Below, one piece after another: positions 1-43,271 of a DNA stretch of 43,271 nt. This DNA is from Gammaproteobacteria bacterium. Lineage in GTDB: Bacteria > Pseudomonadota > Gammaproteobacteria > SpSt-1174. Under the pieces are notes generated by a model. It had not been told where the DNA came from. It worked only from the letters and a program-made list of their open reading frames with translations, and made no database searches. The position numbers and the translations under genes are program-made. Position 1 is the first letter of the stretch; every line of letters begins with the position of its first letter. The stretch covers positions 1 to 43,271 of the forward strand of contig JARRKE010000017.1 of assembly GCA_037388465.1 (NCBI GenBank), in the 5' to 3' direction.

Positions 1-1299
1 CGGCTGTCGCAAAAGAACTTTTCCATCGACACGCATTTTTATCCGCTGGGTTCCTGCACCATGAAGTACAACCCGCGGGCCTGTCATGAACTCGCCATGC
101 TGCCGCAGTTTCTCGGCCGACATCCTTATGCGCCGGAAAGTCACAGCCAGGGCTTCCTGGCCTGCATGTTCGAGCTGCAGGAAATGCTCAAGGCCGTCAC
201 CGGCATGCAGGGCGTGTCGCTGACCCCGATGGCGGGCGCGCAGGGCGAATTCGCGGGCGTGGCCATGATCCGCGCGTATCACGAATCGCGCGGCGACGCG
301 GCCCGCACCGAGATCCTGGTGCCCGATGCCGCGCACGGCACCAACCCCGCCACCGCCACCATGTGCGGCTACAAGGTGCGCGAGATCCCCACCGACGACA
401 GCGGCGACGTGGACATGGAGGCGCTGCGCGCCGCCGTCGGACCGCAAACCGCGGGCATCATGCTCACCAATCCCTCCACCCTGGGCGTGTTCGAGCGCCG
501 TATCGAAGAGATCGCCCGCACCGTCCACGAGGCCGGCGGGTTGCTGTACTACGACGGCGCCAACCTGAACGCCATTCTCGGCAAGGTGCGTCCGGGCGAC
601 ATGGGGTTCGACGTCATTCACGTCAACCTGCACAAGACCTTCTCCACCCCGCATGGCGGCGGCGGGCCGGGCTCCGGTGCCATCGGGGTGGGCAAGCGCC
701 TGCTGCCGTTCATGCCGGTGCCGGTGGTCGGGCGCGAAGGCGACGCCTATCGCTGGCTGACCGAACAGGACCTGCCGCAGAGCATCGGCCGCCTGTCCGC
801 CTTTATGGGCAACGCCGGCGTACTGCTGCGCGCCTATGTCTACATGCGGCTGCTGGGCCGCATCGGCATGGAGCGGGTGGCGGAGTTTTCCACCCTCAAC
901 GCGAACTACCTGATGGCGCGCCTCAAGGAGAAGGGCTTCGATCTCGCCTTCCCGCAGCGCCGCGCCACGCACGAGTTCATCGTCACCCTCAAGCGTCAGG
1001 CCAAGCAGCAGGGCGTCACCGCCATGGATTTCGCCAAACGCCTGCTGGACTTCGGCATTCACGCGCCGACCACGTACTTCCCGCTGCTGGTGCCCGAGTG
1101 CCTGCTGATCGAGCCCACCGAAACCGAAGCCAGGGAAGAACTCGACCGCTTTGTCGATGCGATGACAGCCATCCTGGCCGAAGCGGAAAGCGATCCGGAC
1201 AAGGTCAAGGGTGCACCGTATACCCAGCCGAACCGCCGTTTCGACGAGGTGCGCGCCGCACGTGAGCTGGATCTGAAATGGCAGCCGCCTGCTGCCTGA
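1..1299 (+). CDS. gcvPB: Glycine dehydrogenase (decarboxylating) subunit 2, 5'-truncated by window edge
   Basis: C-terminal half of the P-protein of the glycine cleavage system, which decarboxylates glycine on pyridoxal phosphate and passes the aminomethyl group to lipoyl-GcvH. The frame is open from base 1 and reads the conserved stretch around [11 protein letters not shown] across the apparent ATG at 61, so the real start lies before the window. The Schiff-base lysine is the K of [16 protein letters not shown], codon 634-636. The protein ends at about 430 visible residues with no second P-protein half, which fits the split GcvPA/GcvPB form rather than a single 950-residue GcvP. gcvPA would be expected just upstream, outside the window. 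Identity is very secure. Confidence 0.96.
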
Positions 1300-1365
1300 G
1301 GATGTTGTCACAGGCCTGACATGCAGGCTTCATAAACTGCGCCCTTTAATTCGAATAACAACTTC

Positions 1366-1743
1366 ATGGCATACAGCGGTAATACGGGGCTGACCCGCAT
1401 CATCAAGGCGGGCGGATATTCCTGGAAGGGGCTTAAGGCCACGTTCAAACACGAAGCGGCATTCCGTCAGGAGCTGGCGCTGTTCGTGATCCTCGCACCG
1501 ATCGCTATCTGGTTGGGGCATACCGGGCTGGACCGCGCCATGCTCATCGGCAGCCTGTTTCTGATCCTCATCGTCGAACTCCTCAACTCGGCCGTGGAGG
1601 CCGCCATCGACCGTTTCGGTCATGAAATCCACAAACTCTCGGCGCGCGCCAAGGACATGGGCTCGGCCGCGGTATTGCTCAGTATCCTCAATGCCGTGGT
1701 GATCTGGGGCCTGATCCTGATCCCCTGGCCGTCTTCGCTCTAA
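1366..1743 (+). CDS. dgkA: Diacylglycerol kinase (DgkA family)
   Basis: Small inner-membrane kinase that phosphorylates diacylglycerol to phosphatidic acid, recycling the diacylglycerol released by envelope glycan synthesis. The 125 residues align along their whole length with the E. coli enzyme by eye: N-terminal RIIKAGGYSWKGLKA, the EAAFRQE segment, three hydrophobic helices (about 37-55, 58-75, 100-120) and the signature ELLNSAVEAAIDR at 71-83, with E78 matching the catalytic glutamate. The downstream KDMGSAAV block is also intact. It stands alone between gcvPB and the phosphoesterase gene, with 66 bp before it and 91 bp after. No clear Shine-Dalgarno site is seen before the ATG. Confidence 0.96.
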   Translation: MAYSGNTGLTRIIKAGGYSWKGLKATFKHEAAFRQELALFVILAPIAIWLGHTGLDRAMLIGSLFLILIVELLNSAVEAAIDRFGHEIHKLSARAKDMGSAAVLLSILNAVVIWGLILIPWPSSL

Positions 1744-1788
1744 TGACGCTGCCATCGAACTGCAATTAAATCGATAAATAAGCGTCAT
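1743..1788 (+). repeat. Spaced 8-bp inverted repeat after dgkA
   Basis: ATGACGCT at 1743-1750 is matched by AGCGTCAT at 1781-1788 around a 30-nt AT-rich spacer. It begins at the dgkA stop codon. There is no T tract, so it is not a classical intrinsic terminator; it may be a weak RNA hairpin or an operator for the downstream gene. Confidence 0.4.
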
Positions 1789-1834
1789 CTTCAGGTAGCA
1801 GACTTGGCGGCAGCGAAGCTGCGGGAGTGCCGTC

Positions 1835-2701
1835 ATGTCGAAGCTGAATTACCGTTCCATATTCATCTCCGACGTCCACCTGGGCACGCGTGATTGCCAC
1901 GCCGCCTATTTGCTGGACTTTCTCCAATCCACCGACTGCGAACATCTCTACCTGGTCGGCGACATTTTCGACCTGTGGAGCATGCGCAAGCAGGTGCACT
2001 GGACGGCCGAACAAAGCGCCGTGGTGCAGTGCATTTTTGACAAGGCTGCCGCCGGCACCGAGGTTACCTTTATTCCCGGCAACCACGACGCCCTGTTGCG
2101 CGATTTCGTGGGGACCACCTTCCGCGGCGTGAAGGTGCGCCGTGACGCGATCCACACCGCCGCGGACGGCAGGCGCTTCCTGGTAAGCCACGGCGATGAG
2201 TTCGACACCGTGGTCAAGCACAACGCCCTGCTGCGCTTTATCGGCGACAACGTTTATTACTGGCTGCTGCGGCTTAACCGCTGGTACAACGGCCTGGGCT
2301 GCCGCCTCGGTATCCGTTACTGGTCGCTCGCCACCTGGCTCAAATCCCGGGTGGGCAACGCGCGCGCCTACATCCGCAAGTTCGAGGAGGCCGCCGCGCT
2401 CACCGCCAACGACCAGGAGCTGGACGGCTATATCTGCGGGCATATCCACAAGGCGTCGATCGAAAAGATCAACGGCGCCCTGTACTGCAACGACGGCGAC
2501 TGGGTCGAGCACTGCACCGCCCTGGTCGAGGACGACGCGGGCTGGCTGCAGCTGCTGCACTGGTCCGATCACCAGCGCGTCGAACTCATCACCCAGGGGC
2601 AGGAGGTCGCGCCGGCCGGCATTCCGCCGGGTTCGCCGGCACTCGCCCTGTTGATGCAGCAATATGAAATCGAGGTGTCCAGTGCAAAAGAAGCGGCTTG
2701 A
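1835..2701 (+). CDS. Calcineurin-like metallophosphoesterase, LpxH-like (UDP-2,3-diacylglucosamine diphosphatase family)
   Basis: Predicted two-metal hydrolase of the family that includes LpxH, which cleaves UDP-2,3-diacylglucosamine to lipid X in lipid A synthesis. The 288 residues carry the full set of metal-ligand motifs: DVH (D13, H15), GDIFD at 42-46, GNHD at 82-85, SHGDEFD at 118-124 and GHIH at 202-205. It is longer than the roughly 240-residue E. coli LpxH and has an insert rich in aromatic residues (WLLRLNRWYNGLG, about 143-155) that could sit on the membrane. GGGAG at 1823-1827 supports the ATG. It may be the LpxH of this organism or a paralogue acting on another membrane-bound pyrophosphate, so I give no symbol. 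Confidence 0.8.
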   Translation: MSKLNYRSIFISDVHLGTRDCHAAYLLDFLQSTDCEHLYLVGDIFDLWSMRKQVHWTAEQSAVVQCIFDKAAAGTEVTFIPGNHDALLRDFVGTTFRGVKVRRDAIHTAADGRRFLVSHGDEFDTVVKHNALLRFIGDNVYYWLLRLNRWYNGLGCRLGIRYWSLATWLKSRVGNARAYIRKFEEAAALTANDQELDGYICGHIHKASIEKINGALYCNDGDWVEHCTALVEDDAGWLQLLHWSDHQRVELITQGQEVAPAGIPPGSPALALLMQQYEIEVSSAKEAA

Positions 2702-2888
2702 GGCATTGCGACACCCCATCCGATCCTGGCGGTCGGCACGGCACCGTTGGTCCGCCTATGGGGTGACCCTTTCGCTGTTGCAGGACTGGCGGTTTTTGTA
2801 GGTTTTTGAGTACTAAGTGCTCGCACCAGATGTTCGATTGGACAGTCATGAGGTTTCGTTTCGCGCGCTAACGCGCTGGGGTTTGGGG

Positions 2889-2953
2889 GTGAGGTGAAAA
2901 ACATCCTCTCTTCCTTATGCCTTACTCCTAACCCCTCACGCCTCGCTCCTCTC
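2889..2953. repeat. Degenerate heptamer array (NCCTYAC) with inverted unit
   Basis: Six consecutive 7-mers fill 2912-2953: TCCTTAT, GCCTTAC, TCCTAAC, CCCTCAC, GCCTCGC, TCCTCTC. GTGAGGT at 2889-2895 is the same unit on the other strand, so the ends can pair as GTGAGG/CCTCAC. A matching arrangement occurs at 7510-7567. Similar short tandem heptamers are known from some bacterial intergenic regions, but I cannot assign this one to a named family. Confidence 0.6.
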
Positions 2954-2957
2954 AAGC

Positions 2958-2995
2958 AAAAAACCCCCTCTCCCGACGGGAGAGGGGGTTTTTTT
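2958..2995. terminator. Bidirectional rho-independent terminator
   Basis: Perfect 11-bp stem CCCCCTCTCCC (2964-2974) / GGGAGAGGGGG (2978-2988) with a 3-nt GAC loop, flanked by six A residues on the left and seven T residues on the right. It can end transcripts of the LpxH-like gene on the plus strand and of phoX on the minus strand, which converge here. Confidence 0.92.
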
Positions 2996-3020
2996 ACTGC
3001 GGTGCCGACGGTGCCGGCTG

Positions 3021-4985
3021 TCAGGCGTCCTTGATGCGTCCCGTGATGGTCAGGTAACCCACTGCGGCGCTGAACTTGCCGTTGTAGTTCGCTGACTCCA
3101 GCGGTTCGAGCACACCCTTCACCACGTCATGCAGCGGGCTTTCCCAGTCACCGGGGTGCTGGAAGTTGCTCATGATGTAGCTGAAGCCGTTGACGTCGTC
3201 CACCGCATGCAGGCCGGTGGATTCGGCGCCCGCCGGGCAGGACAGGATGCGGCTCAGTTCCCTGGTGTCCACGTTGTAGGCCCACAGGAAGTTGTTCACG
3301 TGGTTGCCGCTGTCCTCGCCGATGAACAGGGTGCGCATGGCCTCGGAGTACTTGATGTTGTCCGGGTTGGCGATCCTGTCGGCGTTGGCGCTGTTGCCGA
3401 GCGGGTCGCGCACGGCGAGGTCTTCGCCGGCCAGGCCTTCCGGCACCGACATGGAGGTGGACACCCACTCGCTGCGGATCGGATGGCCGTCGCTGTCGGT
3501 CTGGCCGCCCTGCAACACATGCTCGTACACCGCGCCGGCCACCGGACCCTGCACGTGGATGTCGGTACTGCCGTCGGTCATCGACTTGTAGATGTAGGAC
3601 ATGGCGGAATAGGCGCGCTTGTCGGCGGCGTTCACCGTGGTGCCTTCCATCTTGGTGAAGCCCATGGAAGCACCGACCAGGGCGGCGTAGCGGTGGGTTT
3701 CGAGGAAGGCGGCGGCCTTTTCCATGCCCGGCATCAGCTTGACCCAGTTGTCATGCCCGCCGAAGCGGATCTTCGTGTAGCTCGCGTCGCCGGGGTCGCT
3801 GGTCTTGACGTCCATGATGTCGAAAGGCTTGATGCCGCCCTCGACCAGGGCCTTGATCTCGGCGCTGGTGGCGTGGCCGAGCCGGATCCAGGAGATGTCA
3901 CCGGCACCGGGGCCGACGCCGGAGGTCTGGGTCCACTTGGCCACGTACAGGGTGCCGGCGGACAGGTCGCGGCGGCGGTCGGCCACGAACATGAACAGGC
4001 CGCCGTTGGTGGCGTCGTCGCCCATCAGCACGGTGCGCTCGTCGGGCATGACCTGCACCAGTTCGTGGGAGATGCGGCCCAGGCAGTAATGTTTCTTGAT
4101 GCTGCCGGTACCGTTGCGGTGCACGGTTACTTCCGGCAGATGGCCGTAGTCGTAGGGGTTGGCCACGCTGCTGTCGCCGAACAGGTTCTGGCTGAAGGTT
4201 TCCAGCTGCGCGTTGCTCGCGCGCGTTGCGTCCGGCTCGTATTCCTCGCTCGCCAGATGGGTGTTCCAGGGAGACTTGCTCGCGCCGCAGGTAATCCACA
4301 GGCCCTTCACGTCCGAGGTGTCGACGTTGTGGTAGCTCACCAGGCTGAGCTTGCCGGTGCGCTCGTCCTGGTCCAGGGTCAGCACGGCGATGGGCGAGGG
4401 CAGCTTGCCGTACATGGAGGTGCCGGCCGCGTTCTGCGAGGTGTATTCGAACTGCACGACCGCGAAGACACGCTTGCAGCCGCGCCGACGCGAACGCACG
4501 CCATGGAGCTGGATCAGCGACATGCCGTCCGGGCAGTCGGAGAAGAACTGGCGCTGGTCGGCCGAGGTGGTGTCCAGGATCGGGTCGTTGTGGATGTCGT
4601 AATAACCGCCGGCGATGACCGTGCCGCCGCCGGTGGCGGGCACCGTGTCGCCGGTGAGGAAGAAGGTCTCATAACCCAAGGCGTAGGTCGCTTTATGGTG
4701 TTTGCCGATGCGCTTGGTCAGCGTGGAGGCGACGTAGGTGGTCGCCATCTGGGCCGGGTCCGCCAGCGAAGGGGCGGCCATGGAACCGAAGCTGTAGCTG
4801 ATCGGCACGCCGTGGCGGAACGGCCGGTCGAACCAGCCGCCGTGGTGACGGCCAAAAGGGGCGGCCTCCGCCAGCAGCGGCAGACCGGTCAGGGTTGTGG
4901 CCAGCGGCAGCATAGGGGCGCCGGCGAGCATTTTGAGCGCCCGGCGGCGTGAAAAGGAAACGGAATCCGAATCGGAATCAGACAT
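3021..4985 (-). CDS. phoX: PhoX-family (DUF839) alkaline phosphatase, Tat-exported
   Basis: Predicted periplasmic phosphatase of the PhoX/DUF839 family, enzymes that use calcium and iron and release phosphate from organic esters. The 654-residue chain starts with an acidic MSDSDSDSVSF leader and a twin-arginine motif SRRRALK (12-18), then a hydrophobic stretch ending near LLAEAA, so export is by Tat as known for PhoX. I chose the ATG at 4985 because GGGAGG lies six bases before it; an ATG 21 nt further upstream has no such site. The body shows family-typical segments such as GDDATNGGLFMFVADRR and FIGEDSGNHVNNFLWAYNVDTREL. The gene is monocistronic, divergent from the small membrane gene and convergent with the LpxH-like gene. 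No Pho box was found by eye, so phosphate control is unproven. Confidence 0.88.
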   Translation of the reverse strand: MSDSDSDSVSFSRRRALKMLAGAPMLPLATTLTGLPLLAEAAPFGRHHGGWFDRPFRHGVPISYSFGSMAAPSLADPAQMATTYVASTLTKRIGKHHKATYALGYETFFLTGDTVPATGGGTVIAGGYYDIHNDPILDTTSADQRQFFSDCPDGMSLIQLHGVRSRRRGCKRVFAVVQFEYTSQNAAGTSMYGKLPSPIAVLTLDQDERTGKLSLVSYHNVDTSDVKGLWITCGASKSPWNTHLASEEYEPDATRASNAQLETFSQNLFGDSSVANPYDYGHLPEVTVHRNGTGSIKKHYCLGRISHELVQVMPDERTVLMGDDATNGGLFMFVADRRRDLSAGTLYVAKWTQTSGVGPGAGDISWIRLGHATSAEIKALVEGGIKPFDIMDVKTSDPGDASYTKIRFGGHDNWVKLMPGMEKAAAFLETHRYAALVGASMGFTKMEGTTVNAADKRAYSAMSYIYKSMTDGSTDIHVQGPVAGAVYEHVLQGGQTDSDGHPIRSEWVSTSMSVPEGLAGEDLAVRDPLGNSANADRIANPDNIKYSEAMRTLFIGEDSGNHVNNFLWAYNVDTRELSRILSCPAGAESTGLHAVDDVNGFSYIMSNFQHPGDWESPLHDVVKGVLEPLESANYNGKFSAAVGYLTITGRIKDA

Positions 4986-5209
4986 GATGCACCTCCCAGT
5001 AGGCATCGAATTTGGGTCCGGGCGCCCCCCTGGCGACCGGATGGACCCGACGCTAGCAAGCGGTGATGACCGGCCGGTGACGTGCAGATGGCAGTTGATC
5101 TACAAGATGCTTCGGTGCCGCCCCGGGAAGGGCTGTGCCGCGGCTCGGTGGCATTCGATAAGTGCATCTGACAGACTCTCCGGGAGAAAGACCGCCGGGC
5201 GAGGTGCCG

Positions 5210-5584
5210 ATGAATACCGAAACAGACCAGACCATCGCGCAGATCGCGCTGCCCCTGTTCAATGCCAAGGGCTGGATGAAGTTTCTGGCCGTGCTCATGA
5301 TCATCTACGGCGTGATGATGGTGTTCACCATCTGGGGAATTCTGTTGTGCTGGCTGCCGATCTGGATCGGCGTGTCGCTGTATCAGGCGGCGACGGCCGT
5401 GGAGCGTGCCTACATTTCCCAGCAGACCGATGAGCTGGTGCGGGCAATGATGCGCCTGAAGACCTTTTTCACCGTGCAGGGCGTGCTGATGCTCATCACC
5501 CTGGTGCTGAGCGCGGCGGGTTTCCTGATGATGGGCTTCGGCATGTTCGCCATGATGGCCGGCCAGCAATCCGGACAGTTCTGA
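5210..5584 (+). CDS. Small membrane protein, DUF5362-like
   Basis: A 124-residue protein with two hydrophobic blocks. The first covers about residues 24-62, starting at MKFLAVLMIIYGVMMVF and containing an aromatic, proline-bearing turn (CWLPIWIGVSLYQAA), and the second lies at about 89-116, rich in Met and Gly. It resembles DUF5362 membrane proteins in pattern and length, but I assign no function. The ATG at 5210 is preferred over one 48 nt upstream because GAGG sits five bases before it and the longer N-terminus is rich in Pro and Gly. The stop codon overlaps the zur start as TGATG, so the two genes are probably translated from one mRNA; that makes an envelope role linked to zinc status possible but untested. 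Confidence 0.6.
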   Translation: MNTETDQTIAQIALPLFNAKGWMKFLAVLMIIYGVMMVFTIWGILLCWLPIWIGVSLYQAATAVERAYISQQTDELVRAMMRLKTFFTVQGVLMLITLVLSAAGFLMMGFGMFAMMAGQQSGQF

Positions 5585-6069
5585 TGGCTGCCGGTCTGCG
5601 CGTCAAACACCTGCGTCCCGAGGTCGTGCAGCAGCACCTCGACCGTGCCGAGACGCTGTGCGCCCAGCACGGCGCGCGTCTCACGCCGCTGCGCCGGCGT
5701 GTGCTGGAGCTGGTGGTGCAGGCGGGCAAGCCGGTGGGTGCGTACGACATTCTCGACCGTCTGCGCGCCGAGGGTATGGGCAGTGCGCCGCCCACGGTGT
5801 ACCGCGCCCTGGAGTTCCTGCAGGAGCAGGGACTGGTGCACCGCGTTGCCACCGCCAATGCCTTCGTGGCCTGCAACCAGCCGGGACCCCGGCATTACGG
5901 GGTAATCCTGATCTGCAGCCGTTGCGGCACGGCGCTGGAGGTGCATGACGAGGACATCGACCATGGCATCGAGGCCGCCGCACGCAGCCGGGGGTTCGAG
6001 GTTGAGACCCGGCCGATCGAGGTGTCCGGCCTGTGCGCGGCCTGCCGGGAGGGAAGTACGGGCGCCTGA
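5584..6069 (+). CDS. zur: Fur-family zinc uptake regulator
   Basis: 161-residue Fur-family repressor. It has the N-terminal winged helix (LTPLRRRVLELVVQ at 33-46, recognition helix PPTVYRALEFL at 69-79) and a C-terminal metal-binding and dimer domain with two structural CXXC pairs, C111/C114 and C151/C154, plus C97 and H104 as candidate regulatory zinc ligands. The N-terminal extension before the DNA-binding domain and the spacing of the CXXC pairs match Zur better than Fur or PerR. Zur represses zinc importer and zinc-free ribosomal protein genes when zinc is ample. None of those classical targets lies in this window. Its start overlaps the stop of the preceding membrane gene by one base. 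Confidence 0.85.
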   Translation: MAAGLRVKHLRPEVVQQHLDRAETLCAQHGARLTPLRRRVLELVVQAGKPVGAYDILDRLRAEGMGSAPPTVYRALEFLQEQGLVHRVATANAFVACNQPGPRHYGVILICSRCGTALEVHDEDIDHGIEAAARSRGFEVETRPIEVSGLCAACREGSTGA

Positions 6070-6073
6070 ATCC

Positions 6074-7456
6074 TCAGGTCCGGCGTGCGGGCCTCAGCAG
6101 GCTGCCGAGCAGCCCGATCAGCAGGACGGCCAATGTGCCCGCCAGCCCGACCAGCATCAGGTTGAAGGGAAACGCCGGACCCGCCCAATGCCCCTGCAAG
6201 CCGTGCGTCAGGGTTGCCCACGCGACCACCAGAATACCCACGATCACGCCCCACAGGGCGTCCCGGCTTCGTGCCCCGGGGACCAGCAGACCCAGCAGGA
6301 ACAACCCGAGCATCGCACCGCCGAAGATCGCCGACAGCTGCCACCAGACGTCCAGCACCGTTTTGGCATGAATCATGAGCAGTGCGGCGGCCGTGCCCAG
6401 GATGCCGATCAGCAACGTGGCGCCGCGGGTGACCACGAGCAGTTTGTGTTCGTCGGCATTCGGTTTCAGGCGCTGGTAGAAGTCCACCGCACAGACGGTG
6501 GCCGAGGTGTTGAGGCTGGAATCGAGCGTGCTCATGCCCGCCGCCAGAATGGCGGCCAGCAGGATACCCACCAGGCCGTGCGGCAGTTCGGTGACGATGA
6601 AGAACGGGAAGATCTGATCGGGCTTGGCCGGCAGGCCGAGCCCGGTGTGTGCCTGGTAGTACACATACAGGGCCGTGCCGATGAAAAAGAACAGCGCGGA
6701 AACGGGTACATAGAGCAGTGCGCCCAGCCACAGCGAACGGCGCGCGGCGGCGGTGTCGTGCGCCGACAGCATGCGCTGCACGTAATTCTGGTCCACGCCG
6801 AAGTTACGCAGGTTTTCCACGATGCCGAACAGCAGGATGACCCAGAAACTCTGGTGCAGCAGGTCGAATGAAAAGCCTCCCAGGCCGAATTTTCCTTCCA
6901 TCCAACCGGTGTGGATGATCTGCCCGAAACCACCGGGCAGGTCCAGGACCAACAGCACCACCGCGATCAATGCTCCGCCGATCAGCACGATTGCCTGGAC
7001 CACGTCGGTCCATACCACCGCCTCGAATCCGCCCAGCGTGGTATAGGCGATGGTGACCACGCCCAGCAGCAGGATCACGCTGATCAGGTCCCAGCCCAGC
7101 AGTTCGCCGAACGCCAGTGCGATCAGATACAGCACCACCGCGAAGCGGCCGATCTGCAGCAGCACGATGCTGATTGCGCCGTAGGCGCGCGCCCAGTAGC
7201 CGAAGCGCCGTTCGAGGTGTTCGTAGGCCGTGGTCTGGATGCGTTCGCGATAAAAGGGAATGAACCAGCGCGAGGCGACGAAGGCCGCCAGCGGTATGGT
7301 CAGCGAGAACACGAAGGGTCGCCAGTCGGTGGCGTAGGCCTTGCCCGGATTGGCCAGGAAACTGATGCTGCTCAGATAGGTGGCCAGGATCGACAGTCCG
7401 ATGGCCCAGGCCGGCAGGCGCCGGCCGCCCCAGGAGAGGGCGTGGTTTTGCAGCAT
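6074..7456 (-). CDS. Sodium:solute symporter (SSS family), N-terminally short
   Basis: 460-residue inner-membrane transporter of the SSS family, which couples sodium entry to uptake of sugars, amino acids, organic acids or vitamins; the substrate cannot be told. About a dozen hydrophobic helices are visible. The chain begins at GGRRLPAWAIGLSILATYLSS, the first core helix with the Ser-rich sodium site, and lacks the extra N-terminal helix that usually precedes it. An in-frame TAA lies 33 nt upstream of the ATG with no alternative start between, and no hydrophobic segment is encoded in the other frames of the 150 bp upstream, so the short form is not an annotation artefact of start choice. It converges on zur with a 4-bp gap. 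Confidence 0.85.
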   Translation of the reverse strand: MLQNHALSWGGRRLPAWAIGLSILATYLSSISFLANPGKAYATDWRPFVFSLTIPLAAFVASRWFIPFYRERIQTTAYEHLERRFGYWARAYGAISIVLLQIGRFAVVLYLIALAFGELLGWDLISVILLLGVVTIAYTTLGGFEAVVWTDVVQAIVLIGGALIAVVLLVLDLPGGFGQIIHTGWMEGKFGLGGFSFDLLHQSFWVILLFGIVENLRNFGVDQNYVQRMLSAHDTAAARRSLWLGALLYVPVSALFFFIGTALYVYYQAHTGLGLPAKPDQIFPFFIVTELPHGLVGILLAAILAAGMSTLDSSLNTSATVCAVDFYQRLKPNADEHKLLVVTRGATLLIGILGTAAALLMIHAKTVLDVWWQLSAIFGGAMLGLFLLGLLVPGARSRDALWGVIVGILVVAWATLTHGLQGHWAGPAFPFNLMLVGLAGTLAVLLIGLLGSLLRPARRT

Positions 7457-7509
7457 GAGGCCGGGGTTTGTTGGCTTTGTTCTGGGCGGTTAGTTTAACC
7501 GGGGAGAGT

Positions 7510-7567
7510 GTGAGGGGTGAGGAGAGGCCGTGTCTTTTCGCCTCACTCATCACATTTCACGTCTTAC
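7510..7567. repeat. Inverted heptamer array (GTGAGGN / NCCTCAC)
   Basis: GTGAGGG and GTGAGGA occupy 7510-7523; facing them are TCTTTTC, GCCTCAC, TCATCAC, ATTTCAC and GTCTTAC at 7533-7567. The two halves can fold into an imperfect hairpin. The unit and its inverted layout match the spacer at 2889-2953. Confidence 0.55.
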
Positions 7568-7615
7568 CAATAAACCCCGTCCCGCCTTGCCGAACAGCTG
7601 ATGGCTTGCAGGGTC

Positions 7616-7773
7616 AGCCCGGCATGGACGCCGGGCTGAGGTTCATCGCACCAGGGAAGGTGCGTTGAGCCGTGCCCGTTGCAAGTCAGCGGTTGTGAGG
7701 GAAGCCGAAGGCCAAGGTGGTGGGGCGCCCTTCTCTTTCCCCTGTTTCTCTTGGGCGAGCAAGAGAAACAGGG
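7616..7773. repeat. Three-hairpin intergenic element
   Basis: Three stem-loops each with a 6-nt loop: AGCCCGGC/GCCGGGCT (7616-7623 / 7630-7637), CGCACC/GGTGCG (7647-7652 / 7659-7664), and a perfect 14-bp stem CCCTGTTTCTCTTG / CAAGAGAAACAGGG (7740-7753 / 7760-7773) around GGCGAG. No T tract follows on either strand, so it is not an intrinsic terminator. The layout resembles dispersed palindromic elements of proteobacterial genomes; only one copy lies in this window. Confidence 0.6.
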
Positions 7774-7858
7774 TCGCGCACTATGACTGAAGTTAGATAA
7801 GAACAGGAGGTCTTAAGTGCGCGAAACAGGACTACATGCCCGTCTAACTGGGCTCAAT

Positions 7859-8380
7859 TCAAAACAACACCAAACTCCCAACTGCCACTGTCGTCCCGAT
7901 AATCGCTCCGACCAGTACGTCGCTGGGGTAGTGCAGGCCGAGCACCAGCCGCGACAGGGCCACCAGCAGGGTGAAGGGCACGACGACGATCGCCCACTGC
8001 GGATAGTAGCTGACCAGGATGATGGTGAAGCCCACCGCGTGCATGGTGTGCCCGGAGGGGAAGCTGAAGCGGTCCAGCGGCGGGACGCTCTGCAGGATGT
8101 CGCTGTTCATTCTGAAGGGGCGTTCGCGCTGGGTGCTGAGCTTGATCAGTTTGTACAACAGCAGCGAAAGCAGCCCGACGATCATCATGTGTGCCGAGAC
8201 CCGGGCGGCGGACTGGCCGTAGAGAAACGGCAGGGCGATGATGATGCTGTACCAGAAGATACCGTCTCCGAGCCGGCTCACCACGGCGAAGCTGCGCCTC
8301 AGCAGACGGCGTCGGGTGATGCGGTTGAAGAACAGGCAGGCCGAGATCTCGGCTTCACTCATACGCGCTAGCCAGTTCAT
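7859..8380 (-). CDS. PAP2-family membrane phosphatase
   Basis: 173-residue integral membrane phosphatase of the PAP2 superfamily, which acts on lipid phosphates or pyrophosphates at the membrane face. The three signature motifs are intact: K80-x6-R87-P88, PSGH at 108-111 (catalytic H111), and S143-R144-x5-H150-x3-D154. About five hydrophobic helices surround them. The ATG at 8380 is preceded by GAGAGG; longer upstream in-frame starts would add a low-complexity Pro/Ser/Thr stretch lying inside the preceding gene. Its start overlaps the end of the glycosyltransferase gene by 26 nt, so the two are likely coupled in translation. The substrate is probably a lipid intermediate of the same pathway, for instance phosphatidate. 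Confidence 0.88.
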   Translation of the reverse strand: MNWLARMSEAEISACLFFNRITRRRLLRRSFAVVSRLGDGIFWYSIIIALPFLYGQSAARVSAHMMIVGLLSLLLYKLIKLSTQRERPFRMNSDILQSVPPLDRFSFPSGHTMHAVGFTIILVSYYPQWAIVVVPFTLLVALSRLVLGLHYPSDVLVGAIIGTTVAVGSLVLF

Positions 8381-9563
8381 GACGTAGACCTCTCTGTGCG
8401 TGTTCCAGAAGAATGGCCTCGAGCTGGTCGAAGATATGTTCCCAGTCGAGGCGGTCGGTGGTGTCACGGGCGGCGGTGCGCAACGCTGCGATGCGTTGGG
8501 GTGCATCAGCCAGGTCGGTGGCGGCACGAATGAATGCCGCCGGGTCGTTTGGGGTGGCGAGCAGGCCGTTTTGCCCGTCGCGAATGTGTTCATGCGCCGC
8601 GGCGTCGTCGAAGCTGACCACCGCCAGCCCGCTGGCCATGGCCTCGATCACGACGTTGCCGTAGGTCTCCGAGGTGGAGGGGAACAGGAAGATGTCGCCG
8701 CTGGCGTAATGGCGGGCGAGGTCTTCGCCGCGTCGCGTGCCGCAGAACACGAAGTCCGGGTTTTGCGCCTTGAGGGGCTCCGCCTCGGGGCCGTCGCCCA
8801 CCAGCACGAAGCGTGCGCCGGGATGGTTGACCTCGATGCCGCGAAAGGCCTGAGCGGCGAGCGACAGGTTTTTTTCGGCGGCGAGGCGGCCGACATAGAC
8901 AATGGCTAGGGCATCGTCGTTCACGTCCCAGCTCCGGCGCAGTTCGTCGCTGCGGCGTACCGGATTGAACAGCGTGGTATCCACCCCGCGCGCCAGCACG
9001 TTCACGTTGGCGAAGCCGCGTGCCTCGAGGTCCTGCTTGAGGGCCCGGGTCGGGACCAGGGTGGCGCGGCTGCGATTGTGGAAGCGTCGCAAAAAGCCGG
9101 TGATGACCGTTTCCAGAAAGCCGATGCCGTAATAGCGGGAGTAGTAATCGAAATTGGTGTGAAAGCCCGTCACGGTCGGGATGCCGAGCCGGCGCGCGGC
9201 CTTCAGGGCGGAGCCGCCCAACGGGCCCTCGGTGGCGATGTAGATGACGTCCGGCATGGACACACGCCAGGATCGCTGTATGGCGCGTCGGGCCGGCAGG
9301 CCGATGTGTAGGCCGGGGTAGCCGGGCAGAGGCGCTCCGCCGACCAGCAGTTCCTGATACGCGCCTTCTGTTTGCGGCCGGTCGTCGCGGCCCTGGCGCG
9401 GGCGGATCACCTGGATACTGTGGCCTCGTTTGTGCAGCCCACGCACGAGCTGGGAAAGGGTATGGGCGACACCATTGACCTCCGGGGGCCAGGTTTCGGT
9501 GACCAGGGCGATGTGCAGCCCCGGTTCGACCGCGTCATCCGCGTTGGCTGCCTTGGTGTCCAT
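8355..9563 (-). CDS. GT4-family glycosyltransferase, probably lipid-directed
   Basis: 402-residue GT-B-fold retaining glycosyltransferase. The N-terminal acceptor domain opens with HIALVTETWPPEVNGVAHTLSQL, the pattern of GT4 enzymes that glycosylate diacylglycerol or related lipids. The C-terminal donor domain has VYVGRLAAEKNLSLAAQAF and the E-x7-E motif in SETYGNVVIEAMASG. Three ATGs are possible (9626, 9596, 9563). I chose 9563, which starts a polar segment before the first strand and limits overlap with olsA to 29 nt, though the ATG at 9626 has a fair AGGA site. Position after olsBA and before a PAP2 phosphatase suggests it sugars a lipid made by this cluster. The sugar and acceptor cannot be read from the sequence. 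Confidence 0.85.
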   Translation of the reverse strand: MDTKAANADDAVEPGLHIALVTETWPPEVNGVAHTLSQLVRGLHKRGHSIQVIRPRQGRDDRPQTEGAYQELLVGGAPLPGYPGLHIGLPARRAIQRSWRVSMPDVIYIATEGPLGGSALKAARRLGIPTVTGFHTNFDYYSRYYGIGFLETVITGFLRRFHNRSRATLVPTRALKQDLEARGFANVNVLARGVDTTLFNPVRRSDELRRSWDVNDDALAIVYVGRLAAEKNLSLAAQAFRGIEVNHPGARFVLVGDGPEAEPLKAQNPDFVFCGTRRGEDLARHYASGDIFLFPSTSETYGNVVIEAMASGLAVVSFDDAAAHEHIRDGQNGLLATPNDPAAFIRAATDLADAPQRIAALRTAARDTTDRLDWEHIFDQLEAILLEHAQRGLRHELASAYE

Positions 9564-10299
9564 CGTGTACGACTGCACGAACGATTGTGTGGGCATGGGC
9601 CGCCAGGTCGGTGCGCGAGGCGCCATGGGTGTCCTGAAGCGGCAGGAAATTCACCTCCACCTGGATCCGCTTTTCGCCGGTCAGATGCCACAGGTTGTCC
9701 AGCAGGCTCTGATCGTCGATGAAAGGCGCGACGGGGTTCACACCTTCCGGATGCGGGTAGGTGATGGCGACGGGCTGTACCGGGCGATGGGTGGCCACCG
9801 CGGTGTGGAACAGACGCGAATGGAAACGGCGTACGTCGCTGCCGTCACTGGTGGTGCCTTCGGGGAACAGCGCCACCTTCGCGCCGGCCTGCAGGCGGGT
9901 TTCCATTTCCCGGGAGGTAGCTTCGGCCGCGCCGCGGGCGCCGCGCTGGATGAAGACGGTGCCGGTGACGCGGGAAAACCAGCCTATCAACGGCCAGCCG
10001 CTGACCTCGGCCTTGGAAACGAAGCACAGCGGGGCGAGACCGCCCAGTATGTGGATGTCCAGCCAGGAGATGTGGTTGGCCACTACCAGGGCGGAACCCG
10101 CGTGGGGAGTGCCCTTGACGCGGATATCGAGCCCCAGCGCCCGGCACAGGCCGTGGTGCCACCATTGGATGATGCGGAAGAAGCGCGGTGTGGGGACGCC
10201 GCCTTCTCCGGTCCGGGCCATCAGCAGGGTGAGCAGGACTCCCATCAGGGCGTACCCGATCAAGAGGCTATAACGAGAGATTCGGCGCAGTGTTTTCAT
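9535..10299 (-). CDS. olsA: Lysophospholipid/lyso-ornithine lipid O-acyltransferase (PlsC family)
   Basis: 254-residue membrane acyltransferase of the PlsC/AGPAT family. The catalytic block NHISWLD gives H76-x4-D81, and FPEGTT at 145-150 is the glycerophosphate-binding motif. A hydrophobic N-terminal helix (about 10-28) anchors it. The ATG at 10299, after AAAGGGG, starts MKTLRRISRY; it overlaps the end of olsB by 32 nt. Because it directly follows olsB, the likely reaction is acylation of lyso-ornithine lipid to ornithine lipid, as for the adjacent olsB-olsA genes of pseudomonads. By motif alone it could equally be a second 1-acylglycerol-3-phosphate acyltransferase, so the symbol rests on context. 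Confidence 0.8.
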   Translation of the reverse strand: MKTLRRISRYSLLIGYALMGVLLTLLMARTGEGGVPTPRFFRIIQWWHHGLCRALGLDIRVKGTPHAGSALVVANHISWLDIHILGGLAPLCFVSKAEVSGWPLIGWFSRVTGTVFIQRGARGAAEATSREMETRLQAGAKVALFPEGTTSDGSDVRRFHSRLFHTAVATHRPVQPVAITYPHPEGVNPVAPFIDDQSLLDNLWHLTGEKRIQVEVNFLPLQDTHGASRTDLAAHAHTIVRAVVHDGHQGSQRG

Positions 10300-11065
10300 G
10301 CGCCCCTTTATACTCGACGTACTCCTTGCCGAGGAAATGACGCTGGTATCGCGGATTGACATGCTCCATATCCAGCAGGATGAAAACGTCCGCCACACTG
10401 AAGTCCGGATCCCAGCAGGGCTCGCCGCAGACCTTGGCGCCGAGACGCAGATAGGCCTTGAGCAACGGCGGCATGAAGACGTCCGCGGCGGGGATCTGGT
10501 TGATGTCCGGCAGCGCCAGGCGCGGCGCGACGCGTTGTTCGGGATCGGCCAGGTACTTGTCGCGGATCTGCTCCATGATGGCGTGGGCCTGATAGCCGCC
10601 GTCCAGCATGGGGATGCTGGCGCAGCCCATCATGTAGTCGAAGCGGTTGATGAACATGAAGCGCGCGAGTCCGGACCACAGGACCGCGATCGCGCCGCCG
10701 CTGCGATAATCGGAATGGATGCAGGTGCGCCCCACTTCCATGATGCGGCCGGGCAGCGGCAGCAGGCCGTTGAGATCGAATTCGTTCTGGGAATAGAAGC
10801 CGCCGGCGAGCTGGGCCTGGTCGTCGGTCAGGATGCGGGTGCTGCCGACCACTTCGCCGCTGGCGTTGTCGCGCACCAGAAGATGATGGCAGTACGAGTC
10901 GTAATGGTCCTGGTCCAGGCCGCTTTCACCGGACTCCAGTTGCGCACCCATCTCCTCGGCGAAAATGCGGTAGCGCAGTCGCTGAGATTCACGTACGGCG
11001 TCCGCGTCGGCAGCGAGCATGACGCTGAGCGCGGGTTGGTCCTGTTTGGCTGCGGTATGAGTCAT
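10268..11065 (-). CDS. olsB: L-ornithine N-alpha-acyltransferase (OlsB-like, GNAT fold)
   Basis: 265-residue acyl-ACP-dependent GNAT-fold enzyme that adds a 3-hydroxyacyl chain to the alpha-amino group of ornithine, the first step of ornithine lipid synthesis. Family-typical stretches are LRYRIFAEEMGAQ (30-42), LDQDHYDSYCHHLLV, ILTDDQAQLAGGFYSQNEFDL, and EVGRTCIHSDYRSGGAIAVLW. The paired acyltransferase gene follows with a 32-nt overlap. GAGGG lies about nine bases before the ATG. Ornithine lipids are phosphorus-free membrane lipids often made under phosphate limitation; a PhoX gene lies 5 kb away, but no Pho box was seen before olsB. Some annotations give this family only as a GNAT or exosortase-associated acyltransferase. 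Confidence 0.85.
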   Translation of the reverse strand: MTHTAAKQDQPALSVMLAADADAVRESQRLRYRIFAEEMGAQLESGESGLDQDHYDSYCHHLLVRDNASGEVVGSTRILTDDQAQLAGGFYSQNEFDLNGLLPLPGRIMEVGRTCIHSDYRSGGAIAVLWSGLARFMFINRFDYMMGCASIPMLDGGYQAHAIMEQIRDKYLADPEQRVAPRLALPDINQIPAADVFMPPLLKAYLRLGAKVCGEPCWDPDFSVADVFILLDMEHVNPRYQRHFLGKEYVEYKGAHENTAPNLSL

Positions 11066-11162
11066 GGCGTCTTCCCTCTGAGACGGATGACGCCATCGTA
11101 TGCACGTTAATTGTCAACTTCGTGAAATGCCTGTGACAGCCAGGTGACGGTGATACTTCAAA

Positions 11163-11573
11163 TCAAGGAAGTGGGCCTTCATAAGGGCCGGATTCCAGCG
11201 GCAGGTCTTCCGCCTCCCACATCTTGATGCCGCCGGCCAGGTTCAGCACCTGGTCGAAACCCATCAGGTTCAGGGTGGTGCAGGCCATGGCGCTGCGCGC
11301 GCCGGTGTCGCAGACCAGCACCAGTTCGCGCCCCCGGGCGCTGTACAGGGTCTCGACGCGGTGCTTGTTGTTGGGGTCGGCGGCGCCTTCCAGCATGCCG
11401 CGCGGGATCAGCAGGCTGTCCGGGATGTGGGTCTGCTCGTACTCGTAGGGCTCGCGTACGTCGACCAGCAGCAGGTCCTCGCCGTCCTCGATCCGCTCGG
11501 CGAGGTCGTCGGCCTGGATCTCCTGCAGATTGGCCCGGGCCTCCTGGATGAAATCGCTCAAGGTTTTGCTCAT
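11163..11573 (-). CDS. Single-domain rhodanese-like sulfurtransferase
   Basis: 136-residue rhodanese domain protein, likely cytoplasmic as there is no signal peptide. The active-site loop CDTGARS has the persulfide-forming cysteine C88, and the LLLVDVREPYEYEQTHIPDSLLIP segment is typical of the fold. Rhodaneses carry sulfane sulfur between thiosulfate, persulfides and acceptors, which fits a sulfur oxidiser. The ATG at 11573 is used; an in-frame TTG two codons upstream is possible. No strong ribosome site is visible. It is divergent from the flavodiiron-like gene, sharing a 112-bp AT-rich spacer, so the pair may share control. Confidence 0.9.
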   Translation of the reverse strand: MSKTLSDFIQEARANLQEIQADDLAERIEDGEDLLLVDVREPYEYEQTHIPDSLLIPRGMLEGAADPNNKHRVETLYSARGRELVLVCDTGARSAMACTTLNLMGFDQVLNLAGGIKMWEAEDLPLESGPYEGPLP

Positions 11574-11685
11574 AATCAAATTTCAGATTTTTTACAGGGT
11601 TTATAGTTGTAACCTAGCTGCCAGTGCGTGCGGGCTATGACAAGGTCGAACATTATATAAATCTCCACATTATTAAGGATTCCAC
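11574..11685. promoter_or_regulatory. AT-rich divergent promoter region
   Basis: 112-bp spacer between divergent rhodanese and flavodiiron-like genes. On the plus strand the segment TTATATAAAT at about 11653-11662 could hold a -10 box, and AAGGAT serves as ribosome site for the gene at 11686. No clear -35 was identified. Confidence 0.4.
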
Positions 11686-12456
11686 ATGCCGGTCGAACTC
11701 TATAACGATGGCAAGCATCGTTGCATTGTCTTCACCGATCTGGTCACGGGGGAGGGTGTCCAATCCAACCAGTTCCTGATCGTTGACGGTACCCACGAAG
11801 CCCTGATCGATCCGGGCGGGGAACTCACCTTCACTGCGTTGAGCATGGCGATCTCGCAGGTTACCAACATCAAGAACCTGGACTACCTGCTGGTCTCCCA
11901 TCAGGATCCGGACATCATCTCCTCGCTGCCGAGCTGGATTTCCCGCACCGAGGCGAAGATCGTCGTCTCCCAGCTCTGGTCACGTTTCCTGCCTCACCTG
12001 ATCCCGAACTATATGGGAGACAAGGTGGGCGATCGCTGCATCTGCCTGCCGGATACCGGCGGCGTGGTGCCTTTCGGCGACAGCGTCATCAAGGCAATTC
12101 CGGCGCACTTCCTGCATTCGGTCGGCAATATCCAGTTCTACGATCCGGTGAGCAAGATCCTGTTTTCCGGCGACATGGGGGCGTCCATCGTCGAGGCCGG
12201 GGCCGATGAAGCGGTCGAGGACTTCGCCGCCCATGTGCCCTCCATGGTCGGGTTCCACCGGCGCTACATGGCCTCGAACAAGGCCTGCCGCCTGTGGGCC
12301 AACATGGTGCGCGAAATGGACGTCGACATGATCGTTCCCCAGCACGGACGGCACTTCAAGGGGCCGGAAATGGTCAATCAGTTCCTCGACTGGATTTCCG
12401 ACCTGCAGTGCGGGGTGGACCTGCTGACCCAGGACAATTTCCGCGAACCTAAGTAG
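11686..12456 (+). CDS. Flavodiiron-like metallo-beta-lactamase-fold protein (ODP type, no flavodoxin domain)
   Basis: 256-residue metallo-beta-lactamase-fold protein resembling the diiron domain of flavodiiron proteins and the stand-alone oxygen-binding diiron proteins. The metal-ligand set can be traced: H72-x-D74-x-D76 (SHQDPD), H141 or H144 (PAHFLHS), D163 (FSGDMG) and H220 (PQHG), corresponding to the H-E-D-H-D-H set of flavodiiron enzymes with Glu replaced by Asp. There is no flavodoxin or rubredoxin domain, so an electron donor or a pure sensor role must be sought elsewhere. A role in O2, NO or peroxide handling is inferred from the fold. AAGGAT supports the ATG. Its last 8 nt overlap tail-to-tail with the DUF255 gene. 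Confidence 0.85.
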
Positions 12457-14524
12457 TTCCTTCCAGCGCCGCCTCCAGTTCCGCCGCTGCGCGGATGGGG
12501 GCGGAGCAGGTCATGCCGGTGCACAGGTAGGCCACCGTTTGTTCTTCCACCGGTTTGTCCGCCAGCGCGGGCGGCAGATCGTCCGCCTGCGCCGGTAACG
12601 CAAAGCACAACCGGCGCGGCGCGTACGGCCTGATGCAGGCCTGCGCCCAGCGGTCCAGGTCCTCTCCCTCGCCGCGCAGGATCGCCACCTGCGGATAATG
12701 CAGGTGCTCCTCGAAGGCGGTCAGCAGGGCGCAGTGGGCGGAAGGCGCCTGTTCCATGGCGTAGGCCGCCGCGCGCAGCGCGCGTTCGGCCGCCTCCAGA
12801 TAGCGGGTCTCGCCCAGCAGATGGCCAAGGCGGGACAGGGCCTGTACCGCGATGGCGTAGCCCGCGGGCATGGCCTCGTCGGCCAGCGCCCGCGGACGCT
12901 GGATCAGCGTCTCGTGATCGTCGGCGGTAAAGAAGAAGCCGCCGTGTTCCTTGTCCTCGAAATGCGCCAGCAGCACCTCCGCCAGCTCCCTGGCGAACAG
13001 GAGCTCGTCGGTGCGCCAGCGTACCTGCAGCAGCTCCAGAATCGCGTCGATCAGGAAGGCGTAATCGTCCAGATAGGCGGCCAGATGGGCCCGTCCGCCC
13101 TTGTAAGTGGCCAGCAGCCTGCCGTCCCGCCACATCGTGGCGCGGATGAAGTCCAGGGCGCGGTCGGCCGATTCCGTGCAGCGGTTCAGGCCAAGGTGGC
13201 GTGCGGCGATGGCCATGCCGCGGATCATCAGCGCGTTCCAGCTGGTGAGGATCTTGTCGTCGCGCCCCGGGCGCACGCGTCGTTCCCGTGCGGCGAGCAG
13301 GGTCGCGCGCGCCGTATCGAGCAGGACCTCGGTTTCCTTGACCGGGCGGCCGGTCTTCGCGGCAAGGGTTTCGAGATCCTTGAAGACGTGCAGATGCCAG
13401 CGTCCCTCGAAGTTGGGTGGATGATCGAGGCCGAACCGTCGGGCAAGGGTTTCATAGGCGTCAGGTGGCAGCAGCTCCCTGGCTTCGTCCGGGGTCCACA
13501 CGTAATAGCGTCCTTCCTCTCCCTCCGAATCGGCATCCAGAGAAGCGTAGTAACCGCCTTCCGGCGACTGCATCTCGCGCATCACCCAGTCGGCCGTTTC
13601 GCGCGCGATGCGCTCGAACAGCGGCTCGCCGGCCGCCGCGGCGGCCTGGGCATACAGCGCCAGCAGCGGGCCGTTGTCGTAGAGCATCTTTTCGAAGTGC
13701 GGAATCATCCACTGGTCATCCACCGAATAGCGGCAGAATCCCCCGCCCAGCTGATCGTAGATGCCGCCCAACGCCATCTTCTCCAGGGTGAAGAGGGCCA
13801 TGTGCCGGGCGTGATCGTCCGCCCCGCCGCCGTCGCATGTCAGGGCCCAGTGGCGGAGCAGCCGTTCGATGCTGGCGGGATGCGGAAACTTGGGTGCCGC
13901 ACCGAAGCCGCCGTCGTGGCTGTCGAAGGCCTGGGCCAGCTCCGCTCTTGCCTGATCGAGGGCGGCCGAATTGAGCGGCATGCCGGTTTCGCGCTGGGCG
14001 TAGACCTCGCCCAGCGCCGATTGCAGCGACGCATTCTGGCGTTCGATTTCGTCGCCGTGCTGCTGGTGGAAATCGGCCACGCGCTGCAGCAGCTCCCGGA
14101 AGGCGGGCAGGCCGTAGCGTGCCTCTTTGGGGAAGTAGGTGCCGCCGAAGAACGGCATCTGGTCGTGGGCGGTGAGGAACATGGTCAGCGGCCAGCCGCC
14201 CGCGCGCTGGGTGAGCATGGCGTGCGCCGTCTGATACAGCTTGTCGAGGTCGGGACGCTCCTCGCGGTCCACCTTGATGTTGACGAAGCGTTCGTTCATC
14301 AGGCGGGCGGTATCTTCGTCCTCGAAAGACTCGTGTGCCATGACGTGACACCAGTGGCAGGCGGAATAGCCGATGGACAACAGGATCGGCTTGTTTTCGC
14401 GGCGGGCGGTTTCCAGGGCCTCCGGGCCCCAGGCGTACCAGTCCACCGGATTGTCGGCGTGCTGCTGCAGGTAAGGGCTGGTCTCTTCGCCCAGGCGATT
14501 GCGTGTCTGGTGGGTGTCGTTCAT
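12449..14524 (-). CDS. DUF255 thioredoxin-domain protein (YyaL/SSP411 family)
   Basis: 691-residue protein with an N-terminal thioredoxin-like domain carrying CHWC (C56, C59) in [15 protein letters not shown], followed by a long alpha/alpha-barrel region resembling N-acylglucosamine 2-epimerases and six-hairpin glycosidases (for example [24 protein letters not shown]). The family is widespread from bacteria to animals (spermatogenesis-associated protein 20), and its reaction is not firmly established. It is soluble with no signal peptide. The ATG at 14524 fits conservation ([19 protein letters not shown] follows); a start 42 nt upstream would lie inside the palindrome region. No good ribosome site is seen. 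The gene converges on the flavodiiron-like gene with overlapping stop codons. Confidence 0.9.
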
Positions 14525-14535
14525 GATCTGATCTG

Positions 14536-14569
14536 TCGAATATTCGAAAATGTGCGCTCTGCACATTTT
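14536..14569. promoter_or_regulatory. Twin palindromes upstream of the DUF255 gene
   Basis: A perfect 12-bp palindrome TCGAATATTCGA (14536-14547) abuts a 9-bp inverted repeat AAAATGTGC / GCACATTTT (14547-14555 / 14561-14569) with a 5-nt centre. Both lie 12-45 nt before the ATG at 14524. They look like operator sites for a dimeric regulator, or a leader hairpin. Confidence 0.5.
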
Positions 14570-14804
14570 TCAATCGCGCCGGTGTGGTACCTATCCGGGC
14601 GTGGCTTTGGATTTCGGGCGGGCTCCGGCCCACGCGGACCTGTCGCGGCAGAAGCGCTTTGCGACGACTTGCCGGACACTATAGCGACTGTGAACGGAGC
14701 CCGTCTCGTTTCCGCGTTGCACGTGGGGGCATGCGGATGAACCTGTTACCGCCCTTGCCTCGGAACCCGTTCGATAACAACCGTACGATCAGAGCTCGAA
14801 TATC

Positions 14805-16007
14805 ATGTCCGATCCCAGTCTGCCCGTCCTGCGCCTCAAGCGACATGAAGAACGCCGCCTGCGCGCCGGCCATCTATGGATATTCAGTAACGAGGTCGAT
14901 ACCCAGGCCACCCCACTGAACGATTTTTCTCCGGGGCAGGTGGTGGAGATCCAGGATTCGGGCGGGCGTGCGCTCGGTACCGGCTACGTGAATCCGCACT
15001 CCCTGATCTGCGCTCGCCTGGTCAGCCGCGACCCGCGGGTGGTCCTCGACGCGGCGCTGATCGGTTTGCGTCTTACCCAGGCGCTGGCGCTGCGTGAGCG
15101 CCTGTTTGCAGAACCCTATTATCGTCTGGTGCATGCCGAGGGCGACGGTCTGCCCGGGCTGGTGGTGGACCGTTACGGCGACGTGCTGGTGGTGCAGATC
15201 ACCACCGCGGGGATGGAGGTCCAGCAGGACGTGGTGCTGGAGGTACTGCAGACCCAGTTGGCGCCGAAGGCGATCGTGTTGCGCAACGACACCGCGGTGC
15301 GCGAGCTGGAAGGGCTGCCGCAGGAGATCCGCGTCGCCCACGGCGAACTGGCGGACATCCTCGAGGTGCGCGAGAACCACGCCCGCTACCGGGTCGCGGT
15401 CAGCGGCGGGCAGAAGACGGGCTGGTTCTACGACCAGCGCGACAACCGTGCGCGTCTGGGCCGCTACGTGCGCCTGCCGGGCGCGCGGGTGCTGGACGTG
15501 TTCAGCTACGTTGGCAGCTTCGGCATCCAGGCCGCCCTCGCCGGTGCCGACGAGGTGGTGTGCGTGGACGCCTCGCAGCAGGCGCTCGGACTGCTACGCG
15601 AAAACGCCGCGCTCAACGATGTCGCGGCGCGCGTCGAGACGGTGCACGGCGATGCGTTCGAGGCCCTGCGGGCCCTGCGCGGCGAAGGGCAGCGCTTCGA
15701 CGTGGTGGTGGTCGATCCACCGGCCTTCATCAAGCGGCGCAAGGACATCAAGGCGGGGGAACAGGCCTACCGGCTGATCAACCGGCTGGCCATGCAGGTG
15801 CTGGCCGACGACGGCATCCTGGTCTCCTGTTCGTGCTCCTTCCACCTTTCGCGCGAGGCCCTGGTGCGCCAGATGCAGCACGCCGCCCAGCTGGCCGGGC
15901 GCAGTCTGCAGATTCTGGAACACGGCTATCAGGGGCCGGATCATCCCATGCATCCGGCCATCGCCGAGACCGCCTATCTCAAGGCGGTGTTTGCGCGAAT
16001 TCTTTGA
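14805..16007 (+). CDS. rlmI: 23S rRNA (cytosine-5-)-methyltransferase, RlmI family
   Basis: 400-residue class I methyltransferase that makes 5-methylcytosine in 23S rRNA (C1962 in E. coli). An N-terminal PUA RNA-binding domain (LRLKRHEERRLRAGHLWIFSNEV, to about 75) is followed by the RlmI EEHEE-type middle region and a Rossmann domain with the SAM motif VLDVFSYVGSFGIQAALAGA and the VVVDPPAFIKRR motif. SCSCSFHL near residue 345 supplies the catalytic cysteine region. Length equals the family norm of about 400. It is preceded by a 280-bp non-coding spacer and followed 49 bp later by lgt. No strong Shine-Dalgarno site is seen before the ATG. Confidence 0.93.
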   Translation: MSDPSLPVLRLKRHEERRLRAGHLWIFSNEVDTQATPLNDFSPGQVVEIQDSGGRALGTGYVNPHSLICARLVSRDPRVVLDAALIGLRLTQALALRERLFAEPYYRLVHAEGDGLPGLVVDRYGDVLVVQITTAGMEVQQDVVLEVLQTQLAPKAIVLRNDTAVRELEGLPQEIRVAHGELADILEVRENHARYRVAVSGGQKTGWFYDQRDNRARLGRYVRLPGARVLDVFSYVGSFGIQAALAGADEVVCVDASQQALGLLRENAALNDVAARVETVHGDAFEALRALRGEGQRFDVVVVDPPAFIKRRKDIKAGEQAYRLINRLAMQVLADDGILVSCSCSFHLSREALVRQMQHAAQLAGRSLQILEHGYQGPDHPMHPAIAETAYLKAVFARIL

Positions 16008-16055
16008 ATGCGCCTGTCATTTCGGTGTCCGGGTTGCGTGCTACCATAGCGCCCC

Positions 16056-16838
16056 ATGCTGCCCTATCCCCGGATCGATCCCATCGCCTTTTCAGTCGGA
16101 CCGCTCAAGGTCCACTGGTACGGCATCATGTATCTCATCGGCTTTCTGGGGTTCTGGGGGCTCGGCAGTCTGCGTGCCCGGCGGGCGGACAGCCCACTGC
16201 GCCCCGAGCAGGTGGGCGACCTGTTGTTCTACGCGGCGCTGGGGGTGATTCTCGGCGGCCGCATCGGCTACGTCCTGTTCTACAACCTGCCGTTTTATTG
16301 GTCTCACCCGCTGGAGGTCTTCGCCGTATGGGACGGCGGGATGAGTTTCCACGGCGGGATGCTCGGCGTTTTCGCCGCCGCCTGGCTGTATGGCCGTTAT
16401 CTGGGCTGCGGATTCCTGCGCCTGACCGACTTCGGCGCGCCCATGGTGCCCATCGGCCTGGGGGCCGGGCGCATCGGCAACTTCATCAACGGCGAATTGT
16501 GGGGGAAGGTCACTGACCTGCCCTGGGGGATGGTGTTCCCGAGCGGCGGACCGCTGCCGCGCCAGCCCTCGCAGCTCTACGAGTTTGCGTTGGAAGGGGT
16601 GGTCCTGTTCACCATCCTGTGGACCTTTTCGAGTCGCTCGCGTCCCGTGGGCGCGGTGTCCGGCATGTTTTTGCTTTTTTACGGCCTGTTCCGTTTCCTG
16701 GTCGAATTCGTGCGTGAGCCCGACCCGCAGCTCGGCTATTTGGCCTTCGGCTGGCTGACCATGGGGCAGGTGCTGAGTGCGCCCATGATCCTGCTCGGCA
16801 TCGGCATGCTGGTGTGGGCCTATCGGCGTGCGGGCTAG
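16056..16838 (+). CDS. lgt: Prolipoprotein diacylglyceryl transferase
   Basis: 260-residue inner-membrane enzyme that moves diacylglycerol from phosphatidylglycerol to the lipobox cysteine of prolipoproteins, the first step in lipoprotein maturation. It has seven or so hydrophobic helices and the Lgt signature [17 protein letters not shown] near residues 138-153. The N-terminal [28 protein letters not shown] and the [11 protein letters not shown] block are also typical. A likely client in this window is the lipoprotein encoded at 31013-31465. lgt-thyA-folA is a common gammaproteobacterial order; thyA begins 15 bp after lgt ends. Confidence 0.97.
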
Positions 16839-16853
16839 GCGAGGATTGATACG

Positions 16854-17648
16854 GTGAAACAGTATCTCGATCTGATGCGGCATGTGCGCACCCAGGGTGT
16901 GCGCAAGGACGACCGCACCGGCACCGGCACGCTGTCCGTGTTCGGTTACCAGATGCGCTTCGATCTGGCGCAGGGCTTCCCGATGGTCACGACCAAGAAG
17001 CTGCATCTGCGCTCGATCATTCACGAGCTGCTGTGGTTTTTGCGCGGCGAGACCAATGTGCGCTATCTGCACGAGAACAAGGTCAGCATCTGGGACGAAT
17101 GGGCCGACGAAAACGGTGAGCTGGGGCCGATCTACGGCTATCAATGGCGCTCCTGGCCCGCGCCCGACGGGCGGCACATCGACCAGATCGCCCAGGTGGT
17201 CGACCAGCTCAAACGTAATCCCGATTCGCGCCGCATCATCGTCAGCGCCTGGAACGTCGCCGACCTCGACGCCATGGCGCTTGCGCCCTGTCACGCCTTT
17301 TTCCAGTTCTACGTGGCCGACGGACGGCTGTCCTGCCAGCTGTATCAGCGCAGCGCGGACATCTTTCTCGGCGTGCCCTTCAATGTCGCCTCCTATGCCC
17401 TGCTGACCCTGATGATGGCGCAGGTCACCGGCCTGCAGCCCGGCGATTTCGTGCATACCTTCGGTGACGCGCATCTGTACCTGAACCATCTCGAGCAGGC
17501 CGATCTGCAGCTCTCGCGCGAGCCGCTGCCGCTGCCCGAGATGCGGCTCAATCCGGAGGTGAAGTCGATATTCGATTTCCGCTTCGAGGATTTCGAACTG
17601 GTGAATTACCAGTCCCACCCCCACATCAAGGCGCCGGTTGCGGTGTGA
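16854..17648 (+). CDS. thyA: Thymidylate synthase
   Basis: 264-residue ThyA, converting dUMP and methylenetetrahydrofolate to dTMP and dihydrofolate. Catalytic C146 lies in [12 protein letters not shown], and the arginines of the phosphate-binding site ([15 protein letters not shown]) are in place; length equals E. coli ThyA. The start is GTG at 16854, eight bases after GAGGA. The stop overlaps the folA start as GTGA, giving tight coupling of the enzyme that makes dihydrofolate with the one that reduces it. Confidence 0.98.
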
Positions 17649-18139
17649 GCGGGCCGATGCTGACGCTGGTGGTCGCGATGGCCCACGATCGGGTGATCGG
17701 GCGCGACAACGAGATGCCCTGGCATCTGCCTGCGGACCTCAAGCACTTCAAGTCCATCACCCTGGGAAAGCCGGTGGTGATGGGGCGACGCACCTACGAG
17801 TCTATCGGCCGACCGCTGCCGGGACGCCTGAACATCGTCATCACCCGCGACCACGGTTACGAGGCGCCGGGCTGCACGGTCGTGGCCAGCCTCGATGCGG
17901 CCCTGGCCGCCGCCGGCGATGCGCAGGAGGTGATGGTCATCGGTGGCGCGAATCTGTATGCACAGGTTATCGAACGCGCCGAGCGCATGTACCTCACCCT
18001 GATCGACGCCGAGCTGGAAGGGGATACGCATTTCCCCGAATACGATGCACAGGCGTGGCGGGTCTGCGCGCGCGAGCCGCATTCCGCCGATGAGAAGAAC
18101 GCTTATCCCTATGAGTTCGTGACCCTGGAACGGGTCTGA
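17645..18139 (+). CDS. folA: Dihydrofolate reductase
   Basis: 164-residue DHFR that regenerates tetrahydrofolate from the dihydrofolate made by ThyA. The N-terminal block [28 protein letters not shown] contains the proton-relay aspartate (D31) and the Met20-loop region; [21 protein letters not shown] and [12 protein letters not shown] are the NADPH-binding segments. The GTG at 17645 overlaps the thyA stop by 4 nt and is preferred; an ATG four codons later is possible. The gene converges on the GGDEF gene with a 21-bp gap. Confidence 0.97.
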
Positions 18140-18160
18140 ATTGCGCAGGGTGGGCCCTGT

Positions 18161-19798
18161 CTACTCGTGAGAGGGCTTGCCGTAGTAATACCCCTGCGCC
18201 CAGTCGACCCCGAGTTCGTGCAGTGCGTCGGCGGTCTTGGCGTCCTCCACCATTTCCGCAATGCTCACGATGCCGATCTCGTCGGCCAGCCGTTTCAGGC
18301 TGGTCACGATGCTGCGCGCACGCCGGTCGAACAGTACCCGGCTCACCAGACCGCCTTCGATCTTGATGTAATCCACCGGCAGGTCGGACAGGTATTCGTA
18401 ACCCGCGGCGCGCCCGGAAAAGGTGTGCATCGCGAATTTGACGTCCAGATCGATCAGCGGCGCCAGGCCCTGGCGGATGCGATGGCTGTCGGCGCTGTTG
18501 CGGTCGGCATCGAGTTCCAGCACCAGATTGCCGTAGCCCAGCTCGCGGGCCTCGGCGATCTGCTGGGCGAGTTTTTCGATCATTTCCCCGTGTTCGACGA
18601 GTTGATGTGAAAAGCTCAGGAAAAAACGCAGTTCGCGTCCATCCTTGGGCGTCTGCGCGATGCGCTTGATGGCGGTGCCGATGACGCGATAGTCCACTTC
18701 GGTGGCGAGATGCAGCTGGTGCGCGGCGTGAATGAACTGTTCGGCGGGCATGATTTCGCCCTTGGCGGTCCGGATGCGCGCATAGCACTCGTAGCCGACC
18801 TTTTCCTCCGTGGCCAGCTTCACGATCGGCTGGAAGGCGGTGAGGATTTCCTCCTTGCGGATGGCGCGGTCGAGCTGGCCGACGATGGTCATTTCGCCGG
18901 AAGGGGAAGGCCCCATGTGCACCACCTTGTTGCGTCCCGAGCGCTTGGCTTCGTACAGGGCGCTGTCGACCAGATTGATCAGCCGGCTCAGGTGTTCGCT
19001 GTCTTGCGGGTAGGAGGCGACACCGGCGCTGATGGTGATGTTGATGTCGCGCCAGCGGGTTTCCAGTGGAGCATTTTCCACGCGGCGCCGGAAGCGCTCG
19101 GCGATCAGCGTCGCCTGCTGGGCGTCCGTGTCCGGCAAGAGGCAGAGAAATTCCTCGCCACCCCAGCGGCTCATGGCGTCGCCTTCGCGGTTGCCGCTGC
19201 GAATGGTCTTGGTGACCTCCTTGAGTACCGCGTCGCCGATCTGATGCCCGAAGTTGTCGTTGACGCGTTTGAAGTGATCCAGGTCGATCAGGATCAGGCT
19301 GTAGGGACGCCCGCTGCGATGAGACTGCGCATGGGTCTTTTCCAGCAGGGTCTGCATGTGGGTACGGTTGAGCAGCCCGGTCATGGCGTCATGCGAGGCG
19401 TGGTATGCCATGACCCGCTCGCGCGCCTTTTGCTGGGAGATGTCCAGCGAGATCTGCATGCGCGCCAGGCGGCCTCCGGTCCAGCGGATGGCCTTTTCCA
19501 CGATCAGGTACCAGCGCCCGTCTTCGGTATTCTTGAACTCGTTGCGTACCGGTGCGCCCGGCTCACCGTTTTCGTCCAGCAGGCGTTCCTTGGGGGAGCA
19601 GAATGAGCAGGGACCGTCGCCGCCGTCCTGTTTCAGCAGCTCGGCACGGACGGTGCCGGGTTCGACGCCAAAGTTCTCCCGCGCATAGGCATTGGCGTAG
19701 AGAATCTCATAGGTCTCCATGTCGGCAACGATGACCACCGCATCGAGCTGATCGAGAATCTCTTCCTTGGGGATTGCCGGTGTGCTGTCTGGGGGCAT
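18161..19798 (-). CDS. PAS-GGDEF-EAL protein with degenerate EAL domain
   Basis: 545-residue cyclic-di-GMP protein without membrane segments. Domains in order: PAS (about 13-122), GGDEF (about 130-295) and EAL-like (about 315-540). The GGDEF half looks active: GGEEF at 213-217 and the product-inhibition site RxxD (R204, D207) five residues before it. The EAL half looks inactive: the EAL triad is ECY (337-339) and the usual DDFGTG metal loop reads HTFSGRAAG, although the later LPVDYIKIEG is retained. It may act as a diguanylate cyclase with a c-di-GMP-sensing or dimerising EAL. The PAS domain has a CSFC pair (C64, C67) that could bind metal or respond to redox. It lies 28 bp after moaA on the same strand. 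Confidence 0.9.
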   Translation of the reverse strand: MPPDSTPAIPKEEILDQLDAVVIVADMETYEILYANAYARENFGVEPGTVRAELLKQDGGDGPCSFCSPKERLLDENGEPGAPVRNEFKNTEDGRWYLIVEKAIRWTGGRLARMQISLDISQQKARERVMAYHASHDAMTGLLNRTHMQTLLEKTHAQSHRSGRPYSLILIDLDHFKRVNDNFGHQIGDAVLKEVTKTIRSGNREGDAMSRWGGEEFLCLLPDTDAQQATLIAERFRRRVENAPLETRWRDINITISAGVASYPQDSEHLSRLINLVDSALYEAKRSGRNKVVHMGPSPSGEMTIVGQLDRAIRKEEILTAFQPIVKLATEEKVGYECYARIRTAKGEIMPAEQFIHAAHQLHLATEVDYRVIGTAIKRIAQTPKDGRELRFFLSFSHQLVEHGEMIEKLAQQIAEARELGYGNLVLELDADRNSADSHRIRQGLAPLIDLDVKFAMHTFSGRAAGYEYLSDLPVDYIKIEGGLVSRVLFDRRARSIVTSLKRLADEIGIVSIAEMVEDAKTADALHELGVDWAQGYYYGKPSHE

Positions 19799-19826
19799 CT
19801 GGGCGTGTCGCTTGTGCTGTGGCTTC

Positions 19827-20810
19827 TCAGCCGCCGGTCATGGACATGAAGCGAACGATCTTTTCGGGGCGGTCGCTGAATTCGTGGCGTTCGGGTTTGA
19901 GGTCCACGGCCTGCATGATCGCCTGTTCGAGTTCCTTGTCGTCGGCACCGCCGCGCAGCAACGGGCGTAGTGCCAGATTATGTTCCTGCCCCAGACAAGT
20001 GTAGATGGTTCCATCGGTGGAGAGGCGGATTCGATTGCAGGTGTCGCAAAAATGCTGGGAGATGGGGGTGATGAAGCCGATGTGCAGATCACTGCCGGCG
20101 ACCCGTACGTAACGGGCCGGACCGCCGCCCGGCATCATGCCGGGGATCAGTTCGAAACGACGCGCAAGGCGGGTCTTGATCTCGTCCAGGTTAATGTACT
20201 GCTCGCTGGCCGAACGCCCGGTGTCGCCCATGGGCATGGTTTCGATAAAGCGCAGGGTAAAGCCGTGCTCGATACAGAACTCGACCATGTCCTCGACTTC
20301 GCCGTCGTTCACGCCGCGCATCACCACCATGTTGATCTTTACCGGTGACAGGTCGGCCTGCTTGGCTGCCATCAGTCCCGCGAGCACCTTGTCCAGTTTG
20401 CCGTGAGTGATGCTGCGGAACACCTCGGGGCGCAGCGAGTCGAGACTGACGTTGATGCGCGACACGCCGGCGGCCTTGAGTTCGTCGGCATGGCGGGCGA
20501 GGCGGGTGGCGTTGGTGCTGAGGGAGAGGTCCTCCAGACCCGGCAGGTCGCACAGCTGCCGGGCGAGGTCCGGGACCCCCTTGCGGGTCAGCGGCTCGCC
20601 GCCGGTGAGCCGGACGCGGCGCACCCCCAGCCGGGTGAAGGCGCCGATGACGCGCACGATCTCCGCAAAGCTCAGCCAGTGCGCCGGCTCCTCGAAATCC
20701 CTGAACCCTTCCGGCATGCAGTAATTGCAGCGCAGATCACAGCGGTCGGTGATCGAAAGCCGGACATACTCGATCGTGCGTCCGAAACGGTCTGTAAGCG
20801 AGGTAGTCAT
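19827..20810 (-). CDS. moaA: GTP 3',8-cyclase, molybdenum cofactor synthesis
   Basis: 327-residue radical-SAM enzyme that starts molybdopterin synthesis by cyclising GTP. The N-terminal [4Fe-4S] motif C24-x3-C28-x2-C31 (CDLRCNYC) binds SAM. The C-terminal cluster that holds GTP is formed by CDTCNRIRLSTDGTIYTC, and the chain ends in the essential GG pair. The ATG at 20810 starts MTTSLTDRFGR, matching the family N-terminus; a TATAAT box sits seven bases before it and no ribosome site is seen. Molybdopterin made here is needed by SoeA, encoded 5 kb downstream. Confidence 0.96.
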   Translation of the reverse strand: MTTSLTDRFGRTIEYVRLSITDRCDLRCNYCMPEGFRDFEEPAHWLSFAEIVRVIGAFTRLGVRRVRLTGGEPLTRKGVPDLARQLCDLPGLEDLSLSTNATRLARHADELKAAGVSRINVSLDSLRPEVFRSITHGKLDKVLAGLMAAKQADLSPVKINMVVMRGVNDGEVEDMVEFCIEHGFTLRFIETMPMGDTGRSASEQYINLDEIKTRLARRFELIPGMMPGGGPARYVRVAGSDLHIGFITPISQHFCDTCNRIRLSTDGTIYTCLGQEHNLALRPLLRGGADDKELEQAIMQAVDLKPERHEFSDRPEKIVRFMSMTGG

Positions 20811-20816
20811 TTGTTC

Positions 20817-20822
20817 ATTATA
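20817..20822 (-). promoter_or_regulatory. Candidate -10 box of moaA
   Basis: On the minus strand TATAAT ends six bases before the moaA ATG. A start seven bases after this box would fall on the A of the ATG, implying a leaderless mRNA. No convincing -35 box was found, so the call is tentative. Confidence 0.35.
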
Positions 20823-20908
20823 AGACCACATGATAGTGATTGAGCCACCCGCCGTACCCCGTTAGACTCGACGTCTTCAAGAAAACACTTGATAGAGGTA
20901 AGGAACCC

Positions 20909-21349
20909 ATGAAGACCCTGTTTGCGGTGTTGATTTCCCTGGGGCTGTTTCTCGGTATGGCCGGTACGGCCAACGCCGACGATGCCAAGCCCTTTGCCAA
21001 GCATCACGTCGTGATTCAGGTGAGCAAGGATGACCCGGCCACCTGGAACCTCGCCATGAACAATGCCAACAATCTCATCAAAGAGTTCGGTACGGACAAT
21101 ATCGATGTGGTGATCGTCGCTTACGGCCCCGGCCTGAAGATGATGCTGGCCAACAGCAAGACGGCCAAGCGCGTCACCGACGTCAGCATGCAGGGCGTCG
21201 AGTTCGATGCCTGCCACAATACCATGGAGCACATGGCCAAGAAGATCGGGCATCTGCCCAAGCTGACCGAGGGCGTGAAGGTCGTGCCCTCCGGTGCGGG
21301 CCAGATCGTCCTGCTCGAGCAGAAGGGGTATGCCTACCTGCGTCCCTGA
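20909..21349 (+). CDS. Exported DsrE-family protein
   Basis: 146-residue protein with a clear Sec signal peptide (MKTLFAVLISLGLFLGMAGTANA, cleavage likely after ANA) and a DsrE/F-like fold: KHHVVIQVSKDDPATWNLAMNNANNL, IDVVIVAYGPGLKMML and the conserved cysteine in VEFDACHNTM. DsrE-type proteins bind sulfane sulfur on such a cysteine. Periplasmic members are frequent in sulfur-oxidising bacteria, often near Sox or Dsr genes, but their exact partner is not known. I chose the ATG at 20909 because AAGGA precedes it and the signal peptide begins there. It is divergent from moaA and followed by a GC-rich hairpin. Confidence 0.82.
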   Translation: MKTLFAVLISLGLFLGMAGTANADDAKPFAKHHVVIQVSKDDPATWNLAMNNANNLIKEFGTDNIDVVIVAYGPGLKMMLANSKTAKRVTDVSMQGVEFDACHNTMEHMAKKIGHLPKLTEGVKVVPSGAGQIVLLEQKGYAYLRP

Positions 21350-21376
21350 GTCAGGCATTTGTTGTGATGAGTTTCC

Positions 21377-21396
21377 GGGGCGCCGCAAGGCGCCCC
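21377..21396 (+). terminator. GC-rich hairpin after the DsrE-like gene
   Basis: Perfect 8-bp stem GGGGCGCC / GGCGCCCC (21377-21384 / 21389-21396) with a GCAA tetraloop, followed by ATTTGTCTT. The T tract is poor, so it may be a weak terminator or an mRNA-stabilising structure. Confidence 0.55.
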
Positions 21397-21422
21397 ATTT
21401 GTCTTCGGCCGGATAAAGTGGC

Positions 21423-24400
21423 GTGAGCGGGTATCGTTTCTGGATCGATCGCGGCGGGACCTTCACCGACGTGGTGGCGCGCACACCCGCCGGCGAACTC
21501 GTTACCCGCAAGCTGCTTTCCGAAAATCCCGAACGTTATCGCGATGCCGCCCTGCAGGGCATCCGCGAGGTGCTGGGGCTTGCGCCCGAAGCGAAAATTC
21601 CGGCCGGGATGATCGATTCCGTGCGTATGGGCACCACGGTGGCCACCAACGCCCTGCTCGAACGCAAGGGCGAACCGACTTTGCTGGTCACCACGCGTGG
21701 TTTCGGCGACGCCCTGCGTATCGGCTATCAGAACCGTCCAGACATCTTCGCGCGCCACATCGTGCTGCCCGCACCGCTGTATACGCAGGTGATCGAGGCC
21801 GACGAGCGCATCGGCGCCGATGGCGAGGTGGTCCTGCCGTTGAACGAGGATGCGCTGCAGGCCGGTCTGCAACGGGCGTTCGATCACGGCCTGCGCAGCG
21901 TCGCAATCGTCTTCATGCATGCCTACCGGTTTCCCGCGCACGAGCAGTGCGCCGCAGCCATAGCGCAGGAAATCGGCTTTACCCAGATATCCGTTTCCCA
22001 CCGGGTCAGTCCGTTGATCAAGTTCGTGGCGCGCGGCGATACCGCGGTGGTCGACGCGTACCTGTCGCCGATACTGCGCCGTTACGTGGACCGGGTCGCC
22101 GGGGAGCTCGAGGGCGTACCGCTTTATTTCATGCAGTCCAACGGCGGCCTGGTGGACAGCCGGCGGTTTCAGGGCAAGGACAGCATCCTCTCCGGACCGG
22201 CGGGCGGGATCGTCGGGGCGGTGGAGACGGGGCGTGCCCTGGGGTGCGAACGCCTGATCGGCTTCGACATGGGGGGCACCTCGACGGACGTGTCGCACTA
22301 CGCCGGCGAATACGAGCGCAGCCTGGAAACCGAGGTCGCCGGCACCCGCCTGCGCGTGCCGATGATGCACATTCACACGGTGGCGGCCGGCGGCGGTTCC
22401 ATCCTGCATTTCGACGGCGCACGCTTCCGGGTCGGGCCGGATTCGGCCGGCGCCAATCCCGGGCCGGCCTGTTACCGGCGCGGCGGTCCGCTGACCGTAA
22501 CCGACGCCAACCTGATGACCGGCAAGTTGCTGCCGGCCCATTTCCCGCAGATCTTCGGTCCGGATGCGGACCAGCCGCTCGATGCCGAGCGGGTGCATAC
22601 GGGGTTTGCCGAGCTGGCGCATGAAGTCGCGCAGTCGACCGGCGTGGCCCGCGATCCCGAACAGCTGGCGCTGGGCTGTCTGCAGATCGCGGTCGAGAAC
22701 ATGGCCCACGCCATCCGCCGCATTTCGGTGCAGCGCGGCTACGACGTGACCCGCTACACCCTGAGCTGCTTCGGCGGAGCCGGCGGCCAGCTGGCCTGCC
22801 AGGTGGCGGACGCGCTGGGCATGCGCGATATCCTGATCCACCCGCTCGCGGGCGTGTTGTCCGCCTATGGCATGGGGCTCGCCCGTTTGCGCGTGCTGCT
22901 GGAATATCCGGTGGAGGCCGAGCTCGATCCCGCTTTGATCGAAATGCTCGGGGCGAAGCTGCGCGAACTGCAGGCCGAAGGGCAGGCCTCGCTGCAAAGC
23001 CAGGGGGTGGAGGCGCATACGCTGGAGACCGCAGTGCGTGTGCATGTGCGTTACCGCGGCACCGATACCGCGCTGCCGGTCGCCTATGGCGATGCCGCGG
23101 CCATACGCGCGGCCTTCGAAGATCTGCACCGGGAGCGGTTCGGGTTCGCGGAACCGGCGCGGGCATTGATCGTCGAGGCGCTGCAGGTCGAGGTGTCCGG
23201 CGGCGGGCATGCGCCCGATACCCTGGCGACGACCACACAGGAACGGCCGCCGGAAGCGGTGGACCAGACCCGCTTGTACACCCTGAATGCCGCCCATGAT
23301 GGCGAGGGATGGCTGCCGGCCCCGGTTTACCGGCGCGAATCGCTGAGTGATGGGTCGGACGTCGATGGGCCGGCCGTGATCCTGGAGCCCAACAGCACCA
23401 TCATCGTCGAGCCGGGCTGGCGAGCCCAGGCCGGCGGGGGCGTGCTGCGACTCACCCGTGTTCAGCCGCTGGCCAGGCGGGCGGCGTTGGGAACGGCGGT
23501 GGACCCCATCATGCTGGAGATCTTCAACAACGCCTTCATGGCCATCGCCGAGCAGATGGGCGAGATCCTGCGCAACACCAGCCATTCGGTGAACATCAAG
23601 GAGCGGCTGGATTTTTCCTGCGCGCTGTTCGACGTTCAGGGCCGGCTGGTGGCGAACGCCCCGCACATTCCGGTGCACCTCGGCTCCATGGGGGAGAGCG
23701 TGCGCCACATCGCCAGGGCAAGGGCCGGCCGCATGCGCCCGGGCGATGCCTATCTCACCAACGCGCCCTATTCGGGCGGGACACACCTGCCCGACGTGAC
23801 GCTGGTGACGCCGGTCTTCGATGCGCAGGGCGAGGATCTGCTGTTTTTCGTGGCCAGTCGGGCGCATCACGCCGACATCGGCGGCATCTCGCCAGGGTCC
23901 ATGCCCCCGGCCAGCCGGTGCATCGAGGAAGAGGGCGTGCTGATCGACGACTTCGAACTCATGCGCGGTGGCGAATTCCAGGCCGATGCGCTGCGGGGCC
24001 TGCTCACCGCCGGCCCCTGGCCGGCGCGCAATCCGGATCAGAACCTCGCCGACTTCAGGGCGCAGCTCGCCGCCAATGCGCGCGGGGTGCAGGAGCTGCA
24101 CAGGATGGTCTCCCATTACAGCCTGGACACCGTGCACGCCTACATGCGGCATGTGCAGGACAATGCCGAGGCGGCCGTGCGCCGGGTGGTACGGGGTCTG
24201 AAGGACGGCGCCTGCGACATGGAGCTGGACGACGGTTCGCTGATCCGTGTGCAGATCCGTGTCGATAGTGAGGCCGGTACGGCCGAGATCGACTTCTCCG
24301 GCACCAGCCCGCAGCAGGCGGGCAACTTCAACGCCCCGCTGGCGATCACCAAGGCCGCCGTCCTGTACGTGTTCCGCACCCTGGTCGACGAGCCGATTCC

Positions 24401-25028
24401 TCTCAACGAGGGCTGTCTCAAGCCGCTGCGCCTGATCGTACCCGAGGGATCGCTGCTCAACCCGCGTCCGCCCGCTGCGGTGGTGGCGGGCAACGTGGAA
24501 ACCTCGCAGTGCATCGTCGATGCCCTGTACGGGGCCCTGGGCGCCCTGGCGGGCTCGCAGGGGACGATGAACAACTTCACCTTCGGCGATGCGCGTTACC
24601 AGTACTACGAGACCATCGCCGGCGGTGCCGGCGCGGGCCCGGGGTTCGCCGGGGCCAGTGCCGTACAGACCCATATGACCAATTCGCGTCTGACCGACCC
24701 GGAGGTGCTGGAACTGCGCTACCCTGTGCGGCTGGAATCCTTTGTCGTCCGGGCGGGCAGCGGCGGTGCCGGGCAATGGCCGGGCGGAGACGGGACGGTG
24801 CGCCGGTTGCGCTTCCTGGCGCCGATGCAGGCGGCGATGCTGTCCAATCACCGCCTGCGGGGCGCGCAGGGCCTGGCGGGCGGGTCGCCGGGGCTGCCCG
24901 GGCGCAACGCGGTGGAGCGTAGCGACGGTGCGGCGGAGACCCTGCCGTCGTGCGCCCGCGCCGAAATGGCCCCGGGCGACGTGTTCGTCATCGAGACCCC
25001 CGGTGGGGGCGGTTATGGGCGTGATTAG
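21423..25028 (+). CDS. HyuA-HyuB fusion, 5-oxoprolinase/hydantoinase family
   Basis: 1201-residue cytoplasmic enzyme joining the two subunit types of the hydantoinase/5-oxoprolinase family. Residues 1 to about 690 are HyuA-like, with the ATP-binding [10 protein letters not shown] near the N-terminus and [12 protein letters not shown] near 280. From about 695 ([44 protein letters not shown]) it is HyuB-like to the end. The full-length fusion matches ATP-dependent 5-oxoprolinases, which open pyroglutamate to glutamate, so this is the best guess; related enzymes act on hydantoins or acetone and acetophenone. The start is GTG at 21423. No accessory pxpABC genes are nearby. Confidence 0.85.
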
Positions 25029-25151
25029 GAATTTTTGTGGTCTATAGAACCAGCTAATAAAAAAATAAAAAAGTCTGTTTGGTATTCGTCACCCTGAGGT
25101 CTCAGACTTAGCTCCATTTATTGAAGGCCCCGTTTGCCAGGAGGTACCCCG
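25029..25151 (+). promoter_or_regulatory. AT-rich soe upstream region with inverted repeats
   Basis: This 123-bp spacer is strikingly AT-rich for the window, with an A-run at 25055-25072. It has an inverted repeat AAGTCTG / CAGACTT (25071-25077 / 25103-25109) and a palindrome CTGAG-GT-CTCAG (25094-25105). The ribosome site AGGAGG is at 25139-25144. This is the likely soeABC promoter and control region; individual -35/-10 boxes could not be fixed. Confidence 0.5.
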
Positions 25152-28046
25152 ATGAGTGCCCTGCCCGAATTTGAAAACCATAAAAAACAAGAAGTTAAAT
25201 ACAGTACTTGCTATATGTGCGCCTGCCGCTGCGGCATCAAGGTGACCGTGGAGGACAACCAGGTCCGCTTCATCCAGGGCAACCGAGAGCATCCGGTGAA
25301 CAAGGGCGTGCTCTGCGCCAAGGGCAATTCCGGCATCATGAAGCAGATCTCGCCGGCCAAGCTGTCCACGCCGCTGATGCGCAAGCCGGGTACCGAGCGC
25401 GGCGCCGGCGAGTTCGAGGCCATCTCCATGGACAAGGCGCTGGACATCCTGACCGAGCGCCTCAAGAAGATCCGCGAGACCGACCCCAAGAAGCTCGCCT
25501 ATTTCACCGGCCGCGACCAGATGCAGGCGCTGACCGGTCTGTGGTCCACTCAGTTCGGCACGGTCAACTGGGCCGCCCACGGCGGCTTCTGCTCCGTGAA
25601 CATGGCCGCCGGCGGGCTGTACACCACCGGTTTCGCCTTCTGGGAATTCGGCGACCCCGACTGGGACCGCACCAAGTACTTCATGATGTGGGGCGTGGCC
25701 GAAGACCATGCCTCCAACCCGATCAAGATGGGTCTGGAAAAGCTCAAGCGCAACGGCGGCAAGTTCGTGTCCGTAAACCCGGTGCGCACCGGTTACCAGG
25801 CCATCGCCGACGAATGGGTCGGCCTGCGTCCCGGCACCGACGCCATGCTGGCGCTGTCCATGGTCCATGTCCTGCTGAAGAACGACCAGTTCGACTGGGA
25901 CTACCTGGTGCGTTACACCAACTCGCCCTATCTGGTGGTGCACACCCCGGGCAAGAAGGGACACGGTCTGTTCTATCGCGACGCCGACGGCAAGCCGCAG
26001 GCCTGGGATCTCGAAAAGGAGGCCTTCGTCGACGCCACCCTGCCCGAGATCAAGCCCGCGCTGTTCGGTGAGTACACCGCGCCGGACGGCACGCCACTGA
26101 AGACCGTCATGACCCTGCTGGCCGAGAAGTACCTCGACGAGCAGTACGCCCCCGAGAACGCCGCCAAGGTGACGGGCATCCCCGCCGAGCAGATTGAGCG
26201 TCTGGCGCTGGAGATGGCCCACGTGGCGTTCAAGGAGACCATCGAGATCGATACCGAGTGGACCGACTGGGCCGGCCGCAAGCAGACCAAGTTCATCGGC
26301 CGGCCGGTGTCCATGCACGCCATGCGCGGCATTTCCGCACACTCCAACGGCTTCCAGGCCTGCCGCGCGATCCACATCATGCAGCTGCTGCTCGGCACCG
26401 TGGACGTGCCCGGCGGTCATCTGGCCAAGCCGCCGTATCCGAAGCATATTCCGCCGGCCATCCGCCCGGCGCGCGAGATGGCGCCCAACACGCCGCTCAA
26501 GTCGCCGCCGCTGGGTTTCGTCAAGGGCCCCGAGGACTTGGTCATCGACGGCGACGGCAACCCGATCCGCATCGACAAGGCCTATTCCTGGGATGCGCCG
26601 ATCTCCGCGCACGGCCTGATGCACATGGTCATCACCAACGCCGTGAAGGGCGATCCCTATCCGATCGACATGCTGATGTTCTTCATGGCCAACATGTCCT
26701 GGAACTCCACCATGAACACCAAGGAGATCCAGGACCTGCTGCGCGAAAAGGACGAGAACGGCGAGTACAAGATCCCGTTCCTGGTGGTCGCCGACGCCTT
26801 CCATTCGGAGATGGTCAACTTCGCGGATCTGGTGATCCCGGACACCACCTACCTGGAGCGTTTCGACACCATCTCCATGCTGGACCGTCCGATCTCCGAG
26901 CCGCACGCGGCCGCGGATTCGATCCGCCAGCAGATCATCAAGCCGGAGCGCGACGTGATGTCCTGGCAGGAGGTGCAGGTGGAGCTGGCCTCGCGCCTCA
27001 AGTTCCCCGCCTTTACCAACGAGGACGGCACGCGCAAGTTCAAGGACTACAAGGACTTCATCGTCAATTACCAGAAGGAGCCGGGCATCGGCTTCCTGGC
27101 CGGCTGGCGCGGCGAAGACGGTTCCAAGAGCCTGCGTGGCGAGCCGAACCCGAACCAGTGGGACAGGTACATCGAGAACGGCGCCTTCTTCGAGCATCAC
27201 CTGGAGCCGAGCCAGCGCTACTACCGCTTCGCCAACCGCGACTACCTCGAGCTGGCCAAGCATGCCGCCTGGGTGGGTTCCACCGACCCCATCGTGATGG
27301 AGCTGTACTCCGAGACGCTGCAGAAATTCCGCCTGGCGGGCGAGGGCCTTTACGATGGTCCGATGCCGACCCAGGAGCATCACAAGGAGCGCCTGCGCAA
27401 GTACTTCGATCCGCTGCCGGACTTCTACAAGCCGCTGGAGCAGAGCCGCATCAACGAGGACGAGTATCCGTTCCATGCGGTCAACCAGCGCCCCATGTTC
27501 ATGTACCACTCCTGGGATTCGCAGAACGCCTGGCTGCGCCAGATCATGGCCCAGAACTTCCTGTACATGAACCGCGCCCAGGCCGAGAAGATGGGTATCG
27601 AGGATCTGTCCTGGGTGTGGGTCGAGTCGCACAACGGCAAGATCCGCGTGCAGGTGAAGCTGACCGAGGGCTGCCAGCCGAACACGGTGTGGACCTGGAA
27701 CGCCATTTCCAAGCAGTCCGGTGCCTGGGGCCTCAAGCGGGGTGCCAACGAGGCGACCAAGGGCTTCCTGATGAATCACCTGATCCGCGAGCTGCTGCCC
27801 AAGAAGGGCGACGCACTGGACAACGTCACCAATTCCGACCCGGTGACCGGCCAGGCCGCCTGGTACGACCTGCGCGTGAAGATCACCAAGGCCGCCCCCG
27901 GCGAAGAGGGCAGCTGGCCGCAGTTCGACCACATCAAGCCGCTGCCGGGCAGCAATGCCTCGCCCGACGTGCTGCGTTATGCCGCGCATGAACCCGTGCG
28001 TCTCGTCCGCGACATCCAGGATGTCCTGACCCGCGGCGAGAAGTGA
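25152..28046 (+). CDS. soeA: Sulfite dehydrogenase (quinone), molybdopterin catalytic subunit SoeA
   Basis: 964-residue molybdopterin oxidoreductase of the DMSO-reductase superfamily, called SoeA because of the A-B-C gene order, subunit sizes and lack of a Tat signal. SoeABC, described in Allochromatium vinosum, oxidises sulfite to sulfate on the cytoplasmic face and feeds electrons to quinone. The N-terminal [4Fe-4S] site is C20-x2-C23-x3-C27-x27-C55; C147 in HGGFCSVNMAAGG is a candidate molybdenum ligand. The start at 25152 follows AGGAGG with an eight-base gap. Related complexes for polysulfide, thiosulfate or tetrathionate differ by having a Tat leader. Substrate assignment is therefore by family and sulfur context, not proven. 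Confidence 0.87.
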   Translation: MSALPEFENHKKQEVKYSTCYMCACRCGIKVTVEDNQVRFIQGNREHPVNKGVLCAKGNSGIMKQISPAKLSTPLMRKPGTERGAGEFEAISMDKALDILTERLKKIRETDPKKLAYFTGRDQMQALTGLWSTQFGTVNWAAHGGFCSVNMAAGGLYTTGFAFWEFGDPDWDRTKYFMMWGVAEDHASNPIKMGLEKLKRNGGKFVSVNPVRTGYQAIADEWVGLRPGTDAMLALSMVHVLLKNDQFDWDYLVRYTNSPYLVVHTPGKKGHGLFYRDADGKPQAWDLEKEAFVDATLPEIKPALFGEYTAPDGTPLKTVMTLLAEKYLDEQYAPENAAKVTGIPAEQIERLALEMAHVAFKETIEIDTEWTDWAGRKQTKFIGRPVSMHAMRGISAHSNGFQACRAIHIMQLLLGTVDVPGGHLAKPPYPKHIPPAIRPAREMAPNTPLKSPPLGFVKGPEDLVIDGDGNPIRIDKAYSWDAPISAHGLMHMVITNAVKGDPYPIDMLMFFMANMSWNSTMNTKEIQDLLREKDENGEYKIPFLVVADAFHSEMVNFADLVIPDTTYLERFDTISMLDRPISEPHAAADSIRQQIIKPERDVMSWQEVQVELASRLKFPAFTNEDGTRKFKDYKDFIVNYQKEPGIGFLAGWRGEDGSKSLRGEPNPNQWDRYIENGAFFEHHLEPSQRYYRFANRDYLELAKHAAWVGSTDPIVMELYSETLQKFRLAGEGLYDGPMPTQEHHKERLRKYFDPLPDFYKPLEQSRINEDEYPFHAVNQRPMFMYHSWDSQNAWLRQIMAQNFLYMNRAQAEKMGIEDLSWVWVESHNGKIRVQVKLTEGCQPNTVWTWNAISKQSGAWGLKRGANEATKGFLMNHLIRELLPKKGDALDNVTNSDPVTGQAAWYDLRVKITKAAPGEEGSWPQFDHIKPLPGSNASPDVLRYAAHEPVRLVRDIQDVLTRGEK

Positions 28047-28059
28047 GAGGAGACGAACA

Positions 28060-28755
28060 ATGAGACTTGGACTGGTAATCGATCTCGACACCTGCGTGGG
28101 CTGCCACGCCTGTGCGACCGCCTGTAAGCAGTGGAACACCTCCGGTACCACCGGCCCGCTGGCTGACTATCGCCCCTACGGCGAAAACCCCAGCGGCGTG
28201 TGGTTCAACCGCATCCGCCACTACGAGGTGGGCGACTACCCGAACAACAAGACCATCAACTTCCCCATGTCGTGCATGCACTGCGACGACGCCGACTGCG
28301 TCACGGTGTGCCCGACCGGTGCCTCCTACAAACGCAAGGAGGACGGCGTGGTGCTGGTCGATCAGACCAAGTGCATGGGCTGCAATTACTGCTCCTGGGC
28401 CTGCCCCTACGGCGCGCGCGAGCTGGATCGCGAGTCCGGCACCATGAAGAAGTGCACCCTGTGCATCGACCGCATCTATGACGAGACGCTGGACCCGGTC
28501 GACCGCCAGCCGGCCTGTGTCATCACCTGCCCGGCGCATGCGCGCTACTTCGGCGATTTCGATAATCCCGATTCCGAGGTCAGCAAGCTGGTGCGCGACC
28601 GCGCGGGCATGAAGCTGATGCCCGAACTCGGCTACAACCCGACCAACACCTATCTTCCCCCGCGGCTGACCCGCCCGGTGCCCACCGACGATGTGCGGCG
28701 CAAGGACCTGGTCAGCTCCGTAAAGGAATGGGTCAACCGCGCCGTCGCCCGCTAA
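28060..28755 (+). CDS. soeB: Sulfite dehydrogenase iron-sulfur subunit SoeB
   Basis: 231-residue electron-transfer subunit with four [4Fe-4S] clusters of the DmsB/NrfC type. Cysteine groups are visible at C12-x2-C15-x2-C18-x3-C22 (CVGCHACATAC), MSCMHCDDADCVTVCP, CMGCNYCSWACP, and KKCTLCIDR with a later CVITCP. It should pass electrons from the SoeA molybdenum centre to SoeC. There is no signal peptide, consistent with cytoplasmic orientation. GAGGAGA lies before the ATG, 13 bp after soeA ends. The first cluster motif is the standard four-cysteine form. Confidence 0.92.
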   Translation: MRLGLVIDLDTCVGCHACATACKQWNTSGTTGPLADYRPYGENPSGVWFNRIRHYEVGDYPNNKTINFPMSCMHCDDADCVTVCPTGASYKRKEDGVVLVDQTKCMGCNYCSWACPYGARELDRESGTMKKCTLCIDRIYDETLDPVDRQPACVITCPAHARYFGDFDNPDSEVSKLVRDRAGMKLMPELGYNPTNTYLPPRLTRPVPTDDVRRKDLVSSVKEWVNRAVAR

Positions 28756-28785
28756 GCGGCATCAACTCGAACACGAGAGGCAGAC

Positions 28786-29727
28786 ATGCATCCCGCGCTT
28801 TCCGTTATCTTTTTCACCGTGATCTCCGGGGCAGGCTTCGGCCTGTATTCGCTCACGGCCGCCCTGCAGATCTTCCGGCTGGGGCCGGCGCTCAACCGCG
28901 TCGAGCTGCTGGCCATGCTGGTTACGGCGTTCATCCTGATCATCGCCGGTCTGCTGTCCTCCACCGGGCATCTGGCCAACCCCAAGAACGCCTGGCGTTC
29001 CTGGATGCGCTTCAAGACCTCCTGGCTGTCGCGCGAGGCGGTGTTCGCCGTGGTCTTTTTCCCGTTCGCCTTCCTGTATCTGGTCGGCGTGTTTTTCTAC
29101 GGCGCGCACCCTCCGGCCTTTTTCCTGTGGATGGGGGCCGTCGGCGTGGTGCTGGGCTTCGTGACGGTGTTCTGCACCGGCATGATCTACGCCTGCCTGA
29201 AGACCATTCGCCAGTGGAACACCGCGCTGGTACCCGCTAACTACCTGCTGATGGGCCTGAGCCTGGGCGCCCTGTTTTACCTCGCCGTCTCGGCTTACTT
29301 TGGCGCCGATCTCAACCTGATCGGCGGCGTGGCCGGCACGGCACTGATCGCGACCGCGGTAATGAAGGCGATCTACTATTTCTGGATCGCCAAGGTCGAC
29401 GGGCCCAGCATCAATACCGCCACGGGCTTTACCCGCGCCACCGTGCGCCTGCTCGACGTCGGCCACACCGCCGGTACCTTCCTGACCGACGAGTTCGGCT
29501 ACCAGGTGGATCCCGGCACGCGGCGCCTGTTGAAGGGCATTGTGTTCGCCCTGGGCTTCATCCTGCCGCTGATTCTGATCGCCTATGCCCTGACCGCGGA
29601 ACATCCCTTCGGTCTGGCGGTGGTGGCCCTGCTATCATCATTGATCGGCAAGGGTGTGGAGCGCTGGCTGTTTTTCGCCGAGGCGCGTCACGTCGTCAAT
29701 CTCTACCATGGGGCACAGCACACCTGA
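28786..29727 (+). CDS. soeC: Sulfite dehydrogenase membrane anchor SoeC
   Basis: 313-residue DmsC-type integral membrane subunit with about eight hydrophobic helices, which anchors SoeAB and passes electrons to the quinone pool. Typical features are the N-terminal SVIFFTVISGAGFGLYSLTAALQ, the second helix ending STGHLANPKNAWRSWMRFKTSWLSREAV, and a charged loop before helix 3. It begins 30 bp after soeB with AGAGG before the ATG. The DmsC type, rather than NrfD type, supports the SoeABC call over polysulfide reductase. Confidence 0.9.
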   Translation: MHPALSVIFFTVISGAGFGLYSLTAALQIFRLGPALNRVELLAMLVTAFILIIAGLLSSTGHLANPKNAWRSWMRFKTSWLSREAVFAVVFFPFAFLYLVGVFFYGAHPPAFFLWMGAVGVVLGFVTVFCTGMIYACLKTIRQWNTALVPANYLLMGLSLGALFYLAVSAYFGADLNLIGGVAGTALIATAVMKAIYYFWIAKVDGPSINTATGFTRATVRLLDVGHTAGTFLTDEFGYQVDPGTRRLLKGIVFALGFILPLILIAYALTAEHPFGLAVVALLSSLIGKGVERWLFFAEARHVVNLYHGAQHT

Positions 29728-29766
29728 GTGTGGTGTCACCGCCCTGCTGAGGAAGGAGGGTTTAAG

Positions 29767-30321
29767 ATGAAGCTGCGTAACTTGTTGGTTTCATTGGCGG
29801 GCAGTGCGCTGCTTGCGGGTGGTGTTGCAGCCCACGCCGGGCCGTATTTCGGCGGCGACGTCGGCTTTTCCGATACCGACCAGGGCAACAGCCCGACCAT
29901 CCGCCTGTTCGGCGGCTACATGTTCGACCAGCAGCAGCTTCAGCTGCGCGGACCGCTGCGCTGGGGTGCGGAAGGTGCGCTGATCAACGTGAACAAGGAC
30001 GGCGGATTCAGTTCCACCGGCGTGAGCGCCAGCCTGGTCGGCGAGATGCCCTGGACGGTGCTGTTCAAGGATTGGAGTTACGCCCCCCAGTTCGCGTTCA
30101 CCGCCAGTGTGGGCGTTTATCTGTGGCACGCCAAGTACGAAAAGACAGGATTCTCCGAGTCGGACAACGGCGTCAGTCCGGTGGCCTCCATCGGCGCCAG
30201 TTACGCCATTCAGCCGGGCTTCAAGGCGCGCCTCGGTCTGCGCAACACCCTGAACGTCGGCAAGTCCGACTGGCAGACCGACCTGTTCATGCCGTATGTC
30301 GGATTGAGCTACGAATTCTGA
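29767..30321 (+). CDS. Small outer-membrane beta-barrel protein, unknown role
   Basis: 184-residue protein with an N-terminal signal peptide (MKLRNLLVSLAGSALLAGGVAAHA, cleavage near AHA-GP) and alternating strands rich in Gly, Tyr and Phe ending in the C-terminal aromatic YEF, as in 8-strand outer-membrane barrels. I cannot assign it to a named porin. The ATG at 29767 follows AGGAGGG. It lies 39 bp after soeC on the same strand and ends at a strong terminator, so it may be part of the soe transcript. It could be a lipid A deacylase- or OmpW-like barrel; no catalytic motif was recognised. Confidence 0.65.
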   Translation: MKLRNLLVSLAGSALLAGGVAAHAGPYFGGDVGFSDTDQGNSPTIRLFGGYMFDQQQLQLRGPLRWGAEGALINVNKDGGFSSTGVSASLVGEMPWTVLFKDWSYAPQFAFTASVGVYLWHAKYEKTGFSESDNGVSPVASIGASYAIQPGFKARLGLRNTLNVGKSDWQTDLFMPYVGLSYEF

Positions 30322-30354
30322 GCCTATCCGGCAGAACGGCAGTTCCGTTTATGA

Positions 30355-30380
30355 CGCCCGGCAATGCCGGGCGTTTTTTT
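30355..30380 (+). terminator. Rho-independent terminator after the barrel gene
   Basis: 8-bp stem CGCCCGGC (30355-30362) / GCCGGGCG (30366-30373) with an AAT loop, followed by seven T residues (30374-30380). It would end the soeABC-barrel transcript. Confidence 0.92.
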
Positions 30381-30406
30381 GAGTGGGTATTGGCTGCGAC
30401 ACGTGC

Positions 30407-30802
30407 CTATTGGTAATGGCCGTGCTTTTGAATGAACTCGATTTCGTAGCCGTCGGGGTCCTTCATGAAAAAGAACTTCGCGGCCTCCTTGTCCTCGCTG
30501 CTCAGGCTCATGATGTCCCGCGGCTCATAGCCCGCCGTCTTGAAGCGGGCGTGCTCCGTTTCCAGGTCGTCCACGGTCACCGCGATGTGGCCGTAGCCGG
30601 TACCGTGCGTATAGGGCTCCGTCTGATCCCGGTTCCAGGTCAGCTCGAGCTCCACGTCGTTTTCCGGGTTTCGCAGGTAGACCAGGCTGAAGTCGTCGAA
30701 ATCCAGTCGATTGGAAAGCTCCAGTCCCAGGGCGTCCCGGTAAAAACCGATGGATTTATCGAGGTCGAGCACGCGGATCATGGTATGGATGATTTTCGCC
30801 AT
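30407..30802 (-). CDS. gloA: Lactoylglutathione lyase (glyoxalase I)
   Basis: 131-residue glyoxalase I that isomerises the methylglyoxal-glutathione hemithioacetal to S-lactoylglutathione. The metal ligands match GloA: H6 (IIHTMIRV), E53 (ELELTWN), H72 (GYGHIAVTV) and E122 (YEIEFIQ). The short form without the eukaryotic helix is that of nickel-dependent bacterial enzymes. AAGGA lies eight bases before the ATG. It is monocistronic, convergent with the barrel gene. Confidence 0.95.
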   Translation of the reverse strand: MAKIIHTMIRVLDLDKSIGFYRDALGLELSNRLDFDDFSLVYLRNPENDVELELTWNRDQTEPYTHGTGYGHIAVTVDDLETEHARFKTAGYEPRDIMSLSSEDKEAAKFFFMKDPDGYEIEFIQKHGHYQ

Positions 30803-31012
30803 GACAGTCCTTGAGTGTGATGAAGGGTTAAGGGTTTGCAGGGCGAATAGCGTAGCGCCCGAAGCCGGAATAAAAAAGGCGCTGTCAGCAGGGTTGTGAG
30901 CCGGCTGGGCGGCGGTGTCTTGCGCTAGATCGGCTGCAGGCGGCGGGATGCCTAATCGGCCCGGGCGGGTTATCTTTCGGCGCAGGTGTTTTGACAGAGT
31001 AAGGAGCCGGTA

Positions 31013-31465
31013 TTGAAACCCTTTTCATTTCCCGCCCGTCCGCCGCGCGGTACGGCATGGCTCGGGTTGTTGCTCCTGAGTCTGGTCCTGGCCGGCTGTG
31101 CCGACCGGCCGGGACGGGAGCTGGTCAAGCAGCAGGTGACCGGATACCTCATGAGCGGTGGCATGTCCGGGGTTTACGAGGTCAGCGACTTTCGCGTTAT
31201 CCAGTGGATTCCGCAGACGCAGGACAGGAATAAGAACGCCTACGTGGTGGAGGTGCGCTACACCCTGACCTTCAAGCATGACCTCAAGGAGGTCGCCGAC
31301 TTGAGTGCCTCCCGGGATAATCCGCTGGCGGCCGGTCTGAATGCCCTGGCTCTCGGATTGAAATACGGAAACTTCCGGCGCGGCGAACAGGTGATGCGCC
31401 TGGAAAGGTTCCGGTTCGAACGGACCAAAGACGGCTGGGTACTTGATACCGGCCCGTCGGACTAA
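31013..31465 (+). CDS. Outer-membrane lipoprotein of unknown function
   Basis: 150-residue protein with an n-region of basic residues (MKPFSFPARPPRGT), a hydrophobic core and a lipobox LVLAGC with C29. The residue after C29 is Ala, so it should be sorted to the outer membrane by Lol. The mature part has a KNAYVVEVRYTLTFKHDL strand pattern resembling NTF2-like folds but is not recognised. The start is TTG at 31013, seven bases after AAGGAG; no in-frame ATG gives a complete signal peptide. It converges on rhlB with a 31-bp gap. Confidence 0.8.
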   Translation: MKPFSFPARPPRGTAWLGLLLLSLVLAGCADRPGRELVKQQVTGYLMSGGMSGVYEVSDFRVIQWIPQTQDRNKNAYVVEVRYTLTFKHDLKEVADLSASRDNPLAAGLNALALGLKYGNFRRGEQVMRLERFRFERTKDGWVLDTGPSD

Positions 31466-31496
31466 AGGCCGGTTGCGAAGAAGCGCCTGAATAGCC

Positions 31497-32825
31497 TCAG
31501 TCGTGCTGCTCGGGCGTCGGGCGCCGTCCGCGGCGCGAGCGGCGGCGTTTGTTGCCGGGCGCGCCTTCCTTCGGGGCATGCGCGGATTTGGGTTTGCCGC
31601 CTGAGCCGTGTGGGCGGTCCTTGGGTTTTGCATGCCTGACGCGCGGCTGCGGTTTGACCAGCAGTGCCGGATCGACCGATTCCATATCGATGCGCGTGCC
31701 GATGTATTCCTCGATCTCCGGCAGATAAAAGGCCGTGTCCTCGCAGGCGAAGCTGATGGCGTCGCCTTCCGCACCCGCACGGGCGGTGCGTCCGATGCGG
31801 TGGACGTAATCCTCGCCCGATTGGGGCAGGTCGTAATTGAATACGTGCGAGACATCGGGGATGTGCAGGCCGCGGGCCGCAACGTCGGTGGCGACCATCA
31901 CCGTGGCCTCGCCGGCGGCAAAGGCCTTGAGCAGATGCTGGCGCTTTTTCTGCGGCACGTCGCCGGACAGCAGCGCGACGTGGTAGCCGTTGCCTTCCAG
32001 GTAGGAGGCGACGTACTCCGCGCTGCGCTTGGTATTGGTGAACACAATGCTGCGTTCGGGCTTGTCGGCCGCCAGCAGGCCCAGCAACAGGGGAATCTTC
32101 TCCTCGTTGGCGGGGTAGTACACGCGCTGGCGGACCCGTTCCGCGGTCATCTGCTCGGCCTCGATGCGCACCGTTTCAGGGTTGTTCATGTGCTCATAGG
32201 CCAGCTCCATGACGCGGTAGGAGAGCGTGGCGGAGAACAGCATGGAAAGCCGCTGTTCGGGTGGCGGACAGCGGCGCATCAGAAAACGGATGTCCTTGAT
32301 GAAGCCGAGATCGAACATGCGGTCGGCCTCGTCCAGCACCACCACCTCGGCGGCGCGCAGGTCGAAGACCCGTTGCTTGAAGTAATCGATGATGCGCCCC
32401 GGCGTGCCGATCAGGATGTCGATGCCTTCCTCCAGCTGGCGGCGCTGCTTTTCGTAGTCCACGCCGCCGTACACCAGACCCAGCGTGAGCGGCACGTGCC
32501 GGCCGAGCGCCTCGGCGTCCTTGTGGATCTGGATGGCAAGCTCGCGGGTCGGCGCCAGGATCAGCGCGCGCGGCTGGTTGGCGCGGCGCTCGGGGGGCGC
32601 CTCCCTGTTCAGCAGGCGGTTAAAGCAGGCGATGAGGAATGCGGCCGTTTTGCCGGTGCCGGTCTGGGCCTGCCCCGCCACATCGTGGCCCGCTAGGGCG
32701 ACGGGCAGGGTGGCGGCCTGGATGGGGGTGCAACGGGTGAAGCCTGTATCATGCAGGCCCTGGAGGATTGCATCCTGGATCCCCAGGGAATCGAAGCGGG
32801 TATCTGTCAAATGTCTTTCTGTCAT
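31497..32825 (-). CDS. rhlB: ATP-dependent RNA helicase RhlB
   Basis: 442-residue DEAD-box helicase. Motifs in order: Q-motif region [17 protein letters not shown] (I), PTRELAIQ (Ia), DEAD (II), SAT (III), [10 protein letters not shown] (VI). The N-terminus [12 protein letters not shown] and overall layout resemble RhlB, the RNA degradosome helicase that works with RNase E. The C-terminus beyond about 395 is a basic, low-complexity tail rich in Arg, Lys, Pro and Gly, likely RNA-binding. The ATG at 32825 matches the RhlB N-terminus; an upstream in-frame start adds ten residues. It is divergent from trxA-rho, the same neighbourhood as in E. coli, which supports the assignment. Confidence 0.93.
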
Positions 32826-33080
32826 GGCGGCGTAGCATAGCCGTGTACGAGGCAAAAGAGCAAAACGGCCGCCAGGGCATGAGCCGGCCCGGTTCAGATG
32901 TGTTTCGGTTTCCGGCCGCCAGGATGCGGTGTATCAGGCTTGAAAAGGGGGGATGAATAGGCACAGAATATCGAAACAGCCAAAAATCCCTCCCGCCCCG
33001 TATTCCATATCCATCCTTGTGAGCATCTTTTTTGGCGCGAGGTTATGCTGCGCGAAATCCACCTAATGGAGGTTTGAAGC

Positions 33081-33407
33081 GTGAGTGAGCAAATCGCTTA
33101 TGTCACCGACGACAGTTTCGAACAGGACGTTCTGAATTCCAGCGTTCCCGTCCTGGTCGACTATTGGGCCGAGTGGTGTGGCCCCTGCAAGATGATTGCC
33201 CCGATTCTGGACGAGATTTCCGAGGAATATGCCGGACGGATTCAGATCGCCAAGCTCAATATCGATGAAAATCCGGCCACGCCGCCCAAGTACGGCATTC
33301 GCGGCATTCCGACATTGATGCTGTTCAAGAACGGCCAGGTCGAAGCCACCAAGGTAGGCGCCCTGTCCAAGTCCCAACTGACCGCCTTTCTGGATCAGAA
33401 CATCTGA
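33081..33407 (+). CDS. trxA: Thioredoxin 1
   Basis: 108-residue thioredoxin with the WCGPC active site (C33, C36), the buried aspartate in VDYWAEW, and the cis-proline segment RGIPTLMLF. It reduces disulfides in ribonucleotide reductase, PAPS reductase and other proteins using thioredoxin reductase. The start is GTG at 33081, with GGAGG nine to ten bases upstream. It precedes rho by 201 bp, the common gammaproteobacterial trxA-rho order. Confidence 0.98.
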
Positions 33408-33414
33408 TTGATGG

Positions 33415-33450
33415 ACGCCGTCCGGCTTCGCCGGCGAGGCTGGACGGCGT
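33415..33450 (+). promoter_or_regulatory. Stable hairpin between trxA and rho
   Basis: A 9-bp outer stem ACGCCGTCC (33415-33423) / GGACGGCGT (33442-33450) encloses an inner CCGGC-TTC-GCCGG (33422-33434) with which its last two bases overlap. No T tract follows. It lies in the rho leader and may act as a trxA 3' stabiliser or in rho autoregulation. Confidence 0.5.
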
Positions 33451-33608
33451 GAATGTGACGTGCTAATTTATGCTGACGCCTCGCTCAGCGAAGGCCGCTC
33501 CGCCGTACCCCGGCTCGCAATCTCCTGATAACAAAATCACCTACCAGGTCCCCCGGTTCCATGCCGGGAGTTGTCTCCAACTACGCGCTGTTTATCTCAA
33601 GCCAATCG

Positions 33609-34868
33609 ATGAATCTCACGGAATTGAAGAAGAAGACGGCCTCAGAGCTGTCTGAAATCGCCAATGAAATCGGTGTAGAGGGTGTTTCCCGTTCTCGCAA
33701 ACAGGACATCATCTTCGGCATCCTCAAGGGTCTCGCCAAGAAAGGCGAAGACATCTTCGGGGATGGCGTACTGGAGATTCTCCAGGACGGATTCGGTTTC
33801 CTGCGCTCGGCAGACAGTTCTTACATGGCCGGACCGGACGACATCTATGTGTCGCCCAGCCAGATCCGCCGTTTCGGACTGCGTACCGGCGACACCATCT
33901 CCGGCAAGATCCGCCCGCCCAAGGAAAGCGAGCGCTACTTCGCCATGCTCAAGGTCGACGAGATCAACTTCGAGCGGCCGGAAGTGGCGAAGCACAAGAT
34001 CCTGTTCGAGAACCTCACCCCGCTACATGCCGACGAACGCCTGCGCATGGAGCGCGGCAACGGCAGTACCGAGGACATTACCGCGCGCGTTATCGATATC
34101 GTGGCGCCGTTCGGTAAAGGGCAGCGCGGACTGATCGTCTCTCCGCCGAAGGCGGGTAAGACGATGATGCTGCAGAACATCGCCCAGAGCATCGCCTCCA
34201 ACTATCCGGAGTGCGACCTCATCGTGCTGCTCATCGACGAACGCCCGGAAGAGGTGACCGAGATGCAGCGCATGGTGCGCGGCGAGGTGGTTTCCAGCAC
34301 CTTCGACGAGCCGGCCTCGCGCCACGTCCAGGTCGCCGAGATGGTGATCGAAAAGGCCAAGCGGCTGGTCGAGCACAAACGCGACGTCGTCATCCTGCTC
34401 GATTCCATCACCCGTCTGGCGCGCGCCTACAACACGGTGATTCCCTCCTCGGGCAAGGTGCTCACCGGCGGTGTCGACGCCAACGCCCTGCATCGTCCCA
34501 AGCGCTTCTTCGGGGCGGCGCGCAATATCGAGGAAGGCGGTTCGCTCACCATCATCGCCACCGCGCTCATCGACACCGGCTCCAAGATGGACGAGGTGAT
34601 CTACGAGGAATTCAAGGGCACCGGCAACATGGAGATCCACCTGGATCGCCGCATTGCCGAAAAACGCATCTATCCCGCCATCAACATCAACCGTTCGGGC
34701 ACCCGCCGCGAGGAACTGCTGACCGATCAGGAAGAACTGCAGAAGCTGTGGATTCTGCGCAAGTTCCTGCACGACATGGACGATCTGGCGGCGATGGAGT
34801 TCCTGCTCGATCGCCTGCAAAAGACCAAGACCAACGGCGAATTCTTCGATGCCATGAAGCGCTCCTGA
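33609..34868 (+). CDS. rho: Transcription termination factor Rho
   Basis: 419-residue hexameric RNA-DNA helicase, the same length as E. coli Rho. It starts [22 protein letters not shown] at the ATG at 33609; a longer frame from 33561 lacks conservation. The primary RNA-binding domain includes GFGFLR and [19 protein letters not shown]; Walker A is SPPKAGKT, Walker [17 protein letters not shown], and the Q-loop and R-loop region [25 protein letters not shown] is intact. It converges on glgP with a 45-bp gap. A Rof-like Rho inhibitor is encoded 4 kb away. Confidence 0.98.
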
Positions 34869-34906
34869 CGGAGCGCCGCGCTGCGCCCGGCCCGGGTAGG
34901 GGCCGG
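34861..34906. terminator. Hairpins in the rho-glgP convergent gap
   Basis: GCTCC-TGAC-GGAGC (34861-34874) spans the rho stop codon, and CCGGCCC / GGGCCGG (34887-34893 / 34900-34906) follows. Neither has a T tract, so termination strength is uncertain. Confidence 0.4.
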
Positions 34907-34913
34907 TTCGCGT

Positions 34914-37388
34914 TCAGACGAAGCAGGTCGGCGTCAGATTCCAGATCTGATCCGAATACTCCTTGACCGTCCTGTCGATCGAGAATTTCCCCATGCGCGC
35001 GGTATTCAGCATGGCCCTGCGCGTCCACGCCTCCTGATCCCGGTAGAGAAGGTCGACCTGCGCCTGTACGGCGACGTAATCGGCGTAGTCGGCCAGCACC
35101 AGATAGGGATCGACCTCCATCAACTGCTTGGCGATGCCGCGGTGAAGTTCGGGCTCCTCGGGGGAGAAAAAGCCCTCGACGATCATGTCCAGCGCCTGTT
35201 TGAGGTGGGCGTTCGATTCGTAGTAATGGCGCGGCGAATAGCCCTGGCTGCGCAGTGAGGCCACTTCCTCGGTACGCAGTCCGAACAGGAAGAAATTGTC
35301 CTCGCCAACCTCTTCGCGTATCTCGATGTTGGCGCCGTCCAGGGTGCCGATGGTCAGCGCCCCATTGAGCGACAACTTCATGTTGCCGGTGCCCGAGGCC
35401 TCCGTGCCGGCGGTGGAAATCTGTTCCGACAGGTCGGCGGCCGGGATGATGATGGAGGCCAGGCTGACGCTGTAGTTGGGCAAAAACACCAGTCTGAGCC
35501 GGTCGCCGACAGCAGGGTCGTTGTTGATGACATCCGCCACGTCGTTGATCAGATAGATGATGCGCTTGGCAAATTCATAGCCCGGTGCCGCCTTGCCGCC
35601 AAAGATCACCACCCGAGGCACCCGTTCGGTATATTCGCCGGCGCGGATCAGGTTGTAGAGGGTGATCACGTGCAGCAGATTGAGCAGCTGGCGCTTGTAT
35701 TCGTGGATTCGCTTGATCTGCACGTCGAACAGCGCCTCGGGATTGACCTCGATACCGGTGCGTGCGCGGATCTCCTCGGCGAGGGCGTGCTTGTTGGCGA
35801 GCTTCACCTCGCGGAATGCATGCCGGCAGGCTTCGTCGTCGATTGACGACTCGAACTGGCGGATCAGGTCGAGGTCGCTGGCCCAGTCACCCTGAATGTA
35901 GTTGCGCAGCAGGTTGCGCAGGCCGGGATTGGCCTGGTGCAGCCACAGGCGCGGGGTGATGCCGTTGGTGATGTTCAGGAACCGCTCGGGGAACAGTTCG
36001 TAGAAATCCTTGAACAGGTTGTCGGTCAGCAGCCGGGAGTGCAGTGCCGCCACCCCGTTGACGGCATGACTGCCGAAGATGGCCAGGTAGGCCATGCGCA
36101 CCTGACGCCCGTGCCCTTCATCGATCAGCGACATGCGCTGCACCCGGTCGATGTCGCCGGGATAGTGGTGACGCACCAGGGTGAGCAGGTCGTGGTTGAT
36201 CTGGTAGATGATCTGCATGTGGCGCGGCAGCACGGCCTCCATGAGCGCAACCGGCCAGACCTCCAGCGCCTCGGGCATCAGGGTGTGGTTGGTATAGGCG
36301 AAGGTCCGTACGCACAGATCCCAGGCCTTGGTCCATTCCAGCTGATACTCGTCCACCAGCAGGCGCATCATTTCCGCCACGGCGATCGCCGGATGCGTGT
36401 CGTTCAGCTGAATGGCGACGTAATCCGGCAGTTCGGTGATGTCGTGCCCTTCGCGCAGCAGCCGGTCCAGGATGTCCTGCAGCGAGGCGCTGACGAAGAA
36501 GTATTCCTGCTTCAGGCGCAGCTCGCGGCCGATGGCGGTGGCATCGTTGGGGTAGAGCACCTTGGAGATGGTTTCGGACTGGTTCTTGTCCTCCACCGCG
36601 CCCACGTAGTCGCCGACGTTGAAGTAGGTCAGGTCGAAGTCGCGCGAGGCCTTGGCCGCCCACAAACGCAGGTTGTTGACGTTCTTGTTGCCGTAGCCGG
36701 GTATGGAATAGTCGTAGGCCATGGCCATGACGGTCTCGCCGTCCTCCCACACGTGCACCACGCCGTCGTGAGGCAGATGATGCTCGGTGACCTGACCGTA
36801 AAAACGCACCTCGTAGAGATGGTCGGAGCGGGGGTACTCCCAGGGATTGCCGTAACGCAGCCAGTTGTCCGGGTGCTCGATCTGCTGGCCGTTGTCGATC
36901 TCCTGGTGGAACATGCCGAACTCGTAGCGGATGCCGTAGCCGATGGCCGGGTAGCAGTGCGTGGCCAGGGAGTCGAGTATGCAGGCCGCCAGGCGCCCCA
37001 GGCCGCCGTTGCCGAGCGCGGCGTCCGGCTCCAGGGCCTCGATGGTGTGCAGGTCGACGCCGAGTTCTTCCAGTGCCTCGCAGGCCGCACCGAAGAAGCC
37101 CATGTTGAGCAGGCCGTTGATCAGCATGCGTCCGATCAGGAATTCCATGGACAGGTAGTAGACGCGTTTGACGCCTTCTTCCTGGTAGTGGCGCTTGGTG
37201 TACATGCGCCGTTCGATCATGTGGTCGCGCGCCACGATGGAAACCGCGTGCAGCCAGTCGCGCGCGGTGGCCTCCAGCGGGTCCTTGCCCACGGCGTGGA
37301 TCAGGCGCTCGCGGATCAGGTGCTTGAGCGTCTGCGCATCGCAGGCGAGCGGAGTATGTTCGGAGGAAACCGGTTGTGGACTGCTCAT
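34914..37388 (-). CDS. glgP: Glycogen phosphorylase
   Basis: 824-residue GT35 phosphorylase that releases glucose 1-phosphate from glycogen using pyridoxal phosphate. The cofactor lysine lies in EASGTGNMKLSLNGALTIGTLDGANIEI. N-terminal VYYLSMEFLIGRML and NGGLGRLAACILDSLAT are family hallmarks, and length matches bacterial GlgP/MalP. GAGGT lies before the ATG. It suggests storage of glycogen for periods without a sulfur or light energy source. No other glycogen gene is in the window; purD precedes it on the same strand with a 63-bp gap. Confidence 0.97.
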   Translation of the reverse strand: MSSPQPVSSEHTPLACDAQTLKHLIRERLIHAVGKDPLEATARDWLHAVSIVARDHMIERRMYTKRHYQEEGVKRVYYLSMEFLIGRMLINGLLNMGFFGAACEALEELGVDLHTIEALEPDAALGNGGLGRLAACILDSLATHCYPAIGYGIRYEFGMFHQEIDNGQQIEHPDNWLRYGNPWEYPRSDHLYEVRFYGQVTEHHLPHDGVVHVWEDGETVMAMAYDYSIPGYGNKNVNNLRLWAAKASRDFDLTYFNVGDYVGAVEDKNQSETISKVLYPNDATAIGRELRLKQEYFFVSASLQDILDRLLREGHDITELPDYVAIQLNDTHPAIAVAEMMRLLVDEYQLEWTKAWDLCVRTFAYTNHTLMPEALEVWPVALMEAVLPRHMQIIYQINHDLLTLVRHHYPGDIDRVQRMSLIDEGHGRQVRMAYLAIFGSHAVNGVAALHSRLLTDNLFKDFYELFPERFLNITNGITPRLWLHQANPGLRNLLRNYIQGDWASDLDLIRQFESSIDDEACRHAFREVKLANKHALAEEIRARTGIEVNPEALFDVQIKRIHEYKRQLLNLLHVITLYNLIRAGEYTERVPRVVIFGGKAAPGYEFAKRIIYLINDVADVINNDPAVGDRLRLVFLPNYSVSLASIIIPAADLSEQISTAGTEASGTGNMKLSLNGALTIGTLDGANIEIREEVGEDNFFLFGLRTEEVASLRSQGYSPRHYYESNAHLKQALDMIVEGFFSPEEPELHRGIAKQLMEVDPYLVLADYADYVAVQAQVDLLYRDQEAWTRRAMLNTARMGKFSIDRTVKEYSDQIWNLTPTCFV

Positions 37389-37451
37389 GGCCTGACCTCG
37401 TGTAGAAACCCTAAGGGTATATCCATGAGTTAAGCAAATGCCGTGCCGCGC

Positions 37452-38738
<1,287 letters not shown>

Positions 38739-38804
38739 CGTTTCAGCCCTCGTGATAGGGCGCAAAATCTTACGAAGTTTGAGGGCGTTTGTCTTGTCGG
38801 CGTT

Positions 38805-39056
38805 TCAGTCGACCAGGCCGACCGGTTCGGCGTGACGTATCCGGTCCAGGCGCAGGACGCGGCGCGATCCTTCCTGATTGCGGGCAATCAGGAACTCCGC
38901 ATGGGTGCGGGTACGCAGATCGAGCGGGATGAGGGTTTCGACGTGCGCGACGCCACGGGCGCCCCGCCAGCTGACGCGCAGCGCCTGCCCGCGCAGGATG
39001 GCGAGTTCGTAGCGGCTGTAATCGGCGCAGGAGATGGGGATGTATTCGTTGGACAT
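38805..39056 (-). CDS. rof: Rof-like Rho-binding antiterminator
   Basis: 83-residue protein resembling Rof (YaeO), which binds the Rho primary RNA site and blocks termination. Matching features are the N-terminal YIPISCADYSRYELAIL (E. coli has PINCDDYDNLELA), a middle beta region, and LRLDRIRH near the end (E. coli LRLDKI). It is shorter than a typical enzyme and has no catalytic motif. Its ATG overlaps the stop of the CPXCG gene by one base (TGATG), placing it in a chain hemW - CPXCG - rof, possibly continuing to purD. The call rests on by-eye similarity. Confidence 0.75.
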   Translation of the reverse strand: MSNEYIPISCADYSRYELAILRGQALRVSWRGARGVAHVETLIPLDLRTRTHAEFLIARNQEGSRRVLRLDRIRHAEPVGLVD

Positions 39057-39253
39057 CAGTCGTTCTCGCGGCGTACCTGAATGAGGTCGATGCGTCCGTC
39101 GGGCTGCACACGGTAGTCGATCAGGATCGGTGCACAGCAGGTAGGGCAGTCCTCGACAGTCTGCTGGCTGCCGGCGCTGATGTCGACCTCACAGGTCAGA
39201 TGTACCCCGCAATAGGGGCAGGTCAGGGTGAGATATTGCAGCGGCTCAGTCAT
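39056..39253 (-). CDS. CPXCG-motif cysteine-rich small protein
   Basis: 65-residue protein with two zinc-ribbon-like knuckles, CPYC (C12, C15) and CPTC (C36, C39, followed by C40). Its family is widespread in gammaproteobacteria and has no known function; the middle DISAGSQQTVEDCPTCCAPI and the C-terminal RRE motif are typical. It overlaps hemW by 8 nt and rof by 1 nt, so it is translated within that operon. Confidence 0.88.
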   Translation of the reverse strand: MTEPLQYLTLTCPYCGVHLTCEVDISAGSQQTVEDCPTCCAPILIDYRVQPDGRIDLIQVRREND

Positions 39254-40412
39254 GCCCCGACAAGAACAGCGCGACGAGGTCGTTGTGAAAGCGGCGGCCC
39301 AGTTCGGTGGGGCGGTATTGTGTGCCTTCGGCGGTCAGCAGGCCGCGTTCGCAGGCCTGGTCCAGGATCGGCTGCACGCTGTCCAGCGGCAGGCCGGCGC
39401 GCGCCGGGAACAGGCCGGCATCGAATCCGGCGTTCAGGCGCAGCGCATTGAGCATGAACTCGAAGGGCAGGTCGTATTCCGGTACCGCACTGCGATCGCT
39501 GCTGGCCGAACCTTCCCGGGCCGAACGCATGTACTGCTCGGGTTGCCGATGCTTGCGGGTGCGTAGCACTTCTCCCCCCGCCGGGTCGGTGAGCTTCCCG
39601 TGCGCACCGGCGCCCAGCCCAAGATAGTCGCCGAACTCCCAGTAGTTCAGATTGTGCCGGCACTGGTGCCGGCCGCGTGCGTAGGCGGACACTTCATACT
39701 GAGTATAGCCAGCCTGTTCCAGGATGATGCGTCCCTGTTCGGTGATGTCCCACAGCGTGTCTTCGTCGGGCAACTGCGGCGGGTATTTGTGGAATTGCGT
39801 GTTCGGTTCCAGCGTCAGCTGGTAGTAGGACAGATGCGTCGGTTCGCAGGCGATGGCCGCTTCCAGATCACGGCGGGCCTGTTTGGCGTCCTGACCGGGC
39901 AGGCCGTGCATCAGGTCCAGATTGAGATTGTCGAAACCGGCGGCACGGGCGATGTCGACGGCGCGCAGCGCCTCGCTCGCACTGTGTATGCGTCCCAGGC
40001 GTTCGAGCTGCGCATCGTCCAGGCTCTGGACGCCGATGGACAGGCGGTTCACGCCCGCCGCACGGTAGTCGGCGAAACGGGCCTGTTCGAAGGTGCCGGG
40101 ATTGGCCTCCAGGGTGATCTCCACGTCGGGACGCAACGGTAATCGCGCACGCAGACCTTCGAGCAGCGCGGCGATGCCTTCGGCCGAGAACAGGCTGGGC
40201 GTTCCGCCGCCGATGAACACGCTTTCGATGCGCCGCCCCCAGATGCCGGGCAGTTCGGCCTCCAGGTCGGCGAACAGGGCATCCAGGTAGCGCCGCTCAT
40301 CCACGCCGTCCGGTGCGGCGTGCGAATTGAAGTCGCAATAAGGGCATTTGCGCACGCACCAGGGAAGATGGACGTACACGCTCAGGGGGATTGGCGCAGA
40401 AAAACTTGCCAT
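39246..40412 (-). CDS. hemW: Radical SAM heme chaperone HemW
   Basis: 388-residue radical-SAM protein related to coproporphyrinogen dehydrogenase HemN. It has CVRKCPYCDF (C19-x3-C23-x2-C26), GGGTPSLF, and the HemW-type HNLNYW motif. HemW is considered a heme chaperone that delivers heme to membrane respiratory proteins, rather than an oxidase. The ATG at 40412 is used; an in-frame TTG at 40427 is possible. Its stop overlaps the start of the CPXCG gene. Homologues often neighbour rdgB and rph, as here apart from one inserted gene. Confidence 0.92.
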   Translation of the reverse strand: MASFSAPIPLSVYVHLPWCVRKCPYCDFNSHAAPDGVDERRYLDALFADLEAELPGIWGRRIESVFIGGGTPSLFSAEGIAALLEGLRARLPLRPDVEITLEANPGTFEQARFADYRAAGVNRLSIGVQSLDDAQLERLGRIHSASEALRAVDIARAAGFDNLNLDLMHGLPGQDAKQARRDLEAAIACEPTHLSYYQLTLEPNTQFHKYPPQLPDEDTLWDITEQGRIILEQAGYTQYEVSAYARGRHQCRHNLNYWEFGDYLGLGAGAHGKLTDPAGGEVLRTRKHRQPEQYMRSAREGSASSDRSAVPEYDLPFEFMLNALRLNAGFDAGLFPARAGLPLDSVQPILDQACERGLLTAEGTQYRPTELGRRFHNDLVALFLSGHD

Positions 40413-40476
40413 GAAGGATGGAATCAAGGTGCAGGTCTGGTAAATTCTAGGCCACTTGGCATGAACGGGGGCTCAA

Positions 40477-41292
40477 GTGCCCGTAATCAATCTCTCATTC
40501 TTTTCCATACTTGTCTTCAGCGCGACGTGGATACTGCCGGCCGTACTGGTCGGCGTCGTCATCATTGCCGCACCCTATCTGTGGGCTGCGGCGAATGCGC
40601 GTATGAAGTTCGTCATGCCGGCACTGCCCACCATCGATCCGTTGTCCAAGGACGCCGAAAACGACGACATCCTCGGTCATTTCAATCAGTTCACGCCGGT
40701 GCTGGAGCGTCTGGGTTTCGCCAGCTACGGCGACTATTCGGTCACCGACTACCTGCCCAATATGTGGATGGCGCTGCGCCTGTTCCTCAACCGCAAGACA
40801 CACGAGGCGGCCGGCGTGCTGTATTTGCGCGAAAGCCAGCCCAAAGGCCGGGTGCGCACCGCGCGCATGCTCGTTTTCGTGACCGACTTCATTCACGACC
40901 GCAGCATCATGACCCTGAACGGGGATCATCTCAGCCTGTTCGCCAACGGCGCCAACTGGCGGCAGGTGCATGTGCCCGACCTGAACACGGTGGAGCTGCT
41001 GTACCGCATTCACCACATCAACGGCAGCCGTTTTGCCCCCGGCGCGATGAAGATCATGACCCCGGTGGGGCGGGAGGTCGCGTGGCTGCACGAGGCCCTG
41101 CTCAGGCCGGTGCAGACCCAGGTCGAGCTGGACCGTATGCGCCTGAGCCGCGGGGGAACGCATTATCACCTGACCTGGTCCGGGGCGGCCTCGTTCGCCT
41201 GGAAAGGGCTGTGGCCGTTCAAGTCGAAGCGCGCCAGGCGGTTGCATCGTGAATCCGAGGCGTTGATCCGCTTCGCCAGCGAACACATCTAA
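40477..41292 (+). CDS. Unknown membrane-anchored protein
   Basis: 271-residue protein not recognised. It starts with one long hydrophobic segment (about residues 7-37, [29 protein letters not shown]) followed by a soluble domain containing [21 protein letters not shown], an aromatic core and several conserved-looking Trp residues, and ends with a basic stretch [15 protein letters not shown]. It is probably anchored to the inner membrane. The start is GTG at 40477, six bases after a run of five G. It is divergent from hemW and overlaps rdgB tail-to-tail by 4 nt, interrupting an otherwise co-directional group. Confidence 0.7.
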
Positions 41293-41900
41293 CCGCCGCC
41301 AGGCGGGGACAGCTGCGCCAGCAGTTGATGCAGGGCCTGGGCACGGTGACTCAGGCGGTTCTTCTCCTCGGCCGGCAGTTCGGCCGCGCTGCAGTTCATT
41401 TCCGGCACGAAGAACAGCGGATCGTAACCGAAGCCGCCGCTGCCGCGCGGTGCGTGCAGGATGCGGCCCGCCCAGCGCCCTTCGGCGATCACGGGGGAGG
41501 GGTCTTCGGCATGCCTCATGAACACGATCACACAGCGGTAGGCGGCTGTGCGCGCCTCGTCCGGCGCTTCGGCCAGTGCCTGCAGCAGCTTGCGATTGTT
41601 GGCCTCGTCATCGCCCTGGGCGCCCGCGTAGCGGGCCGAATAAATGCCGGGCGCACCGTTGAGGGCATCGACCTCGATGCCGGAGTCGTCGGCAATGGCG
41701 GGCAGACCCGTGTGACGGGCGGCGTTGCGCGCCTTGAGGATGGCGTTTTCGACAAAGCTCAGGCCGGTCTCTTCCGCCTCGGGAACCCCGAAATCGGATT
41801 GGGGCAGGACTTCCCAGCCGGCCGGTTCGAGCAGGGCACGCAGTTCACGCAGCTTGCCCGCGTTGCCGCTGGCCAGCACGGCGCGCTGTTGAGCCGCCAT
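41289..41900 (-). CDS. rdgB: XTP/dITP diphosphatase (RdgB/HAM1)
   Basis: 203-residue house-cleaning pyrophosphatase that removes non-canonical purine nucleotides such as dITP and XTP. Family motifs are the N-terminal [18 protein letters not shown], the metal site in [41 protein letters not shown], and [12 protein letters not shown]. It follows rph by 5 bp on the same strand. The stop codon overlaps that of the plus-strand unknown gene. Confidence 0.96.
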
Positions 41901-41905
41901 TGGAA

Positions 41906-42622
41906 TCAGCTGGCCAGCGCCTCGCGCTGGGCCTGGATGATGTGCTCGATGCCGTTCGCGGCGAGGTCGAGCATGGCGTCGAGTTCTTCGCGGCGGAAGG
42001 CATGCCCTTCGGCGGTACCCTGCACCTCGATGAAGTGGCCGGCGTCGTTCATGACCACGTTCATGTCGGTTTCGGCCTCGGAGTCCTCGGCATAGTCGAG
42101 GTCGAGTACCGGCACGCCGTCGAAGATGCCCACCGAGACGGATGCGATCATGCCGTGCAGCGGATTCTTCTTCAGCAGCTTCGCCGCCTGCAACCCGCCG
42201 ATGGCGTCACACAGGGCCACGTAGCCGCCGCTGATGGAGGCCGTGCGGGTGCCACCGTCGGCCTGCAGCACGTCGCAGTCGATGGTGATCTGGCGCTCAC
42301 CCAGCGCTTCCAGATCGACTCCCGCACGCAGGGAACGGCCGATCAGGCGCTGGATTTCCAGGGTGCGGCCGCCCTGCCTGCCGCGCGCGGCCTCGCGCGC
42401 CATGCGTGTGCCGGTGGAGCGCGGCAGCATGCCGTATTCGGCGGTCACCCAGCCCTGGTTCTTGCCCTTGAGAAAAAACGGGACGCGCTCCTCGACAGTG
42501 GCGGTGCACAGCACGCGGGTTTCGCCGAATTCGACCAGTACCGAGCCTTCGGCATGGCGGGTGTAATGGCGGGTAAAACGAATCTCGCGAAGCTGGTCCG
42601 GTTGGCGGCCACTGGGTCGCAT
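41906..42622 (-). CDS. rph: Ribonuclease PH
   Basis: 238-residue phosphorolytic 3'-5' exoribonuclease that trims tRNA and other RNA 3' ends. Family motifs: [33 protein letters not shown], the [21 protein letters not shown] block, ISGGYVAL and the C-terminal metal site [18 protein letters not shown]. The ATG at 42622 follows GAGGGG; a GTG one codon upstream is also possible. Its first codons, leader and promoter lie in a perfect 96-bp tandem duplication, so the genome carries a second copy of the start just upstream. rdgB follows. Confidence 0.97.
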
Positions 42623-42637
42623 CACAAATCCCCTCTG

Positions 42638-42718
42638 TTAATGAGGGGCGGCATTATAGGCGTGGGGGCTGGGGGAGGCCAGCGAGGCCCGGTCCGGTTG
42701 GCGGCCACTGGGTCGCAT
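42638..42718 (-). CDS. 26-codon upstream ORF made by the duplication
   Basis: The outer copy retains the rph ribosome site and ATG, now at 42718. Translation from it reads nine residues identical to the RNase PH N-terminus (MRPSGRQPD), then a further 17 residues from the duplicated spacer, ending at TAA (42638-42640). The rph ATG lies 15 nt after this stop, in the same frame. It would be translated only from transcripts starting at the outer promoter or further up. Whether it is made is unknown; it could tune RNase PH expression. Confidence 0.45.
   Translation of the reverse strand: MRPSGRQPDRASLASPSPHAYNAAPH
42653..42658 (-). promoter_or_regulatory. Proximal rph -10 box
   Basis: Minus-strand TATAAT 31 nt before the rph ATG. 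A start about seven bases later would begin inside the leader hairpin CCCCTC/GAGGGG (42630-42635 / 42643-42648), whose GAGGGG arm is the ribosome site. The -35 region is GC-rich and unclear. Confidence 0.5.
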
Positions 42719-42748
42719 CACAAATCCCCTCTGTTAATGAGGGGCGGC

Positions 42749-42754
42749 ATTATA
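42749..42754 (-). promoter_or_regulatory. Distal rph -10 box (duplicated copy)
   Basis: Exact copy of the proximal TATAAT, 96 bp further upstream. Transcripts from here would carry the upstream ORF and the complete inner leader hairpin. Confidence 0.45.
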
Positions 42755-42794
42755 GGCGTGGGGGCTGGGGGAGGCCAGCGAGGCCCGGCTCCCC

Positions 42795-43271
42795 TCAGTG
42801 CTGCGCCAGAGGGTCGGGATAGGGGTGGGCTCCCAGGATCTTGCCGCGTTCCTTGTGGCCGTACAGGCAGTCGTGCCGGTGGTAGCGCATCTGGGTTTCC
42901 TCCACGCTACCCACGAAGCGGGGGTCCTGCGGGCGTTCGTGGCTGTCGATGTAGGCGGCCACGTCCCAGGCCTGCTGGACGGACAGCGTATCGGGTTGTC
43001 CGAGTGGCATATTGGCGTGGACGAAGCCGGCCGCAACGTTGAGTTCGTGCATGCCGGCGCCCCAGTTGTAGGCATCCGGCCCCCACAGCGGCGGAAAGGC
43101 GTAGTGCCGGCTGTCCAGCTTGGTTCCCCGTCCGTGGGCCCCGTGACAAAGAGCGCAGTCGGCCTCATAGACCTGTTTGCCGCGGGCGATGCTCGGCGCC
43201 CGGTCCGGTTCGGCGATGGGCGGATAGCCCGCGCCCTTTAGGGCCACGCCCTTGGGGGCGCCGGTGGCGAG
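42795..43271 (-). CDS. TsdA-like cytochrome c, partial (N-terminus beyond window)
   Basis: C-terminal 158 residues of a c-type cytochrome whose frame stays open through the right edge (an internal GTG at 43247 is not taken as start). The heme site is CALCH, codons 43143-43157. The following FPPLWGPDAYNWGAGM and AGFVHANMPLGQ, with a Met at 43008-43010 as likely sixth ligand, and AWDVAAYIDSHERPQDPRF match the second heme domain of TsdA, the diheme thiosulfate dehydrogenase/tetrathionate reductase. The first heme domain would lie outside. The chain ends with an extra tail containing HDCLYGHKERGKILGAHP that I do not recognise. Other diheme cytochromes remain possible, so I give no symbol. Confidence 0.8.
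   Translation of the reverse strand, partial: LATGAPKGVALKGAGYPPIAEPDRAPSIARGKQVYEADCALCHGAHGRGTKLDSRHYAFPPLWGPDAYNWGAGMHELNVAAGFVHANMPLGQPDTLSVQQAWDVAAYIDSHERPQDPRFVGSVEETQMRYHRHDCLYGHKERGKILGAHPYPDPLAQH

Follow-up and report, generated by a model that had tools for sequence, protein, structure and literature searches.

A predicted PhoB-controlled operon of ornithine lipid and glycosyl-diacylglycerol genes in a gammaproteobacterium

Described systems of phosphorus-free lipid formation

Bacteria save phosphorus by exchanging their membrane lipids, and in the described proteobacterial route diacylglycerol (DAG) is obtained from old phospholipids via PlcP. PlcP and DgkA are known DAG-handling partners in phosphate starvation.

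The closest described system is the PlcP-Agt1/Agt2 renovation of Pseudomonas aeruginosa (Jones 2021, PMC8528852), the available sections of which report Pho-box-controlled DAG glycosyltransferases, PlcP as the DAG source and ornithine lipid under the same stress. Agt2 uses UDP-glucuronate to convert DAG into glucuronosyl-DAG, a lipid that in part persists without PlcP; PAP2 goes unmentioned in the main text (PMC8528852). The locus described here lies in a stretch of 43,271 nucleotides (the window) and would carry much the same functions. In P. aeruginosa, however, plcP and agt1 form one operon with agt2 elsewhere (PMC8528852), whereas in the window overlaps link a putative Agt2-type GT4 glycosyltransferase gene with olsBA and with a PAP2 phosphatase gene, and plcP stands apart with dgkA. 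The PlcP-Agt operons of marine bacteria (Sebastian 2016, PMC4796936) and Methylosinus trichosporium OB3b (PMC9239053) similarly pair PlcP with a DAG glycosyltransferase when phosphate is limiting, and both papers mention ornithine lipid in their available parts, but there, unlike in the window, Agt adjoins PlcP.

Most of the same gene set (PlcP, DagK, OlsA, OlsB and UDP-glucose dehydrogenase) is Pho-dependent in Pseudomonas putida BIRD-1 (Lidbury 2016, PMC5082522), where olsAB and plcP are far apart by locus tag and the main text names no glycosyltransferase or PAP2. According to the accessible part of Sebastian 2016, DAG requires either PlcP or a phosphatidate phosphatase, the latter apparently missing from two strains (PMC4796936). 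A cyanobacterial route, in which phosphatidate phosphatase would provide DAG from phosphatidate to the glycosyltransferase of glycolipid synthesis, resembles the role that we propose for PAP2; it is suggested there in general terms only, and an operon under Pho control that includes ornithine lipid genes is not described in the same part of the paper (PMC4796936). The operon reported here is a novel arrangement of known Pho-controlled lipid remodelling, of which a PlcP-independent route from PAP2 to Agt2 is possibly a new element. We consider it likely that it serves, under PhoB control, to replace membrane lipids with ornithine lipid and glycosyl-DAG in phosphate starvation.

Overlapping genes and Pho boxes

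Four minus-strand ORFs, olsB, olsA, GT4 and PAP2, were confirmed at the coordinates given in Table 1. The initial annotation had described four overlapping genes with junctions of 32, 29 and 26 nt, and this description held when ORFs, Pfam domains and ATG starts (10299, 9563 and 8380) were checked, with alternatives for the GT4 and PAP2 starts. A strong ribosome site (AAAGGGG) precedes the olsA start and a fair one (GAGAGG) that of PAP2, while the GT4 ATG at 9563 is without one and the upstream ATG at 9626 has a better one (AGGA). The olsA/GT4 overlap may therefore be 62 or 92 nt if GT4 starts further upstream, and that between GT4 and PAP2 would be 8 nt with the alternative PAP2 start. Since there is no in-frame ATG, GTG or TTG for GT4 past the olsA stop, the olsA/GT4 overlap is real under any start. 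The N- and O-acyltransferase genes adjoin, as in the OlsB/OlsA pathway, and their best NCBIfam matches are the OlsB equivalogs (158 and 156 bits, under the cut-offs of 350 and 320) and the OlsA equivalog (153.6 bits, under the cut-off of 300).

Table 1. Genes and Pho-box-like sites of the window
Feature	Position	Strand	Basis
dgkA Pho-box-like triple repeat	1305..1333	+	score 16/21
dgkA, prokaryotic diacylglycerol kinase	1366..1743	+	PF01219, 118.7 bits
plcP Pho-box-like triple repeat	1738..1766	+	score 16/21
PlcP-type calcineurin phosphoesterase (predicted phospholipase C type)	1835..2701	+	Metallophos domains; identity to relatives' copies
PhoX-type alkaline phosphatase	3021..5006	-	PF05787, 74.4 bits (cut-off 24)
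phoX Pho-box-like triple repeat	5066..5094	-	score 17/21; 0.025 expected per window at >=17
PAP2-family lipid phosphatase of 173 residues	7859..8380 (alternative start 8362)	-	PF01569, 80.5 bits
GT4, putative Agt2-type diacylglycerol glycosyltransferase	8355..9563 (start perhaps 9596 or 9626)	-	Pfam GT4/GT1 domains, 111.1 bits; tree
olsA, putative lyso-ornithine lipid O-acyltransferase	9535..10299	-	PF01553 (Acyltransferase), 89.8 bits
olsB, putative ornithine N-alpha-acyltransferase	10268..11065	-	PF13444 (Acetyltransf_5), 121.7 bits
olsB Pho box, three 11-bp-spaced repeats CCGTCAC-CTGG-CTGTCAC-AGGC-ATTTCAC	11122..11150	-	score 18/21; begins 85 bp upstream of olsB

The window also holds features absent from the initial annotation, namely the Pho box and the genes plcP, dgkA and phoX. 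The box before olsB is the sole match in the 2.79-Mb genome of this bacterium with at most three mismatches to three CTGTCAY repeats, and the reversed-pattern control of this search gave 0 matches. Six sites in the window score at least 16, every one of them upstream of olsB, dgkA, plcP or phoX, against an expectation of 0.45. The three-repeat form was the sole informative scan, as two repeats gave 12 matches in the window against 9.05 expected, which is not significant. A PhoB gene is present in the genome (351.6 bits, cut-off 296.2). The olsB-led operon has a Pho box in its putative promoter, as expected of the Pho regulon, and we predict a PhoB-dependent induction at low phosphate.

Upstream regions of relatives' GT4 genes, or of the guessed operon heads, were scanned at 100 loci, 6 of which were dropped as having no GT4 ORF; a score of at least 15 was reached in 55 of the 94 remaining ones against 1.9 expected, a comparison between loci that share kinship (many are from Pseudomonas) and are not independent. 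Two loci discussed below, L106 and L113, scored 13 and 12, which says nothing of their olsB promoters. With real upstream regions as the control, scores of at least 14 were found for 65 of 112 GT4 ORFs versus 92 of 970 other ORFs. The dgkA box is not conserved in relatives (1 of 16 at a score of at least 14), which counts against lipid replacement as the explanation.

Glycosyltransferase, phosphatase and their genomic neighbours

The glycosyltransferase belongs to the GT4 family with GT-B domains (PF13439, PF00534 and PF13692 above cut-off). In a quick tree (LG+G4, without bootstrap) it groups with those Pseudomonas GT4s that lack an adjoining PlcP gene and apart from those that have one, within a clade of 95 rows set apart by a branch of 1.52 (SH-aLRT 100); the fork just above it has an SH-aLRT of 88 and is not starred, which counts against our explanation. 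When compared with the proteins of P. otitidis, it is 52% identical to the GT4 away from PlcP versus 35% to the PlcP-adjacent one. Tree and Pseudomonas gene context point to the Agt2 type and not to the PlcP-adjacent Agt1 type, a label reached via P. otitidis and the PAO1 gene order, where we take Agt2 to be PA0842. The sugar put on DAG would most likely be glucuronic acid, possibly glucose, and the two NDP-sugar dehydrogenases encoded in the genome count in favour of the proposed lipid replacement.

All three catalytic motifs of PAP2 (KX6RP, PSGH and SRX5HX3D) are present and are invariant in 32 homologues. The solved fold closest to its AlphaFold model (pLDDT 95.2) is LpxE (TM 0.80 on query length), with PgpB also matched, and the nearest NCBIfam model is the undecaprenyl-diphosphatase SepP (62.6 bits, cut-off 250). 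Both the LpxE-fold and the undecaprenyl-diphosphatase matches, which are far from a confident assignment, would count against a supply of DAG by this enzyme. LpxE is a lipid A 1-phosphatase, and the active sites of LpxE and PgpB face the periplasm; by analogy this too counts against lipid replacement, as GT4 is expected to act on the cytoplasmic side.

Of the 41 loci of relatives in which PAP2 comes after GT4, 22 have the two genes overlapping, 15 have 0-100 nt between them and 4 have a wider gap; none of the Pseudomonas loci showed a PAP2 next to GT4. The window PlcP is 44-56% identical to GT4-neighbouring phosphoesterases of seven relatives, and in an NCBIfam scan the relatives' copies reached 31.6-54.3 bits with LpxH models, whose cut-offs are 134 and 190.35. 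PlcP is found in 23 of 25 GT4 genomes (Fisher p 2.7e-15) and OlsB in 7 of 25 (p 0.02), p-values that are only a guide given the shared ancestry of the genomes. Among the 18 named-locus genomes with GT4-PAP2, 13 are without an OlsB hit, 7 without a PlcP hit and 6 without both. The 15 close-clade genomes of the class sample include 10 with GT4 and no OlsB hit, 13 with PlcP, and 2 with GT4-PAP2 and no PlcP hit.

Conservation of the four-gene order, a check proposed in the initial annotation, gave a divided answer: the exact order is rare, with olsB within 1.2 kb of GT4 in 10 of the 95 clade rows (7 of these 10, the window counted, with PAP2 too), but the same genes are found together repeatedly in differing arrangements. 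In 43 of the 95 rows GT4 has none of the three partners beside it, which counts against our explanation. In Ectothiorhodospira haloalkaliphila, a culturable relative, GT4-PAP2 and olsB-plcP are both present, some 11 kb or less apart. A same-family relative (G001) has olsB-GT4-olsA with no PAP2 alongside, and L106 olsB-olsA-GT4 only. L113, a Chromatiaceae MAG, has the order olsB-olsA-GT4-PAP2, but with a shortened olsB fused in frame to olsA, either by deletion or through an assembly error. With olsB shortened in one and PAP2 missing from the other, the exact order was rejected as a conserved unit.

Proposed lipid replacement and its alternatives

In the lipid replacement that we propose, OlsB and OlsA would make ornithine lipid, and PAP2 would strip phosphate from phosphatidate to yield DAG, to which the Agt2-type GT4 would add one sugar. 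PlcP and DgkA, encoded some 5-6 kb off in the same window, would respectively free DAG from existing phospholipids and turn surplus DAG back into phosphatidate. Joint production of two phosphorus-free lipids, with PAP2 supplying the DAG, had been one of two proposals of the initial annotation, and it draws good support from the Pho boxes, PlcP and DgkA in the window, the GT4 tree position and co-occurrence. DgkA under the same control would reverse the reaction of PAP2, which counts against it. PAP2 as a mere stand-in for a missing PlcP was rejected, both here and for most close-clade genomes, given their plcP genes.

The other proposal, that GT4 glycosylates ornithine lipid itself, did not survive as the main reading once co-occurrence was considered, and we regard it as very improbable. 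The overlaps in the window would agree with it, as would the clade rows with olsB beside GT4, some of them, like G001 and L106, without PAP2; but most close-clade and named-locus genomes have GT4 and no OlsB hit, GT4 tracks PlcP instead, and the Agt2 type uses DAG, as far as the available sections report (PMC8528852). The phrase 'glycosylated ornithine lipid' was not found in the literature searched. Still harder to credit is a loosely assembled operon whose envelope genes are unrelated and share no lipid pathway, for which the rarity of the exact order could be cited; the Pho box unique in the genome and the recurrence of these genes together in differing orders both speak against it. A less easily dismissed, though in our judgement unlikely, alternative keeps the Pho operon and leaves the feeding of GT4 to PlcP alone, PAP2 acting on lipid A 1-phosphate, undecaprenyl diphosphate or phosphatidylglycerophosphate and so saving phosphate or freeing carrier lipid. 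The LpxE- and PgpB-type folds, SepP as the nearest model and the presence of plcP in the window would fit such a role. Against it, PAP2 overlaps GT4 or starts at most 100 nt from its stop in 37 of 41 paired loci, is found in only one of 14 olsB loci of relatives, with GT4 close there too, and accompanies GT4 in genomes without a PlcP hit.

More tentatively, and with slightly less than even confidence, we suggest that GT4-PAP2 suffices by itself as a Pho-controlled pathway of two genes that would make glycosyl-DAG from new phosphatidate without PlcP, widespread in Gamma- and Betaproteobacteria even where PlcP and OlsB are missing, and joined several times to ornithine lipid genes, the window being one such case. 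If true, GT4-PAP2 would provide DAG independently of PlcP, the sort of source that the P. aeruginosa work leaves room for. The linkage of a DAG glycosyltransferase with a lipid phosphatase of its own, and of both with ornithine lipid genes, suggests that new lipid synthesis may be diverted before phospholipids form, and the GT4-PAP2 genomes without PlcP make such a diversion directly testable.

Gene content and the type of glycosyltransferase

An ORF reading of the window, which is one contig (C17) of a draft genome of 2.79 Mb in 151 contigs, bears out the four genes of the initial annotation, on the minus strand in the order olsB, olsA, GT4 (glycosyltransferase) and PAP2 (phosphatase). Family scans back each of these names, with OlsB and OlsA falling below the strict NCBIfam equivalog cut-offs, and with ATG starts at 10299, 9563 and 8380 the successive genes overlap by 32, 29 and 26 nt, as reported; alternative starts are possible further upstream for GT4 and slightly downstream for PAP2. 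Where relatives have the GT4 and PAP2 genes near each other on the same strand (41 loci), the pair overlaps in 22, is 0–100 nt apart in 15 and further apart in 4, indicating that its tight coupling is a family habit.

Coordinates of the features discussed (window unless a locus or contig is named)
Feature	Position	Strand
dgkA	1366-1743	+
plcP	1835-2701	+
phoX	3021-5006	-
PAP2	7859-8380	-
GT4	8355-9563	-
olsA	9535-10299	-
olsB	10268-11065	-
Pho box upstream of olsB	11122-11150	
olsB with Agt1-like GT4	L050:5291-7271	
Second GT4	L060:5414-6472	
Second GT4	L072:5586-6386	
Second GT4	L113:4244-5626	
OlsB-OlsA fused ORF	L113:1523-2488	
Acetyltransf_5 tandem	C1:79223-80301	

Pseudomonas otitidis has two GT4 matches at E 1e-25, with 52% and 35% identity to the window enzyme. 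The latter adjoins PlcP and fits agt1, while the former neighbours genes for cysZ, a thioredoxin-reductase-like protein, an FMN oxidoreductase and glutathione peroxidase, which we take to be the PA0838-PA0849 region with agt2 (PA0842). The window GT4 falls with the 52%-type group in the GT4 tree (separating branch 1.52, full SH-aLRT support). In P. aeruginosa, according to the published study, Agt1 makes glucosyl-diacylglycerol (glucosyl-DAG) and Agt2 glucuronosyl-DAG, part of which remains without PlcP and is credited by the authors to another DAG supply (PMC8528852).

Gene order in relatives

Among the best 80 of 591 named loci found by GT4 alignment, some clipped at contig ends, the partners were PAP2 (32), PlcP (21, five at just 25-32% identity), OlsB (15), DgkA (13) and OlsA (9). 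The arrangement varies: olsA-olsB-dgkA-GT4-PAP2 (L062, L065), olsA-olsB-GT4b-dgkA-GT4-plcP (L060), olsB-GT4-PAP2 (L108), olsB-olsA-GT4 (L106), GT4-PAP2-olsB (L104) and, in a same-family genome (G001) with dgkA-plcP on a separate contig, olsB-GT4-olsA. On the GT4 tree the nearby-OlsB state switches at least 9 times and the nearby-PAP2 state at least 12, as gains or losses, with noise from short contigs.

Ectothiorhodospira haloalkaliphila (L058, L197/L201) has a window-like layout, with GT4-PAP2 and olsB-plcP within ~11 kb of one contig. At L050, olsB directly adjoins a distant, Agt1-like GT4, so that ornithine lipid genes are paired with the other GT4 type too. At L060, L072 and L113 the clusters around GT4 also include another GT4 (26-29% identical), which sits either between olsB and dgkA or behind PAP2 and may carry out a second sugar addition. 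In a Chromatiaceae MAG (L113), the start of OlsB is fused in frame to OlsA as a single ORF just 5' of GT4-PAP2, through either deletion or assembly error. Another contig of the window's genome (C1) carries two more weak matches to Acetyltransf_5, the OlsB-type domain, in tandem (L002, L003).

Pho boxes

The Pho box upstream of olsB (CCGTCAC-CTGG-CTGTCAC-AGGC-ATTTCAC, three repeats in 11-bp register) is the sole match genome-wide to three CTGTCAY repeats at up to three mismatches; the reversed pattern gave zero in the same search. Across the window, six triple-repeat matches score at least 16 of 21 (control, 0.45 per window); every one of them precedes dgkA, plcP, phoX or, in three registers, olsB. 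Five other gene starts examined score 11-12. A PhoB gene is present in the genome. Upstream of GT4 in relatives, scores reach at least 14 in 75 of 94 loci (8.2 expected) and at least 15 in 55 (1.9 expected). Set against actual upstream regions of other ORFs (92/970 at 14 or more), the counts were 65/112 for GT4, 14/18 for OlsB, 12/24 for PlcP, 7/42 for PAP2, 1/10 for OlsA and just 1/16 for DgkA, which leaves the window's dgkA box without backing from relatives.

Diacylglycerol supply and the proposed pathway

A phosphoesterase cluster adjoining GT4 in relatives led us to PlcP. The window's copy, with dgkA directly upstream and phoX on its opposite side, is 44-56% identical to seven relatives' GT4-adjacent phosphoesterases. 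Among 114 class-level genomes, GT4 occurs in 25, PlcP in 31 and OlsB in 15, and GT4 shares 23 genomes with PlcP and 7 with OlsB.

All three PAP2 motifs are invariant across 32 homologues. The confident AlphaFold model (pLDDT 95.2) best matches LpxE among solved structures, followed by soluble acid phosphatases and a B. subtilis PgpB-type enzyme, so the predicted fold does not fix the substrate. Among 18 named-locus GT4-PAP2 genomes hand-picked from the 80 loci, matches at E 1e-10 were absent for PlcP in 7, for OlsB in 13 and for both in 6, absences that are soft since some of the 18 are MAGs; five of these six are not MAG-titled (Xanthomonas cissicola, Rhodanobacter spathiphylli, Lysobacter lactosilyticus, Tamilnaduibacter salinus and Stenotrophomonas sp. 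SY1).

Under low phosphate, PhoB would turn the operon on; OlsB and OlsA would make ornithine lipid, and PAP2 would convert phosphatidate to DAG, from which GT4 would form a glycosyl-DAG, probably glucuronosyl. Two NDP-sugar dehydrogenases encoded in the genome make UDP-glucuronate plausible. PlcP would release DAG from old phospholipid and DgkA send the surplus back; in this phosphate-starvation cluster, DgkA would burn ATP reversing DAG made by PlcP or PAP2. Earlier studies hold that DAG must come from phosphatidate dephosphorylation or PlcP (Sebastian 2016, PMC4796936) and report, for P. putida BIRD-1, that PlcP, DagK, OlsA, OlsB and a UDP-glucose dehydrogenase depend on PHO (Lidbury 2016, PMC5082522).

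The pathway logic is already known. Only one paper in the literature searched, on Brucella and innate immunity, brings together ornithine lipid, glycosyltransferase, olsB and PAP2, and the four-gene operon is undescribed in the literature searched on PAP2/Agt, phosphatidate phosphatase/PlcP and olsB/Pho box, which comprised mostly titles and abstract openings and few subscription journals. We therefore take the operon as a new form of a known pathway.
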